DNA from: Bacteroidota bacterium
GTDB taxonomy: Bacteria; Bacteroidota; Ignavibacteria; Palsa-1295
Assembly: GCA_018266755.1 (NCBI GenBank)
Contig: JAFDZW010000001.1
Location: 397,635 to 461,634, forward strand
Direction of reading: 5' to 3'
Length of the DNA stretch: 64,000 nucleotides
Position 1 is the stretch's first letter. The number at the start of each line of letters is the position of its first letter. Of this stretch, positions 1 through 64,000 are shown one piece after another. Under the pieces are notes generated by a model. The model searched no databases. It was given only the letters and a program-made list of their open reading frames with translations, and was not told the origin of the DNA. The position numbers and the translations under genes were made by a program.

Positions 1-1497
1 GTCACAGCCGCTGTTATGCCGATCGGCCCCAAACTTGCGAATATCGTCGAAGGACTTGCGCAGTTACTCAATGTGGAGCATAACTGGGAAGACGAAGTCG
101 ATACGACGACAGACCCAGTGAAGCAATTACAGGTTCGGACTGCGACGGAAGACAAACTCGTCGAGTTACTCGGTGCGGCCGACAAAATGAATCTTTCCGA
201 GATGACCGTCGCAGCTCAAATGTTCGCCGCGCTTGCCGACACGAATTGGATTACTGCTTTCGCATCGACCTTCGATCACACTGCTCCGATCGCGAAGAAG
301 ATAGCGGGCGTCGATGGCGACGTGCTGGCATATTGGGATACTCCATATGGCCGGTGTGTCATCGGAGGTCGCGGAGCGAACCGCTATTCTGGCAACTTCG
401 CGTTCATCTTCGATATCGGCGGTGACGACGAGTACGATCTGCCTGCATGCCGCTACGGCAGTGCGCGGCTTGTTGTCGATGTTTCAGGAAACGACGTGTA
501 TCGTGGCAACGAAGCGGCAGGGTCGGGTGTCGGTTGTGTCGATGCGTTGATCGATCGTACCGGAGACGACACGTATCGCTCGGAAGATTGGTCGCAAGGA
601 GCGGGATGTCTCGGCGTCGGTATCCTTGCAGATTTCGGTGGTGACGATATCTACACATCGCACTGGTGTTCGCAGGGTGCGGCGTTTCTCGGCATCGGCT
701 TGCTCTACGATCATTCGGGAAGCGACCATTACACGTCGGATGTGTACTCGCAGGGCTTCGCCTATTCAAAAGGATTCGGGATGATCCTCGAGAACGGTGG
801 TAACGATTCGTATCGTGCAGGGTGGAAATATCCCGATGACAGATGGCCGAATCGCGCGCATCTGGCGATGTCGCAAGGCTTCGGCTACGGGATGCGTCCG
901 TGGAGCACCGGTGTCGGCACAAGCGGCGGGATCGGCCTCTTGAGCGACCGGCAGGGCGATGATGTGTACGATGCCGGTATTTTTAGTCAAGGCGGCAGCT
1001 ATTGGTATGCGCTCGGCATCCTGCATGACCGACAGGGTGCGGATCGGTATTCTGCCGGACAGTACTCGCAAGGCAGCGGCATTCATCTTTCGTTCGCGGC
1101 CTTGCTCGACGATAGCGGCGACGATAGTTACGATGCGTACGCATGGCTTGAACAAGGCAACGCGCACGATTGGTCTGCCGGATGTCTCGAGGATTGGGAC
1201 GGAAAGGATACATACCGATCAAGCGGCGCTTCGCAAGGTTGCGGCTTCTTCGTCTCGTTCGCGTATTTGCTCGATAGCCATGGCGACGATCGGTATTACA
1301 TCAAACAATCGGATACGACGAATTCTCAGGGCGGCGGCAATTTCATTCCTCCCCGACACAGCGGTTCGCTCGGTATCCTGCTCGATCTCGGGAAGAGCGA
1401 AGATTGGTACAGCGATACACGAATCAAACCGGGTGAGGCAGTCGTGAAATCGCAGACGGGGATCACATTCGACGATGGAGAGCCCGAGAAGAAGTAG
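1..1497 (+). CDS. GDDxY/SQG tandem-repeat protein, 5' end outside window
   Basis: The frame is open to the window edge, so the true start probably lies upstream; the first ATG inside is at 16. From about residue 130 to 460 there are about eleven units of 22-30 residues, each with a Gly-x-Asp-x-Tyr core (GDDEY, GNDVY, GDDTY, GDDIY, GSDHY and so on) and most with a Ser-Gln-Gly (SQG) step, joined by G-(I/L)-L-x-D segments. Such regular Gly/Asp/Tyr spacing suggests a stacked beta-solenoid with an outward ladder of acidic residues, possibly cation binding; that is inference. The first 120 residues are helical-looking and not repetitive. No sorting domain or membrane segment is visible. I do not recognise a named family. 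Confidence 0.85.
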   Translation, partial: VTAAVMPIGPKLANIVEGLAQLLNVEHNWEDEVDTTTDPVKQLQVRTATEDKLVELLGAADKMNLSEMTVAAQMFAALADTNWITAFASTFDHTAPIAKKIAGVDGDVLAYWDTPYGRCVIGGRGANRYSGNFAFIFDIGGDDEYDLPACRYGSARLVVDVSGNDVYRGNEAAGSGVGCVDALIDRTGDDTYRSEDWSQGAGCLGVGILADFGGDDIYTSHWCSQGAAFLGIGLLYDHSGSDHYTSDVYSQGFAYSKGFGMILENGGNDSYRAGWKYPDDRWPNRAHLAMSQGFGYGMRPWSTGVGTSGGIGLLSDRQGDDVYDAGIFSQGGSYWYALGILHDRQGADRYSAGQYSQGSGIHLSFAALLDDSGDDSYDAYAWLEQGNAHDWSAGCLEDWDGKDTYRSSGASQGCGFFVSFAYLLDSHGDDRYYIKQSDTTNSQGGGNFIPPRHSGSLGILLDLGKSEDWYSDTRIKPGEAVVKSQTGITFDDGEPEKK

Positions 1498-1504
1498 ATG
1501 AGTG

Positions 1505-2578
1505 CTATTGTATTCCGCGAGATGTGGTTGGGCTTGCAGATCGAATGGGAGTTGGAAACATCCGAATCGCAAGCACTACAACCCACAGTAAGAACACGCC
1601 GATATTGATCCGCTCCCAGATGCCGATCGATGGTGTCGGTTCGTTCGTTGCGACCTTAGGCGCATCGAGCGCTGTCAGAATGCCGAAGACAAGCAGCGTG
1701 ATGAATGTGGCGATCGAATACGCTCGAAATGTTTTGCCAAGTGCTGCAGCGGCAAAGACGAGCGCGAGAAGGTAGATTACTTCCGTGATACCGCCGAGTG
1801 TTAGATGCAGTGTGTCGGCGAACGTCCCGCCGCCGGCTGCTAGCGCCTCGCGAAGATGCATCGGCGCGAACGGCCAGATCAACCCAAGCGCACCATACGC
1901 GATGAGCAATCCGCCGGCAATGCGTAAGTGCCGGTTGTTCTCGGCCGAGCGCCAGATACCAACGGCGAACGCGATCATCATGATCGTATACGGAGTAGAT
2001 AGCACCAGCCACAACGTGCGCGTCGGAGCATCGACGGCCGATAGCTCGCTGACAGTCTGCGAGGCGGAATCGTATGATGCCCATTGCATTGCAACGATGA
2101 CGGTGATCGCAGCATACAGGAGCGATGAAATGACTCCGCAGATAAGAAATGCTTTTCTCAAGAATTCCTCGCGATCCGGCAGCAATCCGGCCGTAGCGAG
2201 CCCTCCGGCAATGACCGGCAAACCCCACATCGCATGAAGCCAGTGCAGCTCGAGGATGATCGCAATCTCGATCCAAAACCAAATGGCAAGTCCGCCCATT
2301 GAGGCAACGGCCCAAAACCAATCCATGCTACTGCGTCGCAGGACAGCGAAGAATGCTAACGTGTTCAATATGCCCAGACCGAAGAGGATGATACCCGGGA
2401 TCAGAAAATCACGGAAGGTACCGTGCATCAATTCGACCGGCATATCCATTAAATGACCGTCGGGTGCGGCAACCAGAAAGCTGCCGCCGACGAGACATCC
2501 CGCCGCTTCATACCCAAGCGCGAGCAGCAGGACGACACGCTGCCAACGAGGTTGATCTACTGTTCGTGTTGTAGTCAT
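1505..2578 (-). CDS. DUF998-like multi-pass membrane protein
   Basis: Predicted integral membrane protein of 357 residues with about ten hydrophobic segments. The C-terminal two thirds (about residues 135-330) resembles the DUF998 family: the segment ASQTVSELSAVDAPTR in a loop between membrane helices fits that family's conserved Ser-Glu-Leu loop. The first ~130 residues form a separate four-helix unit, so the protein may be a two-domain fusion. Its start lies 9 bases downstream of the stop of the DUF4389 gene, so the two are probably co-transcribed. Biochemical function is unknown for the family. Confidence 0.8.
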   Translation of the reverse strand: MTTTRTVDQPRWQRVVLLLALGYEAAGCLVGGSFLVAAPDGHLMDMPVELMHGTFRDFLIPGIILFGLGILNTLAFFAVLRRSSMDWFWAVASMGGLAIWFWIEIAIILELHWLHAMWGLPVIAGGLATAGLLPDREEFLRKAFLICGVISSLLYAAITVIVAMQWASYDSASQTVSELSAVDAPTRTLWLVLSTPYTIMMIAFAVGIWRSAENNRHLRIAGGLLIAYGALGLIWPFAPMHLREALAAGGGTFADTLHLTLGGITEVIYLLALVFAAAALGKTFRAYSIATFITLLVFGILTALDAPKVATNEPTPSIGIWERINIGVFLLWVVVLAIRMFPTPIRSASPTTSRGIQ

Positions 2579-2587
2579 TGGACACTC

Positions 2588-3190
2588 TCATTCCATCGAG
2601 AACGGCGGGTAGTCGTCGGTCACCAACAGAAATGCATACGCGGCGACACGCAGATGCCAGCGAAACACACCGACCACGAAATCGAACAGCCCGCGAGGAT
2701 ATCGTCCGGTAAAGAGAATAGAGAACCACGCAACAATCACACAGAAGGCAGCCGCCACCCAGAGGATCGAAAGCACGATATAGTGGGGGATCGCGAGAAT
2801 CCACTTGACAAGTGGCATACCCGACGAGAGCTTCGATGCGTCGGGGTATTGAATCTCGATATGCACGGCCTGCTCTTCGTCTGTCGATGGATATTCGTCA
2901 CGCAACAGACAGAGATATGCACTCACTCGAACGGAAAACCGGACGAGTGCGAGATTCCAGTCGAACCACCATCGCGGGTATTTCCGACGGAACAAGAGCA
3001 TAAGCACGGTCGCTGCGAAGAGTACGCCGCCACCGCCCATGTAATATGTACTTCCTCCACCCGAGAGTAGGGCTAACACCATGGCGATAGGAATAACCGT
3101 AAACGGACGGAAGAACGAGGTGAGTTTGTCGAGCTGCCTGTCGGGATAGTCGATGACAAGTGTCACTGGATACGGGCCGTCGTCATGCAT
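2588..3190 (-). CDS. DUF4389 family membrane protein
   Basis: A 200-residue protein with two similar halves, each with a pair of hydrophobic segments followed by an aromatic-rich motif (RRKYPRWWFDWNLALVRFSVR in the first half; TGRYPRGLFDFVVGVFRWHLRV in the second, shown only in part as conserved RYPR-FDF-RW). The duplicated arrangement and the N-terminal YPV-L-ID-P strand are typical of DUF4389. It sits between a 63-residue membrane protein and the DUF998-like gene on the same strand with short gaps, so all three are likely one transcription unit. Function unknown; probably an envelope protein. Confidence 0.85.
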   Translation of the reverse strand: MHDDGPYPVTLVIDYPDRQLDKLTSFFRPFTVIPIAMVLALLSGGGSTYYMGGGGVLFAATVLMLLFRRKYPRWWFDWNLALVRFSVRVSAYLCLLRDEYPSTDEEQAVHIEIQYPDASKLSSGMPLVKWILAIPHYIVLSILWVAAAFCVIVAWFSILFTGRYPRGLFDFVVGVFRWHLRVAAYAFLLVTDDYPPFSME

Positions 3191-3203
3191 AGTGATCGCT
3201 CCC

Positions 3204-3395
3204 CTACATGTTCAGATGTTCAAGAAGATGGTACACGAGCATTGCGGGCCAGACGATCGCTTTCAACACTCCAAGCACACCATCGCCGAACGACGTTGCA
3301 TGCTGGAGGTAGTAGATCAGCGCACCGATAAATGCTAAGCCGTATCCGCCGCCGGATGCGGCACCGCTTCTGACCTTTACATTGCCATTACCCAT
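3204..3395 (-). CDS. small conserved membrane protein
   Basis: 63 residues. I chose the ATG at 3395 (MGNGNVKVRSG) over an upstream in-frame ATG because AAAGGG lies about 8 bases before it and the upstream extension has no family-like features. The protein has a Gly-rich start, a first hydrophobic helix (YGLAFIGALIYYLQHA) and a second (LKAIVWPAMLVYHLLEHL). This two-helix pattern is common in short uncharacterised proteins of many phyla, where it is annotated only as hypothetical. It is the first gene of the three-gene membrane operon on this strand. Confidence 0.75.
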   Translation of the reverse strand: MGNGNVKVRSGAASGGGYGLAFIGALIYYLQHATSFGDGVLGVLKAIVWPAMLVYHLLEHLNM

Positions 3396-3496
3396 GGTAT
3401 GACCCTTTCGTTGAGTGATTTGGATTGCAAAAATCATTCCACCCACGTTTGCGTGCAAATGGGGCAGAATAGTTGTAAAAACGATGAAAGACTTCT

Positions 3497-6400
3497 TTAC
3501 TCGATGACAAGGTTCTTCCGAACCACGACTCCATCTGTATGGATGAGCACTGTGTACATCCCGGCGCTAAGACCGCCAAGCGGGAGCGAAACAGCAGTGT
3601 GATCGTCGATCGGCATCTGAGCCTCAAGGCGCCGGACGATCGCTCCTTTCGAATCGAGCAGCGTGATCACATCGATACGATGTGAACTCGCAGCGAGAAT
3701 GCGAATTGTCGATGAAGCGGGATTCGGCTGAAGGAGAAACTCGGTGCTCAACGAAGGATTGACTGACACCGCATCCGCGCCGGTAACGAACGAGAACGAA
3801 GGCGACCACTCGGAGGTCGTGACTTCCATCTTCGAACGAACCTTCCAGTAGTAACGCGTCAGCGGTAACAATACGCCGACAATCGTGTCGCTATTTCTGC
3901 TGATATTGCGATGCAACACAACGGTATCGGTAAACGACGAATTCGTCGAGAGCAGCACGTCGAATGTATTGCCACACAGGTCGTTCGACCAGCGAAGGAC
4001 AACCGGATCGTAGATATTCGTTGTGTTATCGGCCGGAGACACCAACGGCGGAGCTTGTGCGATACATTCATGACGAAACCGCCATAGATCGGACCATGGC
4101 CCGGTGCCGAGATCGTTCATCGCAGCGACACGCCAGTATGTCCATCCTACTTGAGCGGGGATAGTAATTGGGGCTCCTCTCACGATTGACGTCGTCGAAT
4201 TCGCAAGCGTGGAATCTGTGTCTGTCTGAATATAATATGCTGAGACGGCAGGAGTGCTATGTGCTGGCTTCCAACGCAACACGAACGAGGTCACTGTATC
4301 GGACGTGTTGTTCGCAGGTGACAGTAATACGACTGCAGGTGGTGAGTACGCACCGTAGAATCGGCGTACCGACGACCACGGGCCTGTTTCGGAGTCGTTC
4401 GCTGCCGATACTCGCCAGTAGTAAGGCGAATCGTGCACAAGCTGCGAGAAGATCATCGTATCGGCGCTCACGAATGCATCGACCACCGGTGATGCAAACG
4501 TGCTTGTATAAGAAATCTGCACACGATACTCCGTCGCGCCGGTGATGGTGTCCCACCGCAGGTGTGCGCTGGTGGCGGAGTCCATGAAGCCGTCGGTCGG
4601 CCCTGTGAGTGTCACCGTTTGAAGTGTTGGTGTCGGCGGCAGCAGGGTGTACATCGGTCCTTCATGAATCAGCCCCTGCTTGTTCTTCGAAAGCATCTTA
4701 TATCGCAAACCGTGAGGGAACGAGTTGAGCAGCGGCGCATAGAAGCGATCGGTATTCGCAATGCGATCGAGCGATAACGAGTTGATGAGAATACCGTTCG
4801 TATCGTAGTATGCGAAGTTGACGTCGGTGACGCTGTCGAATACATCCCACGGATCACGAAATGCGAGCGCGTAAATGTCGAGCTTCGGCATCGTAAGATC
4901 CAGTCGGCGAAGTGGCGTATGCATCACCGCCGGAGCAGTACCCCAGAGATAGTCGGCAAAGGCCGGCAGCCATTGGTAGTTGTGTTTCGCCGTAAGATAG
5001 ATCGCCCCGTCCATAAAGGGAATGCTATCGGCAAGTACTCGCCATGCTTTGAACGGCGACGGCATCGTCGTGAAGAGCGAATCGGCCGTGCAGGTATAGA
5101 GCTGATGGAAGCCCATGTTCGAAAGAAACCGGAAGGAGCCCGCCGTGGCAAGGTTGTAGTAGTTTACCAGCGTCAGCGATTTCGGGATGAGCTTCCAGAG
5201 TCCTCGCAGCTTGCCGTTAAGGAGTTGGTAATAATCCTGACAGAATTGGAATGTATCGATCATGTCGGACCACATCATATTCCGCGGCGAACCGCCCACG
5301 GTACGGAACAGCGAATCGGCCGTCGTGATATTTGCGCCGAGCAACACGGCAGGGGTGGTGTTGCGCGATTTGTCGAGCGAATCCCAATTCATCACGCGCA
5401 GATCGCTATAATTGAGGAAGTATCGATCGGGATGGAAATACGCAGACGCGAGTGCTGCCTGCCTCTGAAGAATGTTCGCAAGCGTATCCTCCGACATCGC
5501 CGGTGTGGCAGAATAGTTACTGTTGTGCGCAGACGTATATGGCAGCGAGTAGTAAAACGAGATATCGAGCGTATCGCCTTCGTTGATATTCGATGACGCC
5601 GGTTTCAGATAGTTTGACAAATTCAAATCGGCTGTTTCTCGATATTCGATTCCCGTGTGATGATTGCGAATATGAATCGGTGTCCCCAGGCGATGCAACG
5701 GACGCGTATAGACCGGCGTATCAATCAGTGAAATGTCGTCGAACCAAATGGTCCCGCTCGTGCCGCCTCTGACGCCTACGGCAATGTCGAGCTGCGATGC
5801 GTTGGCGGAGTTGAACAGAACGACGATGCTGTCCCACGATGTGTTCGTTGTCGCAGGTCTGACGGATGAAAATGCAACCTGGGTTTGATGTGCGGTGCTG
5901 TCGGTACCGGTTGCCGAGACGACGACCTTGCCGGTACCAAACGCAGAAGTGCGGAAGTGAGCGAGAATGCGATACTGATGGAATGGGTTGCATCGCAACG
6001 TTTGATGGAATTCGCAATTACCGGCAGCATTGCTCGAATGAAATCTTGTGCACTTGGCACTGACTTTTCCGGAATGCACTATTTGCGTGTCGGCAAAGAC
6101 GGTTGTTCCCCAGCCGGAATAGCCCGACCAGCGGGCAAAGCCCGATGTATCGACCGACTCGAATCCGCCATTGGCGACGGACGCGACGGAATCCTGAACG
6201 GGGAGCGCCGTCCCGTCATGCCGCATAACGAACAGGTTGCGATACGGAACCCCGGCTGCGAGGTCCGGGTCGATCCCGATGACTCCGCTGGTGTTCGACA
6301 CATTCGCGACATACGGTACGCTTGCTATGTTGCGTTGTGCAAGGACGGCCCTCCACGCTCTGAGCGAATCAAGCGGCGGCCCCGCAAGCCCCGGTAACAT

Positions 6401-7048
6401 CTCATAGAGCGAATCGATATCGACGAGCCCATTGAGCTTGTATGCGGCCATCGTATCTGCCATGATGCGCAGGAAGTTCATCATGAGCGGTACATTCAGG
6501 CCGATGCTCCGGCTGCTCCATCGCAGTGGAAAATCGGGCCGGTCCCAGATATGCGCGCCTATTACCAGTGCGGATCCGTTGCGGCGAACGAAGAGTTGGC
6601 GGAGCGTCGATACGCCGTTCCACGTCCCGTCGGGGTCAGAGCCGCAGAGCAGGATGCGCCGTGGGCCGATATCGATCACGTACCCCATCGAGTCCGGCAA
6701 TGCTTCACGATCGATCTGCACACTCGGCAGATAGCGTGCCAACGCAGAGTTCGAGCGCAGTTCGCCGATGAAGATGCCGCTATCGCCGGAGTATGCTCGG
6801 GCAGAGACCGTCACTAACGTATCGCCGATCGCTTCGTTAATATATCGCTGCAATAGCCATATCGCTCGCGCCGTGACGACGCTGGGCGAATCGGGGATGA
6901 TCAGCGGTGTCGCCGACGTAAGGATGCACGAATCCGGTTTGGGATACGCCGCCTTCGGACGCGGTCGCAACGACTGTAGATCGCCGCAGAATCCTTGCGA
7001 TATGCCGAGCACCAACATGGTGCATACAACCAATACTGTGTGTTTCAT
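3497..7048 (-). CDS. T9SS-exported GH20/hexosaminidase-like protein, probably catalytically altered
   Basis: 1,183 residues. In order: signal peptide (about 1-22); a GH20b-like alpha/beta domain (about 30-165, including YVIDIGPRRILLCGSDPDG); a TIM-barrel-like region (about 170-670) interrupted by a jelly-roll, carbohydrate-binding-like insert (about 295-445); three fibronectin-III-like domains (about 720-1010); and a C-terminal T9SS sorting domain starting at LQPNPASSTIRI. The position that in related family-20 proteins carries the catalytic Asp-Glu before I-R-V-M-N-W reads YSDLRVMNW (about 5387-5428), so the acid/base pair seems lost. It is probably a cell-surface glycan-binding or processing protein. 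A TATATTTG box lies at 7124-7131 on this strand. Confidence 0.75.
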   Translation of the reverse strand: MKHTVLVVCTMLVLGISQGFCGDLQSLRPRPKAAYPKPDSCILTSATPLIIPDSPSVVTARAIWLLQRYINEAIGDTLVTVSARAYSGDSGIFIGELRSNSALARYLPSVQIDREALPDSMGYVIDIGPRRILLCGSDPDGTWNGVSTLRQLFVRRNGSALVIGAHIWDRPDFPLRWSSRSIGLNVPLMMNFLRIMADTMAAYKLNGLVDIDSLYEMLPGLAGPPLDSLRAWRAVLAQRNIASVPYVANVSNTSGVIGIDPDLAAGVPYRNLFVMRHDGTALPVQDSVASVANGGFESVDTSGFARWSGYSGWGTTVFADTQIVHSGKVSAKCTRFHSSNAAGNCEFHQTLRCNPFHQYRILAHFRTSAFGTGKVVVSATGTDSTAHQTQVAFSSVRPATTNTSWDSIVVLFNSANASQLDIAVGVRGGTSGTIWFDDISLIDTPVYTRPLHRLGTPIHIRNHHTGIEYRETADLNLSNYLKPASSNINEGDTLDISFYYSLPYTSAHNSNYSATPAMSEDTLANILQRQAALASAYFHPDRYFLNYSDLRVMNWDSLDKSRNTTPAVLLGANITTADSLFRTVGGSPRNMMWSDMIDTFQFCQDYYQLLNGKLRGLWKLIPKSLTLVNYYNLATAGSFRFLSNMGFHQLYTCTADSLFTTMPSPFKAWRVLADSIPFMDGAIYLTAKHNYQWLPAFADYLWGTAPAVMHTPLRRLDLTMPKLDIYALAFRDPWDVFDSVTDVNFAYYDTNGILINSLSLDRIANTDRFYAPLLNSFPHGLRYKMLSKNKQGLIHEGPMYTLLPPTPTLQTVTLTGPTDGFMDSATSAHLRWDTITGATEYRVQISYTSTFASPVVDAFVSADTMIFSQLVHDSPYYWRVSAANDSETGPWSSVRRFYGAYSPPAVVLLSPANNTSDTVTSFVLRWKPAHSTPAVSAYYIQTDTDSTLANSTTSIVRGAPITIPAQVGWTYWRVAAMNDLGTGPWSDLWRFRHECIAQAPPLVSPADNTTNIYDPVVLRWSNDLCGNTFDVLLSTNSSFTDTVVLHRNISRNSDTIVGVLLPLTRYYWKVRSKMEVTTSEWSPSFSFVTGADAVSVNPSLSTEFLLQPNPASSTIRILAASSHRIDVITLLDSKGAIVRRLEAQMPIDDHTAVSLPLGGLSAGMYTVLIHTDGVVVRKNLVIE

Positions 7049-7117
7049 CGCGATGAAGAATCATCGTAGCATAAGATCGGGACCACGGACGCCGGCTCGT
7101 TCGTAGCTTTGCTAACG

Positions 7118-7912
7118 ATGGTACAAATATACAAATCATTGTGGGGAATGCAACATTCTCTGAGCGAATCGGTCGAAATGATCGCGGCTGCGGGGTATGA
7201 CGGAGTCGAAGGGGCGGTCGAAGAGCTTGCGGACCGAAGCAGGTTCCGCACCATGCTTACTGACGCACGACTCGCTTTTATCCCGCTGATCTACACCGAG
7301 GGACACGATCCGGCAGAACATCTGAAGAATTTCTCGCGGCTGGTAGCGATGGCTGCCGAGTTCGTGCCGACGAAGATCGTCGCACATGCGGGGCGTGATC
7401 TCTGGAGCCTCGACGAGCAGCTACGATTCCTCGAAGCGGCATTGCGGGTCGAGGAGGCGATCGGTATCCCCATTGCACATGAAACGCATCGCCGCAGACC
7501 GCTCTATTCGCCAATGAATGCGCGGGCGATCCTCGAACGACTGCCGGAGTTGAAGCTCAACGCCGATCTGAGCCATTGGTGCTGTGTGACGGAGTCGATG
7601 CTTGATGATCATTCCGATACGATTGCATTCGCCGCTACGCGGACGATCCATATTCATTGCCGGGTCGGCTATGAGAACGGTCCGCAGGTAAGCGATCCGC
7701 GAGCGACAGAGTGGGGAGGGCATCTTGCGAAATTCGAATCGTGGTGGGCACAAATGATCCGCGAACAAGGCGACGAAAAAATCACCGTGACTCCCGAATT
7801 TGGCCCGCCGAGCTATATGCATACGGTGCCGGGTACGAATCAACCGGTAGCCGATCTGTGGGAGGTCTGCCTGTGGGCGGCACGGCGGTTTCGAACGATG
7901 GCAAGACTCTGA
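7118..7912 (+). CDS. xylose-isomerase-like TIM-barrel sugar phosphate isomerase/epimerase
   Basis: 264 residues if started at the ATG at 7118 (MVQIYKSLWGM); an in-frame TTG at 7109 adds only three residues. The AP-endonuclease-2/xylose-isomerase barrel is recognised from its metal-site residues in order: HETHR (Glu), NADLSHW (Asp-x-x-His), HIHCRVGYENGPQVSDPR (His and Asp-x-Arg) and TPEFGPPSYM (Glu). These normally hold a divalent metal for sugar isomerisation or epimerisation. The substrate cannot be read from the sequence. It is divergent from the GH20-like gene, 69 bases apart, so the pair may share a regulatory region and a role in carbohydrate use. Confidence 0.85.
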   Translation: MVQIYKSLWGMQHSLSESVEMIAAAGYDGVEGAVEELADRSRFRTMLTDARLAFIPLIYTEGHDPAEHLKNFSRLVAMAAEFVPTKIVAHAGRDLWSLDEQLRFLEAALRVEEAIGIPIAHETHRRRPLYSPMNARAILERLPELKLNADLSHWCCVTESMLDDHSDTIAFAATRTIHIHCRVGYENGPQVSDPRATEWGGHLAKFESWWAQMIREQGDEKITVTPEFGPPSYMHTVPGTNQPVADLWEVCLWAARRFRTMARL

Positions 7913-7949
7913 CGTCCGGCACGAAGCGGGGTTCGTAGCTGCCGAAAGA

Positions 7950-7970
7950 GGACGGACTAAGAGTCCGTCC
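7950..7970. repeat. 21-bp perfect palindrome, copy 1
   Basis: GGACGGACT arms around an AAG loop, 37 bases after the isomerase stop. The same 21 bases, with shared flanks (CCGAAAG before, TAC after), occur again at 28571-28591. No T-run follows, so it is better called an interspersed palindromic repeat than a classic terminator. Confidence 0.85.
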
Positions 7971-8045
7971 TACTGATGTTGTTCCGCGCAGAGCGGGATT
8001 TATTGATACTGTCGTATATTCGTATCGATCAACACCTGTACGATC

Positions 8046-8777
8046 ATGAAGAACTGGATCAATGCCGTCATTTTCTCCGTCGCCATTATTGGTGCCGCGA
8101 TCGTGCTTGCCGGAACGTGGCGTAAGACCCACGAAACGAAGGAAACCATCAAGGTAACCGGCCTGGCGGAGAAGGATTTTACCTCCGATCTCGTCATCTG
8201 GAGCGGCTCGTTCAGTCAGCATTCGATGACCGTCAAAGAAGCGTATTCGCGCTTGAAGCTCGATGCGGATAACATCAAACGGTATCTTGTCTCGAAAGGA
8301 GTTGCCGAAAAGGAGATTACCCTCAGTTCGGTCTACACGAACAAAGATTATAAATACCTCTACGATAACAACGGCCGCCAAACCAACCAGATCTTCGACG
8401 GCTACACGCTGACGCAGAGCGTGCAGATCGAATCGAAAGAAGTCGATAAGATCGAGACCGTCTCGCGCGAGGTGACTGAGCTGCTGAACATGGGCATCGA
8501 ATTCCAGTCGCAGGAGCCGAGATATTACTACACGAAGCTTGCCACGCTGAAGCTCGAAATGCTTGCTGCAGCGTCGAAGGATGCGTATAACCGTGCTGAG
8601 CAGATCGCAAAGAACGCCGGCGGTGGTCTCGGAGGATTGCGCAATGCACAGATGGGGATATTCCAGATCACCGGTCAGAATTCCGACGAGGAATATTCAT
8701 ACGGAGGAACATACAATACGAGTTCGAAGAATAAGAAAGCGTCTATTACAGCGAAGCTCGAGTTTGCCATCGATTAA
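8046..8777 (+). CDS. SIMPL domain (DUF541) protein, membrane anchored
   Basis: 243 residues with one N-terminal hydrophobic anchor (about 5-25, INAVIFSVAIIGAAIVLAG), then a SIMPL/DUF541 domain starting at IKVTGLAEKDFTSD and ending KASITAKLEFAID. The family forms periplasmic or surface beta-rich oligomers related to BP26 and YggE; their biochemical role is poorly defined. The ATG at 8046 is the only good start and follows a TATATTCG box at 8015-8022. The gene stands alone: the hydrolase gene downstream is 174 bases away across a stretch with small hairpins (for example GGTGGAA arms near 8877). Confidence 0.85.
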   Translation: MKNWINAVIFSVAIIGAAIVLAGTWRKTHETKETIKVTGLAEKDFTSDLVIWSGSFSQHSMTVKEAYSRLKLDADNIKRYLVSKGVAEKEITLSSVYTNKDYKYLYDNNGRQTNQIFDGYTLTQSVQIESKEVDKIETVSREVTELLNMGIEFQSQEPRYYYTKLATLKLEMLAAASKDAYNRAEQIAKNAGGGLGGLRNAQMGIFQITGQNSDEEYSYGGTYNTSSKNKKASITAKLEFAID

Positions 8778-8951
8778 TATCCCCATTATTCGACTTTTCA
8801 ACAATTTGAAAGAAATTATACACTGGGATGAAACCTTTGGGGCCCAAATGTATTCTATGTAGTGCCCGAATGTATAGGTGGAAGTTCCACCGTTGAGTTT
8901 GCTCACTCCCCCGGATTCTCACCCGCAAGGGGATGATATAAGTATTTGAAA

Positions 8952-10043
8952 ATGAGAGTGTTACGAAGTGCGCTGTTAATAACAGCGCTTGTGATGGCAT
9001 CTATTAATATTCTATTGATGCGGACGATGCCTGCCGTAGCGCAGCCGGCTCGAACATTGCCTGATTCGCTGATCTACTATTGGCATCAGGTCTATTTCGC
9101 TGAAATGGCAAACGACCCCGATGCGATCATTGCAGGCTATGAGCGAGTACTTGAACTGAGTGCGACGCTCCCGCCGAGCTTGAAGCAGTGGTATCGGGGC
9201 ACGGCGTTCTTTGGAATTGCAAAGGCGAATTCGCTTATCGGCGACAGGGCGGCGACAAAGGAGTTGCTCGACAGCGCACTGCACGAGCATTTCTGGAATT
9301 TCGACATGATCCGCAACGTCCCGACATTCTCGGTAGTCCTCGGGAAGTCGTTTGTCGATTCGCTCTGTACATCATGGCGCGAACGCGTTGTGGCGCAGGC
9401 AAGGACGTGGCCCGCCCAGGATCCGATCATCCTCAAACCGACGAAGATGATCCGCGGTAAGAAATATCCGTTAATCATCGCGCTACACGGTGGCGGTGGC
9501 AGTTACGAGGCGTTCAGTTACCGGCTTGGCGATCTGCCGGATAGTTTGAATGCAATTGTCGCGTTCCTTCCCGGGATTCTGCGGCTGAGCGAGACATCCA
9601 ATGCCTGGGGGATGAACATGGAGCAATGTGTGCCCTATGTCGATCTTCTCGTTTCTCATATTCTCGCCGACCCTGCGATCGATTCGTCGGATGTTACCAT
9701 GATGGGGTATTCCCAAGGGTCGCAGGTCAGCTATGCCTACGCTCTTGCGCACCCCGAGCGTGTGCGTCGCGTGGTTGCCTTCGCCGGGTTTGCCAATAGT
9801 ATTCTTCCTTCCGAGCATCTCGAAACGCAGTTACAGTCGATGGCGAAGCATAAGGTGCGGATCGTTGCGATCAGTGGCGACAGAGATTATTCCGAATTTA
9901 TCAATACCACCAAGGCCTTTCGCGAAAAGGCAAAAAAAGCTGGGGTACGATTTTCGTACACGATCGAGCCGGGTCTTCCGCATGGCATCCCCGAGCATGC
10001 AACCACATATATCGGTAACTTGTGGCGTAAAGAGCACTATTAG
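8952..10043 (+). CDS. secreted alpha/beta hydrolase (esterase-like)
   Basis: 363 residues from the ATG at 8952 (an in-frame TTG lies at 8946). A signal peptide (about 1-30, ending AVAQPA) is followed by a helical region of about 110 residues and then an alpha/beta hydrolase core. Visible elements: HGGGG oxyanion strand-turn, nucleophile elbow GYSQGS (Ser), a late Asp in SGDRDYSEF, and His in PGLPHGIPEH. The arrangement resembles phospholipase/carboxylesterase-type or feruloyl-esterase-like enzymes. Substrate unknown. It is transcribed alone, with the response regulator starting about 150 bases downstream. Confidence 0.8.
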   Translation: MRVLRSALLITALVMASINILLMRTMPAVAQPARTLPDSLIYYWHQVYFAEMANDPDAIIAGYERVLELSATLPPSLKQWYRGTAFFGIAKANSLIGDRAATKELLDSALHEHFWNFDMIRNVPTFSVVLGKSFVDSLCTSWRERVVAQARTWPAQDPIILKPTKMIRGKKYPLIIALHGGGGSYEAFSYRLGDLPDSLNAIVAFLPGILRLSETSNAWGMNMEQCVPYVDLLVSHILADPAIDSSDVTMMGYSQGSQVSYAYALAHPERVRRVVAFAGFANSILPSEHLETQLQSMAKHKVRIVAISGDRDYSEFINTTKAFREKAKKAGVRFSYTIEPGLPHGIPEHATTYIGNLWRKEHY

Positions 10044-10138
10044 TGCTGCCTGCAAGACGGATTCGCGTAATTCGCAGATGTGTGCCGACCGGAGATAGTG
10101 CAGAAATCCCGAACCGGGCGAAAGCCGTTTCAATGTTG

Positions 10139-10146
10139 TAACTTTG
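10139..10146 (+). promoter_or_regulatory. putative -7 promoter box TAACTTTG
   Basis: Matches the Bacteroidetes-type TAnnTTTG element, 48 bases upstream of the response regulator ATG at 10195. The same octamer occurs at 11685 before the kinase gene. No clear -33 box was found. Confidence 0.4.
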
Positions 10147-10194
10147 CACTATGACGCACCGTAACTCTCGGTGTTCAACTATTCCCTACAGTTC

Positions 10195-10890
10195 ATGCGG
10201 ATCTTAGTGATCGAAGACGAAAAGAAGGTGGCTCGCTTCCTCGAGCAAGGCCTTCGCGAGGAGAAGTACGATGTCGACGTTGCGTTCGACGGGGCCGATG
10301 GGCTCGACCGGGCGCTTGCTGAGACCTACGACCTGATCATCACCGACCTGATGATGCCGAAGAAATCCGGCATCGAGGTGATTCAAGGGGTGCGTGCCGC
10401 CGGCCGTGCGACCCCGATCCTTTGCTTAACGGCCAAGACCGAGGTCGGCGCGAAAGTCGAAGGCCTCGACGCCGGTGCCGACGATTACCTGACGAAGCCC
10501 TTCCTCTTTGAAGAACTTGCCGCCCGTGTGCGCTCGCTCTTGCGCCGCTCGGACATGGAGAAGAAGACGCAGCTTGCGACACACGACCTCGTCCTCGACA
10601 CCGTCCTCCACACCGCAAAACGGCTGAAGCCCGGCTCGACCACCGAGGAGATGCAGATCCCTCTGACGGTGAAAGAATACGAATTACTCGAGTTCTTGCT
10701 TCGCAATAAAGGGAAGATGATCTCACGATCGGTTATCACGCAGCATGTGTGGGGATACTCGTTCACGATGGGCTCGAATGTCATCGATGTCTACATCAAA
10801 CGTTTGCGAGAAAAACTTGACGGCGGACGCGCCGAAGCCGAACGCCTGATCATGAGCGAACGAGGTGTCGGCTACGGCATTCGGGAGTGA
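10195..10890 (+). CDS. OmpR-family response regulator
   Basis: Receiver plus winged-helix regulator. I chose the ATG at 10195 (MRILVIEDEKK), which places the acidic pair at residues 8-9 as in the family; an in-frame GTG at 10171 would add eight residues. The phosphoacceptor Asp is in IITDLMMPKKSG, the conserved Lys in YLTKPF. The C-terminal OmpR/PhoB-type winged helix includes LTVKEYELLEFLLRNKG and the recognition-helix region NVIDVYIKRLREKL. It is most like CusR/CopR-type heavy-metal or envelope regulators; the signal is not known. The stop overlaps the next start by one base (TGATG). Confidence 0.92.
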   Translation: MRILVIEDEKKVARFLEQGLREEKYDVDVAFDGADGLDRALAETYDLIITDLMMPKKSGIEVIQGVRAAGRATPILCLTAKTEVGAKVEGLDAGADDYLTKPFLFEELAARVRSLLRRSDMEKKTQLATHDLVLDTVLHTAKRLKPGSTTEEMQIPLTVKEYELLEFLLRNKGKMISRSVITQHVWGYSFTMGSNVIDVYIKRLREKLDGGRAEAERLIMSERGVGYGIRE

Positions 10891-11645
10891 TGCCGCTGCA
10901 AACTCGGCATGTGCGGGTGACGTCCGGGGTGCGCAAGCCCTGGTCCGCGGCAAGAGATCTGTGTGCAATGCTTCTCGTGCTCTGTGTTGTATCCTCCGTT
11001 CGTGCACAGACTGATTCAGCACGCCACACTTCCGATCCCAACGCCTTTCGTTTGTTTCTTGCCCCGACATCCGTCACACTTCCGGAAAATCACGGGACGA
11101 TCCAGCTCGCCGAGATCGTCGTTCCGACCGTCAACTACGGCATTATCGACGAACTGATCGTGCGTGGCGGCATTACGCCGTTTGCGGTGTCGTCGCATGT
11201 GCTCTATTACGGTCTGGCGGGGTTGCAAGTGTTCGATTACGACGGGTTCAGCGGTGTCGGCGGCGTAGCTTTCACGAACGCGACGGGCAATGAACGCTCC
11301 TGGGAATCGGCACTCTATGGGTTCGGCGTCGTCGGCTACACAGCCAAGGACTTCGGAATCTATGGCGGGCTCGGTGGCGGGTATTCCGGGAAGCGCGAAT
11401 CGAGTACGGCTATTTTTATGCTCGGAGGCGAGTATGCGATCAGTGCGCATAACAAACTCATCACCGAGAACTGGTTTATCAGCGAGACCAGGACGAATGC
11501 CTATTCGATCGGCATTCGGGCGTATGGCACCGTGCTTTCGTTCGATCTCGGGGTAATGGGCATCAGCGCCTCTCATTCGCTGAAGATCACGAACGTCGTC
11601 CCCTGGGTGGCGTTGTCGTATCACTTCGATCTGTCGGAGGAATAG
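10890..11645 (+). CDS. predicted outer-membrane beta-barrel protein between regulator and kinase
   Basis: About 251 residues, starting at the ATG at 10890, which overlaps the regulator stop by one base. An N-terminal hydrophobic stretch ending VSSVRAQT looks like a signal peptide after a basic leader of about 20 residues. The rest alternates hydrophobic and small polar residues, with many Gly/Tyr (YGGLGGGYSGK, YSIGIRAYG), and ends VVPWVALSYHFDL, as expected for a small beta-barrel. No named family is recognised. Its position, translationally coupled to the regulator, suggests it is a target or partner of this two-component system. Confidence 0.7.
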   Translation: MPLQTRHVRVTSGVRKPWSAARDLCAMLLVLCVVSSVRAQTDSARHTSDPNAFRLFLAPTSVTLPENHGTIQLAEIVVPTVNYGIIDELIVRGGITPFAVSSHVLYYGLAGLQVFDYDGFSGVGGVAFTNATGNERSWESALYGFGVVGYTAKDFGIYGGLGGGYSGKRESSTAIFMLGGEYAISAHNKLITENWFISETRTNAYSIGIRAYGTVLSFDLGVMGISASHSLKITNVVPWVALSYHFDLSEE

Positions 11646-11684
11646 CGCGGCATGTCTGTACTGTGCGCTCATTGCTTTTGTATG

Positions 11685-11692
11685 TAACTTTG
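11685..11692 (+). promoter_or_regulatory. putative -7 promoter box TAACTTTG
   Basis: Same octamer as at 10139, 62 bases before the kinase ATG. It suggests that the kinase can be transcribed separately from the regulator. Confidence 0.4.
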
Positions 11693-11754
11693 AATATCGA
11701 AGCTGTCATCACAGACGTATTCGAGCGGCTGTTGACTCCCAGCTCTTCTTGCTA

Positions 11755-13368
11755 ATGTTACGAGTTCGACTGGTACTCTGGTATGCACTCTTGGTGGTTC
11801 TGACCGTTGCGGCGGTCGGGGCCGTTCAGTATGCGCTCTTATCACGGTCGCTGACGACAGAACTCGACGCATCGCTGCTTGACGATGCGAAAGCAACGCT
11901 CTCGAAGATCCAAAACCGATCGGCTGCGCAGATCACGCGCATGCATGTACATACGCAAACGAACCAGAACCACGAGTCGCTGAAAGAACTGGTGGACGAC
12001 GCGCTCGCGCATGCGCCGGATTCGCTCAGCGGCGACGAACTGACCGACCGCGTGCTTGCCTCGCTCATGGACGAAATTCTTCTGGAGCTTTCTGCCAAAG
12101 ATAGCAACGCATCCGATCCGCTGGATCTGATCGTCGAACAGATGCTCACGAGCCGGCGAAACAATCTGGTGGAGGTCTTCACGCGCGTGCCGGATTCTTC
12201 GGGGCAGACACATGTGGTCTTTCGGACCAAGAATCTCGCTGCCATCGGCGGTTCGCTGCAAAAGATATTTTCGGCACCACTTGGTAAACGCACGGATTCG
12301 ATTCTTGTCCTCGGTAGCCAGGCACTCGATAGCGATGTCGTGCGCGGTGCGTATGCATCGACCGCACAGTTCGGGGTGATCGTCGCATACTCGACGGCCG
12401 ACATCAACGACAGTATTTCAAAACTGCTCACGACGTATCTGTATCTGCTGCCGCTGGCGTTGTTGGTTGCGTCGATCGGCGGTTTCTTCCTGTCGCGCCG
12501 GGCGCTCAAACCGATCGAAGAGATCGCAGAGACCGCGCAGGAAATCAGCGCAAAAAATCTCTCGCGGCGGATTGCCATGCCTGCACGACAGGACCGAGAG
12601 ATGAATCTGCTGGTCGCGACGCTGAACTCGATGTTCGGGCGGCTCGAACGATCATTCGAGCAGATCGAACAGTTTTCATCCGATGCGTCGCACGAACTCA
12701 AGACACCGCTTGCCATTTTACGTGGCGAGATCGAACAATCGCAGCGACGCCTCACACAGCGTAGCTCGCTCGACCGTGTCGATGCCGAGCGGATGCTCGT
12801 TAGCATGAGCGAAGAGGTCGAGCGTATGCAGCGAATCGTCGAAGGGCTGTTGCTGCTGGCAAAAGCCGACGACCGCAGGCTCGCATTCGAAGCGGAGCGC
12901 TTCGATATCGCTGCGTTTCTCCACTCGATCGCCGAAGATGCCGAGATTCTTGCGGCTGATCGCGAGCTGACCTTTGAGAGCGAAATTCCGAACGACGTGT
13001 GTCTGGTCGTTGCCGACCGAACCCGTCTGTATCAGGTGATGATGAACCTCTTCGACAACGCGCTCAAATACACGCCGCGCGGCGGGAAGGTCTCGATCTT
13101 CCTGACGAACACTGGCGGTAGCGTGCAATTCGGCGTCGCGGACACCGGAAAGGGGATCGCACCCGAGGATCTCGAGAAGATATTTCTGCGCTTCTTTCGA
13201 ACCGAAGAAGCACGTTCGCATCAGGGAGCTGAGTATGTTGCCCGTTCGCTTGGTCTTGGTCTTGCGCTCGTAAAGTCGATCGTCGAAGCGATGGGCGGCA
13301 GCATTGCCGTCGAAAGCACGCTGGGGCAGGGTTCGAAGTTTACTGTCACGCTTCCGCTTGCAGCATGA
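11755..13368 (+). CDS. sensor histidine kinase (CusS-like architecture)
   Basis: About 537 residues from the ATG at 11755. Order: first membrane helix (about 3-26), extracytoplasmic sensor of roughly 190 residues, second membrane helix (LYLLPLALLVASIGGFFL), HAMP, HisKA with the phospho-His in SSDASHELKTPLAI, and a HATPase_c with N box MMNLFDNALKYTPRGG, G1 DTGKGIAPEDL and G2 SLGLGLALVKSIV. It is the natural partner of the response regulator at 10195. The sensor domain is not recognised, so the stimulus is unknown. Its stop overlaps the next gene's start by four bases (ATGA). Confidence 0.92.
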   Translation: MLRVRLVLWYALLVVLTVAAVGAVQYALLSRSLTTELDASLLDDAKATLSKIQNRSAAQITRMHVHTQTNQNHESLKELVDDALAHAPDSLSGDELTDRVLASLMDEILLELSAKDSNASDPLDLIVEQMLTSRRNNLVEVFTRVPDSSGQTHVVFRTKNLAAIGGSLQKIFSAPLGKRTDSILVLGSQALDSDVVRGAYASTAQFGVIVAYSTADINDSISKLLTTYLYLLPLALLVASIGGFFLSRRALKPIEEIAETAQEISAKNLSRRIAMPARQDREMNLLVATLNSMFGRLERSFEQIEQFSSDASHELKTPLAILRGEIEQSQRRLTQRSSLDRVDAERMLVSMSEEVERMQRIVEGLLLLAKADDRRLAFEAERFDIAAFLHSIAEDAEILAADRELTFESEIPNDVCLVVADRTRLYQVMMNLFDNALKYTPRGGKVSIFLTNTGGSVQFGVADTGKGIAPEDLEKIFLRFFRTEEARSHQGAEYVARSLGLGLALVKSIVEAMGGSIAVESTLGQGSKFTVTLPLAA

Positions 13369-14294
13369 GTCGCCGGGTGATTCGCGGCGGCCTGCTCCTG
13401 CTATTTATCGCAGTATCATTCCGCGGCGCCCATGCCGGTCCGGTGTTTCCGACTCGCTCGTTTATTTTCGCTCCGTCGTTTCGCTCGGCGGACGATACGA
13501 CAACGGGTGCACGATTTCTGCGTCAGCAGGGGATATGGGGAAACCTGGCACACGGTTTCCATTCGGCGAACGACCGCTTCGGTTGGAGCATTTCGTTTGG
13601 TGGTGTGATCGAGTTCGTCGAATGGGAGCGCTCGCAGATCTATCTCGTCGGCGATGCGGAAGTGTTGGCAGATACGCATAACGACATCTCGTTTAATCCG
13701 CGCGCGATCTTCTGGACCGAAGGCTTCATGTTTGCCACGAAGCTTGGCGAAGCTACGGAGTTGCAGCTGGGATACATTCATCGCTGTCATCACGATATCG
13801 ATAATCTCGGTACGAACGACGAAAGCAACCACGAGGAGCGTACTCTTATTTATGGTTCGGCAGTGGCGAAAGCAGTGTGGCGCCGTGTCGGATTGCTTTC
13901 GGCGGACAATCTGCTCAACACGTCTGCGTCCGTGCAATGGGATCAGTATGTGATCCGTCAGGACGACAGGATACCGCCAGTCGGAACAACGGCGACGGAT
14001 GTGAACACGCTCGATGCATCGTTGACACTTGGCATACACAGCGCGCTCGTTGGCGTCGGTGACGTCGTGCCATACATCCGTGCCCAGACATGTGCAGCCT
14101 TCTACCATGCAATGAGCTTGAGCACCGTCGATGCCCGTGCGGAGATCGGTATCGAGCTCAGCGGCGCTGGGTCGCGGATGGATGTGTTTGTCGGCTACGA
14201 ACATCTTACCGACGACTTCAACAGTGTGCAGCGAGTACGATCGGGGTATGCATACCTCGGTTTTCGGTTCATAGGCAGGAATGTGGGGCTATAA
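13365..14294 (+). CDS. outer-membrane protein coupled to the histidine kinase
   Basis: 309 residues beginning with a signal peptide (about 1-25, ending RGAHAG). The body is beta-rich with aromatic girdle-like strands and a notable His cluster, YIHRCHHDIDN, near residue 140, which might bind a metal or be a strand-loop of a DUF1207-like barrel; I could not assign it firmly. The start overlaps the kinase stop (ATGA), so it is translationally coupled. With the protein at 10890 it makes two outer-membrane-type proteins embedded in one two-component locus. Confidence 0.7.
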   Translation: MSRRVIRGGLLLLFIAVSFRGAHAGPVFPTRSFIFAPSFRSADDTTTGARFLRQQGIWGNLAHGFHSANDRFGWSISFGGVIEFVEWERSQIYLVGDAEVLADTHNDISFNPRAIFWTEGFMFATKLGEATELQLGYIHRCHHDIDNLGTNDESNHEERTLIYGSAVAKAVWRRVGLLSADNLLNTSASVQWDQYVIRQDDRIPPVGTTATDVNTLDASLTLGIHSALVGVGDVVPYIRAQTCAAFYHAMSLSTVDARAEIGIELSGAGSRMDVFVGYEHLTDDFNSVQRVRSGYAYLGFRFIGRNVGL

Positions 14295-14423
14295 TGCGCA
14301 GCGCTAATATGTTGAAACAAAAGGGATTGCAGATTCGCAGTCAGCAACGAATCTATGAATAATTATTAACAGCGTTCGGGGACTCATACACGACACCATT
14401 GCTGTTAAGAATTTTGAATAACG

Positions 14424-14708
14424 ATGAAGATGAAACGCATACTTACGAATATCGCATTGCTCGCTGCAATGACGGTTGGGACGGCGACCGCCCAACAGCA
14501 ACAGGGGGGCACGCCGGCTCCGAAACCTGCACCCGCGCCGGCTCCGGCCGGTGGGCAAACCGCCAAGCCCGAATCGCGCGAGAACACTGACGATAAGCGC
14601 GATGCACTGAGTAAGAAATTGCAGGAACGCCGTCAGGAGCTGAAGCAAGAGCGCAGCGAGCGCCCGAAGGCGAAAGACAGCGGGGATCGCAAACACATCA
14701 AGTTCTGA
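14424..14708 (+). CDS. small secreted Pro/Ala/Gln-rich protein
   Basis: 94 residues. A signal peptide (MKMKRILTNIALLAAMTVGTATAQ) is followed by a low-complexity Pro-Ala stretch (PAPKPAPAPAPAGG) and a highly charged helix (DKRDALSKKLQERRQELKQERSERPKAK). No family is recognised. It is followed by a strong terminator, so it forms its own transcription unit. It is possibly a periplasmic linker or coiled-coil protein. Confidence 0.65.
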   Translation: MKMKRILTNIALLAAMTVGTATAQQQQGGTPAPKPAPAPAPAGGQTAKPESRENTDDKRDALSKKLQERRQELKQERSERPKAKDSGDRKHIKF

Positions 14709-14731
14709 AGAATATCACTCGAAGAGATATT

Positions 14732-14762
14732 CGGCAGCCATTGTGGCTGCCGTTTTTTTTTT
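14732..14762 (+). terminator. rho-independent terminator after 14424 gene
   Basis: A 9-bp perfect stem CGGCAGCCA / TGGCTGCCG with a TTG loop, followed by ten T residues, 23 bases after the stop codon. Confidence 0.93.
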
Positions 14763-14771
14763 GTAGCTATG

Positions 14772-17700
14772 CTACCGGTCCGCAATGAGAGATGCCTTGA
14801 GATTGATCCGTTCGGCTTCCGCTTTTTGACCGATCGATTCGAGCGACGTTCGCAGTAAGGTTGCGATCTCTTCGTCGTCCGGCATGGCATCGAAGTATTT
14901 GCGCATGAGATTGATGGCGCTGTAGCGGTCGCCTTCGGCGACAAGTCGCTTCGCGATATCGAGCGTCAGTGTTCGCATTCGCGCATCGAAGTCGTCGCGA
15001 ATGGCTTCGAAGAGATTGTCGTACAGCGTCGGAAACGGTACCTTGCCGAGTGCGATATCGAGTGCGCGCGATAGATCGGGAAGCGCTTTGACGAGCGAGC
15101 CCCTGCGCAGCGCCCGCGATGCGTTGGTGAGCAAGTTGTTCGCTTCGAGAAGATCGATACGGATGCGAGCGAGATTGAGCGACGGCGTTTCACCCGTCGT
15201 GACGATCGCATCGGGTCCGAGATCGTCACGCAACGCCGCGACCGCCATATTGACACTCTTGCGCGCAAGTTCGGCGTCGTCTTTTTCACCGGCGGCGATG
15301 AGGCGAAATTCGCGTACCGAGAGCGGTTGTTCCAACATCTGATTGGCCGTCATCACCCCAAGTACCGAACGAAGTCGTGCGCCACGAACACGAACCGAAG
15401 AGCCGTCGGCCTTCGTAATCTCGATCGTCGCGCCGAGCATCGACAGCCTCACCATGCCGTCCGTTGCGGTCGCTGTCACCGAGGGTTGCAATCCCATTTT
15501 TGCAATGCGCGATTTCCAGGCGCGTTCGTCCTTCGGCATCAGATACGCGCCGTATCGACGCAGGATAAACCGCAAGCATCCGACGACATCATCGGCTGCA
15601 AACCAATCGAGAATCTTTCCGATCGTATCCCGGATCTCGTGGGCAAGCTCCGAATCGCGTCCGAAATATTTTGTGAGTTCGATGACGAGCAGAGCGCAGA
15701 GAATATCGCGCTGCTGGATGACTTCGTGCGAGAGCACGACACGTGCTTCGTCGAGCAGCGCATCGGTCGTCGAAGCGTCGTCGCGCGAAGCGGCACGGGC
15801 CGCATCGTAGAACGAGCGCATACGCTCGGGCTGTGTGCAACTCGCCAGATGCGCATCGGGCGATTCGCCGTCGAAGAGCGAGGCAAGCAAATAATACTCC
15901 GACTGGTAGGTCGGCCCTTCGACCCCGAACTCGTCGATGATCTGCTTCACGAAGCCGGAAGCACCGAGATAGACGCCGACGGGAATGAAGAATCGCGTCA
16001 CGGCTTGGCGCCCATACTCGTGAAGGTCCGCCGGGGTTTCGGCAAACAACTCGCGGATCGTATGCAACACTTCGTCAAGCGGCCGACCGTACCAGGCCTC
16101 GATCGAGAGCACATCAAGACTCCGCAGAAACACCGTGTATGAAAGCCCTTCGCGGCGAAATTGGGGGATGTATTTGTGCAGTTCGGCAAGTGCATCGCGC
16201 ATGCGCCCGATCGCCGAGAGCATTTCGGTCTTGCGGATCGGGAACATGATGTTATCGTACACATTGCTTTCTTCGATGCGTCGTGCGAGCGCGAGGCGTT
16301 CGGCGAGTTCTTCGCTCGTATCGAAGATGACCAGAAAATGCGGATAGATATATCCCTGCACGATATCGCGCAGACGCTGCGTCGCACGATCGCTCGTAAC
16401 GATTGTGCGCGCTGCTTCTTCGACATCGCGCATGATGTCGTGCGAAAGGTTCTGCGCCGCTGCCTTCGCTTCGTAACTCAAATACACCGTATAGGTATGA
16501 CTGACGGCAAGATCGGGAAACCGTTCGAGCAACGCGTTGACATCGGCGCGCAATGCTCTGCGTTCGTCATCCGATTCCATGAGACGATCGATCTGCCAAT
16601 GACGGAACACATAGGCCGCCATTCGCTGGTCCGCAAGCTCGAAGGTTTGCGGGTCGTCGGTGATCGCATAGAGTTCGGCGAGTGTCTTGCCATACTCTTC
16701 GGAAAAGAGTTGGCGGCGCAGGAGCATCAGATGCGTTTTGAGAAACTGTATTTCGATGCGTTCGGCCTCGGCGCTCTCCCACTTCGTCCGGTGGCGATCG
16801 AAAAATTGTTTTGCCGCCGACCAGAGCTGCAGTGCAAGCTCCCAGTCCGAGCCGCCGTCGAGCGTGCGGGCAGCTTCGTCAGCGCGTTGGATGACGGCGC
16901 GCATTGTTTCGGCGTCGCTTTCCTGTGTGATGTCTGCGAGTGCGAGGAACGGGGCGATACCGTAGAGCGGGATGCCGGATGCGATTGCCTTGAGCAGATC
17001 CGCCCCGGGGGCCGGACTTCTGCCGAGGAAATATCGGTGTACGAGCGAATGACTGAACGCATGGAGCGGGTGCACACTTGGCGAACCGTTGACCGGAACG
17101 TGCGCCGAAGAACTTGTGACGAGCATTCCCTGAAACGTCAATCGGTCGAGCATCGTCTTCGCATCCGGTAGCAATGCTTCGGCCGCTTCGACCGCAAAGA
17201 GTTCGCCGAGCACGGCGAGACGTTCGCAGGCAATACTTTCTTCATCAGGGACGTTCGCGGCCATGCCTTCGGAAAGCGACCGAACGTTCTGTTCGAGCTG
17301 TCGGACGAACGCCTCGGTCCCGACGGCGATGTGCCACTGACCGGTGCCATCGGCCTTGGCCAGCGAGCCGGATTTGAGTGCACCGCGCAATGCGGAGCGA
17401 AGCGCAAGCGAGTTGCCGAGCGTTGCGCGTTCGAGCAGTGCGACGGCATCGCTATGGATCGCACCACCGAAGAGTTCGGCGCAGACGGTCGTAAATGCAG
17501 TATGATCGAGGCCTTCGAGATGAATCTCGTCGGTCAGATACCGTTCGAGCACCCCGCGCACCTGCATGAGCGACGGACGTGCGGCAGCGACGAACGAGAT
17601 TGTTTCGTCGGCGACCGATTCAAAGAATGCGGCGCATTCGCGAGCGCCTTCGCTCGAAAGCAGATGGATGTCTTCAAGGAAAATAATCGTCGGCCGCAAG

Positions 17701-18074
17701 CTCGCAACACGTCGCATCCCTTCGACAAGCGAGTCGCGTGTGTTCTCGGGTTGTTTTTTCAGTAACTCACGCCCGGCGGTCGAATGCCAGAGCGAACGTG
17801 CTAACAGCGGCGTGATATTCGTTGCCGATTCGGGATAGAGTTTCGCATGTATGACCGCTCCGCCTGCAGAGATAATGCGGGGAATCGTCTCTTCGATCAA
17901 CCTGCTTTTTCCGATGCCGGCTTCACCGACCAGAAGCAGCGCGCGCAGACCCTGCGCATCGATCGTTTGCCGCCAGAATTCGAGCAGACGCGACGACTCG
18001 GTCGTCCGTCCGACGAACGGCAGAATGCCATGATTGAGGAAATCGGCTAACTGTTTGACGGATGCGCTGCTCAT
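14772..18074 (-). CDS. large STAND-like ATPase regulator with C-terminal SARP/BTAD-like module (paralog A)
   Basis: About 1,100 residues from the ATG at 18074 (MSSASVKQLADF), chosen because it aligns with the start of the neighbouring paralog. Order: AAA/NTPase domain (about 20-330) with Walker A GEAGIGKS and Walker B TIIFLEDIHLL; a long TPR-like helical middle; then, from about 860, a winged-helix-like segment (RVRGARLRSVLGVMTANQML ... RKSVNMAVAALRDDLG) and a helical BTAD-like tail to the C terminus. The parts match AfsR/SARP regulators, but there the DNA-binding and BTAD parts are at the N terminus. Probably an ATP-dependent transcription regulator; targets unknown. It follows its paralog by 75 bases. 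Confidence 0.75.
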   Translation of the reverse strand: MSSASVKQLADFLNHGILPFVGRTTESSRLLEFWRQTIDAQGLRALLLVGEAGIGKSRLIEETIPRIISAGGAVIHAKLYPESATNITPLLARSLWHSTAGRELLKKQPENTRDSLVEGMRRVASLRPTIIFLEDIHLLSSEGARECAAFFESVADETISFVAAARPSLMQVRGVLERYLTDEIHLEGLDHTAFTTVCAELFGGAIHSDAVALLERATLGNSLALRSALRGALKSGSLAKADGTGQWHIAVGTEAFVRQLEQNVRSLSEGMAANVPDEESIACERLAVLGELFAVEAAEALLPDAKTMLDRLTFQGMLVTSSSAHVPVNGSPSVHPLHAFSHSLVHRYFLGRSPAPGADLLKAIASGIPLYGIAPFLALADITQESDAETMRAVIQRADEAARTLDGGSDWELALQLWSAAKQFFDRHRTKWESAEAERIEIQFLKTHLMLLRRQLFSEEYGKTLAELYAITDDPQTFELADQRMAAYVFRHWQIDRLMESDDERRALRADVNALLERFPDLAVSHTYTVYLSYEAKAAAQNLSHDIMRDVEEAARTIVTSDRATQRLRDIVQGYIYPHFLVIFDTSEELAERLALARRIEESNVYDNIMFPIRKTEMLSAIGRMRDALAELHKYIPQFRREGLSYTVFLRSLDVLSIEAWYGRPLDEVLHTIRELFAETPADLHEYGRQAVTRFFIPVGVYLGASGFVKQIIDEFGVEGPTYQSEYYLLASLFDGESPDAHLASCTQPERMRSFYDAARAASRDDASTTDALLDEARVVLSHEVIQQRDILCALLVIELTKYFGRDSELAHEIRDTIGKILDWFAADDVVGCLRFILRRYGAYLMPKDERAWKSRIAKMGLQPSVTATATDGMVRLSMLGATIEITKADGSSVRVRGARLRSVLGVMTANQMLEQPLSVREFRLIAAGEKDDAELARKSVNMAVAALRDDLGPDAIVTTGETPSLNLARIRIDLLEANNLLTNASRALRRGSLVKALPDLSRALDIALGKVPFPTLYDNLFEAIRDDFDARMRTLTLDIAKRLVAEGDRYSAINLMRKYFDAMPDDEEIATLLRTSLESIGQKAEAERINLKASLIADR

Positions 18075-18149
18075 GAAACGGGTACGCTCTGTTCGATGCG
18101 CCGGCAATATACGAGCCGACGGAAACGATAACAACAGTTTGACGCGGTT

Positions 18150-21100
18150 CTATTCGGCTGTCGCGGCGATCTTGATCGAGATACGCGCCGCTTCGGCAAA
18201 CTGGCCGGCGCCCTCGAGACACCGGCGCAGCAGGGCGGACACCTCGGCATCTTCCGGGATCGCATCGAAATAGTGCTTCAGGATGCTTGCCGCACCGTTG
18301 AGATCGTCGTATTGAACGAGACGATTCGCCAGATCGAGCGTGACCTTGCGCAACCGGGCGTCAAGGTCGTCGCGCAGCGCCTCGAACAACGAATCATAGA
18401 GTGTCGGGAAGGCGACCTTGCCGAGCACGATCGAATACGATTGCGAAAGTTCTTGCATCGCCCTCGCAAGTGAGCCGCGCCGCACCGAGCGTTGTGCATC
18501 GTCGATGAGATCGCTCGCTTCGAGCACATCGATGCGAACGCGTTCGAGGTCGAACGACGGTGTTTCTCCTTTGGTCGTGATCGCATCGGCACCGAGATCG
18601 TCGCGTAATGCGGCAACGGCCATGTTCACACTTTTACGCGCAAGGTCGGCATCGTCTTTTTCTCCGGCTGCGAGGAGACGAAATTCTTTCGGAGCCAGTG
18701 GTTCGGAGAGCATCAGGTTCGCCGTCATGACGCCAAGCACCGAACGAAGCCGTGCACCGCGAATGCGAATCGTGATTCCGCCACGCTCGACACAGATCGC
18801 ATCGAGCATCGACACAACCACTTTGTCGTTGGCCTGCGTGACGACGGGCTCGGCCGTTCGCTCGCGTTCGAGCTTTGCAATGCGTGACTTCCAGGATTTC
18901 GCTTCGTTCACACCGAGCAGATCGCCGTAGCGCGAAAGCACACCCATCAGATACCCCCGGCTCGACGTTGCCAGAAGCCATTCGAGTACCGCACCGAGGC
19001 TCGTTGCAAGTTCTGTACGAAGCACTGACTTCACCTCGGTGTTTCGCACGACTTCGAACACAATCAATCGGTCGATGACATCCGCACATGTTACGATCTC
19101 GGGCGAGAGTGCCTCGCGCGCTGCAGCGGTGATCGTATCGTCGTCAGCTCCCGCCATCGCTGCCGCAAAGAACGGCTGCATCGAACTCATGCGCCGGCAT
19201 TCGGCGAACACGGTGGCAGATGCTTCGCCCTGAAGTAATCGGTGCAGTGCGATCGACTCGGCGATTTCGGGAATATTCTCCGCCGGATATGTCGTGATCA
19301 GGCGTTGTGTCAGGTCTGCACGACAGGTCGGGACGAGCACTGGCAACAGATTTTTTACGGTCGTATACCGTCCGCGATCGAGAGAGTCCGGCGGCAGTGC
19401 AGCGAAGAGCGACGCAAGCTCATCAAGCGCATTCTCGGCGTCGCGGCCCATCGCGATCTCGATGCCGAGCCGTGCGATCTTGAGCTGGAAGATCGTGAAG
19501 AACATCCCCTGACGTTCGAAGCGAGGGATGATTGCATCGAGGACGGTGATCGCATCGTCGTAGCGCCCGATCGCTGTCAAGAGGCGCATCTTGCGAAGCG
19601 GGAAGTTGACGCGGTCGTACGAACCTTCGTGCTCGATGCGCTCCATGAGTTCGAGACGCGACGCGAGTTCTTCTTTTGAGTGTATGCTTGCGAGCATGTG
19701 CGGCAGAATCGTGCCGACGACCGTGCTGCGGGCGTAGTCGTCGCAATCGGGATCGGCGAGGATTGCTTGCGCGATGGTTTCGATCGTGCGCAGCGATGCG
19801 ATGTCGTGCCAGTTCGCGGCGCGACGCGCCTCATAACTGAGATACACGACATACGGATAGCTCAGCCGCAACGACGGAAACGATTCGAGCACATCGGCGG
19901 CCTTCGCCTGCAATTCTCTGTAGATACGTTGCGAACGTGGCAAACGGTCGATGTACCAATATTCGTACACGCAGGCGATGAGTCTGAATTCTGCGATCTC
20001 CGACGTGGCCGCATTCTCGGTCAGTTCGTATAGGTGTGCGAGTGCCTCGCGGTATTCGTCGCTAAGCAGTTGCCGGCGGAATAGGTTCAGGCGGTTTCGC
20101 ATGACGAGGCGGTCGATCTCGTCTGCTTCGGCTCGTGTAAATCGATCGCTCGATGCGCGAAAGAGCATCCGTGCGGCACTGCCCTGCGCAATCGCGAGCT
20201 CCCAGTTCGACCCGCCGTCGAGTTCGCCGGCGATCTCATCGGCCTTGAGGATCACGCTGCGAACAACCGAAGCATCGGCATGCACCGGCGGCGGCATCGA
20301 CGCAAGCTTCAGGAACGGTGCGATGCTGTAGAACGGTACATCGTTCGAAAGCAGCGCTGCAAGCTCCGACGGATCCATGTTCGCTTGCTCGTAGAAGTAC
20401 TTATGCAACAGCGTATGGCTGAACGCATAGAGTTGCAGACGGCTCGGTTCGCCTGCGAGCGGTGCGATCGCCGATACCGTCGGTACGAGAATCCCTTTGA
20501 AACTGAGGCGCTCGAGCAGCCCCGTCGCATCGGTGAGAAACGAGGTGGCCGCTTCGTGCGAGAACAATTCGCCGAGGATCGCCAGTCGGTTGCACGCTGC
20601 TTGCTCGTCCTCTTGCAAATGTGCGGCGAGTCCTTCGGAAAGCGAACGAACGTTATGCTCGAGATGCCGAACGAACGCTTCCGGGGGGACCGTCATCTGC
20701 CAACGGTCGATCTCGGTGCGTCGTGCAAGGTATCCCGATTTCAGCGCGCCGCGAAGCGCGGAGCGCAGTGCAAGCGAATTACCCAGTGTGGCTTTTTCGA
20801 TCAGTCGAACGGTCTCGGCATCGATCGTGCCGTCGAAGAGTTCGTCGCAAACCGAGCGGAACGCATGATGATCCAGCCCTTCGAGGCGGACTTCATGGGT
20901 CAGAAATCGTTCGACCACGCTGCGAGCCTGCTGCAACGACGGACGCGAAACGATACAAAACGAAATCATTTCGTCGGCAAGCGACTCGAGAATCGCTGCA
21001 AACTCGCGTATGCCGTCGGCCGAGAGAAGATGAATGTCCTCGATGAATACGATCGTCGGGCGAAGTCCTGCAATATGTCGCAGACCGTCGGCAAGCGATT

Positions 21101-21440
21101 CGCGCGTTTCCCGGAGTTCCTTTTTCAGCAGTTCGCGGCCGATACCGGAATGGGAGATCGAACGCGCCAGCAGCGGCGTAATCGTTGTCGAGGAATCGGG
21201 GTAGAGTTTTGTGTGAATTACCGCACCGCCGGCGGCACTGATCTTCGGGACAAGTTCTTCGACCAGTCTGCTTTTGCCGATTCCGGCTTCGCCGACAACG
21301 AGCAGGATCCGCAGCGACTCGGCATCGATCGTCTGTTTCCAGAAATCATAGACCTGACGCATCTCCGTGTCGCGGCCGACAAACGGCAGCACACCGTGAT
21401 TGAGAAAATCGGCAAGATGTCGAGCAGAATGAAGTGCCAT
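18150..21440 (-). CDS. large STAND-like ATPase regulator with C-terminal SARP/BTAD-like module (paralog B)
   Basis: 1,096 residues, a tandem paralog of the gene at 14772 with the same order throughout. Shared landmarks are LADFLNHG-LPFVGR at the start, Walker A GEAGIGKS, Walker B TIVFIEDIHLL, TLGNSLALRSALRGALKSG in the ATPase lid, and RIRGARLRSVLGVMTAN followed by ARKSVNMAVAALRDDLGAD in the winged-helix segment. Divergence is strongest in the middle TPR-like part, as expected if the two sense different partners. The ATG at 21440 is the first good start. Being upstream of paralog A on the same strand, it is probably co-transcribed with it. Confidence 0.75.
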   Translation of the reverse strand: MALHSARHLADFLNHGVLPFVGRDTEMRQVYDFWKQTIDAESLRILLVVGEAGIGKSRLVEELVPKISAAGGAVIHTKLYPDSSTTITPLLARSISHSGIGRELLKKELRETRESLADGLRHIAGLRPTIVFIEDIHLLSADGIREFAAILESLADEMISFCIVSRPSLQQARSVVERFLTHEVRLEGLDHHAFRSVCDELFDGTIDAETVRLIEKATLGNSLALRSALRGALKSGYLARRTEIDRWQMTVPPEAFVRHLEHNVRSLSEGLAAHLQEDEQAACNRLAILGELFSHEAATSFLTDATGLLERLSFKGILVPTVSAIAPLAGEPSRLQLYAFSHTLLHKYFYEQANMDPSELAALLSNDVPFYSIAPFLKLASMPPPVHADASVVRSVILKADEIAGELDGGSNWELAIAQGSAARMLFRASSDRFTRAEADEIDRLVMRNRLNLFRRQLLSDEYREALAHLYELTENAATSEIAEFRLIACVYEYWYIDRLPRSQRIYRELQAKAADVLESFPSLRLSYPYVVYLSYEARRAANWHDIASLRTIETIAQAILADPDCDDYARSTVVGTILPHMLASIHSKEELASRLELMERIEHEGSYDRVNFPLRKMRLLTAIGRYDDAITVLDAIIPRFERQGMFFTIFQLKIARLGIEIAMGRDAENALDELASLFAALPPDSLDRGRYTTVKNLLPVLVPTCRADLTQRLITTYPAENIPEIAESIALHRLLQGEASATVFAECRRMSSMQPFFAAAMAGADDDTITAAAREALSPEIVTCADVIDRLIVFEVVRNTEVKSVLRTELATSLGAVLEWLLATSSRGYLMGVLSRYGDLLGVNEAKSWKSRIAKLERERTAEPVVTQANDKVVVSMLDAICVERGGITIRIRGARLRSVLGVMTANLMLSEPLAPKEFRLLAAGEKDDADLARKSVNMAVAALRDDLGADAITTKGETPSFDLERVRIDVLEASDLIDDAQRSVRRGSLARAMQELSQSYSIVLGKVAFPTLYDSLFEALRDDLDARLRKVTLDLANRLVQYDDLNGAASILKHYFDAIPEDAEVSALLRRCLEGAGQFAEAARISIKIAATAE

Positions 21441-21535
21441 GAGCGTCGAGGCGAACGTCAGAGCTTAACCATTTCCCGTGCGATTGATTCCATCGACGAG
21501 GGACTGTACCGGCTCCGTTCGAACGATCACGCAGA

Positions 21536-21644
21536 CGTCATTCTGAGCGAAGCGAAGAATCCCTTAATGAAACCCTGTAAGGCTCCGCCGCAGGGATTCT
21601 TCGCGGAGTTTACACTGAGCAAAGCGAATGTGCTCAGAATGACG
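21536..21644. repeat. interspersed palindromic repeat, copy R1
   Basis: Begins CGTCATTCTGAGC and ends with the inverse GCTCAGAATGACG. Its right arm carries an extra ~25 bases (GCGGAGTTTACACTGAGC) that reappear in inverted orientation in copy R5 at 49644. Confidence 0.9.
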
Positions 21645-21690
21645 GTATGAATAACGCTAACACGGAGATGACCGCCCGCTGATGCGACAA

Positions 21691-21720
21691 CCCCTCGTCC
21701 TGCGCTAGCAGAACGAGGGG
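21691..21720 (-). terminator. strong hairpin downstream of the 21758 gene
   Basis: CCCCTCGT / ACGAGGGG outer stem with an inner CTGC / GCAG stem and a GCTA loop. It lies about 40 bases past the stop of the minus-strand cargo gene. There is no good T-run, so it is a probable but atypical terminator. Confidence 0.55.
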
Positions 21721-21757
21721 TCGCGAGAAAAACGGCGTTCGTGTGATGTGCTTGAGG

Positions 21758-23749
21758 TTACTCCGTCACGATCGCTTTATGCATGACATCGCCGGACGGC
21801 GTGTGCAATACGACGAAGTACGACCCGGACGGAAGTTCGAGCGCTTTCGCGTCGAACGAGAACGAAGTCTGCTCGCCTTCGCCAAGCGAACGGGGCTCGG
21901 AGCTATAGCGGCTATGGCCCTGTAGATCGACGATCTCCATACGCACCACACCCGCAATGCGCGCCGTGACGCTGACCAGTGCCGTCGTCTTGAACGGATT
22001 CGGGACGAGCGTCATCTGGAAGTTGTGCTCGGCTTCGGGGCGTACCGAACCGTTATCGGGCCGCTTCGTGCCAACTCCACTGAGCGTTGCGGTCAGGATC
22101 GAATCCGGTCCGGGCGTTTCGGTGAGGCTGTCGCGATAGACGATCGTCAGTGTTGCGTTGTAATTCTTTTCAGCGGTCGGTTTGAACGAGACATTCAAAT
22201 TCAGCGTACCCAAACCGTTGACGGTCACCGGGAAGCTCGGAGCGCCGACGAGCGAGAATGCAGAGGCATCCGCACCCCCGATCGTTGCCGAGTGAACGAT
22301 GATCTTTCCGGATTTGATATCCGTCACGGTCACGCCTTTTTGGGCAGTCGTCGAATCGCTATAGACATTCCCGAAGTCGAGGGTCGAGCTCGAAAGCGAC
22401 CCGACGCCACGAACGTATGGTGGCGGCGGTGCTGCGACCGGAACGTGGCCCATGAAAATCGGCTGGCGTTCGATTTCGTTCGTGTTATTGACGACGAGAT
22501 AGCTCTTGTTCGATGTGCCATCGTAGAGATAGATCGCCGAGGCAGCCGGTGTGACCGATTGGTCCGATGCGCAGGTAATGAACACAACGGAGTCGCCAGT
22601 CGGTGAGAACATGATATCTCCGCCCGAGCCGTATGGGCCACCCGACGACGACGAGATCGTCTCGTTCGAATCTTCGATATCCACCGAGTTGCGGGTGAAG
22701 CCGCTGAGAATCAAAAGATTCTTATCGGGTACGGCAGAGCCCGGGATCGAGAAGCTGTTCGGGTCCGGGATGAGCTGCGTGATACCGTTCGAAATCGGGA
22801 ATTGGAAGAAATTCATGTTTCGCGTCTTGCGTGCGAAGAGTCCGAGCTCGGCTTTGTCCGGTGTTTCGGGCAAGCTGCGAAGTGTAAAGCCGAAGATGGA
22901 ATCGATGTTCCAATAGACGTCGGAGCTGAAGCCTGTCACGAGATTTGTGATGTTGCTCGTTTGCATCGTGACGTTTCCGCCCGAGGCGCCTGGCGTCCAG
23001 CGCACGATAACCATACGGATTGCATCGGTTTGCTGCACATTCTCGCTCAATGCGGCGAGCATGGTCTTGCCGCTGGCGTTCGTAATGAGATTCGTCATCT
23101 TGAAGCCGGCGATCGGCGCGTCGGATCCTCGGAGCGTCGCGGTATCGGTAATGCCGCTGCCGTCGAAATTGCCGTGGAAGAACTGTACGCTGTCGCCGAC
23201 CGACGTTCTGCGCCAGGTGCCATACCATTCTTTGCCGTCGGGCGAGAGCACGCCGAGCGGCAACGGCTTCTGCGGCGTCAGTGTGTTGGAGTAATATACT
23301 CTGAGCACATTGAAGATGTGGTTGTTGTCCTTCGTGCCGAAGCGGATCGGGCGATTGGCAGTAGTGCCATCGGTTGCGGTGATATAACATCCCTTGAGCG
23401 AGTACGGACTATCGAGGCGTGCAAAGCATTCGAAGCTGTCCATCGCACTGAACTGCGCGTTATAGAATGTCAGCCGGCAGGCGATCAACAGCGACTTTCC
23501 ATCGGCGCTCGATGCGAGCGCAGCGATATGGCTGGGATGAAAATACCCATTGACGCCCACTGTGCCGACCGTACGGATGAGCGTATCGACCGACGACGAG
23601 CCAAGCTTCTTTGCGTAAATAGCGGTGCGGTCGGCATGTTCGTACGCAATGCGCGCCGTATCGGGGATTGTTTGTGCCGTTGCGAGCGAATGCATCGCGC
23701 TGAGGAAAAGCACGAGCATGGCCACATGGCGGAGATGATGACGGTTCAT
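21758..23749 (-). CDS. T9SS cargo protein with choice-of-anchor-D/ASH-like domain
   Basis: 663 residues: signal peptide (about 1-26, ending SLATAQ); an N-terminal propeller-like region of about 400 residues with repeated SPDGK-type turns (SADGKSLLI, SPDGKEW, SPTGDSVVF); an ASH/choice-of-anchor-D-like immunoglobulin domain at about 455-560 (STLDFGNVYSDSTT ... VSFKPTAEKNYNATL); and a type A T9SS sorting domain from about 580 (LVPNPFKTTALVSV ... GSYFVVLHTPSGDVMHKAIV). It would be carried across the outer membrane and attached to the surface or released. Function is unknown. TATCTTTG at 23801-23808 is a possible promoter. Confidence 0.85.
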   Translation of the reverse strand: MNRHHLRHVAMLVLFLSAMHSLATAQTIPDTARIAYEHADRTAIYAKKLGSSSVDTLIRTVGTVGVNGYFHPSHIAALASSADGKSLLIACRLTFYNAQFSAMDSFECFARLDSPYSLKGCYITATDGTTANRPIRFGTKDNNHIFNVLRVYYSNTLTPQKPLPLGVLSPDGKEWYGTWRRTSVGDSVQFFHGNFDGSGITDTATLRGSDAPIAGFKMTNLITNASGKTMLAALSENVQQTDAIRMVIVRWTPGASGGNVTMQTSNITNLVTGFSSDVYWNIDSIFGFTLRSLPETPDKAELGLFARKTRNMNFFQFPISNGITQLIPDPNSFSIPGSAVPDKNLLILSGFTRNSVDIEDSNETISSSSGGPYGSGGDIMFSPTGDSVVFITCASDQSVTPAASAIYLYDGTSNKSYLVVNNTNEIERQPIFMGHVPVAAPPPPYVRGVGSLSSSTLDFGNVYSDSTTAQKGVTVTDIKSGKIIVHSATIGGADASAFSLVGAPSFPVTVNGLGTLNLNVSFKPTAEKNYNATLTIVYRDSLTETPGPDSILTATLSGVGTKRPDNGSVRPEAEHNFQMTLVPNPFKTTALVSVTARIAGVVRMEIVDLQGHSRYSSEPRSLGEGEQTSFSFDAKALELPSGSYFVVLHTPSGDVMHKAIVTE

Positions 23750-23800
23750 ACGATTATGGTTTGATGAAAATTAGGATACTATACAACACGTACACGGCTA

Positions 23801-23808
23801 CAAAGATA
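23801..23808 (-). promoter_or_regulatory. putative -7 promoter box TATCTTTG
   Basis: On the minus strand, 51 bases before the start of the 21758-23749 gene, inside the 168-base divergent region shared with the 23918 gene. Confidence 0.4.
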
Positions 23809-23917
23809 CAGCCGAATCGAGCAGAACTGCCGAAGGGGCTTCGTCTGCGGCAGATGATCGGGAGCGAAGCTGGGGCCGAAGTGTGTTCACAACCGATCAC
23901 TGCACTTATTATTAAAT

Positions 23918-25579
23918 ATGCGACGACTCTCGTTCCTTGTCATCCTGCTTTGCCTTACGCCAGTCATGCTTCACGCCCAAACGTTCGAGTGGGCGAAGAC
24001 GGGGCATGCATCAATCAATGCCTCCGGCGAATGCCTCGTTGCCGAACCCGACGGTTCGTTGTTGCTCGGCGGGACATTCTTCAATAATATCGATCTCGAC
24101 TCGGAGCAGCTATTCTCCTCGGGGCGCGATATCTTTCTTGCTCGCATGAATACGCAAGGCAAACGCATCTGGGCGAAGCGGTACGGCGGGAGCGCCGACG
24201 ACTTTCTCTTCGACCTGAAGTCGGACAAATCCGGGGACATCTATATCACAGGAGCCTATGCGTATCGCATGACGATGGGCACTTCGATGCTCGAATCGAA
24301 CGGTCAGCAGGATGCATTCGTCGCGAAGCTTGCGCCGAACGGCGATCCGCTGTGGGTACGGTCGTCCGGCGGATATAATAGCGATTTTGGCGTGGCCGTC
24401 GCCGTGGATGCCAAAGGCAATGTGTATAACGCTGGATATTTCCACGACACGATGAGCTTCGGTGCGATCAAGATCACAGGGTGGAATGCAGGATTGATGA
24501 CCATGTACCTGGCGAAATACGATAAGGACGGGAAGTGTTTGTGGGCGAAGCCGCTCGGTTCGTCGAGTTATCAAAGCCAATTCGAAGGAGTCTCGCTTGC
24601 AATCGACGCATCGGGAAATGTCGTCGTTGCCGGAAATTTTCATGGGGATGCACATCTCGATACGGCAGCGATTACTGCAAAAGGCGTCGCCGATCTATTC
24701 GTTGCTAAGTTTACGCCGTCGGGTTCGCTGCTCTGGAAACAAACGGCCGGGGGGCCGACCGGGGCGGTGAATGCGCGCTCTGTTGCGCTCGGCAAGGGCG
24801 GACGCATACTCATCTGCGGATACATCACCAACAACGCGCAGTTCGACAAGACTACCATCATTCAATCACCGCTCGGATTCTCCGATGTGTTTCTCGCAAG
24901 TTACTCGTCCAAAGGACAGTTCGAGTGGGTCAAACAAGGGACGGGCCACGGCCCGAAAGTCGGCGTGAGCGTGGCGACTGACGAAGAAGGCAATAGCTAC
25001 ATCACCGGCGACTTCAAGGACACGCTGGATTTCGGCGGCGTGCAACTTTCCGGCGAAGGAAAACAAATCTTCTACGCGGCATCGTACTCGCCGACAGGAA
25101 CGCTGCGATGGGCACGCGAAGCGGGCCGAGGCGGCTTCGTGTTTGCAAAGGCAATTACCGTCGACAAGCAGGGGAGCGTGTATGTTACCGGGACGTACAA
25201 CGATACAATCGGATTCGGCAAGCATGTTGTCATTGGTGCGATTGCGGCACAAGATATGTTTCTGACAAAGATCGCCCCGCATAGTCTTTGGAGCATGCAC
25301 CGGATCTCCGAAGCTCCGGCACAAACAGAGGAAATCACTGCATGTACAGTTGATAAGCGCAGCCACTCGCTGAACGTCACCTTCAGCGTCAACGGCTCGC
25401 ACTACGCCAAGCTCGGCCTCTTCGATATGCTCGGCGAGACCGTCGAGACATATACCGAAGAACAGCTTTCGAGCGGGACGTATGAAGTCAAGATTGATCT
25501 TGCGAACGTCGAGGCCGGTGCCTACTATTTGCGTCTGCGCCTCGACAACGATAAGTCGACAAAACGGATCGAATACTAA
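23918..25579 (+). CDS. T9SS cargo beta-propeller protein (SBBP-like repeats)
   Basis: 553 residues. The signal peptide is MRRLSFLVILLCLTPVMLHAQ. About seven repeats of roughly 55 residues follow, each with a D-(I/L)-F-x-A-x-(Y/F) strand, a G-x-x-x-W-(A/V) step and a (V/I)-Y-(I/V)-(T/A)-G strand, the pattern of SBBP/beta-propeller repeats. The last ~85 residues (SLNVTFSVNGSHYAKLGLFD ... GAYYLRLRLDN) look like a T9SS sorting domain without the usual P-N-P opening. Probably a surface protein that binds other proteins or polymers. It is 26 bases upstream of the peptidase-barrel gene and probably co-transcribed with it. Confidence 0.82.
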   Translation: MRRLSFLVILLCLTPVMLHAQTFEWAKTGHASINASGECLVAEPDGSLLLGGTFFNNIDLDSEQLFSSGRDIFLARMNTQGKRIWAKRYGGSADDFLFDLKSDKSGDIYITGAYAYRMTMGTSMLESNGQQDAFVAKLAPNGDPLWVRSSGGYNSDFGVAVAVDAKGNVYNAGYFHDTMSFGAIKITGWNAGLMTMYLAKYDKDGKCLWAKPLGSSSYQSQFEGVSLAIDASGNVVVAGNFHGDAHLDTAAITAKGVADLFVAKFTPSGSLLWKQTAGGPTGAVNARSVALGKGGRILICGYITNNAQFDKTTIIQSPLGFSDVFLASYSSKGQFEWVKQGTGHGPKVGVSVATDEEGNSYITGDFKDTLDFGGVQLSGEGKQIFYAASYSPTGTLRWAREAGRGGFVFAKAITVDKQGSVYVTGTYNDTIGFGKHVVIGAIAAQDMFLTKIAPHSLWSMHRISEAPAQTEEITACTVDKRSHSLNVTFSVNGSHYAKLGLFDMLGETVETYTEEQLSSGTYEVKIDLANVEAGAYYLRLRLDNDKSTKRIEY

Positions 25580-25605
25580 TACTCCCGAGAAGCCACGACA
25601 GTACT

Positions 25606-28527
25606 ATGCGACGAACGATCCTCCACGCCGCCTTCAGCGATGCGGTTCGACAGCGAACGGCATCTCTGTGTGTTGCATTGCTCATCCTCTTCGGGAGTGC
25701 TTCGCTTGTTCACGCGCAGATACCGTTTCTCGGAATATTGGGCGCAGGGCATCCGGAGCTCCGGTGGTATCAAATCGAAACGGCGCATTTCGTCATCGTC
25801 TATCATAACGGTCTCGATTCTATCGCCGAGCGTGCTGCGCCGATTGCAGAAGAAGCGTATCGGGTTGTGACGACGAACCTGCACACGCCGCTTTCGAAGA
25901 AAGTGACGATCTATTTTTCGGATAACGACGAAGTAAAGAATGCCTTTGCATTCAACGACGATCACATCTTTATTTGGATGCGCGGTATCCTCGACGATCT
26001 GCCGTATGGCATCCGGTCCAGCGGGAATGCGAAGTGGCTTCGAACGGTCATTACACACGAATTCACGCATATCGCGGTGGCGCACGCGACGAAGGACTGG
26101 ACGTCGTTTGTTTTCCCGGGTACGAATGTTCCCCGTTGGTTCAACGAAGGATTAGCGCGAACGATGGAGCCGGACGGCTACACGCCCGATCTCGACCAAC
26201 TCATGCGAGTCGCGACCGTGTACGACGAACTCGACCTCGGTGGAAGCGACAATTACTTCGCCGGTACGATGGCGTATGAAGCAGGGCACTCGTTCATTCG
26301 CTATCTGCTCGCACAGTTCGGTCCGACGGTCATCCAGAAACTGCTTGACTTCCGTGATGGCGCTGGGGCATTCGATTTCGAAAAAGCATTTCGTGACGCG
26401 ACAAAAAAACCATTGCGTGATGTGTACGACGAATGGCACAAGACGATGACCGTGTACTATGCGTCGGGGTACGGAGCACGTTCGGAGACGAATGAGTTCG
26501 GGCGCAAGCTGCCCTGCGAGGTCCCGGTGGTGCTCGCCGCGCGGATCGCACCTCACGACAATCGCATTGCGCTCATCGGTCGGCGCACCGCGCACAGCGG
26601 AGCGAGATTATATCTGATGCAACACGATACCGTCGGTACGGTCGAGCTGCTGAGCGACGAACCGGGGATCGAACCGTATCTGTCGTGGGATTCCGACGGT
26701 CGGTCGGTCGTGGTATCGAAGCTGCGTATCGGAACGAACGGCGATCTGCTTCACGATCTCTATCGTGTCGAAATTGCAAACGGCAGCATGACCCGGCTGA
26801 CTGACGACGGACGATTCGAGGAGCCGGATGTCGCGCCGAACGGCGATGTCGTTGCAGTCCATACGACGAAAGGACATTCCGACTTAGTAATTATTCATCC
26901 TGACGGATCGCAGACAATGCTTACGCACTATGACGATCCGAACGTGCAGGTCTATACACCACGCTATTCGCCCGATGGGAAGCAGGTCGCGTATTCGCTC
27001 TTCTATCGGAACGGCTCGCGCAGTATTTCATTTGTCAGCGTCGCAGGCGCAGGAAAAGCGAACGCGTCTCTCCGCGATGTGAGTTGCCGTCAGCCGGTGT
27101 GGTATGGTGAGGGCGGGATGGCATACACGAAGGTCAACAGCAATGGATTCAGTGTGTGGATGAGCCCGCCGGGCGGTGATCTGATCCACGGCACTTACCC
27201 AACTGCGGCAGGCGGGGTGATGGCATGGGATTATTCACCCTGGAAGGATTCTCTACTGGTCACATCGTTCGACCGCCGATCGAGCATTCCACTCTATTGG
27301 ATATCGAACCGTGGTACCACCGGCGTGCGCGATACACTGGCACTGATGCCGAAGTACACCGCCTGGCACGATACACATTTTCCGTTGCTGCCACGACCGG
27401 AAGATTCGCTGCCACAGATTACGGCACTGTCGCCGTCGTCGTATAATTCACTTCTGCATATTCAGCCGCTGGTGTTTCTGCCGGTGCTGCAAAGCGATAA
27501 AGGCTCGGATGCACGGCCCGGACTTCGGTACGGCCTTACATCGATTCTGACCGACCCGATGCAGAAACATCAGTTTGTGCTCTTCGCGGACTACGGAGAC
27601 CATAGTCATCGCTTCGGCGGGTACGCACAGTACACGAACGCGCAGCTCGATTTTCCGGTCCTGGTCACACTCTCGGACCTGTTCGGGTATGACAGGGTCA
27701 TTGCTGGATTGCCGCTGTATCAGCATACGCAAGAGATCGGTCTCGCAACGCAATACACGTTTCATGCGCCGAATGCACTCGATGTTGCCCACGTCGTGAG
27801 CCTCGAGGGGGCACTGCGCCGAATGGAGCCACGCAATAACGGCCGTATCTTCGATTCGCTCTCGGATGTCAATCATCGACCGATCGACATTCGATATATG
27901 CAGTCGAATATCCGCTACCGATTTCTCTCGCCATCGACCACGATATCCGCCTCGCTCGAGTTAGGAAGTCCGACCGACGACCAGACCCAACGCTTCGAAC
28001 GCGTCGATCTTTCTGTGGCGCATCACTTTTCGTTCAACGAGGACCGCACCGTGTATCTCGGACTTCGCGGACTTGCGACCGCACAATTCGGCATGCAAAT
28101 TCCGCAGGACTATGTCGGCTTCACGACCGACGAAGTCTTCGAGCAAGGATTCAATCCGAATTCGCTGCGGCCTCCGACACGTCTCAGAGGTATACGCCGA
28201 GCGTACTACGGCGACCGCCTGGTGCTCGGCTCGGCGGAAATCGTTTTTCCGGATCGCATCTTTTCGTCGTTGACTCCGCTCATCGGGGTGCTGAAACCTG
28301 CGTTCGTCGGATTTTTCGATATGGGCAGCGTCTGGTACAACGCAACACCCACAAACTTTCTGCCTGTCGTAACGACCTCCCTTGCGCAGACCCAATGGCT
28401 CAAGAGCTATGGCGTCGAACTACGCGTCGGCTCCGAAGGAGCGTTGACGGCTGCGTTCGGATTGGGGTATGAAGTGAAGATGCATCCGGCGCCGGATTGG
28501 TATTTTCGGTTGAATACCGGGTTGTGA
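25606..28527 (+). CDS. fusion of HExxH metallopeptidase, TolB-like propeller and outer-membrane barrel
   Basis: 973 residues. After an N-terminal signal/anchor (about 18-38) comes a gluzincin-type peptidase domain: HEFTH at 151-155 and a downstream Glu in FNEGLA at 181, as in the clan MA peptidase_MA-like family. Residues about 300-600 have WD40/TolB-type turns (WDSDGRSVVVSK, YSPDGKQVAYSLF). From about 640 to the end the sequence is beta-barrel-like, with long amphipathic strands and Arg/Gly-rich loops (RLRGIRRAYYGDRLVLGSAE) as in BamA/surface-antigen barrels. The barrel would anchor the peptidase at the outer membrane. All zinc-ligand positions are intact. Confidence 0.8.
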   Translation: MRRTILHAAFSDAVRQRTASLCVALLILFGSASLVHAQIPFLGILGAGHPELRWYQIETAHFVIVYHNGLDSIAERAAPIAEEAYRVVTTNLHTPLSKKVTIYFSDNDEVKNAFAFNDDHIFIWMRGILDDLPYGIRSSGNAKWLRTVITHEFTHIAVAHATKDWTSFVFPGTNVPRWFNEGLARTMEPDGYTPDLDQLMRVATVYDELDLGGSDNYFAGTMAYEAGHSFIRYLLAQFGPTVIQKLLDFRDGAGAFDFEKAFRDATKKPLRDVYDEWHKTMTVYYASGYGARSETNEFGRKLPCEVPVVLAARIAPHDNRIALIGRRTAHSGARLYLMQHDTVGTVELLSDEPGIEPYLSWDSDGRSVVVSKLRIGTNGDLLHDLYRVEIANGSMTRLTDDGRFEEPDVAPNGDVVAVHTTKGHSDLVIIHPDGSQTMLTHYDDPNVQVYTPRYSPDGKQVAYSLFYRNGSRSISFVSVAGAGKANASLRDVSCRQPVWYGEGGMAYTKVNSNGFSVWMSPPGGDLIHGTYPTAAGGVMAWDYSPWKDSLLVTSFDRRSSIPLYWISNRGTTGVRDTLALMPKYTAWHDTHFPLLPRPEDSLPQITALSPSSYNSLLHIQPLVFLPVLQSDKGSDARPGLRYGLTSILTDPMQKHQFVLFADYGDHSHRFGGYAQYTNAQLDFPVLVTLSDLFGYDRVIAGLPLYQHTQEIGLATQYTFHAPNALDVAHVVSLEGALRRMEPRNNGRIFDSLSDVNHRPIDIRYMQSNIRYRFLSPSTTISASLELGSPTDDQTQRFERVDLSVAHHFSFNEDRTVYLGLRGLATAQFGMQIPQDYVGFTTDEVFEQGFNPNSLRPPTRLRGIRRAYYGDRLVLGSAEIVFPDRIFSSLTPLIGVLKPAFVGFFDMGSVWYNATPTNFLPVVTTSLAQTQWLKSYGVELRVGSEGALTAAFGLGYEVKMHPAPDWYFRLNTGL

Positions 28528-28570
28528 TCGAGCTGCATTGGTGAACCGAGAGATTTGGGTGTCCGAAAGG

Positions 28571-28591
28571 GGACGGACTAAGAGTCCGTCC
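28571..28591. repeat. 21-bp perfect palindrome, copy 2
   Basis: Identical to 7950-7970, including CCGAAAG on the left and TAC on the right. It is 43 bases after the stop of the peptidase-barrel gene. Confidence 0.85.
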
Positions 28592-28661
28592 TACCTCCAA
28601 ATGAATTTTCACCACTTTCTCCCACAAATGTCGTATATTCGCAGGAGCCAGTTTGCAGGTG

Positions 28662-28979
28662 ATGCGTAAATCAAAGTTAAAACAAAAACTAAAGAAGATA
28701 CTCAAGTCCCCGAAGCTGCTGCTGATCGCTGCGGTCATTATGACCATCTCCGCAACTCTGTTATTTGCAAACAAAGGCATCTGGCGTCATATCGCGTTGC
28801 GCGCCGAAGTCGCAAGCCGCCAATCCGAAATTTCCGCGCTGAACCTCGAAGAACGGCAGCTCACATCGCGCGTCGATCTGCTCTCGAAAGAAGAGCCGAC
28901 GATGATCGAACGCATCGCCCGCGAGCGCTACCACCTCAAGCGCGTCGGCGAAACGATCTACCGCGAAGAGAAGAAGTGA
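28662..28979 (+). CDS. FtsB/DivIC-like septum formation initiator
   Basis: 105 residues from the ATG at 28662 (MRKSKLKQKLKK), with AGG just upstream; an in-frame TTG at 28653 is an alternative. A basic cytoplasmic start, one membrane helix (LLLIAAVIMTISATLLFAN), a coiled coil (EVASRQSEISALNLEERQLTSRVDLLS) and the family-typical ending with IERIARERYHLKRVGETIY identify the FtsB/DivIC family. These bitopic proteins help assemble the divisome with FtsL and FtsQ. A TATATTCG box at 28634-28641 lies just upstream. Confidence 0.88.
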   Translation: MRKSKLKQKLKKILKSPKLLLIAAVIMTISATLLFANKGIWRHIALRAEVASRQSEISALNLEERQLTSRVDLLSKEEPTMIERIARERYHLKRVGETIYREEKK

Positions 28980-29046
28980 ATTGCATTCACCCTCAGGGTG
29001 TTTGAAGTGTCCGAATTCACAACGCGATCCAATCAACCCCCTGCGA

Positions 29047-30021
29047 ATGGACCAATCCGTCGAACAATCCGCCCTATCCCAGAATCTCGCCATCGGTGTT
29101 GATATCGGTGGCACATCCATCAAATTTGCCGTTGTCGATCTCGACAAAGGAAAGACCGTTAAGGACACCTCGTGCCCGACGCCGAATGCGACAGCCGACG
29201 AAATTGCCGCGTTGGTTGCACGCTACGTGAACGTACTCGTGCACTCCTATCCCGATATTTCCGCCGTGGGGATGGGCGTCCCCGGTGCGATGAACCCGGA
29301 GCGCACGATGGTGCACTATCCGCCGAACTTCACGCACTGGACCACCGAGCCGTTCGCCGAGATGGTTGCCTCGAAACTGGTGACGATCGACAAAGTGATG
29401 ATGGATAACGATGCGAAATGTGCGGCACTTGCCGAGATGCATTTCGGCTCGGCGAAGAACGAGAAATTCTTTTTACACGCAACGCTCGGCACGGGCGTCG
29501 GCGGGGCGATCGTCAGTGACGGCGAAATTTATCGCGGCGCGTTTGGCGGCGCGGGCGAGTTCGGGCACGTGATCGTCGATTGCAACGGCCCTGTGTCGCT
29601 CTCCGGTATCCGCGGCGTGCTCGAAGGATATATCGGCCAGCGTTACCTCTCCGAGCGGACGATCGAAAAACTTGCGAAGTATAAGAAGGAAACGCCGCTG
29701 CGTCAGTTTGTGTCGAGCGGCCATCTCGAGCCGAAGCAGATCGCCGAGGCTGCCGCTGCAGGCGATGCATTCTCGACAGAGGTGCTTGCCGAAGCGGGGA
29801 AATACCTCGGTGTTGCGATGGCGACAGTCGCATCGCTGCTCGATATTCGTCTCTTTATCGTTAGTGGCGGCGTCGCGCAGGCAGGAGACATCCTTCTCGA
29901 ACCGGCGCGAGAAGCGCTGCGTGCAAACGTACTCGAGCAGCAGCGCTCGTCCGTCGAGATTCGAGCATCGAAGCTCGGCACGAAAGCCGGCGTGATCGGT
30001 GCGGCGCTTTTAACAGTGTAA
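29047..30021 (+). CDS. ROK-family sugar kinase lacking the Cys zinc motif
   Basis: 324 residues from the ATG at 29047 (MDQSVEQSALSQ), preferred to a TTG at 28981 that would add 22 non-family residues. The ATP-binding phosphate-1 motif is VDIGGTSIKFAVVDL; the substrate loop and catalytic Asp are in DNDAKCAALAE; GTGVGGAIV and the late GGVAQAG match ROK glucokinases. The zinc signature normally reads GH(x)nCxCGxxGCxE; here the region is EFGHVIVDCNGPVSLSGIRG followed by VLE, keeping the His but losing three of the cysteines. Probably a glucokinase-like enzyme for glycolytic entry; specificity uncertain. Confidence 0.85.
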   Translation: MDQSVEQSALSQNLAIGVDIGGTSIKFAVVDLDKGKTVKDTSCPTPNATADEIAALVARYVNVLVHSYPDISAVGMGVPGAMNPERTMVHYPPNFTHWTTEPFAEMVASKLVTIDKVMMDNDAKCAALAEMHFGSAKNEKFFLHATLGTGVGGAIVSDGEIYRGAFGGAGEFGHVIVDCNGPVSLSGIRGVLEGYIGQRYLSERTIEKLAKYKKETPLRQFVSSGHLEPKQIAEAAAAGDAFSTEVLAEAGKYLGVAMATVASLLDIRLFIVSGGVAQAGDILLEPAREALRANVLEQQRSSVEIRASKLGTKAGVIGAALLTV

Positions 30022-30029
30022 ATCAGTAT

Positions 30030-30096
30030 CATCCGCGTTCATCCGCGTCCCATGGGCCCGATTGGCCACGGAAAAACACGGATGCTACGGATGAAA
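30030..30096. repeat. imperfect inverted repeat of ATCCGCGT/ACGGAT units
   Basis: ATCCGCGTTCATCCGCGTCC on the left and, inverted, ACACGGATGCTACGGATGAA on the right, around a GGGCCCGATTGGCCACGG centre, in the gap between the ROK kinase and pyrF. Confidence 0.6.
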
Positions 30097-30117
30097 CACA
30101 GATAGCAGAGCATACCT

Positions 30118-30924
30118 ATGACGTTTCATCAAAAGATCAGATCGGCTCAATTCACGAATAAATCGCTTCTCTGTGTCGGTCTCGACACCGACCCACGGAA
30201 GATCCCACATATTTTGCACAACGATGCCGACCCCGTCGCGTCGTTCAACAAAGCGATCATCGATGCGACGAAAGACATCGTTTGTGCCTACAAGCCGAAC
30301 CTTGCATACTATGAAGCGCTCGGCCCCAAAGGACTCGACAGCATTCTGGCAACGCTCGAAGCGATCCCGCACAACATCGTCAGTATAGCCGACGTCAAGC
30401 GCGGCGATATCGGTTCGACGAGCGATCAGTATGCGACGGCGTATCAACTGACCATGCCGTTCGATTGCGTGACGCTCAGTCCGTATATGGGCCGTGATAG
30501 CGTCGAGCCGTTTCTGCGCGACGAACATCGCGGTGCGTTCTTTCTCGGGCTCACATCGAACCCCGGAGCGAAAGACTTCCAGTATCTCGAACTTGCCGGC
30601 GGCAAGAAGCTCTACGAACACGTAGCCGATACCGTAGCCGAATGGAACGATGAGTTCGGCAACTGCGGGCTCGTTGTCGGCGCGACGAAGCCGTCGGAGC
30701 TTGCCGATCTTCGTGCTCGAGCTCCGAGGCTGCCGTTTCTTGTGCCAGGCGTCGGCGCACAAGGCGGATCGCTTCCCGAAGTGCTCGAAGCAAACGCCGG
30801 AGGGATCGCGCTTATCAACGCCAGCCGCTCAATCTGCTACGCATCGAACGGCCCCGACTTCGCCGAAGCCGCCCGCGAAGCAGCCCTCGAGATGGTTGGC
30901 GAGATGCGACGCCTCGCCGACTAA
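30118..30924 (+). CDS. pyrF: orotidine 5'-phosphate decarboxylase, type 2
   Basis: 268 residues. The active-site segment IADVKRGDIGSTSDQYATAY carries the Asp-Lys-...-Asp charge network, and CVGLDTDPRKIP at the start and VPGVGAQGGSL near the end fit the long (type 2) bacterial branch. It catalyses decarboxylation of OMP to UMP, the last step of pyrimidine synthesis, in the cytoplasm. No other pyr gene is adjacent. The length is usual for the type 2 family. Confidence 0.95.
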   Translation: MTFHQKIRSAQFTNKSLLCVGLDTDPRKIPHILHNDADPVASFNKAIIDATKDIVCAYKPNLAYYEALGPKGLDSILATLEAIPHNIVSIADVKRGDIGSTSDQYATAYQLTMPFDCVTLSPYMGRDSVEPFLRDEHRGAFFLGLTSNPGAKDFQYLELAGGKKLYEHVADTVAEWNDEFGNCGLVVGATKPSELADLRARAPRLPFLVPGVGAQGGSLPEVLEANAGGIALINASRSICYASNGPDFAEAAREAALEMVGEMRRLAD

Positions 30925-30931
30925 CCCGTAG

Positions 30932-30951
30932 GGGCGAGGCAAGCCTCGCCC
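30932..30951. repeat. palindromic GGGCGAGGC/GCCTCGCCC element after pyrF
   Basis: A perfect 9-bp stem with an AA loop, 7 bases after the pyrF stop, with GTAG just before it. There is no T-run; it may slow transcription or be a small mobile palindrome. Confidence 0.7.
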
Positions 30952-30973
30952 GCGTTTGAACTCTTCGCAACAG

Positions 30974-31058
30974 CGTCATTCTGAGCGAAGCGAAGAATCC
31001 CTGCGGCGGAGCCTCACTGCGTTTCATCAAGGGATTCTTCGCTTCGCTCAGAATGACG
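30974..31058. repeat. interspersed palindromic repeat, copy R2 (perfect arms)
   Basis: 29-bp arms with perfect complementarity, starting CGTCATTCTGAGCGAAGCG and closing with the inverse, around a loop containing GGAGCCTCACTGCGTTTCAT. It is the most regular copy of the family. Confidence 0.93.
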
Positions 31059-31110
31059 ATGATGGACGGATAGGCCATCACTGAGCTACCATATACGGTA
31101 GTATCCTCCG

Positions 31111-31118
31111 TATATTTG
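31111..31118 (+). promoter_or_regulatory. putative -7 promoter box TATATTTG
   Basis: 20 bases before the ATG of the DUF4062 gene at 31139; fits the TAnnTTTG pattern. Confidence 0.45.
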
Positions 31119-31138
31119 CCTCTACACAGCTCGCCCAG

Positions 31139-33982
31139 ATGCGCTCATCCGAATTTCGCGTGTTTCTTTCTTCTACGTTTCGGGATCTTCAGCCCGAACG
31201 CGAACAGCTCGTCAAAAAAGTATTTCCGCGCATTCGTGCTGTGTGCCGCGAGCGCGGCGTCGAGTTCACTGAGATCGATCTGCGCTGGGGGATCACCGCC
31301 GAAGAATCGCGCTCCGGCAAAGCGGTTCGTATTTGTCTCGACGAAATCGGTAAGTGCGCGCCGTATTTCATCGGCATCCTCGGCTCGCGCTACGGTTGGG
31401 CCCCTGGGCTTGACGAGTTACAGAAGGATGGCGAATGCCTCGAACGCTATCCGTGGCTCGAAGAACTTGGCCGCGAGCACAAGAGCATCACCGAGATGGA
31501 GATCACGCACGGAGCACTGCATCGCGATACGACAGACTCCGCCTTCTTTTACGAACAGGTCTCGCGTCTCGACGACATCCCCGACTACGAACGTGAGAAA
31601 TTCGACTCACTGAAGCATCGCATCCGCGAGCGTGGCTTTGCCTGCCGCATGTTCGCGTCGCCGGAAGAACTCGGCGAGCACGTCTATCGCGATCTCCTTG
31701 CGCTCCTCGACCGCGATTATCCGATCGAACAAGAGCTCACGCCCGTCGAGCTCGAGCGTGCCCCGCATCTTGCGTACTCCGTCAATCGCCGCCGCAGCTA
31801 CGTCGCGAACCCGGAGTACTTACGCCGATTCGAAGCACATGTCGATTCCGACGACATCCCGCTCATCCTGTGGGGGCGCTCGGGTCTCGGTAAGAGCGCG
31901 CTCGTCGCGTATCTGACACACGAGTATAAGAAGCAGCATCCCGACGCATTTGTTATCTCCCACTTCATCGGCGCAGCCGCGGCGGGCAGCGATCCCGAAG
32001 ACGTCATGCGGCAGGTGATGATGGAGATCAAAGAGCGGTACGCGCTCGATGACGAGATCCCGCAAGACGACCAAAAGATCCGCGAGGAATTCCCGGCATG
32101 GCTGGCGAAAGTGCAGAACGAGAAGCTGATATTGGCAATCGACGCACTCAACCAGCTTACTGGCGTCGCCGAAGAACTGCACTGGCTGCCGGAGTTCATC
32201 CCATCTCACGTTCGTCTCGTCGTCTCGACAACGCCGGGACATACGCTCGAACAGCTTCGCAAGCATCAGTGGCAGGAGTTGGAGTTGCAGCCGCTCGACG
32301 TGCCGACGCGCGAGCGCATAGCGAACGAGTATCTGCTGCAATATAACAAGAAGCTCACGCCGGAGCAGCTTGCGTTCATCGCGAACGATCCGAAGTGCGA
32401 GAGCCCGCTCTTCCTTCGCACGCTCATTGAAGAGCTGCGCGTCTTCGGTCGGCATACGACGCTCGACGAGCATATTGCAAGTTATCTTGCCTCACGAGAC
32501 GAGCGAGAACTCTTCGCGCATATCCTCGCTCGCATGGAAGACGATTTCGGCGAGGCGACCGTGCGCTCGGTGATGCAGACGATCTACGCTTCGCGCTATG
32601 GCTTGTCGCAAACGGAGCTGTACGGCATCACGAAACTCTCGCAGCTTGCACTGAGCGAATTCCTGATCGCGCTCGAGTACCACCTCATGCAGCGCTCGGG
32701 TCTCTACACGTTCTTCCATAACTACCTGCGCGAAGCAGTCGAGGCGCGCTACCTCTCTACGGAGGAAGACCTGCGCTCCGCCCACCGCACCATCGCCGAG
32801 TACTGGACCACCCAACCCTACACCACCCGCCGCCGCGACGAAGAACCCTGGCAGTGGCAGCAGGTAGGGGATATGACCCGACTTCGAGATTGTCTGCTTG
32901 CACCCGGCATGGTGGCAATGCTCGATACCGATCACGAACGCTACGAAGCGTTCGGGTTCTGGCGGACGCTCGGAGGTGTTGAGATCGAACCAGGGTATGG
33001 CCGGACGCTGCTCAATTCGGGGCTGTCGGCGAAGCGAATGGTGGAGGCATTCTTGAACACGATAGACCTCCTCGTCCTTGCAGATGAACACCACAAAGCG
33101 GAGGCACTATTCAATGCGGGACGTCACGAATTCGAGTCGCTCGGCATCGTCGAGGAACAGCGCCTCTGGCTTCGCGAACGTGAGATACTCATCCTCAATC
33201 ACCTCGGCAGAACGGACGAAGTCATAGCGCGTACCGAAGCAATGCTCGCAGACGAGAAGGCAATGTCGGTTCACCCAACGTTGAGGATCGAACTACTTGA
33301 TAATCTTTCACATGCATATTCACGGGTGGATAATTTTGCCGAAGCTGAACGAATAATTCGTATCTCTATTGATGAAAGCAAAGAGATCTACGGCAACTAC
33401 AGCCCAAAATTGTTTCCGAGACTTAATAGTCTTGCAAGCAACCTAACATTCCAGGGACAATTTGAAGAGGCTGAGAAATACTTGTCAGAATTAGTTCATG
33501 GTACCATAGAACAAACAGGATACGAACACCCTAGTGTTGCGTATCAACTGATGCAACTTGCCAGTTGTAGGACACTTGCAGGAAGACTAGATGGAGTTAT
33601 TGAGGATCTTGAAATTGCTGAATCTATCTTTATCAAGACGTTAGGAAAAGAACACTTTTACACATGCAATTGTGGGTTGCGCTTAGCGGAAGCAAAACGT
33701 TTGTTGAATGATTTCGTGGGTGCTTGCTCGATTCTGACCGATATTATGGAAATAATGGAGCGGAAGTATCCAAGACACCTTGAGACCGCAGTCTGGGGCA
33801 TTGCGTTAGGTTTCAATTACTACCTCATGGGCGATTATGCTTCAGCTATCCCATACTATGAGAAATTCTTGCCACGATTAGTGGAATTACTTGGTGTCGA
33901 TAACCCAGAAGTCGTCAGAAGAAGGGATCGGCTTGCAGAAATGAAAGAGAAATTATCTCAGGTGTCGCCAAAAATACGGTAG
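31139..33982 (+). CDS. DUF4062 - STAND NTPase - TPR protein
   Basis: 947 residues. An N-terminal DUF4062 domain (about 5-90: FRVFLSSTFRDLQPER ... YFIGILGSRYGWAP) is followed by a STAND/NACHT-like NTPase with Walker A GRSGLGKS (246-253) and Walker B LILAIDALNQL (330-340), a helical/WHD region, and C-terminal TPR repeats (about 660-947) of kinesin-light-chain style. The same order occurs in eukaryotic nephrocystin-3 and in bacterial STAND proteins, several of which act in anti-phage defence or signalling; the role here is inference. From about 33290 the DNA becomes clearly richer in A/T with TTA, AGA and ATA codons, so the TPR tail seems to have a different origin. Confidence 0.85.
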   Translation: MRSSEFRVFLSSTFRDLQPEREQLVKKVFPRIRAVCRERGVEFTEIDLRWGITAEESRSGKAVRICLDEIGKCAPYFIGILGSRYGWAPGLDELQKDGECLERYPWLEELGREHKSITEMEITHGALHRDTTDSAFFYEQVSRLDDIPDYEREKFDSLKHRIRERGFACRMFASPEELGEHVYRDLLALLDRDYPIEQELTPVELERAPHLAYSVNRRRSYVANPEYLRRFEAHVDSDDIPLILWGRSGLGKSALVAYLTHEYKKQHPDAFVISHFIGAAAAGSDPEDVMRQVMMEIKERYALDDEIPQDDQKIREEFPAWLAKVQNEKLILAIDALNQLTGVAEELHWLPEFIPSHVRLVVSTTPGHTLEQLRKHQWQELELQPLDVPTRERIANEYLLQYNKKLTPEQLAFIANDPKCESPLFLRTLIEELRVFGRHTTLDEHIASYLASRDERELFAHILARMEDDFGEATVRSVMQTIYASRYGLSQTELYGITKLSQLALSEFLIALEYHLMQRSGLYTFFHNYLREAVEARYLSTEEDLRSAHRTIAEYWTTQPYTTRRRDEEPWQWQQVGDMTRLRDCLLAPGMVAMLDTDHERYEAFGFWRTLGGVEIEPGYGRTLLNSGLSAKRMVEAFLNTIDLLVLADEHHKAEALFNAGRHEFESLGIVEEQRLWLREREILILNHLGRTDEVIARTEAMLADEKAMSVHPTLRIELLDNLSHAYSRVDNFAEAERIIRISIDESKEIYGNYSPKLFPRLNSLASNLTFQGQFEEAEKYLSELVHGTIEQTGYEHPSVAYQLMQLASCRTLAGRLDGVIEDLEIAESIFIKTLGKEHFYTCNCGLRLAEAKRLLNDFVGACSILTDIMEIMERKYPRHLETAVWGIALGFNYYLMGDYASAIPYYEKFLPRLVELLGVDNPEVVRRRDRLAEMKEKLSQVSPKIR

Positions 33983-34004
33983 CTATTTTCAACAGAGCAC
34001 GTTC

Positions 34005-34031
34005 AAAAAGCCCCTCCTTTTCAGAAGGGGC
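34005..34031 (-). terminator. rho-independent terminator for the 34062 gene
   Basis: Read on the minus strand: a 9-bp stem GCCCCTTCT / AGGAGGGGC (one G-U pair) closed by a GAAA tetraloop and followed by TTTTT. It is about 30 bases after the lipoprotein stop. Confidence 0.9.
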
Positions 34032-34061
34032 CAGAATCGTCTAATGATCCCATCGCAATCC

Positions 34062-34511
34062 TCAGCCTCCGGAGCAGGTGATCATGGTGGTAATGCCGTC
34101 AGTCGACCAATATACGATGATTACTCTGCTGTCTGGCAAGGTAACATTGGTATTGGTACCGTACGGAATACTCGTGCCATTTATTTGCACGCCGGTGATC
34201 GTATACGGTTCTGAATACGGGGTGCTGCTCGGTCCGATCGGAGCAACTATATTGTCGTAATTTGAGCCCATCACGATCATGATCGGAATTGACTCGGAAA
34301 CAGAGTTATTCACGTTCAAAGAAACCGATTGCAGCCTGTTCTTTCCTTTGCCTGAGCCATTGTCTTGATTCGAAGGCGGTGTCACCACCTTGATCGTTCT
34401 CACAGTGGTATCGTCCTTTGGTGCAGAGGTTTGGGAGCAGGAAGCGAAGAAGAATGATGCGCATATCATTTGTATGCACATAACTCTACAGTATTTATTG
34501 TGTGTGTTCAT
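34062..34511 (-). CDS. small lipoprotein ending in Cys-Ser-Gly-Gly
   Basis: 149 residues. A type II signal peptide with lipobox FFASC (Cys about 25) marks it as a lipoprotein. A charged linker (VVTPPSNQDNGSGKGKNRLQS) is followed by a beta-rich domain with Asn/Ser/Thr strands, ending YWSTDGITTMITCSGG. The tail resembles the end of the repeat protein at 36022 (TDSITTTISCAGGGGH). No family is recognised. A TATATTTG box lies at 34686-34693. Base composition is A/T-richer than the window average, in line with an accessory island. Confidence 0.7.
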   Translation of the reverse strand: MNTHNKYCRVMCIQMICASFFFASCSQTSAPKDDTTVRTIKVVTPPSNQDNGSGKGKNRLQSVSLNVNNSVSESIPIMIVMGSNYDNIVAPIGPSSTPYSEPYTITGVQINGTSIPYGTNTNVTLPDSRVIIVYWSTDGITTMITCSGG

Positions 34512-34685
34512 GTTGGTTATGCGTCTGTTGTAAGTTGCTTAGCATCTTATCGAAAAGGTCAGTGTCGGGCAACCGTGTTGAATATGTACCGAGAGTCTGC
34601 TGCACTCTTGGAATGTTCATTTGAACCGGCGACCAACAAATGCTAAACCTCATACGAAACAAGTTGCTAAGGATGAATTACAACT

Positions 34686-34693
34686 CAAATATA
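34686..34693 (-). promoter_or_regulatory. putative -7 promoter box TATATTTG in a 249-base gap
   Basis: The gap 34512-34760 holds no gene that I can support. This box on the minus strand is the only signal seen; it would give the lipoprotein mRNA a leader of about 170 bases. Confidence 0.35.
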
Positions 34694-34760
34694 CGTACTA
34701 TTTACTCATGACCCGCACTTTTATCACGTCATTGTCACATTATCCAATTTAGCGCGTCAT

Positions 34761-35201
34761 TCACTCAGGGTTCGTGTTGGCATTGGTAAACATGACCGGA
34801 GACCAGTGGTTGCCGTGGCAGACGGAATCGAACACGGAGTCGAACACAACGTAGGAATGGAGAACCCTCCCCGCGAACACCGGGTACACTGTCCGATGTA
34901 CTTGATACACATCGCTTGTATCGAGTCCGTACACCTTCAGCGTGTCGATCATCGTTTGGTAAATCGCGATCGCCTTGTTGGTATCTACGTATGCGCCGGC
35001 AAGCTCAGTAGTGTCCTTGAATCCGAGCCTGAGATCGCCTCCGCGAACAAACTCCTTCAATACGTCGATCGAGCGTTCATATACGGTACGCTGATCAGCA
35101 GGAGGAGTCGGTGTCGATTCGTTCCGAATACCTACCACGATGCTGCCGGCCAGAACAACACTGCAACAGTAGAGGGCGATTTTGTCGTATGTACGGTTCA
35201 T
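34761..35201 (-). CDS. hypothetical exported protein in papain-like protease locus
   Basis: 146 residues. An N-terminal hydrophobic segment (IALYCCSVVLAGSIVVGI) suggests export or membrane anchoring. The remainder is mixed alpha/beta with no recognised motif; one feature is the near-repeat VVFDSVFDSVCHGNHW. It starts 8 bases after the papain-like protease stop, so the two are almost certainly co-transcribed, and it could be a chaperone, inhibitor or partner of the protease (inference). Confidence 0.65.
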   Translation of the reverse strand: MNRTYDKIALYCCSVVLAGSIVVGIRNESTPTPPADQRTVYERSIDVLKEFVRGGDLRLGFKDTTELAGAYVDTNKAIAIYQTMIDTLKVYGLDTSDVYQVHRTVYPVFAGRVLHSYVVFDSVFDSVCHGNHWSPVMFTNANTNPE

Positions 35202-35209
35202 TCGTGCCT

Positions 35210-35944
35210 CTATCGTAGTCCCACAATGTACACTGCTCCCTTCGAATTCATTATCGCACCGTTGCTCCAGGGCGAATAAGACCGGGAAGTGTAGTTGAAA
35301 TTATTGTATGCGATCTGCGCATGTTGCCCCGCCTTGCCGAATGTGCTTTGCGGCCACGTATCGTTGATCGAAACCCATCGGCTTGTGCCAAGGTGCTCGG
35401 TGGTCGCGTATCCGTCGGCTACCATAAAGTGGGAGCCCGCGTGTGCGCTATCGAACTGATCTACCGGCCCCGCATTCCATTGGAAGATTACGGGCTGATT
35501 TCGATCGATGGCCGCCAGGATCGTATCCCACGGACAAGAACTGGGCGAGCGTAGTGCGTACTTGGGCAGAACATTCATGCTTGCCAAATACGGAACAAAG
35601 AAAGGATACCCTTGCATATTATACTGATCTGGTACCGAATCTCCATGGCACATGATGCTCGCGGTGTCGGCCAGCATTGAATCGCGGTAGGTCGGCGGAG
35701 CGAAGAGAGTCGTGTAATAGAGGATGTAGTTCTCACGGGCAAGCGAGCATTGATTCCACGAGCTATCGCGAAAATACCGCATGACCATCTCGGTGCACCC
35801 CGCCCAACAAAGCTCATCACTATGCTGAGAAATGATCGGGACGCAAAGCTGAAGTTGGTGTATCGGGGGCCGCTTTGGCTGCGGCATCCCTGAAAATGCG
35901 GTCAATGCAACGAGCACGACCCAGATAGCCTTCATTCGCATCAT
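35210..35944 (-). CDS. secreted papain-like cysteine peptidase
   Basis: About 244 residues. Three in-frame ATGs at 35944, 35941 and 35935 precede the signal peptide (MKAIWVVLVALTAFSGMPQP), so the exact start is open. The fold is recognised from QHSDELCWAGCTEMV (oxyanion Gln and nucleophile Cys), GSHFMVADGY (catalytic His) and VSINDTWP (Asn/Asp), in the order of papain-like and C39-like peptidases. It should act outside the cytoplasm. Neighbours are a hypothetical exported protein, a Cys-Gly-Gly lipoprotein and a repeat protein ending Cys-Ala-Gly-Gly, which are possible substrates. Confidence 0.82.
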   Translation of the reverse strand: MMRMKAIWVVLVALTAFSGMPQPKRPPIHQLQLCVPIISQHSDELCWAGCTEMVMRYFRDSSWNQCSLARENYILYYTTLFAPPTYRDSMLADTASIMCHGDSVPDQYNMQGYPFFVPYLASMNVLPKYALRSPSSCPWDTILAAIDRNQPVIFQWNAGPVDQFDSAHAGSHFMVADGYATTEHLGTSRWVSINDTWPQSTFGKAGQHAQIAYNNFNYTSRSYSPWSNGAIMNSKGAVYIVGLR

Positions 35945-36021
35945 AACGTTCGCACACAAGAACTTAGGGAAGGGCGGATGTTCACATCACGTCCTTCCCA
36001 TGCAATAATCTATTTCTTGCA

Positions 36022-37011
36022 TCAGTGCCCACCGCCTCCTGCACAGGAGATTGTAGTCGTGATCGAGTCTGTACCGGCTCCGCCAGTAGGGGCAGTAGTA
36101 AATGTGACCTGGGAGTATGCGTTATTCCAGGCACATGTGATTCCCATGTAGTTATACTGAGCGGTGAGGGAATACGTACCCGGGGGTAGGTTATTCACTG
36201 AAGTCACTACAATGTTGTTGATCGAGAACACCCAACCGACCGGAGCACAGGTAAACCACGTTGATGATCCGTTATTCCCTACCAACAGGGTGGTCCCGGA
36301 GACTTGGAATGTGACGGCCCCGGAGCCATCTGCGGAATTATAGGAGCCGACCGTCACAGTGATCGATTCGGAACCACACATGAAGGTCAGTATGCCTTGG
36401 CCCGGAGGGAATATGCAGGCTGTTGCCGGCGCGCCGTTAAACGTTGCGCTGTACGTCCAGTTTCCTGGTCCGACATACGAGTACTGGTTCTGACCGTTTG
36501 CCGACCAAACGCCCTTGCCGCTGTTATTTACCGCTCCACCTGTGGTACCTGTCGGAGTAATGGTTAATACCCAGCCTGGGGCGGGGATCGTACAGGTGCC
36601 TTGCGCTTTTGTACTGGTAATCGTTACACCAGTCGTCCCCGAGAGAATAACCGCCATCATAGTAGTCCCAATCGTAACCGTGACTGTCTGGCTCGTCGTT
36701 GGGTCAGTGAAAGTGATCTGTCGACTACTGGGGTTGTACGAGCAAGTCGCAGGCGTGTTGTTATTCCCGGCGGCGTTCAACATGGCTGTAAGCGTCCATG
36801 TTCCGACCCCGCTGAGCGATAGCGTGGGGGACAAATTATTCGACCATTGTCCCAGCGTCCCGGTCGCTTGCGAGGTTCCGGCAACGGTAAAGACCCAACC
36901 ACTCGGAGGTTGAATGGTTGCTGATGGCGGGGGGGTGCCTGGTGGCACGGTGATGTTCAGTGCGCCCTGCGGCGTTGGATCAAATACGAATCCTGATGGC
37001 GGTGCTGGCAT
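36022..37011 (-). CDS. Ser/Thr/Gly-rich triple-repeat protein with C-terminal CAGGGGH
   Basis: 329 residues built of about three repeats of ~95 residues, each opening with Gly-Trp-Val-(F/L) (PPSGWVFTV, APGWVLTIT, PVGWVFSIN), passing a Gly-x-W/Y-x-(L/Y)-(T/S)-A strand (GTWTLTAMLN, GNWTYSATFN, GTYSLTAQYN), a central Cys, and ending with (S/T)-(I/V)-T-V/T-T strands. The tail is SITTTISCAGGGGH. No signal peptide is present at the ATG at 37011, and an in-frame stop lies 9 bases upstream, so the start or secretion route is unclear. The repeats look like immunoglobulin-fold surface modules. TATCTTTG at 37119 may be the promoter. Confidence 0.65.
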   Translation of the reverse strand: MPAPPSGFVFDPTPQGALNITVPPGTPPPSATIQPPSGWVFTVAGTSQATGTLGQWSNNLSPTLSLSGVGTWTLTAMLNAAGNNNTPATCSYNPSSRQITFTDPTTSQTVTVTIGTTMMAVILSGTTGVTITSTKAQGTCTIPAPGWVLTITPTGTTGGAVNNSGKGVWSANGQNQYSYVGPGNWTYSATFNGAPATACIFPPGQGILTFMCGSESITVTVGSYNSADGSGAVTFQVSGTTLLVGNNGSSTWFTCAPVGWVFSINNIVVTSVNNLPPGTYSLTAQYNYMGITCAWNNAYSQVTFTTAPTGGAGTDSITTTISCAGGGGH

Positions 37012-37118
37012 GGAGAGTCAGTGAATAAAGATGATGCCTTGCGTGCGGACAGCCAACTCTGTGGCGCGGTCTGCTTGGTCCGCCAGCAAGATGAAAAGGA
37101 TAGAGCGAAACCGCAGGA

Positions 37119-37126
37119 CAAAGATA
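37119..37126 (-). promoter_or_regulatory. putative -7 promoter box TATCTTTG
   Basis: On the minus strand, 107 bases before the repeat-protein ATG at 37011; fits TAnnTTTG. Confidence 0.35.
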
Positions 37127-37234
37127 CTACGAAAGCCTTCCATCTCCAAATATTCGGCTCGCGCCAACCGTATATGGTGATCGGGAATCCCTCCGAATTC
37201 CCCGAGGTTCCTCCACCATCACCAGAACCACTTG

Positions 37235-37738
37235 ATGGGCACCACCCTCAACATTCGCCTCTGGACCGACACCGACGATGTTTCGGCGCTGACCGAGATG
37301 CTGCATCGCGCATACAAGCCGCTGGCCGATATGGGGTTGCGCTTCCTTGCCACGCACCAGAATGATACGATCACACGTGAGCGTGTGAGCGCGGGGAAGA
37401 CGTTCTTGGGCGAAGTCGATGGGGTTGTGATCGCGACCGTCACGCTCGTCGCACCGGAAGATGCGGGTGGATGTCCATGGTATGACAGGCCGGAGGTCGC
37501 GAGCTTCGGTCAGCTCGCCGTCGAGCCGCATTTGCAAAAGCAGGGGATTGCAGCGAAGCTCCTCGATCTCGTCGAAGCAGAAGCAACAGCGATGGGCGCT
37601 GCCGAGATCGCACTCGATACAAGCGAGGAAGCACATCACCTTATCAACTACTACGCAAAGCGGGGATATCGGTTCATCGAATACACCCAGTGGCCCGATG
37701 TCAATTACCGCAGCGTGATCATGAGCAAAACATTGTGA
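37235..37738 (+). CDS. GNAT-family N-acetyltransferase
   Basis: 167 residues from the ATG at 37235 (MGTTLNIRLWTD). The acetyl-CoA-binding region is FGQLAVEPHLQKQGIAAKLL, with the Gln-x-x-Gly-Ile-Ala pyrophosphate loop, followed by ALDTSEEAHHLINYYAKRGYRF, which is the usual motif B with a Tyr. Acceptor unknown. The following DUF2851 gene starts at a GTG that overlaps its stop by four bases, indicating translational coupling. Confidence 0.88.
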   Translation: MGTTLNIRLWTDTDDVSALTEMLHRAYKPLADMGLRFLATHQNDTITRERVSAGKTFLGEVDGVVIATVTLVAPEDAGGCPWYDRPEVASFGQLAVEPHLQKQGIAAKLLDLVEAEATAMGAAEIALDTSEEAHHLINYYAKRGYRFIEYTQWPDVNYRSVIMSKTL

Positions 37739-39078
37739 GCCGTTCTGTCAGAGAGTCTATTCTACAATTGATGTGGCGCGAGCCGAAGCGGTACCTCATC
37801 GCATCTCCTCGCCTCGCAGACGGCACGCGCATCGACATACTCCATCCCGGCGACTTCAACGATCATCGCGGCGGCCCCGATTTTCTTGGCGCGCGCATCG
37901 CAATCGACGGTATCGTCATCAGCGGCGACATCGAACTCCACCGTAACACGAGCGATTGGGATAAACACGGGCATACATCCGACCCGAACTACGCAGCAGT
38001 CATCCTGCACGTCGTACTCGATGCCGACGAAGAGATCCATCCGCATCTGCCGACACTCCTGCTCCGGGAGAATCTCCGATTCGACGAACGCTCGTTCTGG
38101 CAGCGACTCTTCGAAGCGCGATACGCGCGTGCGCCGGAATTGCCGTGTTATCCGCATAACCTCGCCGTACCGATGAAGCGCAAGCGTGCGCTCATCGCAC
38201 AAATGGCGACGCTCCGGCTCGACGAACTGGTGTCGCGATATGAGTGTGGTTCGCATGAGGCGCTGCTCGATGCGGTATACGCTCATGTGATGGACGCGCT
38301 CGGATACAGCGAGAATCGTGCGCCGATGAAAGAACTTGCACGCCTCTTGCCACGTGCGTTCTTACAAACCGTTCGTGAGCGTGAGAATGCGGCGTCGCTG
38401 CGCAGCATCTTCGAAGCGTTGTATTTCGGTGTGGCGGGATTGCTCGATGCGCCATCGGAAGCGTATTCGAGCGAGACAAACGAATATCTGCTCGATCTCG
38501 GCGCGAAGTGGCAAAGCCTTCAGGTGGATTACGATATCCCTGCAACGCTTGCCCGAAACGACTGGGCATTCTTCCGCATCCGCCCGACAAACACGCCCTA
38601 TCGCCGCGTTGCGCTTGCAGCTTCGCTGGCAGCGCGGTATTTCTCCCGATCCGATTTCTCGCTTGCAGAGGAGTTGCGCTTCGATGACGAAACGAACTGG
38701 TGGCTCACACACACAAGCTATACGAGCGTTCTCGACGAAGCACAGTCGCTTCTTGGCGACGAACGCCTTCGCGCGATCGAGATCAATGTGTTGCTCCCGG
38801 CACGCATCGCTGCACTTCGTCTGCGCGGAACGGACGCTGCATCCGTGACGAACGAGAAGATATTGCGCCGCGAATGGGAAGAGGCACCGTCGCGTTCGAG
38901 CGCAACGTACATGCAAACGATCGAACAAGAACTACTCGAAGGCGAACGACTCCGCACGACAGCAGGCGAACAAGGTGCGTTGCATCTGTATCGTACGTAT
39001 TGCTCATGCGGCAGATGCGCCGAGTGTCCGGTCGGGAAGCAGTTGATCGAGGCGGGATGGCAGGCGCCGCTCGCATAG
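37735..39078 (+). CDS. DUF2851 family protein
   Basis: 447 residues from the GTG at 37735, which overlaps the GNAT stop (GTGA); an upstream in-frame GTG at 37690 would place 15 more residues inside the GNAT gene. The N-terminal part RIDILHPGDFNDHRGGPDFL and GDIELHRNTSDWDKHGH carries the conserved His/Asp pattern of DUF2851, a family mostly found in Bacteroidetes/Chlorobi; the C terminus holds a Cys cluster CSCGRCAECP that could bind a metal. Function unknown; the acidic/His core looks nuclease-like, but that is inference. Confidence 0.85.
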   Translation: MSRSVRESILQLMWREPKRYLIASPRLADGTRIDILHPGDFNDHRGGPDFLGARIAIDGIVISGDIELHRNTSDWDKHGHTSDPNYAAVILHVVLDADEEIHPHLPTLLLRENLRFDERSFWQRLFEARYARAPELPCYPHNLAVPMKRKRALIAQMATLRLDELVSRYECGSHEALLDAVYAHVMDALGYSENRAPMKELARLLPRAFLQTVRERENAASLRSIFEALYFGVAGLLDAPSEAYSSETNEYLLDLGAKWQSLQVDYDIPATLARNDWAFFRIRPTNTPYRRVALAASLAARYFSRSDFSLAEELRFDDETNWWLTHTSYTSVLDEAQSLLGDERLRAIEINVLLPARIAALRLRGTDAASVTNEKILRREWEEAPSRSSATYMQTIEQELLEGERLRTTAGEQGALHLYRTYCSCGRCAECPVGKQLIEAGWQAPLA

Positions 39079-39139
39079 GAACCGATGCATTCGGTGCCCC
39101 GTTGCTCCGCGTTGAAACACATCCATCATCCCGAACCGT

Positions 39140-39613
39140 ATGAATATCCGCTCCTCGTTCTTCGTCGTCGCGTTGGCCAGCGTATTGATTGCATCATGTG
39201 CGAAGCAAGAGAACAAACCCGCTGAAGACACGCTGAAGGTCACCGGCGATCCGCGCGACCCGATCATACAAGCGGTCAAGGCGCTCAATGCGCAGGATAC
39301 AGCGGCGTATGCGAAGACGCTGAACCAAACCCAACTCAAGTTCTTTCGCGAGAATGCTGCGGCGATCACACGCGGAATCGGTTTGCTCAAGGGCGAGACG
39401 TTGACCCCGAACATCATCTCCAGCCGGTTAGATAGCACCGCAAAGAATGTAGGCTTCGTGAAATTCTCAATCACGGCAGACGGGCCGGTGAAGGTGACCG
39501 GCGACACCATCGAACAGCAAGTATTTTTCGAGGACGGAGCCTGGAGGCAGCAATGGATCTTCGCCGCCCTTCGGCCGGTGATGCAAGCTGTCCAGCCAAA
39601 GCAAAAGAACTAA
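39140..39613 (+). CDS. small lipoprotein, DUF4878-like fold possible
   Basis: 157 residues with a clear lipobox (VLIASC, Cys 20) and therefore an outer- or inner-membrane lipoprotein. The rest (DPIIQAVKALNAQDTAAYAKTL ... FFEDGAWRQQWIF) has the helix-then-sheet pattern of NTF2/DUF4878-type small lipoproteins. No catalytic residues are evident. It is followed 26 bases later by a palindromic terminator shared with the tRNA on the other strand. Confidence 0.7.
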   Translation: MNIRSSFFVVALASVLIASCAKQENKPAEDTLKVTGDPRDPIIQAVKALNAQDTAAYAKTLNQTQLKFFRENAAAITRGIGLLKGETLTPNIISSRLDSTAKNVGFVKFSITADGPVKVTGDTIEQQVFFEDGAWRQQWIFAALRPVMQAVQPKQKN

Positions 39614-39639
39614 GCAATACAACAACCCAGGAAATGAAA

Positions 39640-39659
39640 AAGCCGCCCTTGGGCGGCTT
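39640..39659. terminator. bidirectional terminator
   Basis: Palindrome AAGCCGCCC-TT-GGGCGGCTT. On the minus strand it is followed by TTTTCATTTC, ending the tRNA transcript; on the plus strand it is followed by TGCTGTTTT and ends the lipoprotein mRNA. Confidence 0.88.
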
Positions 39660-39669
39660 TGCTGTTTTG

Positions 39670-39742
<73 letters not shown>

Positions 39743-39882
39743 ATTCATTGGAGCGCGTTATTAACACCTATGAGCGTCCGGAAGGTTTCCAGCGAAATGA
39801 TGGAAAATCGGATTTTTGGATGTTGCGTCTTCTATGTTGAATTCGGTTGGTTGCAGCGGCTTGGGGCAGCAGTTTACACAGA

Positions 39883-39966
39883 CGTCATTCTGAGCAACGC
39901 GAAGAATCCCTTTGACGGAGCCTCAGAGGGTTTCATCGAGGGATTCTTCGCGTTGCTCAGAATGAC
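39883..39966. repeat. interspersed palindromic repeat, copy R3
   Basis: Arms start CGTCATTCTGAGCAACGCG and close with the inverse CGCGTTGCTCAGAATGAC. Relative to R2, GAAGCG has changed to AACGCG on one arm and CGCTTC to CGCGTT on the other, so pairing is kept. Confidence 0.92.
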
Positions 39967-40011
39967 ATTAATGGATGCAGTCACTATTGGGCAGCTTGTG
40001 GTCCGTGGTTG

Positions 40012-40059
40012 GGCCTCCTGCGTTTCATCGAGGGATTCTTCGCTTCGCTCAGAATGACG
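40012..40059. repeat. interspersed palindromic repeat, half copy R4
   Basis: Only the loop (GCCTCCTGCGTTTCATCGAG) and right arm ending CGCTCAGAATGACG remain; the left arm is missing. R3 and R4 together fill most of the gap 39743-40157, which holds no gene. Confidence 0.88.
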
Positions 40060-40157
40060 GTAGGGAAAAAGTAAATACCAAGCTACAACCGGCCGGTTCG
40101 TGGCTTAACCTATTCTCGGTTCTTACTGTTATCTCACTTCTGGAAATTAGTACCATT

Positions 40158-41393
40158 GTGCCGGCGCCGCAGACCACGACCCACAATCCGCAACCTGACC
40201 TCGAGCGCGACCTGCGCCGCGAACGATTCGCGATGCGGTCGCTGCTGGAATTTGCACGTACGCTCACGCCGGATCTCGGTCCTGTCGGGATCCTCAAGAG
40301 CATCCAGCGTACGATCATGGGAAAGGCGCTTATCACCGACGGGTTCGCATATCTGAGCGACGGCGCAGATGTCGGTGAACGCCGCTACCGGCTCGTCTCG
40401 CATTCCGGTTTGCGCTCGTTCCCATTCCCCGAGACGATCACCTTCGAAGATTTGGAAACGTGGCTATTCTCGCCGCCCGAAGGCGTGCGCACGACGCTGC
40501 CGGTATTCGATTCGGAGCAGAACGATATTCTCGCATTTCTGGGATTCGGAAAGCCGCTCGTCGGGACGACCGACCTCGGCGAGGAAGGAAATTATCTCGA
40601 ATCGCTTTCGCTGTTGGCGGGGATGGCGATCACGAATGCGCGGCTTTTCGAAGCCGAACGCGAACGCGAACGCCTCGAAGCGGAACTTCGCCTTGCGCGC
40701 GAGATTCAACAATCGTTGCTTCCGGCACAGCTTCCGCATCTCGACGGACTTGCATTCGAAGCGTTCAATAAACAGAGCGAACTCGTCGGCGGCGATTACT
40801 ATGATGTCATTCCGCTCAGCGAGGATCGTGCGCTACTAGTGATTGCCGATGTGGTGGGCAAGGGCGCAAGCGCCGCGATCCTGATGTCGAATGTGCAGGC
40901 CTCGCTGCATGCGCTGGTGCCGCAGTTGCGCGGCGGACAAACGACGCTCGAAGAACTTGCGGCCACACTCAATACCCTCATCTACGAGAGCACTACAGCC
41001 GAGCGGTTCGTTACGGCGATTCTTGCAATCGTCGATACTTCGGCCAACGAGCTGCAGACGATTGTGTGCGGACACCCGAGGCCGATCATTTCTCGCGATG
41101 GGATCACCGAAGAAGTGCCGACCGGCGGTCTGCCGCTCGGTGTGTTGCCCCGAGCGGAGTATAGCTCGCATTGTTCCCGGTTCGCGAAGGGTGCACTGGT
41201 GTTCCTCTATACCGACGGGCTTTCGGAGGCTGTGCACCGCACGAATAACAGCCTGCTTGGTGCGCAGGGGGTGGCTCGGCTGGTCTCCGAGCTCGCTAAC
41301 CAACCGGACGTCGACCTCGCGCACTATCTTGCTGCACCCAAGACCTACGAGATCCGCGACGACCTGACGGTGCTGATGTGTATAAGGAATTAG
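40158..41393 (+). CDS. GAF-like plus PP2C/SpoIIE phosphatase (RsbU-type)
   Basis: About 411 residues from the GTG at 40158. A longer frame back to 39975 is open, but its first residues translate the palindromic repeat R4, so I reject that start. An N-terminal GAF-like sensor (about 25-165) leads through a coiled coil (ERERERLEAELRLAREIQQSLLP) into a SpoIIE/PP2C phosphatase: SELVGGDYYDVI and VIADVVGKGASAAILMS supply the metal-binding Asp/Gly residues, and FLYTDGLSEA and DDLTVL the later ones. Such proteins dephosphorylate anti-anti-sigma factors in partner-switching pathways; no partner gene is adjacent. Confidence 0.85.
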   Translation: MPAPQTTTHNPQPDLERDLRRERFAMRSLLEFARTLTPDLGPVGILKSIQRTIMGKALITDGFAYLSDGADVGERRYRLVSHSGLRSFPFPETITFEDLETWLFSPPEGVRTTLPVFDSEQNDILAFLGFGKPLVGTTDLGEEGNYLESLSLLAGMAITNARLFEAERERERLEAELRLAREIQQSLLPAQLPHLDGLAFEAFNKQSELVGGDYYDVIPLSEDRALLVIADVVGKGASAAILMSNVQASLHALVPQLRGGQTTLEELAATLNTLIYESTTAERFVTAILAIVDTSANELQTIVCGHPRPIISRDGITEEVPTGGLPLGVLPRAEYSSHCSRFAKGALVFLYTDGLSEAVHRTNNSLLGAQGVARLVSELANQPDVDLAHYLAAPKTYEIRDDLTVLMCIRN

Positions 41394-41447
41394 CAAAGGG
41401 AGTCCTTTTGGGGCGGCGGTGTGTTCGTTATCAAAAGGGAATAGAGT

Positions 41448-41651
41448 ATGGCATCAATATTGGTGAACGCACACGGTAGCGCACAGGTGAAGCTGGTTCG
41501 TAGCGTACTAAAGAAGATGGGTATCGAATCGACGGTCCTCTCTGCGAGCGACGCTGAGGACATCGCACTTGGACTGCTGATGTCAAAGGTCGACCGGACT
41601 AAGAAGGTGAGCCGCAGTGCAGTTATGAAGAAGCTTGCCTCGAAAGAATGA
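41448..41651 (+). CDS. antitoxin of a RelE/ParE-type module
   Basis: 67 residues, preceded by AAAAGGGAATAGAG. Its start overlaps nothing upstream, but its stop overlaps the toxin start by four bases (ATGA). A helix-strand N terminus and a basic, flexible C terminus (VDRTKKVSRSAVMKKLASKE) fit a small antitoxin that wraps its toxin and autoregulates the operon. The family is not otherwise recognised; the call rests on size and coupling. Confidence 0.72.
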   Translation: MASILVNAHGSAQVKLVRSVLKKMGIESTVLSASDAEDIALGLLMSKVDRTKKVSRSAVMKKLASKE

Positions 41652-41914
41652 AGGTTGAATTCCTTCAGCAGTTCTTGAAGGACATCGATCGTTTGCAGGA
41701 TCCGGTCGTCCGCGCGGAGTTGGTGAATCTGATAGAGCGGCTAGAGTCTGCCCCTTCTCTTCGCGAGATTCCGCAGGTCAAGAAGCTCAAAGGATTCAAG
41801 ACGGCCTATCGAATTCGCCTGAAACAGTACAGGGTTGGGTTCTACTACGACAATGGTGTGATAGAACTCGTGCGGTGTCTCGATCGCCGCGACATCTACA
41901 GACGATTTCCATAA
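41648..41914 (+). CDS. RelE/ParE-superfamily toxin
   Basis: 88 residues with the fold signature of RelE/ParE/HigB toxins: two N-terminal helices (FLQQFLKDIDRLQDPVVRAE), then KKLKGFKTAYRIRLKQYRVGF with the conserved Tyr-Arg-Ile-Arg strand, and a final ELVRCLDRRDIYRRFP strand-Arg segment. These are ribosome-dependent mRNA endonucleases or gyrase poisons; the basic residues match the mRNA-cleaving branch slightly better. It overlaps the antitoxin by four bases. Confidence 0.85.
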   Translation: MKVEFLQQFLKDIDRLQDPVVRAELVNLIERLESAPSLREIPQVKKLKGFKTAYRIRLKQYRVGFYYDNGVIELVRCLDRRDIYRRFP

Positions 41915-41970
41915 GGCCACCTCTCCGCCTCCAACATTCCAATTACCGTGTCACCCTGCGGTTTCATCCG

Positions 41971-41978
41971 TATTTTTG
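41971..41978 (+). promoter_or_regulatory. putative -7 promoter box TATTTTTG
   Basis: 22 bases before the TTG start of gcvT; fits TAnnTTTG. Confidence 0.4.
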
Positions 41979-42000
41979 CGGTTTCAATATATAGAAGAGT

Positions 42001-43119
42001 TTGAAACGTACACCGTTCTACGAAAAGCATGTCGCCCTCGGCGCCAAGATGGTCGAATTCGGCGGCTTTGAAATGCCAGTGCAGTATCCGAAAGGGATTA
42101 TTGCCGAGCACAAGATTGTCCGCGAAGGCGGCGTCGGCGTGTTCGACGTCTCGCACATGGGCGAGTTCTTCGTCTCAGGCCCCGATGCGCTGGCATTCCT
42201 CCAATATATAACGGTCAACGACGTGAGCACGCTCGCACCGGGAAAAGCGCAGTATAGTGCGCTGCCGTTGCCAAGCGGTGGAATCATCGACGATTTGATC
42301 GTCTATATGATCGAGCCGAATAAGTATATGTGCGTCGTCAATGCATCCACGACCGAAAAGGATTGGGCACACTTTAGCGAGCAGTCGAAACGCTTCGATG
42401 TTACCCTGGTGAATATGTCCGACGAGACCGCATTACTGGCGATCCAGGGTGCGAAGTCGATCGAGACGATGCAGAAGCTGACGGATGTCAAGCTGCTCGA
42501 TATTCCATATTATAATTATGCCGTCGGCAAGATCGCAGGTGTGGATGCGATTATCTCCCGTACCGGATACACCGGCGAGCTCGGGATCGAGATTTATATT
42601 CCCGCAGAGCATGGCGTGGCAAACAAGGTGTGGGATGCGATCTTCGATGCGGGCAAAGAATTTGGGATCGAACCCATCGGTCTGGGCGCACGCGATACGT
42701 TGCGGTTGGAACAGGGCTACTGCTTGTACGGCAACGATATCGACGAGACGACTACGCCGCTCGAAGCCGGACTCGGCTGGATCACCAAGCTCAACAAAGC
42801 AACCCCGTGCCTGGCAGCCGATGCGCTCAAGGCTCAGAAAGAAGCGGGAGTAAAGCGGAAGCTCGTTGGGTTCGTTATTGACGAGAAAGGCGCGATCGGC
42901 CGTCACGGACATCCGATTGTCAACGAAGCCGGTGAGAAGATCGGCGAAGTGACGAGCGGCAACTTGTCGCCGATGAACGGTAAAGCGATCGGCCTCGGCT
43001 ACGTACCGACGGAATGTTCGAAGGAAGGTACCGAGATTACGATCGAAGTACGCGCCGGCAAACGGGCGAAGGCGCTCCTCACGAAGCCGCCGTTCGTCCA
43101 ACCGCACACGAAAGGCTAA
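42001..43119 (+). CDS. gcvT: glycine cleavage system T protein (aminomethyltransferase)
   Basis: 372 residues beginning at a TTG (read as Met, [11 protein letters not shown]), with GAAGAG close upstream; this N terminus matches the family, so I accept the unusual start. Landmarks are [18 protein letters not shown], the folate-site segment [34 protein letters not shown] with the conserved Asp/Arg, and [20 protein letters not shown] near the end. It transfers the methylene group from H-protein-bound aminomethyl to tetrahydrofolate. The other gcv genes are not adjacent. Confidence 0.95.
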
Positions 43120-43170
43120 ACCACCTGCCATTCCTCCCTTGGGTCGGAATGACACCGTAAGACAGACACC

Positions 43171-43938
43171 GTGAGTTTATCACTCGATCACGTCAGCATG
43201 CGTTTCGGCGGCCTCACGGCGGTCGGAGATCTCAATGCCATTGTCGAACCGATGGGCCTTGTGGGGCTGATCGGTCCGAACGGTGCGGGAAAGACGACCG
43301 TCTTTAATGTGATCACCGGTGTGTACCAGCCCACCGAAGGAGAGGTTCGCTTTTTCGATCGTTCGCTCAAGGGTCTCAAGCCAAGCGAGATCACGCGCGT
43401 GGGCATTTCGCGCACATTCCAGAATATCCGTCTCTTCCGCGGGATGTCGGTCTTCGACAATATTCGCGTCTCGTTTGCGCCGCGGGCGGTCAATCGCACG
43501 TTCGGTTCGCTTGCGCGCCTCGGCGGCTTCTATTCCGAAGAGAAAGAAATCGCGAAGAAGATCGACGAGTTACTCGAATTTTTCAATCTGCGGCATGTGC
43601 GCGACGAACAGGCGACGAGCCTGCCGTATGGCGATCAGCGCCGTGTCGAGATCATCCGTGCACTTGCTACCCAGCCGAAGCTGCTGTTGCTCGACGAACC
43701 TGCCGCCGGGATGAACCCGACCGAGAAGCATAATTTAATGAAGCTCATCCGTCAGCTTCGCGACGAATTCAAGATCGCGATTCTCTTGATCGAACACGAT
43801 ATGAGCCTCGTCATGGGCGTGTGCGAAAAGATCATGGTGCTCGATTACGGCGTAAAGATCGCCGAAGGCACGCCGAAAGAGATCAGCGCCAACGAGCGTG
43901 TCATCGAAGCGTATCTCGGTGAGGTGGCGCATGCTTGA
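43171..43938 (+). CDS. livG: LivG-type branched-chain amino acid ABC ATPase
   Basis: 255 residues from a GTG start. Walker A GPNGAGKT (35-42), the family-typical RTFQNIRLFRGMSVFDNI, an altered signature LPYGDQRRVEIIRAL (LivG style instead of LSGGQ), Walker B LLLLDEPAAGMNP, H-loop IEHDMSLVMG. It is one of two ATPases of the HAAT (branched-chain amino acid) importers. It overlaps livF by eight bases, but no livH, livM or binding-protein gene is nearby. Confidence 0.9.
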   Translation: MSLSLDHVSMRFGGLTAVGDLNAIVEPMGLVGLIGPNGAGKTTVFNVITGVYQPTEGEVRFFDRSLKGLKPSEITRVGISRTFQNIRLFRGMSVFDNIRVSFAPRAVNRTFGSLARLGGFYSEEKEIAKKIDELLEFFNLRHVRDEQATSLPYGDQRRVEIIRALATQPKLLLLDEPAAGMNPTEKHNLMKLIRQLRDEFKIAILLIEHDMSLVMGVCEKIMVLDYGVKIAEGTPKEISANERVIEAYLGEVAHA

Positions 43939-44641
43939 GATCAACGACCTCCATGTATCCTACGGCCAGATCGCCGCGCTCAAAGGCGTGACGGTGTCGG
44001 TCGGCGCGGGCGAGATCGTCACGCTCATCGGCGCGAACGGCGCGGGCAAGACGACACTGCTACGCACGATCAGCGGTTTGCTCAAGCCCAAAAGCGGAAG
44101 CATCGCCATCGAAGGAAAAGAAATTACAAAAGTGCCGGCGCATGAAATCGTCGGCATGGGGATCGCGCAGTCGCCGGAAGGCCGCATGATCTTTGCGAAT
44201 CTGACCGTGCTCGAAAATCTGAAGATGGGCGCGTATCTACGCAATGACCACGACGCCATTGCCAAAGACATGGAGTATGTCTTCAGCATTTTTCCTCGCT
44301 TGAAAGAACGCGAGGCCCAACTTGGCGGCACCCTTTCCGGAGGCGAACAGCAAATGCTTGCCATCGGCCGCGCACTGATGTCGAAGCCGCGAGTCCTCTT
44401 GCTCGACGAGCCGTCGCTCGGCATCGCACCGAAACTCGTGCGAACGATCTTCGAGAAGATCGTCGAGATCAATAAGAATTTGAATATGACCGTTCTGCTC
44501 GTCGAGCAGAATGCGCACATGGCGCTTGGTATTGCACGCCGAGGCTACGTACTGGAGACCGGGAAGATCGTCCTCGAAGGTCCGGCGGACGAACTCAGCG
44601 AAAACGAAGAGGTAAAGAAAGCTTATCTTGGATCGGCATAA
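43931..44641 (+). CDS. livF: LivF-type branched-chain amino acid ABC ATPase
   Basis: 236 residues from the ATG at 43931 (MLEINDLHVSYG), eight bases inside livG. Walker A GANGAGKT (34-41), QSPEGRMIFANLTVLENL typical of LivF, signature LSGGEQQMLAIGRAL, Walker B LLLLDEPSLGIAP, VEQNAHMAL H-loop equivalent. It works with LivG under LivHM permeases. Its last 19 bases overlap the convergent glycosyltransferase gene at 44623. Confidence 0.9.
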   Translation: MLEINDLHVSYGQIAALKGVTVSVGAGEIVTLIGANGAGKTTLLRTISGLLKPKSGSIAIEGKEITKVPAHEIVGMGIAQSPEGRMIFANLTVLENLKMGAYLRNDHDAIAKDMEYVFSIFPRLKEREAQLGGTLSGGEQQMLAIGRALMSKPRVLLLDEPSLGIAPKLVRTIFEKIVEINKNLNMTVLLVEQNAHMALGIARRGYVLETGKIVLEGPADELSENEEVKKAYLGSA

Positions 44642-46164
44642 TCGGTTCGCCGATAGATTCGCACGAGTCCGACCGAATCGACCAGCGTAAACGGCGTCCC
44701 TGCCGCCTCGGCTTCTTGAACGAGTACTTCCGCAAATGTCGTCCAGTCGGCAAGATAGGCAATCCCGCTGCTATCGATGTAGCGACCGCGAGCCCCGTGC
44801 TTCATAGCGAGTAACACATCTGCATTTACTTTCCCATCGAGGTTCACAACGTTGTCGGAAACGAATGATGCGATACCCGATTGCTGCATCCCGACGGATG
44901 CAGCGGGATGCTTCCGGGCCCAGAGCCCCATGCGATAGAGGTCGCCCTCGCCCGTCGCAGTCATAATATGAGCGTATCGCACGACAGTAACGGAGAATCC
45001 CGAAAGCAACAAGACGACGAAAGCCGAGCGAGCTGCGAGCGACCATTGTGCGAACGTACGTACGAATGTGGGCGCCGACATCGCGACAAGCAGCAACCAT
45101 GCGATGCGCAACGGTTGTATGTATCGAGGAATGAAATACGACGCGTGGAAAAATAGTATGTAATAGATCAGAATGCACACGCCGCCGACCAGGAGCGGAT
45201 AGAGCACTTGAATATCGTTATTCGATCGTATCGAACGACCGAGCCCGAGCGTGCGAGCGATCCAGAATACGGATGCGGGCACAATAATGCAACCCACGGC
45301 CAGCACGAGTGCCGGTGTAGTTGGGTAGGGCATTGTGAAGAACGTACTCAAGACGTCGGACAACGCGACGGCGGCATGCGCGAGATTCTCGACGAGCGAC
45401 GCGCCGCCGATCGATTCCGCTTGCCCGCTTGTCGGCATCAGGCTCCCGAAGATGGTGAGGTTATAGATCCACCACGGGCTGCTGACGAGAACGGCAACGA
45501 CCGGCGGAATAAGGATGTGTGAGACGGGTTTGCGATCGAAGTATTCAAACACGATGAAGCATGCGACAAACACGCATGCATCGATTCGTGCAAGCACCAG
45601 CAGCCCGAGTGCAATGCCGAAGAGGATGTGTTGTGTCGTGCGTTCGTGCCTACCACTTCTGAAGTTTGCACGACGCATGGCATAGAGCAGCATCACGGCA
45701 AGCAGCATCGTCGAGTAGAGCCCGGTCTCGAGCCCGTTCATCGTTTGTGCGAGAATAGGATACGTGAGTGCCCAGAGGGCGGCGGCGGCAATCGGTGCGA
45801 TCGACGCGTTCGCCGAGAGCCTCCGCACCAGCGTATACACGAGGTACACCGAAAGCGTATCGATGAGTGCATCGAGGATGAGTGTCAGTCGCAAGCCAAG
45901 CCATTTGTCCTGGCTGGCAATCGCATAGCACGGTGCGCGCAGCGCCACGACGAGCGGTTGGATGCCGTTGGTCGGCATGCGGCCGTCGATCGAGAGGCCA
46001 TGCCCGTGCGCAAGATGGTACGAGACGTTCTGGTCGTAGAACGAATCGTCGTCGAAGAGGCGGCTTGCAAGGCTTGCATCGGAGCGCAGCGAAAGACCGG
46101 CTCGCATCACGAAGGTGAAAGCCAACAGCAGAAACAATATGGTACGAGAGTGGCGCATGTGCAT
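44623..46164 (-). CDS. polytopic glycosyltransferase-like membrane protein (GT39/ArnT-like)
   Basis: About 513 residues from the ATG at 46164; the ATG at 46158 (MRHSRTILFLLL) is equally possible, and a TTG at 46176 is less so. About ten hydrophobic segments and an early Asp-rich loop (RLFDDDSFYDQNVSYHLAHG, where GT-C enzymes hold the catalytic Asp) indicate a GT-C glycosyltransferase using a polyprenyl-phosphate sugar. The C-terminal ~110 residues form a soluble domain. The TATATTTG box at 46174-46181 is so near the ATG that the mRNA may be nearly leaderless. Confidence 0.75.
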   Translation of the reverse strand: MHMRHSRTILFLLLAFTFVMRAGLSLRSDASLASRLFDDDSFYDQNVSYHLAHGHGLSIDGRMPTNGIQPLVVALRAPCYAIASQDKWLGLRLTLILDALIDTLSVYLVYTLVRRLSANASIAPIAAAALWALTYPILAQTMNGLETGLYSTMLLAVMLLYAMRRANFRSGRHERTTQHILFGIALGLLVLARIDACVFVACFIVFEYFDRKPVSHILIPPVVAVLVSSPWWIYNLTIFGSLMPTSGQAESIGGASLVENLAHAAVALSDVLSTFFTMPYPTTPALVLAVGCIIVPASVFWIARTLGLGRSIRSNNDIQVLYPLLVGGVCILIYYILFFHASYFIPRYIQPLRIAWLLLVAMSAPTFVRTFAQWSLAARSAFVVLLLSGFSVTVVRYAHIMTATGEGDLYRMGLWARKHPAASVGMQQSGIASFVSDNVVNLDGKVNADVLLAMKHGARGRYIDSSGIAYLADWTTFAEVLVQEAEAAGTPFTLVDSVGLVRIYRRTDYADPR

Positions 46165-46173
46165 TTGGTGGTT

Positions 46174-46181
46174 CAAATATA
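46174..46181 (-). promoter_or_regulatory. putative -7 promoter box TATATTTG
   Basis: On the minus strand, 9 bases upstream of the ATG at 46164 and 15 upstream of the ATG at 46158. Confidence 0.4.
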
Positions 46182-46269
46182 CATGGCCTGCGACGATAAA
46201 TTTGTATTAACTCCGTGGTGGCGCGGAACTCTGGCCGTGTTTGAAGTGTCTCATACCCTGCACGTAGAA

Positions 46270-46430
46270 ACGCCTGTTAGGTGAGGCTACTGAATGAAAA
46301 AAAGCTGCTGCCCGGAAATGTCGAGAGACGCCAATGGGTAGAACAGGTTTTGCCGGATTAAGGCTTAACATAACGCAGCTTTCCGAGTGGATCGGAATAC
46401 GTTGTTCAGTGCTAAAACTCTACAAGGGGG
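46270..46430 (+). promoter_or_regulatory. M-box (ykoK) Mg2+ riboswitch aptamer
   Basis: The conserved aptamer core is easily read in order: GTTAGGTGAGGCTAC at 46275, GCTGCTGCCCGGAAATGTC from 46304, GAGAGACGCCAATGGGT from 46323, AACAGG, TTAAGG, CGCAGCT at 46374 (pairing partner of the GCTGC element) and CAGTGCTAAAACTCTAC at 46407. These are the signatures of the M-box family that senses intracellular Mg2+ and shuts off downstream genes when Mg2+ is high. It lies 92 bases upstream of the porin ATG and is followed by a terminator. Confidence 0.95.
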
Positions 46431-46482
46431 CATCTGCTTGATGTGCGTCGGGCCGTGGGGTTCGGCGAGCGTCAGCACTCAT

Positions 46483-46508
46483 AGCCCCAACCGGGGCTTT
46501 TTTCGTTT
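46483..46508 (+). terminator. riboswitch expression-platform terminator
   Basis: Stem AGCCCC / GGGGCT with an AACC loop and a run of six T, then CGTTTT. It sits between the M-box and the porin ATG at 46522. TGGGG at 46456-46460 can pair with CCCCA in the terminator's left arm, a plausible antiterminator. Confidence 0.88.
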
Positions 46509-46521
46509 TAGGACCCGAAAG

Positions 46522-47823
46522 ATGAAATTCACGATCATCGCCGTGCATATTCTCTGTATTCCGCTGCTGACTCGGGCTCAGCCGGCGGGCGATGCTTCAC
46601 CGTGGAGTTTTCACTTCCAACAAACAGTGATCGGGCAGTATCACTTTGATTTCCGATCGCCATACTCCGGTACCAATAGTTTAGCCTCGCATGAGGATGC
46701 GGCCTATTCGGTGACATCGACGATGTTCGTCGGCTGCCGCATTACCGACGGCACACAGGTGTTTTTCGATCCTGAACTTGCCGCCGGAGGCGGACTCAGC
46801 GGTGCAACCGGTGTCGCCGGTGCACTCAACGGTGAGACGTATCGCATCGGCGATCCGAAGCCGTCGCTCGCAATTGCGAGGTTGTATGTGCAACAGGATA
46901 TTGCGCTCAGCGACGAGCGCACCCGAACCGAGGACGCGGCGAACGCGGTTGCCGGCACGCAGCCTCTGCGGCGCATCACGATCACTGCAGGAAAGTACGG
47001 GATCACCGACCGATTCGATGCAAATAGCGTTTCGCATGATCCGAGGACGCAATTTCTGAACTGGTCGCTCATGAGTGCGGGCGCATGGGATTATCCGGCC
47101 GATACCAAAGGCTATACGATCGGCGCGACCGTGGAATATATTGCGCCAGAGATATCCCTGCGTGCTGCAGCAAGTATGGTGCCGTACGAAGCGAACCAGG
47201 CCGTCTTCGATAGGAATGTTGCCCATGCGCATTCCGGGACGATCGAAGTCGAAGTGCCACATCGGTTGTTCGAACGGCAAGGCGTCGTTCGCCTTCTTGT
47301 GTTCCATACGACGGCGAGAATGGGCGATTACGCCGAGGCGCTTCGTCAACACGGCACACCCGATATCACAACGACCAGAACATACGGCCGTGCAAAGTAC
47401 GGTTTCGATCTGAATCTGGAACAGCCGCTATCGGCAGTGCTTTCCGGCTTTGTCCGAGCAAGCTGGAACGACGGCTCGACGGAAACCTGGATGTTCACCG
47501 AGATCGATCGGTCGCTTTCGATCGGTACTGCGCTCGACGGCGCATTCCGAAGCGCGGGGCTGGATGGAGCACGTGCGGCCGTTGTCGTCAACGGCATTTC
47601 CAATCTGCACCGCGACTATCTTGCCGCAGGCGGCAATGGATTCATTCTCGGAGATGGGGCTCTTGGTTACGGGCCAGAAGCGATTGCCGAAGTACAGTAC
47701 GCAACGAGGATCGCAGAATTTTTTACGTTATCGGCCGATGCACAATACGTGCTGAACCCGGGGTTCAATCGCGATCGTGGCCCGGTGGGCGTCGTTGCCC
47801 TGCGTGGACATGTGGAGATGTGA
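46522..47823 (+). CDS. OprB-like outer-membrane porin under M-box control
   Basis: 433 residues from the ATG at 46522 (MKFTIIAVHILCIPLLTRAQ, a signal peptide), with AGGA about 9 bases upstream. The upstream open frame from 46387 runs through the riboswitch and terminator and is not a real start. The central segment GKYGITDRFDANSVSHDPRT-QFLNW is the hallmark of carbohydrate-selective OprB-type porins, and the C terminus is barrel-like (VVALRGHVEM). It should form an outer-membrane channel. Its stop is 38 bases from the permease gene. Control by a Mg2+ riboswitch suggests it admits Mg2+ or a Mg2+ chelate when Mg2+ is scarce (inference). Confidence 0.85.
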   Translation: MKFTIIAVHILCIPLLTRAQPAGDASPWSFHFQQTVIGQYHFDFRSPYSGTNSLASHEDAAYSVTSTMFVGCRITDGTQVFFDPELAAGGGLSGATGVAGALNGETYRIGDPKPSLAIARLYVQQDIALSDERTRTEDAANAVAGTQPLRRITITAGKYGITDRFDANSVSHDPRTQFLNWSLMSAGAWDYPADTKGYTIGATVEYIAPEISLRAAASMVPYEANQAVFDRNVAHAHSGTIEVEVPHRLFERQGVVRLLVFHTTARMGDYAEALRQHGTPDITTTRTYGRAKYGFDLNLEQPLSAVLSGFVRASWNDGSTETWMFTEIDRSLSIGTALDGAFRSAGLDGARAAVVVNGISNLHRDYLAAGGNGFILGDGALGYGPEAIAEVQYATRIAEFFTLSADAQYVLNPGFNRDRGPVGVVALRGHVEM

Positions 47824-47861
47824 CCATTGAATGTAATAGAATACTCTAAGACTGCTGTGAC

Positions 47862-49616
47862 ATGAGTCTCGTTAAGTCCATCATCGAATTTCCGCGTCGC
47901 ATGCGCATTGCCGACATTATTGTCGTCGCTGCGCTTGGCGGGATCGTGTATTGGCTGACGGCGATCTCGCAGGAGTGGAGCGGCTCGGCGCATTCGGTGG
48001 TGAAGATCCATACCGAGTTCGGCTATCTGCCGCTCTATACCGTGTACTCGCTTACCCGCGGGCTCGTGGCGTATTTGATCTCGCTCGTGTTCACGATCGC
48101 ATACGGCTATGTGATGGCCCACTCGCGTGCGGCGGAGCGCGTGATGCTGCCGCTGCTCGATATTTTGCAGAGCATTCCGGTCCTGAGTTTCCTGCCGGCG
48201 TTCTCGATCGCGCTGATCGGGTTGTTTCCGAATACGAACATCGGCCTCGAGCTTGTCGCAGTAATGGCGATTTTTACCGGGCAGGTGTGGAACATGACGT
48301 ACGCATTCTACCGCTCGCTCAAAGGCATCCCGAGCGATATGCGCGACGCCGCCGAAAGTTTTTACCTGAGCCGTCGTGAGATCTTGACAAAGCTCGAACT
48401 TCCGGCCAGCGCCATCCCGCTGATCTGGAATTCGATGATGTCGTTTGCCGGCGGATGGTTCTTCCTAACAGTGTGCGAAGCGTTTACACTCGGCGACCGC
48501 GATTTCCGGTTGCCGGGCGTCGGCAGCTACATGTCGGTCGCGATCGAAAAAGGCGACACCGGCGCAATGATCGGCGCGGTCATCGCGATGGGCATCATGA
48601 TCATCTTCCTCGATCGGGTGCTGTGGCATCCACTGGTGATCTGGAGTCGCAAATTCCGGATGGAAGATACGGCCGAGGAATTCGAAGAGCGTTCGCTCGT
48701 CCTGGATATCATTCGCGGATCGAGCCTCGTCGAGTGGTTCTGGAAGAAGCTGAGCGTGAAGAAGGACGCCGAGCGGCAGCGGAGCGCACCTGCCGAACTC
48801 GAGACGATCAAACATTCGACGCAGAAGCTCATCTCGACCTTCACCGTGCGCGAGCCGAAAGTGCGCAAAGCATTCACGCTAATGTTTTCTGCGGCGTTCT
48901 TCGCGCTGATCGTCTACGGCGCAGTGGCGGCGGTCATGTCCTTTGCGACAACGCTCACGACCGGCGAGTGGGCCGATATCGGGCTCGGCACTGCAGCGAC
49001 GTTCGGGCGTACGCTTGCGGCGGTGCTCTTTGCCTCGCTCTGGACGGTTCCGGTCGGGGCGATCATCGGCATGAATCAGAAACTGGCGCGTCGGTTGCAA
49101 CCGGTGATCCAGTTTATGGCTTCGTTTCCTGCGCCGATGATCTTTCCGTTGATCCTGATCGCACTGGCGCGATTCCATATCTCGATCGAGATCGGTGCGG
49201 TGTTGATGATGATTATCGGCACGCAGTGGTATTTACTCTTTAACGTGATCGCCGGCGCCAGTGCGATCCCGAACGATCTGCAGGAGCTCTCGGATAGTTA
49301 CGCACTGCCGCGATTGCTCCGCTGGACCAAAGTGATCCTGCCGGCACTCTTTCCGTCGATCATCACAGGCATGATTACGGCAGCAGGCGGTGCGTGGAAC
49401 ACGAGCATCGTTGCCGAAAATTATTTCGTACCCGGCAAAGAGCGCATGACAGCGACCGGCATCGGAGCACTGATCAGTATTGCCAGCGAGAAGGGTAATA
49501 CACCGCTGCTGATTGCAAGCACGATTGCATTGAGCACGGTCGTCGTGCTCATCAATAAATTTTTCTGGCGCCGACTCTTTGCGTTGGCGCAGGAACGGTA
49601 CACCCTCAATAAGTAG
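47862..49616 (+). CDS. ABC transporter permease with two fused MetI-like domains
   Basis: 584 residues with two BPD/MetI-type transmembrane domains in one chain (about 60-250 and 340-575) linked by a charged segment (RSAPAELETIKHSTQKL). Both have an EAA-like coupling loop: DAAESFYLSRREILTKLELP and ELSDSYALPRLLRWTKVILP. The arrangement is known for some NitT/TauT-like importers. It is likely driven by the ATPase at 49860 and is co-transcribed with the M-box-controlled porin; no substrate-binding protein gene lies nearby. Annotation tools would probably call it a nitrate/sulfonate/bicarbonate permease, but the riboswitch argues for Mg2+ (inference). Confidence 0.85.
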   Translation: MSLVKSIIEFPRRMRIADIIVVAALGGIVYWLTAISQEWSGSAHSVVKIHTEFGYLPLYTVYSLTRGLVAYLISLVFTIAYGYVMAHSRAAERVMLPLLDILQSIPVLSFLPAFSIALIGLFPNTNIGLELVAVMAIFTGQVWNMTYAFYRSLKGIPSDMRDAAESFYLSRREILTKLELPASAIPLIWNSMMSFAGGWFFLTVCEAFTLGDRDFRLPGVGSYMSVAIEKGDTGAMIGAVIAMGIMIIFLDRVLWHPLVIWSRKFRMEDTAEEFEERSLVLDIIRGSSLVEWFWKKLSVKKDAERQRSAPAELETIKHSTQKLISTFTVREPKVRKAFTLMFSAAFFALIVYGAVAAVMSFATTLTTGEWADIGLGTAATFGRTLAAVLFASLWTVPVGAIIGMNQKLARRLQPVIQFMASFPAPMIFPLILIALARFHISIEIGAVLMMIIGTQWYLLFNVIAGASAIPNDLQELSDSYALPRLLRWTKVILPALFPSIITGMITAAGGAWNTSIVAENYFVPGKERMTATGIGALISIASEKGNTPLLIASTIALSTVVVLINKFFWRRLFALAQERYTLNK

Positions 49617-49643
49617 GCGATGCCGGTTGAACAGGCTATGCAA

Positions 49644-49758
49644 CGTCATTCTGAGCACATTCGCTGTGCTCAGTGTAAACTCCGCGAAGAATCCCTTCAG
49701 GATTGTACGAAGATTCGTGGCACACCGAAAGGGATTCTTCGCTTTGCTCAGAATCACG
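49644..49758. repeat. interspersed palindromic repeat, copy R5
   Basis: Opens CGTCATTCTGAGCACATTCG and closes with CTTTGCTCAGAATCACG. Its left arm is the near-exact reverse complement of the extended right arm of R1. It sits in the gap between the permease and ATPase genes of the M-box operon. Confidence 0.9.
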
Positions 49759-49859
49759 ATGTGGTACAAATAGTGTTATGCAGCGCCACGACAAGATTGT
49801 CGGAGCGTGAACCGGCAATGCGACGATCGAATGTTGTAACTCAATAGGAGTAGAGTGCT

Positions 49860-51182
49860 ATGAGCGTATCACCAATGACAGCCCAGACGCCGGTGGCAAT
49901 ACCGGGCAAAGAGTTGATCGAGTTGCGCGATGTGTCGATGACCTTCGTACAGCCCGGCGGCAAATCGTTGCCGGTGCTCGAGCATATCAGCGTCAGCGTC
50001 TCGGAGAACGAATTCCTGTGTTTGCTCGGCCCGTCGGGTTCGGGCAAATCGACGATCCTTCGCATTCTTACCGGCTTGCTCAAACCGACGATCGGCTCGG
50101 TGTCGGTCAACGGCTCGCCGATGGTTGGGTTTAACCCGCTCACGTCGATGGTCTTCCAGTCGTTCGCACTCTTGCCGTGGCTGACCGTCGAAGAGAATGT
50201 TGCCCTTGGTCTCGAAGCGCTCAAGATGCCGCGCGATGTCGTCAAAGAGAAGGTTCGGCGCGCGATCGATATGGTCGGTTTGGAAGGATTCGAAGAAGCG
50301 TACCCGAAGGAATTGTCGGGCGGGATGAAACAGCGCGTCGGTATTGCACGCGGACTGGTCGTAGAGCCGGCCGTGCTCTGTATGGACGAGCCGTTCAGCG
50401 CGCTCGATGCACTCACGGCCGAGAACCTGCGCGACGAAGTGCTGCATCTGTTTCATTCGCACGATACGACGCTCAAGTCGGTCGTGATGGTCACGCACCT
50501 GATCGAAGAGGCCGTACAGATGGCGAGCCGTATCATTGTGCTCGACACGCATCCGGGCCGCATCAAGGCGGAGTTTACAAATGCGTTGCCGTATCCGCGC
50601 AATCCGCGTTCGCGCGAATTTCAAGAACTCAGCGACCGGATTTACGCACTCATCACGAACACCGTCCTTCCGTTCGTCGAAGAACCGAAGACCCAGCAGC
50701 GCATCGAGATCATTCCGACCGTCAATATCGGCGAGCTAACCGGTCTGTTGCATATTCTTTCGGAGTATCAAACGATCGATATTGGCGATCTCTCGGAGAA
50801 TGTCGGCCATCCGTTCCACGAAACACTGCAGATCGTCAAGGCCGCAGAACTACTGGAGTTCGCGCAAACGCCGGGACAGAACGTCATCATTACGCCGCTT
50901 GGCCGCACGTTCGTCGAATCGGAAATCAACGATCAGAAGAAACTCTTCAACACACAGATCAGAAAGCTGCGCACATTCGGCATCCTGCTCGAAACACTCT
51001 CGAAGAATAGCGGTGAGGTCCCGAAAGAAGTGCTGCTCGAGGATTACACGACGCGCATGCCGTATGAGGATTCGGAGGCCGTGCTCGATACGATCATCGA
51101 CTGGGGCCGCTACGCCGAGCTGATCGGCTACAGCCCGAAGGACGATGTCGTGTATCTCGATACAGGAGAAGAGCGGAGTTAA
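49860..51182 (+). CDS. ABC ATPase with C-terminal AAA-associated domain
   Basis: 440 residues with AGGAG about 10 bases upstream. An N-terminal ABC ATPase (about 18-260) has Walker A GPSGSGKS (57-64), Q-loop MVFQSFALLPW, signature LSGGMKQRVGIARGL, Walker B VLCMDEPFSALDA and VTHLIEEAVQMA, closest to NitT/TauT (SsuB/TauB) ATPases. The extra ~140 residues at the C terminus (NIGELTGLLHILSEYQTIDIGDL to the end) are the AAA-associated C-terminal domain found in a subset of such ATPases, possibly regulatory. It is the probable motor for the 47862 permease. Confidence 0.88.
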   Translation: MSVSPMTAQTPVAIPGKELIELRDVSMTFVQPGGKSLPVLEHISVSVSENEFLCLLGPSGSGKSTILRILTGLLKPTIGSVSVNGSPMVGFNPLTSMVFQSFALLPWLTVEENVALGLEALKMPRDVVKEKVRRAIDMVGLEGFEEAYPKELSGGMKQRVGIARGLVVEPAVLCMDEPFSALDALTAENLRDEVLHLFHSHDTTLKSVVMVTHLIEEAVQMASRIIVLDTHPGRIKAEFTNALPYPRNPRSREFQELSDRIYALITNTVLPFVEEPKTQQRIEIIPTVNIGELTGLLHILSEYQTIDIGDLSENVGHPFHETLQIVKAAELLEFAQTPGQNVIITPLGRTFVESEINDQKKLFNTQIRKLRTFGILLETLSKNSGEVPKEVLLEDYTTRMPYEDSEAVLDTIIDWGRYAELIGYSPKDDVVYLDTGEERS

Positions 51183-51186
51183 GTGC

Positions 51187-51206
51187 TCGGGAGTGAGTGC
51201 TCCCGA
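51187..51206. terminator. hairpin after the ABC ATPase gene
   Basis: TCGGGAG / CTCCCGA stem with a 6-base loop, starting 5 bases after the stop; no T-run. Possible factor-assisted terminator for the M-box operon. Confidence 0.45.
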
Positions 51207-51245
51207 ACTCAAGGGCCCTGCACCTTCCGGCACCCATGCGCGAAC

Positions 51246-51668
51246 CTATCGTTGTATCGAGTGGAGAATCGATACGGTCCGGCTTTCGACGGTCGGTCTC
51301 CCCAGATCGTCGATCATCGTAAGCACAAGCACATAGGTACCGTCGGGCAGGTCGTTCAGAACGATCGTACGAGTATGTTCACCGCTCGCTTCGGTTATTG
51401 TGGGCTCGGTACGATATACCTCCCGACCGAGCAGATCGCGAACCGTAATCCGCACAGCCATGTCCCGTGGCAGTACATATCGGAGCGCCGTCTGCCGGTC
51501 GAAAGGAATAATCGCTTCGGGGAAACGTGCCGCGATTGGCGCCTGCGTGCGCAGAACTATCGTTGGGAGGTCCGAACGAACGAGCCATATTGTTCTGCTT
51601 TGTGCGGCGTGCGTGCCGGAGTAAGCTTCGCAGCTCGAACCAACACGCAGGTGCCTTCGCGCGGGTGT
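51246..51668 (-). pseudogene. decayed remnant of a T9SS cargo gene (sorting domain)
   Basis: A frame open from 51668 to a stop at 51246, without a usable start codon at its upstream end (the first ATG is at 51461). The last ~100 codons read as a sorting domain: FPEAIIPFDRQTALRYVLPR, VRITVRDLLGREVYRTE, LPDGTYVLVLTMIDD and SRTVSILHSIQR, clearly related to the end of the neighbouring 843-residue protein (VQFSVRDMLGRVVF ... ARTISVVHASAR). Just upstream a different frame reads SKDDGTVSLIMN, suggesting a frameshift. It is the tail of a lost surface protein. Confidence 0.7.
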
Positions 51669-51903
51669 TCATAATGAGACTGACCGTACCATCATCTTTG
51701 CTGGCCACGGCCGTCTCAGGGTCGAACGATCCAGGAAATTTTTCCGCTACCGAACCCTAAACCACTAACGGCAGCGGCCCCAAACTCCGGATGCTCTTCA
51801 CCACCCCTATGACACAAGCAAGGGATCGTTTGTGACACAACGGGGTCGGATAATGAGAACCCAACCCCGTCGCATCACATGTTTATGGAGCCAGATCGGG
51901 TGT

Positions 51904-54435
51904 TTACCGTGCCGAAGCATGCACGACGGAGATCGTCCGGGCCTCGGTATGTACAATTCCGCTCGTTTGTCGTGCCGAAACCGTCAATACATAGCTGCCG
52001 TCGCTCAGGGGTGGCAGCGTAAGGGTTCTACGCTGCTCGCCAGCCGGCACGGATTCGTCGGTATGCGCGAACACGACACGGCCGAGCATATCTCGCACCG
52101 AAAACTGGACAGAGGCTCGGGCCGCAAGCGTGTATCGCACAGTCAACTCGCCGTCGCACGGGTTGGGGAACGGTGCGTCGAGCGAAAAGACAGTCGGAGC
52201 GGAGGCATCGGGTACGGATGTCGGTGAAACGATCGTGATCTCTTGGTACACGGTATCGTTCGAGCGGTTACCGTCGAACCCGTCGTGGGCGATCACGGCC
52301 AACCGGTAACAGCCGGGGGCGAGCGTTCGAGTAGAGTATACCACCTGCGAACTTGGGAAATTCATCGTATCCGACATGACCAAGGGGTTCAGCTCTGTGA
52401 CTACTGTGTCAACCCTGAACGCCAGCGAGCCGCTACTGCACGAACGCATTTCCGCACGGACGGCATACTGCTGCGATACTTCGATGCCATGGTGACTGAA
52501 GACGCCCATTATATGAAGATCCGATCTGTAGGGAATAGAGTCGGAAGGGAAATTAAGCATCAACGTGTCGGCAGAGACGTCATACGAATACCGACCGCTC
52601 AGGGTACGTCGTACGGTGTCGTTGAACGGGAGTTCGTCGTCGGCAGCCGAGACAATCGCTTGAAGTATATAGGTCCCCGGTACGGTAATAGTGAGGTCTT
52701 TGAATGGAAGCGTGACGGTCGTCCCCGCATTCCAGAGCGCGACAGTAGTCGAATCCCGATATACTTCCGCCGAGTCGTTCAAGCGGACGGTGAGATGTAC
52801 GATGACCGCCGTTTCGTTGAGCATGCCGAGGCTCGTGAACAGTGCATGAACCGGTGCAGCAACACCGACACGCAGCCTGCCCAGCAGGTCGCCGCAGTTG
52901 ATCGAATCGGCGCGCAGATCGTGAGCGCGATTGATTCTGAACGACGTCCATGCCGAATCGTTGTTCGGATTGTCGTCGTGGAAGTTGCCTGCAACGCACA
53001 TGGAATACTGCCCAGTATCAAGACCGGCGATCATGTGGGCCAGCGAGTACGGAAACGTATAGTACACCGCTGCACTATCGAAATACGACGCATCGACCGA
53101 GTATGAGCTGCTGCGAACGATCGCTCCGTTATGATAGACAATTGCAGTTAGTTGTACCGGCGCTGATGGTTTGACGCCGGTAACAATGCCGCAGACGATC
53201 TGCGGACGGACGTCCGCTCCATGCGGAATGATCGAACCTGCAGATGGCACCAGTATGGTCGAGACGCTTTCGTCCTGGTAGGCGCGGGTCAGGAATTGAA
53301 CACGCGAGGTGTCGTTCCAGCGGTTTGTATCGAGCGGAGCGACAGAGTATGCAATAAATGTATAGATCATCCCCAGAACGGTTGGCTGATACGTGCGGAA
53401 CGTCACATCAGCCGACGTCTGCGCCGAGATAAGCGGCACGATGACCGTATCTCGGTAGACGATCGTGCCGGATTGGTCACGAACCATACCGACAACCGCT
53501 ACGGGAGATTCGTCATTCGGACCGTAGTTGTAGATACTCACCCGAGGTTGTATCGACTTCGAAAGCAAGACCCGTTGCAACGTACCAGGTTCATAGATGC
53601 GGGTGAGGGCGACATCGTTGCCACGATCGGGGGCCGCCACATCGCGGATCGAGAACTCCGCGCTCGCCGAGTCGTTCGAGCGATCGCCATCGTCGCTTTG
53701 GCGGGCGATAAACACGATGCGGTAGCAGCCGGGCTTGAGATTCTGAACATTGTACGACCCTTGAGAAGAGGGAAAACGGAATACCCGGGCGCCGGAATCG
53801 GAATACAGAGCATCGGCAATCGTATCGGCTCTGAACACGACAGTACCGTCGCTGCATTGATGAATCTCGACACGAATCGGCATATCGTACATGTCTTCGA
53901 CACCGACTGTTTGAAACGTACATGCGGGCTGAAAGCTAACCCTTCGGTCCAAGACGGTATCCGGGGGAGGAAAGACAACATTCGTGGCTTTCGAGTCGCT
54001 GAGGTATTTCGAGGAGACCGTCGTCGTGAGCGTATCGTTCGTTCGGTTCTGGTCGGACGCGAGCGACGTGTACGCAACAAATCGGAAACTGACCTGCGCT
54101 TGTTGTGGGACGAAATCGTGAAATGAGGTATCGCGCGTCGTGCCAGGAAGCCAATTCCGTATCGTGACGGAGTCGGTGTAGATGCGTTGCGACGAGCCGT
54201 TATAGATCCGAAGAAAGAGCGTCACGGAGTCTTCGGTGCTGCTTCCGAGATTCATAAGACTTAGTCTCACCGGCGTTGCGTACCCGACCGGGGTGCGGCT
54301 GTTCGGACTCGGCACCAGAAACTCCGTGGGCGAAACGTCGTGCGTCAATGTAAGTGTACGACTCGACACCTGAGAGAATGTGGGTAACGCCCACACGCTC
54401 AGCATTGCACACAGGAGAACACATACTACGTTCAT
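51904..54435 (-). CDS. T9SS cargo protein with repeated CARDB-like domains
   Basis: 843 residues: signal peptide (about 1-22, ending LPTFSQ), then about six CARDB-like (immunoglobulin-type adhesion) repeats of ~115 residues, each with a (Y/F)-x-(V/A)-R-(L/V)-S-x-x-N-x-G pattern and a later (N/D)-R-(T/S)-N-D-(T/S) turn (DQNRTNDT, DGDRSNDS, DTNRWNDT, DNPNNDS, LPFNDT, DGNRSNDT). The C-terminal sorting domain begins PFPNPCDGELTVRYTL. It should be a fibrous or adhesive surface protein. Two domains also carry a near-identical motif FPSSQ...L-PGCYR, showing internal duplication. Confidence 0.83.
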   Translation of the reverse strand: MNVVCVLLCAMLSVWALPTFSQVSSRTLTLTHDVSPTEFLVPSPNSRTPVGYATPVRLSLMNLGSSTEDSVTLFLRIYNGSSQRIYTDSVTIRNWLPGTTRDTSFHDFVPQQAQVSFRFVAYTSLASDQNRTNDTLTTTVSSKYLSDSKATNVVFPPPDTVLDRRVSFQPACTFQTVGVEDMYDMPIRVEIHQCSDGTVVFRADTIADALYSDSGARVFRFPSSQGSYNVQNLKPGCYRIVFIARQSDDGDRSNDSASAEFSIRDVAAPDRGNDVALTRIYEPGTLQRVLLSKSIQPRVSIYNYGPNDESPVAVVGMVRDQSGTIVYRDTVIVPLISAQTSADVTFRTYQPTVLGMIYTFIAYSVAPLDTNRWNDTSRVQFLTRAYQDESVSTILVPSAGSIIPHGADVRPQIVCGIVTGVKPSAPVQLTAIVYHNGAIVRSSSYSVDASYFDSAAVYYTFPYSLAHMIAGLDTGQYSMCVAGNFHDDNPNNDSAWTSFRINRAHDLRADSINCGDLLGRLRVGVAAPVHALFTSLGMLNETAVIVHLTVRLNDSAEVYRDSTTVALWNAGTTVTLPFKDLTITVPGTYILQAIVSAADDELPFNDTVRRTLSGRYSYDVSADTLMLNFPSDSIPYRSDLHIMGVFSHHGIEVSQQYAVRAEMRSCSSGSLAFRVDTVVTELNPLVMSDTMNFPSSQVVYSTRTLAPGCYRLAVIAHDGFDGNRSNDTVYQEITIVSPTSVPDASAPTVFSLDAPFPNPCDGELTVRYTLAARASVQFSVRDMLGRVVFAHTDESVPAGEQRRTLTLPPLSDGSYVLTVSARQTSGIVHTEARTISVVHASAR

Positions 54436-54571
54436 GCCTTAAAGACACGAAGTAGCGCTGTTCTGTGACAATACTATATTCAAGATACTTTGGGAGCCTG
54501 TCAATTAAACCCACGGCGTGTACTAGTCGTATTGCTGATCACGAAGAGCGAAGTCAGAACCGGAACGTCCG

Positions 54572-55444
54572 TCACCGCTCCCGCAGCATGCGAAATTCGA
54601 CGGCGGAGAAGGCGGCGATGATAAAGAAGAGGACGTATGCAACGGCGCAGGCATAGCCCATGCCGTCTGCCTTCTCGAAGGCGTTTTGATAGACCGAATA
54701 CACGAGCGTCGACGTGCGGCCGAGCGGGCCGCCGCGCGTGAGTACATAAATTTCTGTAAATACCTGAAAGCTCTTGATCGTATTGAGCACGAGCGCGAAG
54801 AGCACTGTACCGTTGATCGACGGGAGCGTGATGCGCCAAAACTGCTGTGCGGCGCTTGCTCCTTCGAGGTCGGCGACCTCATAGAGATCCTTCGGAATAT
54901 TCTGGATCGCCGCGACGAAAAGCACGGCGTAGTAGCCGACCGACACCCAAATATCCATCGCCATTACCGCGGGCATCGCCGTGGAGGGTTCGAGCAGCCA
55001 CCCTTTTTCGCTGGCCGGAAGGCCGCAGAGTTTCAGCAAGGTATTGATATACCCGCCGGCGGTGTAGAGATTCGAAAAGATAAGTGCGATAACCACGAGC
55101 GACGTTACGCTCGGCAGGAACAATGTAGATTGAAAGAAATACTGCAGGCGCTTGACACGAACAAGCATTGCGGCTGCCACGAGTGCGAGGATCATCGTGA
55201 TCGGGATCGTCCCGACAACAAAGATGATCGTGTTCCAAAGCGACTGTTTGAATGCGTCGTCTCGGAAGAGATGTTTGTAATTATCCAGACCGATCCAGAT
55301 CGTATCGGTGGTCAGCGTCTTGTACTTGGTGAACGAAAGGTAGAGCGCATAGACGAGCGGATAGGCCCAAAAGAGGGCGAGCGTCAGCAGCCACGGTGAG
55401 AGCAGCAACAGGGCGGTGCGTTTGGTCTGCGCAGTAGCGATCAT
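54572..55444 (-). CDS. MalF/UgpA-type sugar ABC permease
   Basis: 290 residues with six hydrophobic segments and the EAA coupling loop EVADLEGASAAQQFWRITLP, typical of carbohydrate-uptake permeases (CUT1, MalF/UgpA branch). It would need a MalG-like partner, a binding protein and an MsmK/UgpC ATPase, none of which is adjacent: the neighbours on both sides are T9SS cargo genes. The TATCTTTG box at 55452-55459 is only 7 bases from the ATG, suggesting a nearly leaderless mRNA. Confidence 0.9.
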   Translation of the reverse strand: MIATAQTKRTALLLLSPWLLTLALFWAYPLVYALYLSFTKYKTLTTDTIWIGLDNYKHLFRDDAFKQSLWNTIIFVVGTIPITMILALVAAAMLVRVKRLQYFFQSTLFLPSVTSLVVIALIFSNLYTAGGYINTLLKLCGLPASEKGWLLEPSTAMPAVMAMDIWVSVGYYAVLFVAAIQNIPKDLYEVADLEGASAAQQFWRITLPSINGTVLFALVLNTIKSFQVFTEIYVLTRGGPLGRTSTLVYSVYQNAFEKADGMGYACAVAYVLFFIIAAFSAVEFRMLRER

Positions 55445-55451
55445 TGCGGCT

Positions 55452-55459
55452 CAAAGATA
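55452..55459 (-). promoter_or_regulatory. putative -7 promoter box TATCTTTG
   Basis: On the minus strand, 7 bases upstream of the sugar permease ATG at 55444. Confidence 0.45.
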
Positions 55460-55486
55460 CGAACGGACGGCAGGATAGAAATACAA

Positions 55487-55510
55487 CGGGCGGCCACGAC
55501 GGGCCGCCCG
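55487..55510 (-). terminator. hairpin after the 55535 gene
   Basis: CGGGCGGCC / GGCCGCCCG, a 9-bp stem with a 6-base loop, 24 bases past the stop of the cargo gene; on this strand TTGTATTTC follows, a weak T-tract. Confidence 0.6.
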
Positions 55511-55534
55511 AACCACAGATGCGATATAGAACGG

Positions 55535-57628
55535 TCAATGACCTGTTACGACAATCTGCTTTGACGTAACGAACGGCCTGCCGTCCGAACCAATGCCGAA
55601 TGCGCGCACGATGTATGCACCGCTTGCGAGCTGCGGGCCTGTGGCATCGCCTGCGCCGAGCTGCCAGCTTGAGCTGTTTTCGTGTGAAGCGATCAGCACG
55701 CCGAGCTCGGAGTAGATCTGCAGTGTTGCGCTTGCAGCGCCGACGACCGAAAGGCGAGCGTTGCCCGACGATGGGTTTGGCGTCACGCTAAGGATTGGCG
55801 CAACAGCCGGTGTCGTCACGACACTCGCCGTCGACGTACGCGTACCATGCAGAACAAACTGCTGTGCAACGGCGGCGTGATCGGTGGTGATTACGAGCGA
55901 GTCGCTATACTGTCCGTTCGAGCCTGCATCGAAGCTCAGATCGACGGTGAGCGATTTGCCTGCATCCACCGTGATCGGCAGATCGGAGGATTTCGGCGAA
56001 GCGACAGAGAAGTGTGTGCCGTCTTTCACCGATACGCCAAGCACCTTGACGGATGTGCTCAGATTGTTGGTGAAGACGAAACTCTGCGTGGTCGTGGATT
56101 CCTTGGTCACGATGTTCAGTGTCTCAGTTTGAGCAGGGAAGAGCTGAATACGTGCGCTGGAATCTGTTTGGCAATATCCATCGACTTCCATCGTCGCTTC
56201 GTTGCAGCTACTATCGACTGAACTCGAGAGAAAGAGAGCAAAACGTGACCCGTAATTCCCGATCTGCGTCGGAGTGAAGAGTAAGTCGAGCTGCTTCGTT
56301 TCGTCCGCCGCGAGAGTGAAGGGGAATGTGGTGGCGATCGTGAACACGATTTCCGCGCCGTTGGAATAGAGGTCGCGAGCCGAGTCAACCGAGAGTGTAA
56401 CCCCGCTGTGGTTTGTGATCCGCACGCTCCGTTCAATCCATCCGCCGCCAATGACGGTCCCCATATTGATAGTGTCATGTTCTGAACCGACCCAGACGCA
56501 CCCGCCGAGGTAGGCATAGATTGGGCAGTCGGTCGTCAGCGAGTTGACGCCAGCACTCTTATATACGGCATGTATCGATGCAGAGACGCTTCGATTGAAT
56601 GCATTCGGTGCTGTATAGCAGACCGTAATCGTCTTCGAAGAATTCTTCGGGATTTCGATCGGAAGTGATACCGACTGATCGAGCGCAAAGGCCGAGGCAT
56701 CGGGACCTTGGAATGACAGATCGGTGATCGTCAGTGCCGAGCCGTTCCGGTTCGACAGCCGAACCGTTTGGCACGTCTTCGAGCCTTGTTCTGTATATCC
56801 GAAATACGGGGAGGAGATGGAAAGCGTCCCGGCAGTGGCGGCCGTATCGTGTACGAAGATATTCAGTGTTACCGGAGCTCCATCACCCGGCGTGTTCGGT
56901 ATGAAAATATAGGAAATACTATCGTCATACGGATAATTGTCGGGATGATAGGTGACTGTAAACAAACTGCCGTCCGGGCTTTGCGAGACCGGATCGATAC
57001 TAAGCGAGCGAGCCGACGCCGTAAAGTGGATGCTGTCGGAAATGTTCGTGCTCGATACGGCTGCGACGATCTTCGAGGTCCAAATATTTCGGATGCGGAC
57101 GTTGAATTCTTTGGCATCCGTATGATTGACACTGGTACGAATATTGTACACGCTGTCATTCTCGATCGTAAGCACAGGGCGAGTGTGCTCTACGACCGAA
57201 TCGGTGGTTTCGATCGTGATCGTATCGCTTTCGCCGTTCGCCCTGTTGGTGAGCGTCAGGAACATCGACGTCGGCTTGTTGCTGATCGTTGCGTAGTACA
57301 CGCTGATCCAAGCCTGCGCAGTTTGAGTGGAGTCGGGGATCAGCACCACCGACCCGGAAAGCGGTCCGCTACGCAAATTGGCCGAGTCGATTGCCGTGAG
57401 CTGAACGAATTTATTCCGATACGCGACGAATGTCGAGAGCACCAACGGCGATTGCGTCGTCGTAATGCTGATGTATCCGTAGCGATTGGACTGGTCCAGC
57501 GTGACCCGATGGGTCGAGACCGTGAACGAGCGTGCAGACGTGTTTGCAGCGAATCCTGTAATACACAAAACCATCAGGAGGATACAGGAGGCCAGCCTGA
57601 AGGAGCGAGTTATGTAATGAAGTACCAT
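55535..57628 (-). CDS. T9SS cargo protein with repeated ASH/choice-of-anchor domains
   Basis: 697 residues from the ATG at 57628 (MVLHYITRSFRLASCIL); a longer frame to 57775 would overlap the maf gene and is rejected. After the signal peptide (ending TSARS) come several immunoglobulin-like ASH/HYDIN-type domains, each with (F/V)-x-N-x-(S/N)-G/S strands and FTP/F-x-x-G-x-Y segments (TNHSGVTLSVDS ... LLFTPTQIGNYGSRF). The final ~85 residues (LSVTPNPSSGNARLSVV ... GAYIVRAFG) form a T9SS sorting domain. Surface-displayed or released; function unknown. It starts about 100 bases downstream of maf. Confidence 0.83.
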   Translation of the reverse strand: MVLHYITRSFRLASCILLMVLCITGFAANTSARSFTVSTHRVTLDQSNRYGYISITTTQSPLVLSTFVAYRNKFVQLTAIDSANLRSGPLSGSVVLIPDSTQTAQAWISVYYATISNKPTSMFLTLTNRANGESDTITIETTDSVVEHTRPVLTIENDSVYNIRTSVNHTDAKEFNVRIRNIWTSKIVAAVSSTNISDSIHFTASARSLSIDPVSQSPDGSLFTVTYHPDNYPYDDSISYIFIPNTPGDGAPVTLNIFVHDTAATAGTLSISSPYFGYTEQGSKTCQTVRLSNRNGSALTITDLSFQGPDASAFALDQSVSLPIEIPKNSSKTITVCYTAPNAFNRSVSASIHAVYKSAGVNSLTTDCPIYAYLGGCVWVGSEHDTINMGTVIGGGWIERSVRITNHSGVTLSVDSARDLYSNGAEIVFTIATTFPFTLAADETKQLDLLFTPTQIGNYGSRFALFLSSSVDSSCNEATMEVDGYCQTDSSARIQLFPAQTETLNIVTKESTTTQSFVFTNNLSTSVKVLGVSVKDGTHFSVASPKSSDLPITVDAGKSLTVDLSFDAGSNGQYSDSLVITTDHAAVAQQFVLHGTRTSTASVVTTPAVAPILSVTPNPSSGNARLSVVGAASATLQIYSELGVLIASHENSSSWQLGAGDATGPQLASGAYIVRAFGIGSDGRPFVTSKQIVVTGH

Positions 57629-57726
57629 AGTTGTTACTGATTGATGATGATCGATGTCTCTTAAACACCGATCATCGACCTCAGTTACAGCTCGGGAACA
57701 GATACTTCGGAATGCATACGATCGCG

Positions 57727-58326
57727 TCAGAACAACGTCGGAGCGAACTGGCGCAGGTGGACGTACGTCGAGCATAGCGGCAAACCGACGACATTATAGT
57801 AATCGCCCTCGATCCGACTGACAAAGACTGCGCCGTGGTCGTCCTGAATGCCGTAGGACCCTGCTTTATCCATCGGAGAACCGCCCGCAACATACGCCGC
57901 GATCTCGTCATCGCCAAGAGTGCGGAAGGTGACCTGTGTTTTTTCGACGAAGCGGACGCTCTCGCCCGTTACCGAATGCAGCAATGCAATGCCGGTGTAC
58001 ACTGTATGGGTCGCGCCGGAGAGGGTGCGCAGCATCGCGCGTGCATCTGCTTCGTCGGTCGGTTTGCCGAGAATGACGTCGTTGATAACGACGATCGTAT
58101 CGGCGCCGAGTACGATCCCGGGGCTATCGTTCGGATGCAGCAATCCACGCGTGGCGGATGCTTTCTGGAATGCGAGGTCGAACGCAAAATCGTGGGGCGC
58201 TCGCGAACCGACGAGTGTCTCGTCGATATCGGCCGGTTTGATGATCACGCGCTTCACCCCGAGCAACGACACGAGCGACGCGCGACGCGGGGAAGCAGAT
58301 GCGAGATATAGGATGGATGGGTTCAT
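57727..58326 (-). CDS. maf: Maf-family nucleotide pyrophosphatase
   Basis: 199 residues from the ATG at 58326 ([20 protein letters not shown]). The N-terminal S-A-S-P-R-R motif, [18 protein letters not shown] with the catalytic Asp, and [36 protein letters not shown] at the end define the Maf/YhdE family, which hydrolyses non-canonical or surplus nucleoside triphosphates to monophosphates in the cytoplasm. It may be co-transcribed with the cargo gene downstream. Confidence 0.95.
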   Translation of the reverse strand: [199 protein letters not shown]

Positions 58327-58398
58327 GGAATTGTCAAATACGCAACGGGTGAAGACGTGTGCGATGCACCGGACGTCCTTCGAATGGTTGAGTCGCAT

Positions 58399-58487
58399 GT
58401 CATTCTGAACGGAGTGAAGAATCTCTTCGGGTGCACACGGACTACTGTGCTATACCTCAAGGGATTCTTCACTTCGTTCAGAATGAC
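58399..58487. repeat. interspersed palindromic repeat, copy R6
   Basis: Arms GTCATTCTGAACGGAGTGAA and inverse TTCACTTCGTTCAGAATGAC. Compared with R2, GAGCGAAGCG became GAACGGAGTG on the left while the right arm changed correspondingly; one G-A mismatch remains. Confidence 0.9.
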
Positions 58488-58498
58488 GTCCAACCCAA

Positions 58499-58526
58499 TA
58501 AAAAACCCCTCGCAACGCAAGGGGTT
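58499..58526 (-). terminator. rho-independent terminator after the 58554 gene
   Basis: On the minus strand AACCCCT / AGGGGTT closes a TGCG-containing loop and is followed by TTTTTTATTGG. It is about 28 bases past the stop of the 147-residue protein. Confidence 0.85.
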
Positions 58527-58553
58527 CTCTGCAAAGTTACGATAGTGAGTTGT

Positions 58554-58997
58554 TCAACGGAACATCTCTTTGATCATACCCCACGTACGCTTGACACCGG
58601 CGGTCGGGCGGGTGACAGTAATCGTCTGCGAATAACTGACAGCGTTCGTATAAACAATTTTCAGGCGGTACTTGTACAGATCGGACAGCGGGGTAATGTG
58701 GTTGCCGTTGTTCGAGGCTCCCTGCTGCGGCATGTAATTGAAATTCACGTCGCGGTAGTGATAGCTCGAATTGCTGCCGGTCGCGGTGACGGTTGCAATC
58801 TCGGTGTAATTATCGCTCTTGATATCCGAGCGCTCGATACTGAAGCTCTTGACGCCGGCTTCGTTGCCGGTCTGCCAGTCGAGCGTGATCGCGTCGGCAT
58901 CGGCATGCCCCTTGAGGTAGCTCAGGAGCTCTGCAAAGCCGAATGCGACCTGCGAGGCCGCAACAAGGGCGATCAGAACGAAAATAACCTTCTTCAT
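58554..58997 (-). CDS. small secreted FN3-like protein
   Basis: 147 residues from the ATG at 58997 (MKKVIFVLIALVAASQVAFG, signal peptide). The body LDWQTGNEAGVKSFSIERSD and YHYRDVNF is the fibronectin-III-like module (W-x-T-x-x-E-x-x-x-x-F-x-I-E-R-S) often found near the ends of T9SS cargo in this group. Here it stands alone, without a sorting domain, ending in a basic tail (KRTWGMIKEMFR). Possibly a periplasmic or secreted accessory. It has its own terminator. Confidence 0.75.
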   Translation of the reverse strand: MKKVIFVLIALVAASQVAFGFAELLSYLKGHADADAITLDWQTGNEAGVKSFSIERSDIKSDNYTEIATVTATGSNSSYHYRDVNFNYMPQQGASNNGNHITPLSDLYKYRLKIVYTNAVSYSQTITVTRPTAGVKRTWGMIKEMFR

Positions 58998-59077
58998 CGA
59001 TGTACCTAATGCGTAATTCACGAGGAAAATTCCTCTAATTACAGAACCCTGCGCTATCAGGAAAGTTGCTGGAGAGA

Positions 59078-60310
59078 CTAATTGATGACTATCGTTGATG
59101 CAACTGTTTGCCCATCTACTCTCCAGAGCCGAACCGTGTAGACTCCGGGCGCCAGGTGCTTCCAATGCAGGACGGATTCGGAGTCGCCGTTCGCCTCAAG
59201 ACTCGTTGCAACTCGTTCTCCTGTAATACTATATAACTCCGCACGCGATATGCGAGCACCTCGGATACGTACGAACTCGTTCGCCGGTTGAGGGTAGAAT
59301 TCTAAATCTGCAGCGGGCTTTGATGCGACGATACCGCCATTATCGACTGCCAGATGGAATGTCGATTGAGCGATCGTCTCGCCTTTATGGTGCCACTCGA
59401 TCGTCCATGTACCCGTATCGACAGGATGATCGAATGTCGATTGGAACAGTGCAAGATCGGTGACCGCGAATCCGTGGCTATGGTAGCCAAAATGGAAATC
59501 CGACTCAGCATGAACGGTAGACCGGTGAAAAACGGAGCCGTGGGGATCGATCCAAATATCCGTCAATGAATCGTTGGTGAAGCGGTTCTTGTATTGCAAC
59601 CAGCCCCAGACCGTATCATTAGCAGACTGACTGATGCCGATATTGGTCCTGTTGGCAGGCCGTTCCATGAGCGAATCGCTGCCGATGAGTGCTCCGGTCG
59701 TAATGCCGAAGTCGATGACACCGAAACTCGTATCGTAGACGGGGATCGGCGAGATCATCGGCGGGATCGACACGAGGTCGCAGTTGTCACCCATCGGATC
59801 GATGTATCGGCCGGTCGAGTCCTCGAACCGGAAGTAGAGCTTCGCGTAGTATGCGCCGCCCGAGGAGCCGACCATCGCGAGCGTTTGTCCGGTATTCACC
59901 GAGTCGCCGAAGGCGACCTGGATCGATCCGTGACGCAAGTACGCATAGTACGAAAACAGGTTCGGACCGTGTTGAATACGAACAAAATTTCCGTGATCGG
60001 TTGAGACCGACGAGCGCGTCCGATCGTCCGATGTGCTTCGGATCGCCACGACGCGGCCGGGCCCCGCTGCTGTTACCGGCATGCCTTGATCCATCAACTT
60101 CAAGTTCTTCAGCACATAAATCAGTCCGTGCCAATTGTCGTAGCAGTATTGGTTGCATGCAAAATTCCGGACCGAACCACTCGCCGTGTCGTGATCGAAG
60201 TAGCTCCAGACATACCAGTCCTGGTTCTGCTGGCCGCTCATCGGCGACGAGAATTGCGCGAACGCCGACAGGGGGAAGGCCAGCAATACGAAGAGAATGA
60301 TGCGTTTCAT
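59078..60310 (-). CDS. T9SS cargo with degenerate M23/LytM-like domain
   Basis: 410 residues: signal peptide (ending SAFAQ), a LytM-like beta domain (about 55-180) and a C-terminal sorting domain (FYPQPANEFVRIRGA ... GVYTVRLWRVDG). The domain keeps the M23 framework (DQGMPVTAAGPGRVVAI, GNFVRIQHGPNLFSYYAYL, FGDSVNTGQTLAMVGSSGG) but the HxxxD, YxHL and HxH zinc/catalytic residues read HGLIY, YAYL and AKLYF, so it should not bind zinc. It may act as a peptidoglycan-binding or regulatory pseudo-peptidase at the surface. TATATTTG at 60333-60340 precedes it. Confidence 0.78.
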   Translation of the reverse strand: MKRIILFVLLAFPLSAFAQFSSPMSGQQNQDWYVWSYFDHDTASGSVRNFACNQYCYDNWHGLIYVLKNLKLMDQGMPVTAAGPGRVVAIRSTSDDRTRSSVSTDHGNFVRIQHGPNLFSYYAYLRHGSIQVAFGDSVNTGQTLAMVGSSGGAYYAKLYFRFEDSTGRYIDPMGDNCDLVSIPPMISPIPVYDTSFGVIDFGITTGALIGSDSLMERPANRTNIGISQSANDTVWGWLQYKNRFTNDSLTDIWIDPHGSVFHRSTVHAESDFHFGYHSHGFAVTDLALFQSTFDHPVDTGTWTIEWHHKGETIAQSTFHLAVDNGGIVASKPAADLEFYPQPANEFVRIRGARISRAELYSITGERVATSLEANGDSESVLHWKHLAPGVYTVRLWRVDGQTVASTIVIN

Positions 60311-60332
60311 ACTATGGTGGTTAGAGTACGCG

Positions 60333-60340
60333 CAAATATA
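60333..60340 (-). promoter_or_regulatory. putative -7 promoter box TATATTTG
   Basis: On the minus strand, 22 bases upstream of the M23-like gene start at 60310. Confidence 0.45.
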
Positions 60341-60404
60341 CGGGGCCGACGGGCGGTCCCGTATGTAATACAGTTAGAGGCCCATGAGTGTTGGGTTCTG
60401 TGCG

Positions 60405-61607
60405 TCAGACCGTCTCGAACATCGCCCCAATGCCCTGGCCGACGCCGATACACATGGTGGCGATCCCACGTTTGAGTTTGCGGCGCCGCAGTTCGTACAA
60501 GAGCGTACCAACCAAGCGTCCACCGCTGGCACCCAACGGGTGACCGATGGCGATGGCTCCGCCGTTGACGTTTACCTTCGAGGGATCGAGTTTCAGGTCG
60601 CGGATAACTGCAAGGCTCTGGGAAGCAAATGCCTCGTTGAGCTCGAAGAGATCGATGTCCTTGACATTGAGACCCGTGCGCTTTAAGATTTTCTGGACGG
60701 CATAGACCGGTCCGACACCCATGCAGCGCGGTGAGAGTCCTTCGACGCCCGAAGCGACGTAACGGCCGAGCGGTGTGATGCCAAGTGCTTTCACCACAGC
60801 CTCGCTTGCGACGACAACAGCGCTGGCGCCGTCGTTGAGGCTGCTCGAATTTCCGGCTGTCACGCTGCCGCCTTTGCGAAATGCTGCGCCGAGCTTCGCT
60901 AATTTCTCAGGCGTCGTATCGCGTCGCGGTTGCTCGTCTTTCGAAATGACAATGGGATCGCCCTTCTTTACGGGGATGGTGACAGCAACGATCTCGTCGT
61001 CGAACCTGCCTGCGTCTTGCGCTGCGATCGCACGTTGGTGCGATTCGTAGGCGAACGAATCCTGATCTTCTCTGGAGACGTGCCATTGCTCGGCAACGTT
61101 CTCGCCGGTCTCGCCCATTGCTTCGAGCGGGAACATCGTCTCGAGCTTCGGATTCGGATAGCGCCAGCCGAGCGCGGTGTCGTAGGCGGTGAGATTGCCA
61201 AATAATGCGGCGCCGCTGACATTCTTCGGCAGCGAATATGGTGCGCGGGTCATCGATTCGACGCCACCGGCAACGATGATATCCGCTTCGCCCGCGATGA
61301 TCGCACGCGACGCTTGAATTACGGCATCGAGGGACGAGCCGCACAACCGATTGATTGTTGTAGCGGGTACGCGCTCGGGCAGCCCTGCCAGCAGTGCACC
61401 CATGCGCGAGACGTTTCGGTTGTCTTCACCCGCTTGGTTCGCGCAGCCCATCATGACGTCGTCGATTTGCATGGGATCGACACCCGCACGGGCAACGGCT
61501 TCTTTGATCACGAGTCCGGCCATGTCGTCGGGACGTACATCTTTCAGAGCGCCGCCGTATTTCCCGAACGGAGTGCGGCAGGCGGAGATTATATAGGCGT
61601 TGTTCAT
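60405..61607 (-). CDS. acetyl-CoA acyltransferase (beta-ketothiolase)
   Basis: 400 residues from the ATG at 61607 (MNNAYIISACRTPFGKYGG). The nucleophile Cys is in INRLCGSSLDAV, the His in IGHPLGASGGR and the second Cys in CIGVGQGIGAM, a full thiolase catalytic set. AGGVESMTRAPYSLP and GEDNRNVSRM fit the PcaF/FadA-type degradative branch. It cleaves 3-oxoacyl-CoA (or 3-oxoadipyl-CoA) with CoA. It is the last of a tight four-gene operon; the gap to the upstream dehydrogenase is four bases. Confidence 0.93.
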   Translation of the reverse strand: MNNAYIISACRTPFGKYGGALKDVRPDDMAGLVIKEAVARAGVDPMQIDDVMMGCANQAGEDNRNVSRMGALLAGLPERVPATTINRLCGSSLDAVIQASRAIIAGEADIIVAGGVESMTRAPYSLPKNVSGAALFGNLTAYDTALGWRYPNPKLETMFPLEAMGETGENVAEQWHVSREDQDSFAYESHQRAIAAQDAGRFDDEIVAVTIPVKKGDPIVISKDEQPRRDTTPEKLAKLGAAFRKGGSVTAGNSSSLNDGASAVVVASEAVVKALGITPLGRYVASGVEGLSPRCMGVGPVYAVQKILKRTGLNVKDIDLFELNEAFASQSLAVIRDLKLDPSKVNVNGGAIAIGHPLGASGGRLVGTLLYELRRRKLKRGIATMCIGVGQGIGAMFETV

Positions 61608-61611
61608 ACGA

Positions 61612-62463
61612 TTATTCGCTGAGCGCTTTTTTTGCAACGATGCTCCAATCCTTCGAGCCGAGGCCTTCGGCGATGAGGGCATCCATCTCTCTGCCGAGGG
61701 CAGGCATGACCATCAGATCGTTGTGCGCTCGCGCGGCTTCTTCGACCATCAGGCGTGCGTCTTTGCGGGCCATGAGCAATTCCCAAGTCGGCGCATCGTA
61801 GTTGCCCATACGCAAGCGTTTGATGCGCGCGGCAGATGGCGTGGTGCCGATCTGTTCGAGGAAGCCGATCACATCCTCCATCGGCAGACCGAGCGACTTG
61901 CCGAGCGTGATGCTGTCGATCAGCGCAGCCGAGATCGAAAGGAAATTATGATTGCCAAGGAGCTTATACGCCGCTGCATCGCCGACGTTCTCGCCCATGT
62001 TCTGCAACTCACCGGTCATCTGTTTGAGCGCAGCTTCGACCTTCGCGATGACCGCTTGATCGCCTGAGACGAGCATCGAACCCGAACTCTCGAGTGCGTT
62101 CTGCGGCCCCATGAACACAGGAGCATGGACGTAGTCGATGTCTTGTGACTTCAGTCGGGCCGTGCGTTCGATCGCGCCGCTCACCGTTGTCGTCGTGTGA
62201 TCGACGATGATTATGTCCTTTGCAATAGCACTGACGATCTGCGCGAGGATGCCTTCGACCGCCGCATCGTCCGAGACGCAGATATGCACGCGCGTCGCGC
62301 CCTTCACCGCATCGGCAGCGTTCTCGAACGCCTTCGCCCCGACCTCTTCAAGTACCTTCGCACGGGCGGCGGTGCGATTCCATACGTTCACGTCTTCGCC
62401 GCGTTTGCGCATGGCCCGAACCCAGTTCGAACCCAGCATACCCATTCCAAGAAAAGCGATCAT
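61612..62463 (-). CDS. 3-hydroxyisobutyrate dehydrogenase-family oxidoreductase
   Basis: 283 residues with an N-terminal Rossmann motif (FLGMGMLGSNWVRAMRKRG, GxGxxG), WNRT for NADP-type ribose contact, and the substrate signature around DYVHAPVFMGPQNALESSGS; the catalytic Lys would be in AAAYKLLGNHNF. It belongs to the beta-hydroxyacid dehydrogenase (MmsB/GarR) family; substrate unknown. Its position between a VOC protein and thiolase suggests acyl-CoA or hydroxyacid catabolism. Confidence 0.88.
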   Translation of the reverse strand: MIAFLGMGMLGSNWVRAMRKRGEDVNVWNRTAARAKVLEEVGAKAFENAADAVKGATRVHICVSDDAAVEGILAQIVSAIAKDIIIVDHTTTTVSGAIERTARLKSQDIDYVHAPVFMGPQNALESSGSMLVSGDQAVIAKVEAALKQMTGELQNMGENVGDAAAYKLLGNHNFLSISAALIDSITLGKSLGLPMEDVIGFLEQIGTTPSAARIKRLRMGNYDAPTWELLMARKDARLMVEEAARAHNDLMVMPALGREMDALIAEGLGSKDWSIVAKKALSE

Positions 62464-62476
62464 ACGTTTCTACTCC

Positions 62477-62845
62477 TTACTTGTGAATCTCTCGTAATGC
62501 TTGTCCCACTCGAAAAATATTTCCATCGGGATCAACGACGACGAATTCGCGCACGCCCCACTCGCGATCGGCGATCTTGCCATTCGGATGAATGGCGCCC
62601 GTCGGTTCGATCTTCGCATAGAGCGCGTCGATGTCCTTGACAGCTATATAACACGATGTGACCGAAGGTAGCTTCGGGTCGTCGCATTTGTAGTAATGCA
62701 CTTCGAACGGGCCATCTGCGATGATCACATAGTCGCCGGAGTCGGTGCAGTTCGTTCCGAAGACTCTGTTGCAGAACGCGACCGACCGCTCGGTATCGAG
62801 CGAGGGGAGGATCGGGATCACCTTCGGGTGGTGGTTGGCGAGCAT
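62477..62845 (-). CDS. VOC (glyoxalase/bleomycin-resistance) family protein
   Basis: 122 residues with the VOC pattern: VIPILPSLDTERSVAFCNRVFG at the start, CYIAVKDIDALYAKIEP in the middle and REFVVVDPDGNIFRVGQ at the end. The single VOC domain would dimerise to form the active or binding site. Such proteins range from glyoxalases to drug-binding proteins; nothing here gives the ligand. It is 13 bases upstream of the dehydrogenase gene. Confidence 0.88.
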   Translation of the reverse strand: MLANHHPKVIPILPSLDTERSVAFCNRVFGTNCTDSGDYVIIADGPFEVHYYKCDDPKLPSVTSCYIAVKDIDALYAKIEPTGAIHPNGKIADREWGVREFVVVDPDGNIFRVGQALREIHK

Positions 62846-62860
62846 AGTCAGTAAATGATT

Positions 62861-63520
62861 CTAAAGAAACTTCTTTCCGCTTTCGGCCATCAGTCGCAGC
62901 ATCGGCGCGATCTTGTAGCGGTCGTGGCCGTACTCGACCTGCAACGCTTCGAGAATGGCGACGACGACATACGCGCCGATCTCGTCACACCAGGCGAGCG
63001 GGCCCTTCGGGTAGTTCGTCCCGAGCTTCATCGACGTGTCGATATCCGCTGCCGTTGCGACGCCTTCCATCACGGCATAGGCCGCTTCGTTGATGATCAT
63101 TGCGATCGTGCGTGGGAAGATCCCCGCAACCGAGTCGCCGATCTTCTCTGGCGTCTTCCCGAAGAGCGATTCTACAAGTGCGGCATCGGATTCGACCGCC
63201 TCCTGCTGCAATGGGATCGAATACTCGATGGCCGTCTGCGCTGCAAGCTGGGATGGTATGATGGGGATGCCGATAATTCGTTTAAAGCCGAGCACATTTC
63301 GTGCGATGGCCGTCGCGGGAGCCGTCAGGGTGTTCGTGATGAGCACGGCGTCCTTCGACACGAACGACTGGATGTTGGAGTACTTCTCGTTCAAGTCGAA
63401 AAACTCGCAGTCGATCACCACATCCGCGCCGCTCTGCACGAGCGTGATGTTCGCCTTCGCTGCGAAAAACTGTGTCAGCACAACGCCGTGCTGGGGTTCG
63501 GATAAGAGTGTGACGTTCAT
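62861..63520 (-). CDS. 3-hydroxyacyl-CoA dehydrogenase-like protein with reduced Rossmann half
   Basis: 219 residues. The C-terminal half (GDSVAGIFPRTIAMIINEAAYAV ... ADIDTSMKLGTNYPKGPLAWCDEIG) is a clear 3HCDH C-terminal domain as in FadB/PaaH. The N-terminal half is shortened and lacks the GxGxxG dinucleotide motif expected near residue 10; ADVVIDCEFFDLNEK and DAVLITNTLTAP recall the second half of a Rossmann fold. It may be a non-catalytic or chaperone-like partner. The ATG at 63520 is the first start; it heads the four-gene operon. Confidence 0.8.
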   Translation of the reverse strand: MNVTLLSEPQHGVVLTQFFAAKANITLVQSGADVVIDCEFFDLNEKYSNIQSFVSKDAVLITNTLTAPATAIARNVLGFKRIIGIPIIPSQLAAQTAIEYSIPLQQEAVESDAALVESLFGKTPEKIGDSVAGIFPRTIAMIINEAAYAVMEGVATAADIDTSMKLGTNYPKGPLAWCDEIGAYVVVAILEALQVEYGHDRYKIAPMLRLMAESGKKFL

Positions 63521-63533
63521 TCGTACATCAAAG

Positions 63534-63650
63534 TGTCATTCCGACCGAAGGGAGGAATCCGGGATCGCTCCGATCTTCAAGCCTTCAGCCGGTTCAAGAT
63601 TGTCGTCGTCACAGATTCCTCGTTCGGGCTGAAGCCCTCCTCGGAATGAC
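63534..63650. repeat. interspersed repeat of a second type (GTCATTCCGA ... TCGGAATGAC)
   Basis: Opens TGTCATTCCGACCGAAGGGA and ends CCCTCCTCGGAATGAC. A short piece of the same type (GGTCGGAATGAC) is seen at about 43140. It is related to R1-R6 only by the GTCATTC end. Confidence 0.75.
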
Positions 63651-63657
63651 AACGGGC

Positions 63658-64000
63658 TTACTGTTCTATCCCCAAAATATTCTTCACCCGCAATGCCTTG
63701 CCTGCGACCTCGGCCGGCGTGTCGCCGACGATGTTCACGTGGCCCATCTTGCGGCCCTTGCGTGCTTCGGCTTTGCCGTAGAGATGCAGCTTCAATCGCG
63801 CATCGCGCAGAAGCAGGTCCCACTGCGGTGTGCCGTTCGCCCAGATATCTCCGAGCAAGTTCACCATGCCTGCATTCGGACGGTTCATCGTCGCTTCGCC
63901 GAGCGGCATAGCACACACGGCGCGAAGCTGTTGCTCGAACTGGTTCGTGACACAGGCGTCGATCGTCCAGTGTCCGCTGTTGTGTGGTCGCGGCGCGAGT
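63658..64000 (-). CDS. purK: N5-carboxyaminoimidazole ribonucleotide synthase, 3' part
   Basis: The last ~114 residues of PurK; the frame runs off the window edge. APRPHNSGHWTIDACVTNQ at the edge, then RAVCAMPLGEATMNRPNAGM and YGKAEARKGRKMGHVN, are strongly conserved in the family's ATP-grasp C-terminal region. The enzyme makes N5-CAIR from AIR, ATP and bicarbonate in purine synthesis. A partner purE may lie outside the window. Confidence 0.93.
   Translation of the reverse strand, partial: LAPRPHNSGHWTIDACVTNQFEQQLRAVCAMPLGEATMNRPNAGMVNLLGDIWANGTPQWDLLLRDARLKLHLYGKAEARKGRKMGHVNIVGDTPAEVAGKALRVKNILGIEQ

Follow-up and report, generated by a model that had tools for sequence, protein, structure and literature searches.

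A conserved bacterial protein that joins a predicted gluzincin peptidase head to a TolB-like propeller and an Omp85-type barrel

Introduction

What might a single bacterial protein do that seems to carry a metallopeptidase, a propeller, and an outer-membrane barrel in one chain? The question is raised by a gene in a 64-kb window (the whole stretch of DNA analyzed here, 64,000 nucleotides). A first-pass annotation of this DNA had proposed that the product is a self-anchored envelope metallopeptidase, which could process cargo of the type IX secretion system (T9SS) or assemble outer-membrane proteins. We asked how far fold, residue conservation, distribution, and gene neighborhood bear this out.

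Results

One reading frame encodes the three domains

The gene is one unbroken open reading frame (25606-28527, +) with an ATG start, 973 codons, and no internal stops. Its features are as follows:

25606..28527, +, whole gene, peptidase-propeller-Omp85 barrel protein, 973 aa
25606..25716, +, predicted Sec signal peptide, residues 1-37 (...LLILFGSASLVHA, followed by Q), read from the sequence
25747..26475, +, predicted gluzincin peptidase head, residues 48-290
26056..26070, +, HEFTH zinc motif, residues 151-155
26146..26148, +, Glu181, predicted third zinc ligand, within WFNEG
26275..26277, +, Tyr224, likely catalytic tyrosine, within YEAG (Y-x-x-G in the family)
26503..27306, +, TolB-like beta-propeller, residues about 300-567
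27463..28518, +, predicted 16-stranded Omp85-type outer-membrane barrel, residues 620-971
28180..28191, +, RLRG, a loop motif of the Omp85 (V/L)RG(F/Y) type, residues 859-862

The signal-peptide-like N terminus ends in VHA, and the residue after it, Q38, is nearly invariant among relatives in a 54-member alignment. An AlphaFold2 model of the whole chain, calculated from 54 aligned sequences taken from the 64-kb window or from genome contigs, reached a mean pLDDT of 83.7 and a pTM of 0.85. Its secondary structure (DSSP) runs from an alpha/beta head (54-290) through the propeller (300-567) and short helices to 16 long strands (620-971). The same order of peptidase, propeller, and barrel was found wherever full proteins of relatives were inspected. 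Thus, the open reading frame, the domain matches, and the model agree with the claim of a single 973-residue chain holding all three parts. Structure prediction, which the first-pass annotation had proposed as its own check, returned both a barrel and, as to fold and residue identity, a gluzincin peptidase site. A search with PADLOC gave no match for this protein.

The head resembles gluzincins and keeps its active site in all relatives checked

Pfam Peptidase_M48 (PF01435) matched the head with 24 bits against a cut-off of 20.3, covering only positions 9-84 of 186, while Peptidase_MA_2 stayed just under its cut-off (27.8 versus 32.4 bits). Comparison of a head profile with sequence families of the PDB placed fragilysin (E=0.018) and BepA (E=0.075) nearest, both of them weak matches. 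Folded alone, the isolated head gave a pLDDT of 84.9, and Foldseek aligned it, at E 6e-5 to 1e-3, with three kinds of gluzincin: aminopeptidases of M1, collagenases of M9, and lugdulysin of M30. The head thus matches the thermolysin/M1-like catalytic fold of this group (clan MA(E)), and the HExxH motif with a downstream Glu ligand, which also marks the group, is present in the 973-aa protein and in the relatives checked.

The zinc-site residues H151, E152, H155, and E181 were invariant in alignments of 54 and of 81 relatives. Because these two sets had been recruited in part through HE/WFNEG patterns, we added 50 further relatives that had been recognized by a profile of the whole domain or by similarity over the whole protein, in 20 cases without motif selection. 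All 50 retained the HExxH motif, the Glu, and the tyrosine of the Y-x-x-G motif, and the active-site residues were still kept in the 20 of them that are remote (profile E 1e-96 to 1e-73). Tyr224 is likewise invariant and, judged from the fold match, is likely the equivalent of the catalytic tyrosine of M1 peptidases. We therefore rejected the reading of the head as a pseudo-enzyme, as none of the relatives checked, including the 20 chosen on whole-protein similarity only, lacked the active-site residues. The intact HEFTH-plus-Glu zinc site reported in the first-pass annotation is thus confirmed as a conserved feature. Together, fold and residue identity support well the prediction that the head is a gluzincin zinc peptidase.

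The family is widespread in Bacteroidota/Chlorobiota and neighboring phyla

Each of the 197 genomes that we sampled from the class had relatives, mostly as open frames of about 1000-1100 aa. Because of this conservation at full length, a chance open reading frame or a frameshift artifact can be excluded. A scan of the genome contig collection with a single protein gave no relative, while an alignment-based scan of the same collection found 385 stretches that encode one, corresponding to at least 385 species. Their titles name Ignavibacteriae, Kapaibacterium, Chlorobiota, Rhodothermia, Balneola, and Gemmatimonadota as well as KSB1, Calditrichaeota, Zixibacteria, and Latescibacteria, so that the family ranges over Bacteroidota/Chlorobiota and neighboring phyla.

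Full-length close relatives with about 38-51% identity occur in two families (f1 and f4), and in a tree the 973-aa protein groups with them with a support of 0.998, followed by types from Rhodothermia/Balneolia (0.99). This group stands apart from the main type, which has a longer insert after HExxH. The host genome carries two copies, the 973-aa protein and a remote HELVH paralog of 1044 residues on contig 5. The protein is typical of its lineage and not an oddity. In one further genome, a head-domain match lies within an open reading frame of 2063 aa, roughly double the length usual in the family (G482:C7:63507-64343), which is a possible further fusion.

The propeller is TolB-like and the barrel is of the Omp85 type

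The propeller matched TIGR02800 (TolB) with E=2e-13 and 49.9 bits, below the equivalog cut-off of 343. A search of the PDB with the single 973-aa sequence retrieved TolB only (E=1.3e-7), and the family profile strengthened this match to 1.9e-29. TolB and the propellers of S9 peptidases also appeared in the Foldseek list of the model, in agreement with the WD40/TolB-type repeats noted earlier. The 973-aa protein therefore has propeller sequence and fold in common with TolB, which is itself a free periplasmic protein with neither peptidase nor barrel.

For the barrel region, PF01103 remained sub-threshold when searched from one sequence (Pfam, E=0.026). In the model, however, the tail described earlier as BamA-like forms the 16 strands of a BamA/TamA-type barrel, and Foldseek against the PDB ranked BamA, Sam50, and TamA first (E about 1e-8 to 1e-7). 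A loop-6 motif of the RGF/Y type is also found. It reads RLRGI in the 973-aa protein and (R/K)(G)(Y/I/V) in most relatives, with G862 kept in 66 of 75 sequences and R/K861 in 73 of 75. Pfam detected no POTRA family match in the chain, and in the model it is the propeller and the short helices that precede the barrel. POTRA domains are not required in non-POTRA Omp85 subfamilies (PMC4104836).

A subfamily of this kind, WD40-Omp85, was described in 2014 by Heinz and Lithgow, who proposed that it resembles a BamA-BamB fusion (PMC4104836). As far as the main text of that survey goes, its members share with the 973-aa protein a TolB-like propeller that precedes an Omp85 barrel and the lack of a recognized POTRA domain, while the peptidase head is absent from that text. 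Since its propeller is joined to an Omp85 barrel, the 973-aa protein probably belongs to this subfamily. Our literature searches for the combined architecture retrieved no paper except this survey, and in the text available from these sources a peptidase head is not mentioned. Thus, the kind of protein in which a propeller joins an Omp85 barrel is already known, and the conserved peptidase head is the feature for which the literature searched holds no description. General family models detect mainly the TolB-like propeller, which masks the enzyme. PF00149, which we take to be the metallophosphoesterase (calcineurin-like) family and not a peptidase, had no Pfam match in the 973-aa protein. This family defines the "Metallo" subfamily called metalloprotease-Omp85 in section 10 of the survey (PMC4104836). 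True peptidase-Omp85 proteins appear to be those of the type of the 973-aa protein rather than the PF00149 subfamily.

These features raise the possibility that the protein is an assembly or translocation factor, in which the barrel would insert or export clients, the propeller would stand in for POTRA domains or BamB, and the peptidase would trim or release the client. The retained loop motif, the matches to BamA, TamA, and Sam50, and the proposed likeness of WD40-Omp85 proteins to a BamA-BamB fusion (PMC4104836) point in this direction. However, the chain has no recognizable POTRA domain, and a separate true BamA is encoded elsewhere in the host genome (TIGR03303, 408 bits versus a cut-off of 297), the locus of the 973-aa protein not being among the matches to this BamA equivalog model in that genome. 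Because of this BamA, we do not regard the 973-aa protein as the general insertase. Conservation is moreover centered on the head, as the alignment of 54 members has most of its invariant columns before residue 290. PlpD, a patatin-like Omp85 protein, provides a further counterexample, since its barrel leaves the enzyme in the periplasm (PMC11116518). We therefore consider this explanation rather unlikely.

A periplasm-facing, BepA-like protease is the favored reading

On balance, we lean toward the view that the protein is an outer-membrane-anchored gluzincin zinc endopeptidase that faces the periplasm and acts on envelope proteins, in quality control or maturation, similarly to BepA. The predicted barrel, the gluzincin fold, and the fully conserved active site give good support to the idea of a self-anchored envelope metallopeptidase put forward in the first-pass annotation. 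For the rest, we infer a periplasmic orientation, catalytic activity, a class of substrates, and a docking role of the propeller as follows. The chain would be exported by Sec, and its C-terminal Omp85-type barrel would fold into the outer membrane. The head and the propeller would hang on the periplasmic side, at the place that POTRA domains take in other Omp85 proteins. The propeller could, like those of TolB or BamB, serve as a docking platform that offers envelope proteins to the zinc site, and the latter may cleave outer-membrane or surface proteins that are immature or wrongly assembled. The net result would be a quality-control or maturation protease of the BepA kind built onto its own barrel.

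The periplasmic placement follows from two considerations. The barrel is even-stranded and the head precedes its first strand, so both chain ends are predicted to be periplasmic. In addition, PlpD, like the 973-aa protein, carries an enzyme head on an Omp85 barrel, and this head has been located experimentally in the periplasm; it differs in being a lipase and in having a POTRA domain and no propeller (PMC11116518). The same observations bear on the idea that the protein is a surface peptidase, whose barrel would export its own head for the digestion of extracellular protein. Surface export was once proposed for PlpD (as discussed in PMC11116518 and PMC4104836), and the fold of the head resembles that of secreted collagenases. 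Yet the PlpD head turned out to be periplasmic, and the even-stranded topology would keep the head and the C terminus in the periplasm unless they were actively exported, which makes a surface location highly improbable.

BepA, an M48 peptidase, is like the 973-aa protein a gluzincin and acts in the periplasm at the site of outer-membrane assembly, where it handles LptD at the BAM complex (PMC8423444). In the 973-aa protein, the peptidase instead shares its chain with a propeller and a barrel. Pfam found no C-terminal TPR as in BepA. Against the BepA-like reading, the sequence likeness is weak, and the fold neighbors of the head belong to M1, M9, and M30 rather than M48. BepA itself is a soluble, TPR-containing protein that associates with BAM as a separate chain. 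A role in outer-membrane assembly may be argued only by likeness to Omp85 proteins and BepA. Protein assembly or translocation is the usual task of Omp85 barrels, and hence the barrel of the 973-aa protein may do more than anchor it. The wide conservation and the two paralogs in the host genome fit a general envelope role.

An active head would mean that an uncharacterized protease built into an Omp85 barrel occurs in hundreds of species, and it would partly explain how these bacteria keep outer-membrane biogenesis under control. A bolder and distinctly doubtful extension is that Bacteroidota/Chlorobiota possess a self-contained second machine for outer-membrane quality control, with barrel, client-docking propeller, and protease in one chain, possibly tuned to T9SS-related proteins. 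In proteobacteria, the functions that such a machine would unite are divided among the separate proteins BAM, BamB, and BepA.

The link to T9SS is weak

The peptidase gene has the following neighbors:

23918..25579, +, SBBP-propeller gene with a T9SS C-terminal sorting domain, possible operon partner
28653..28979, +, DivIC/FtsB-like gene
28981..30021, +, ROK-family kinase gene

The upstream gene has SBBP repeats and a Por_Secre_tail match just above the cut-off (27.8 versus 27, Pfam), and the gap of 26 bases between this T9SS cargo gene and the peptidase gene, as given in the first-pass annotation, is exact. Such an arrangement could indicate a T9SS-linked protease, an anchored peptidase that would act at the outer membrane to mature or clear the cargo or the components of type IX secretion. 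The neighbor was, however, retained only in the two nearest genomes (L022/L003 and L028/L004). Elsewhere in the family, other genera have in its place a gene resembling a metallo-beta-lactamase-fold protein (by eye) or unrelated genes, and in the sister family the preceding gene varies. The check on neighborhood conservation thus went against a lasting partnership with the cargo gene. The downstream DivIC and ROK-kinase genes are more widely kept. Among the neighborhoods of relatives compared, we found no conserved envelope-assembly operon around the peptidase gene, which also counts against the quality-control reading.

Using the translocon protein SprA (TIGR04189, over cut-off) as a T9SS marker in samples from three phyla, we found it in all 29 family-bearing genomes tested, which come from several phyla. 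Within the host phylum, 227 of 296 genomes had SprA and 192 of 296 the head, and at the level of Bacteroidota SprA was never missing where the head match was strong (E<1e-20). Conversely, many SprA-positive genomes of the phylum (for example, most of family f37) matched the head marginally or not at all; hence, T9SS does not need the peptidase family. SprA was near-universal in the other two phyla sampled (42/42 in one, where the head was also found in 42/42, and 52/53 in the other), so that co-occurrence cannot separate a T9SS link from shared ancestry. Head and SprA occur together in every phylum checked, yet both are long-standing traits of one group, and common ancestry would by itself account for their one-way association. 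Although co-occurrence is high, T9SS as an obligate partner is unsupported, and a role in processing T9SS cargo, as proposed earlier, is unlikely.

Outside Bacteroidota, almost every genome in our samples had SprA over the cut-off; KSB1, Latescibacterota, and Gemmatimonadota are among the contig titles concerned (L110-L117). This range is wider than the classical view, in which SprA and T9SS are confined to Bacteroidetes.

Three other elements of the window deserve mention. A second protein with a T9SS sorting domain (21758-23749, -), whose choice-of-anchor D domain falls just under the cut-off, is encoded divergently from the propeller gene at 23918. Downstream, 31139-33982 (+) encodes a STAND-like DUF4062-NACHT-TPR protein of 947 aa with no PADLOC match, relatives of which also lie near the peptidase gene in L023 (3323-6433, -) and L031 (2621-5605, -). 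Last, an M-box (magnesium) riboswitch lies at 46266-46437 (+, 144.9 bits).
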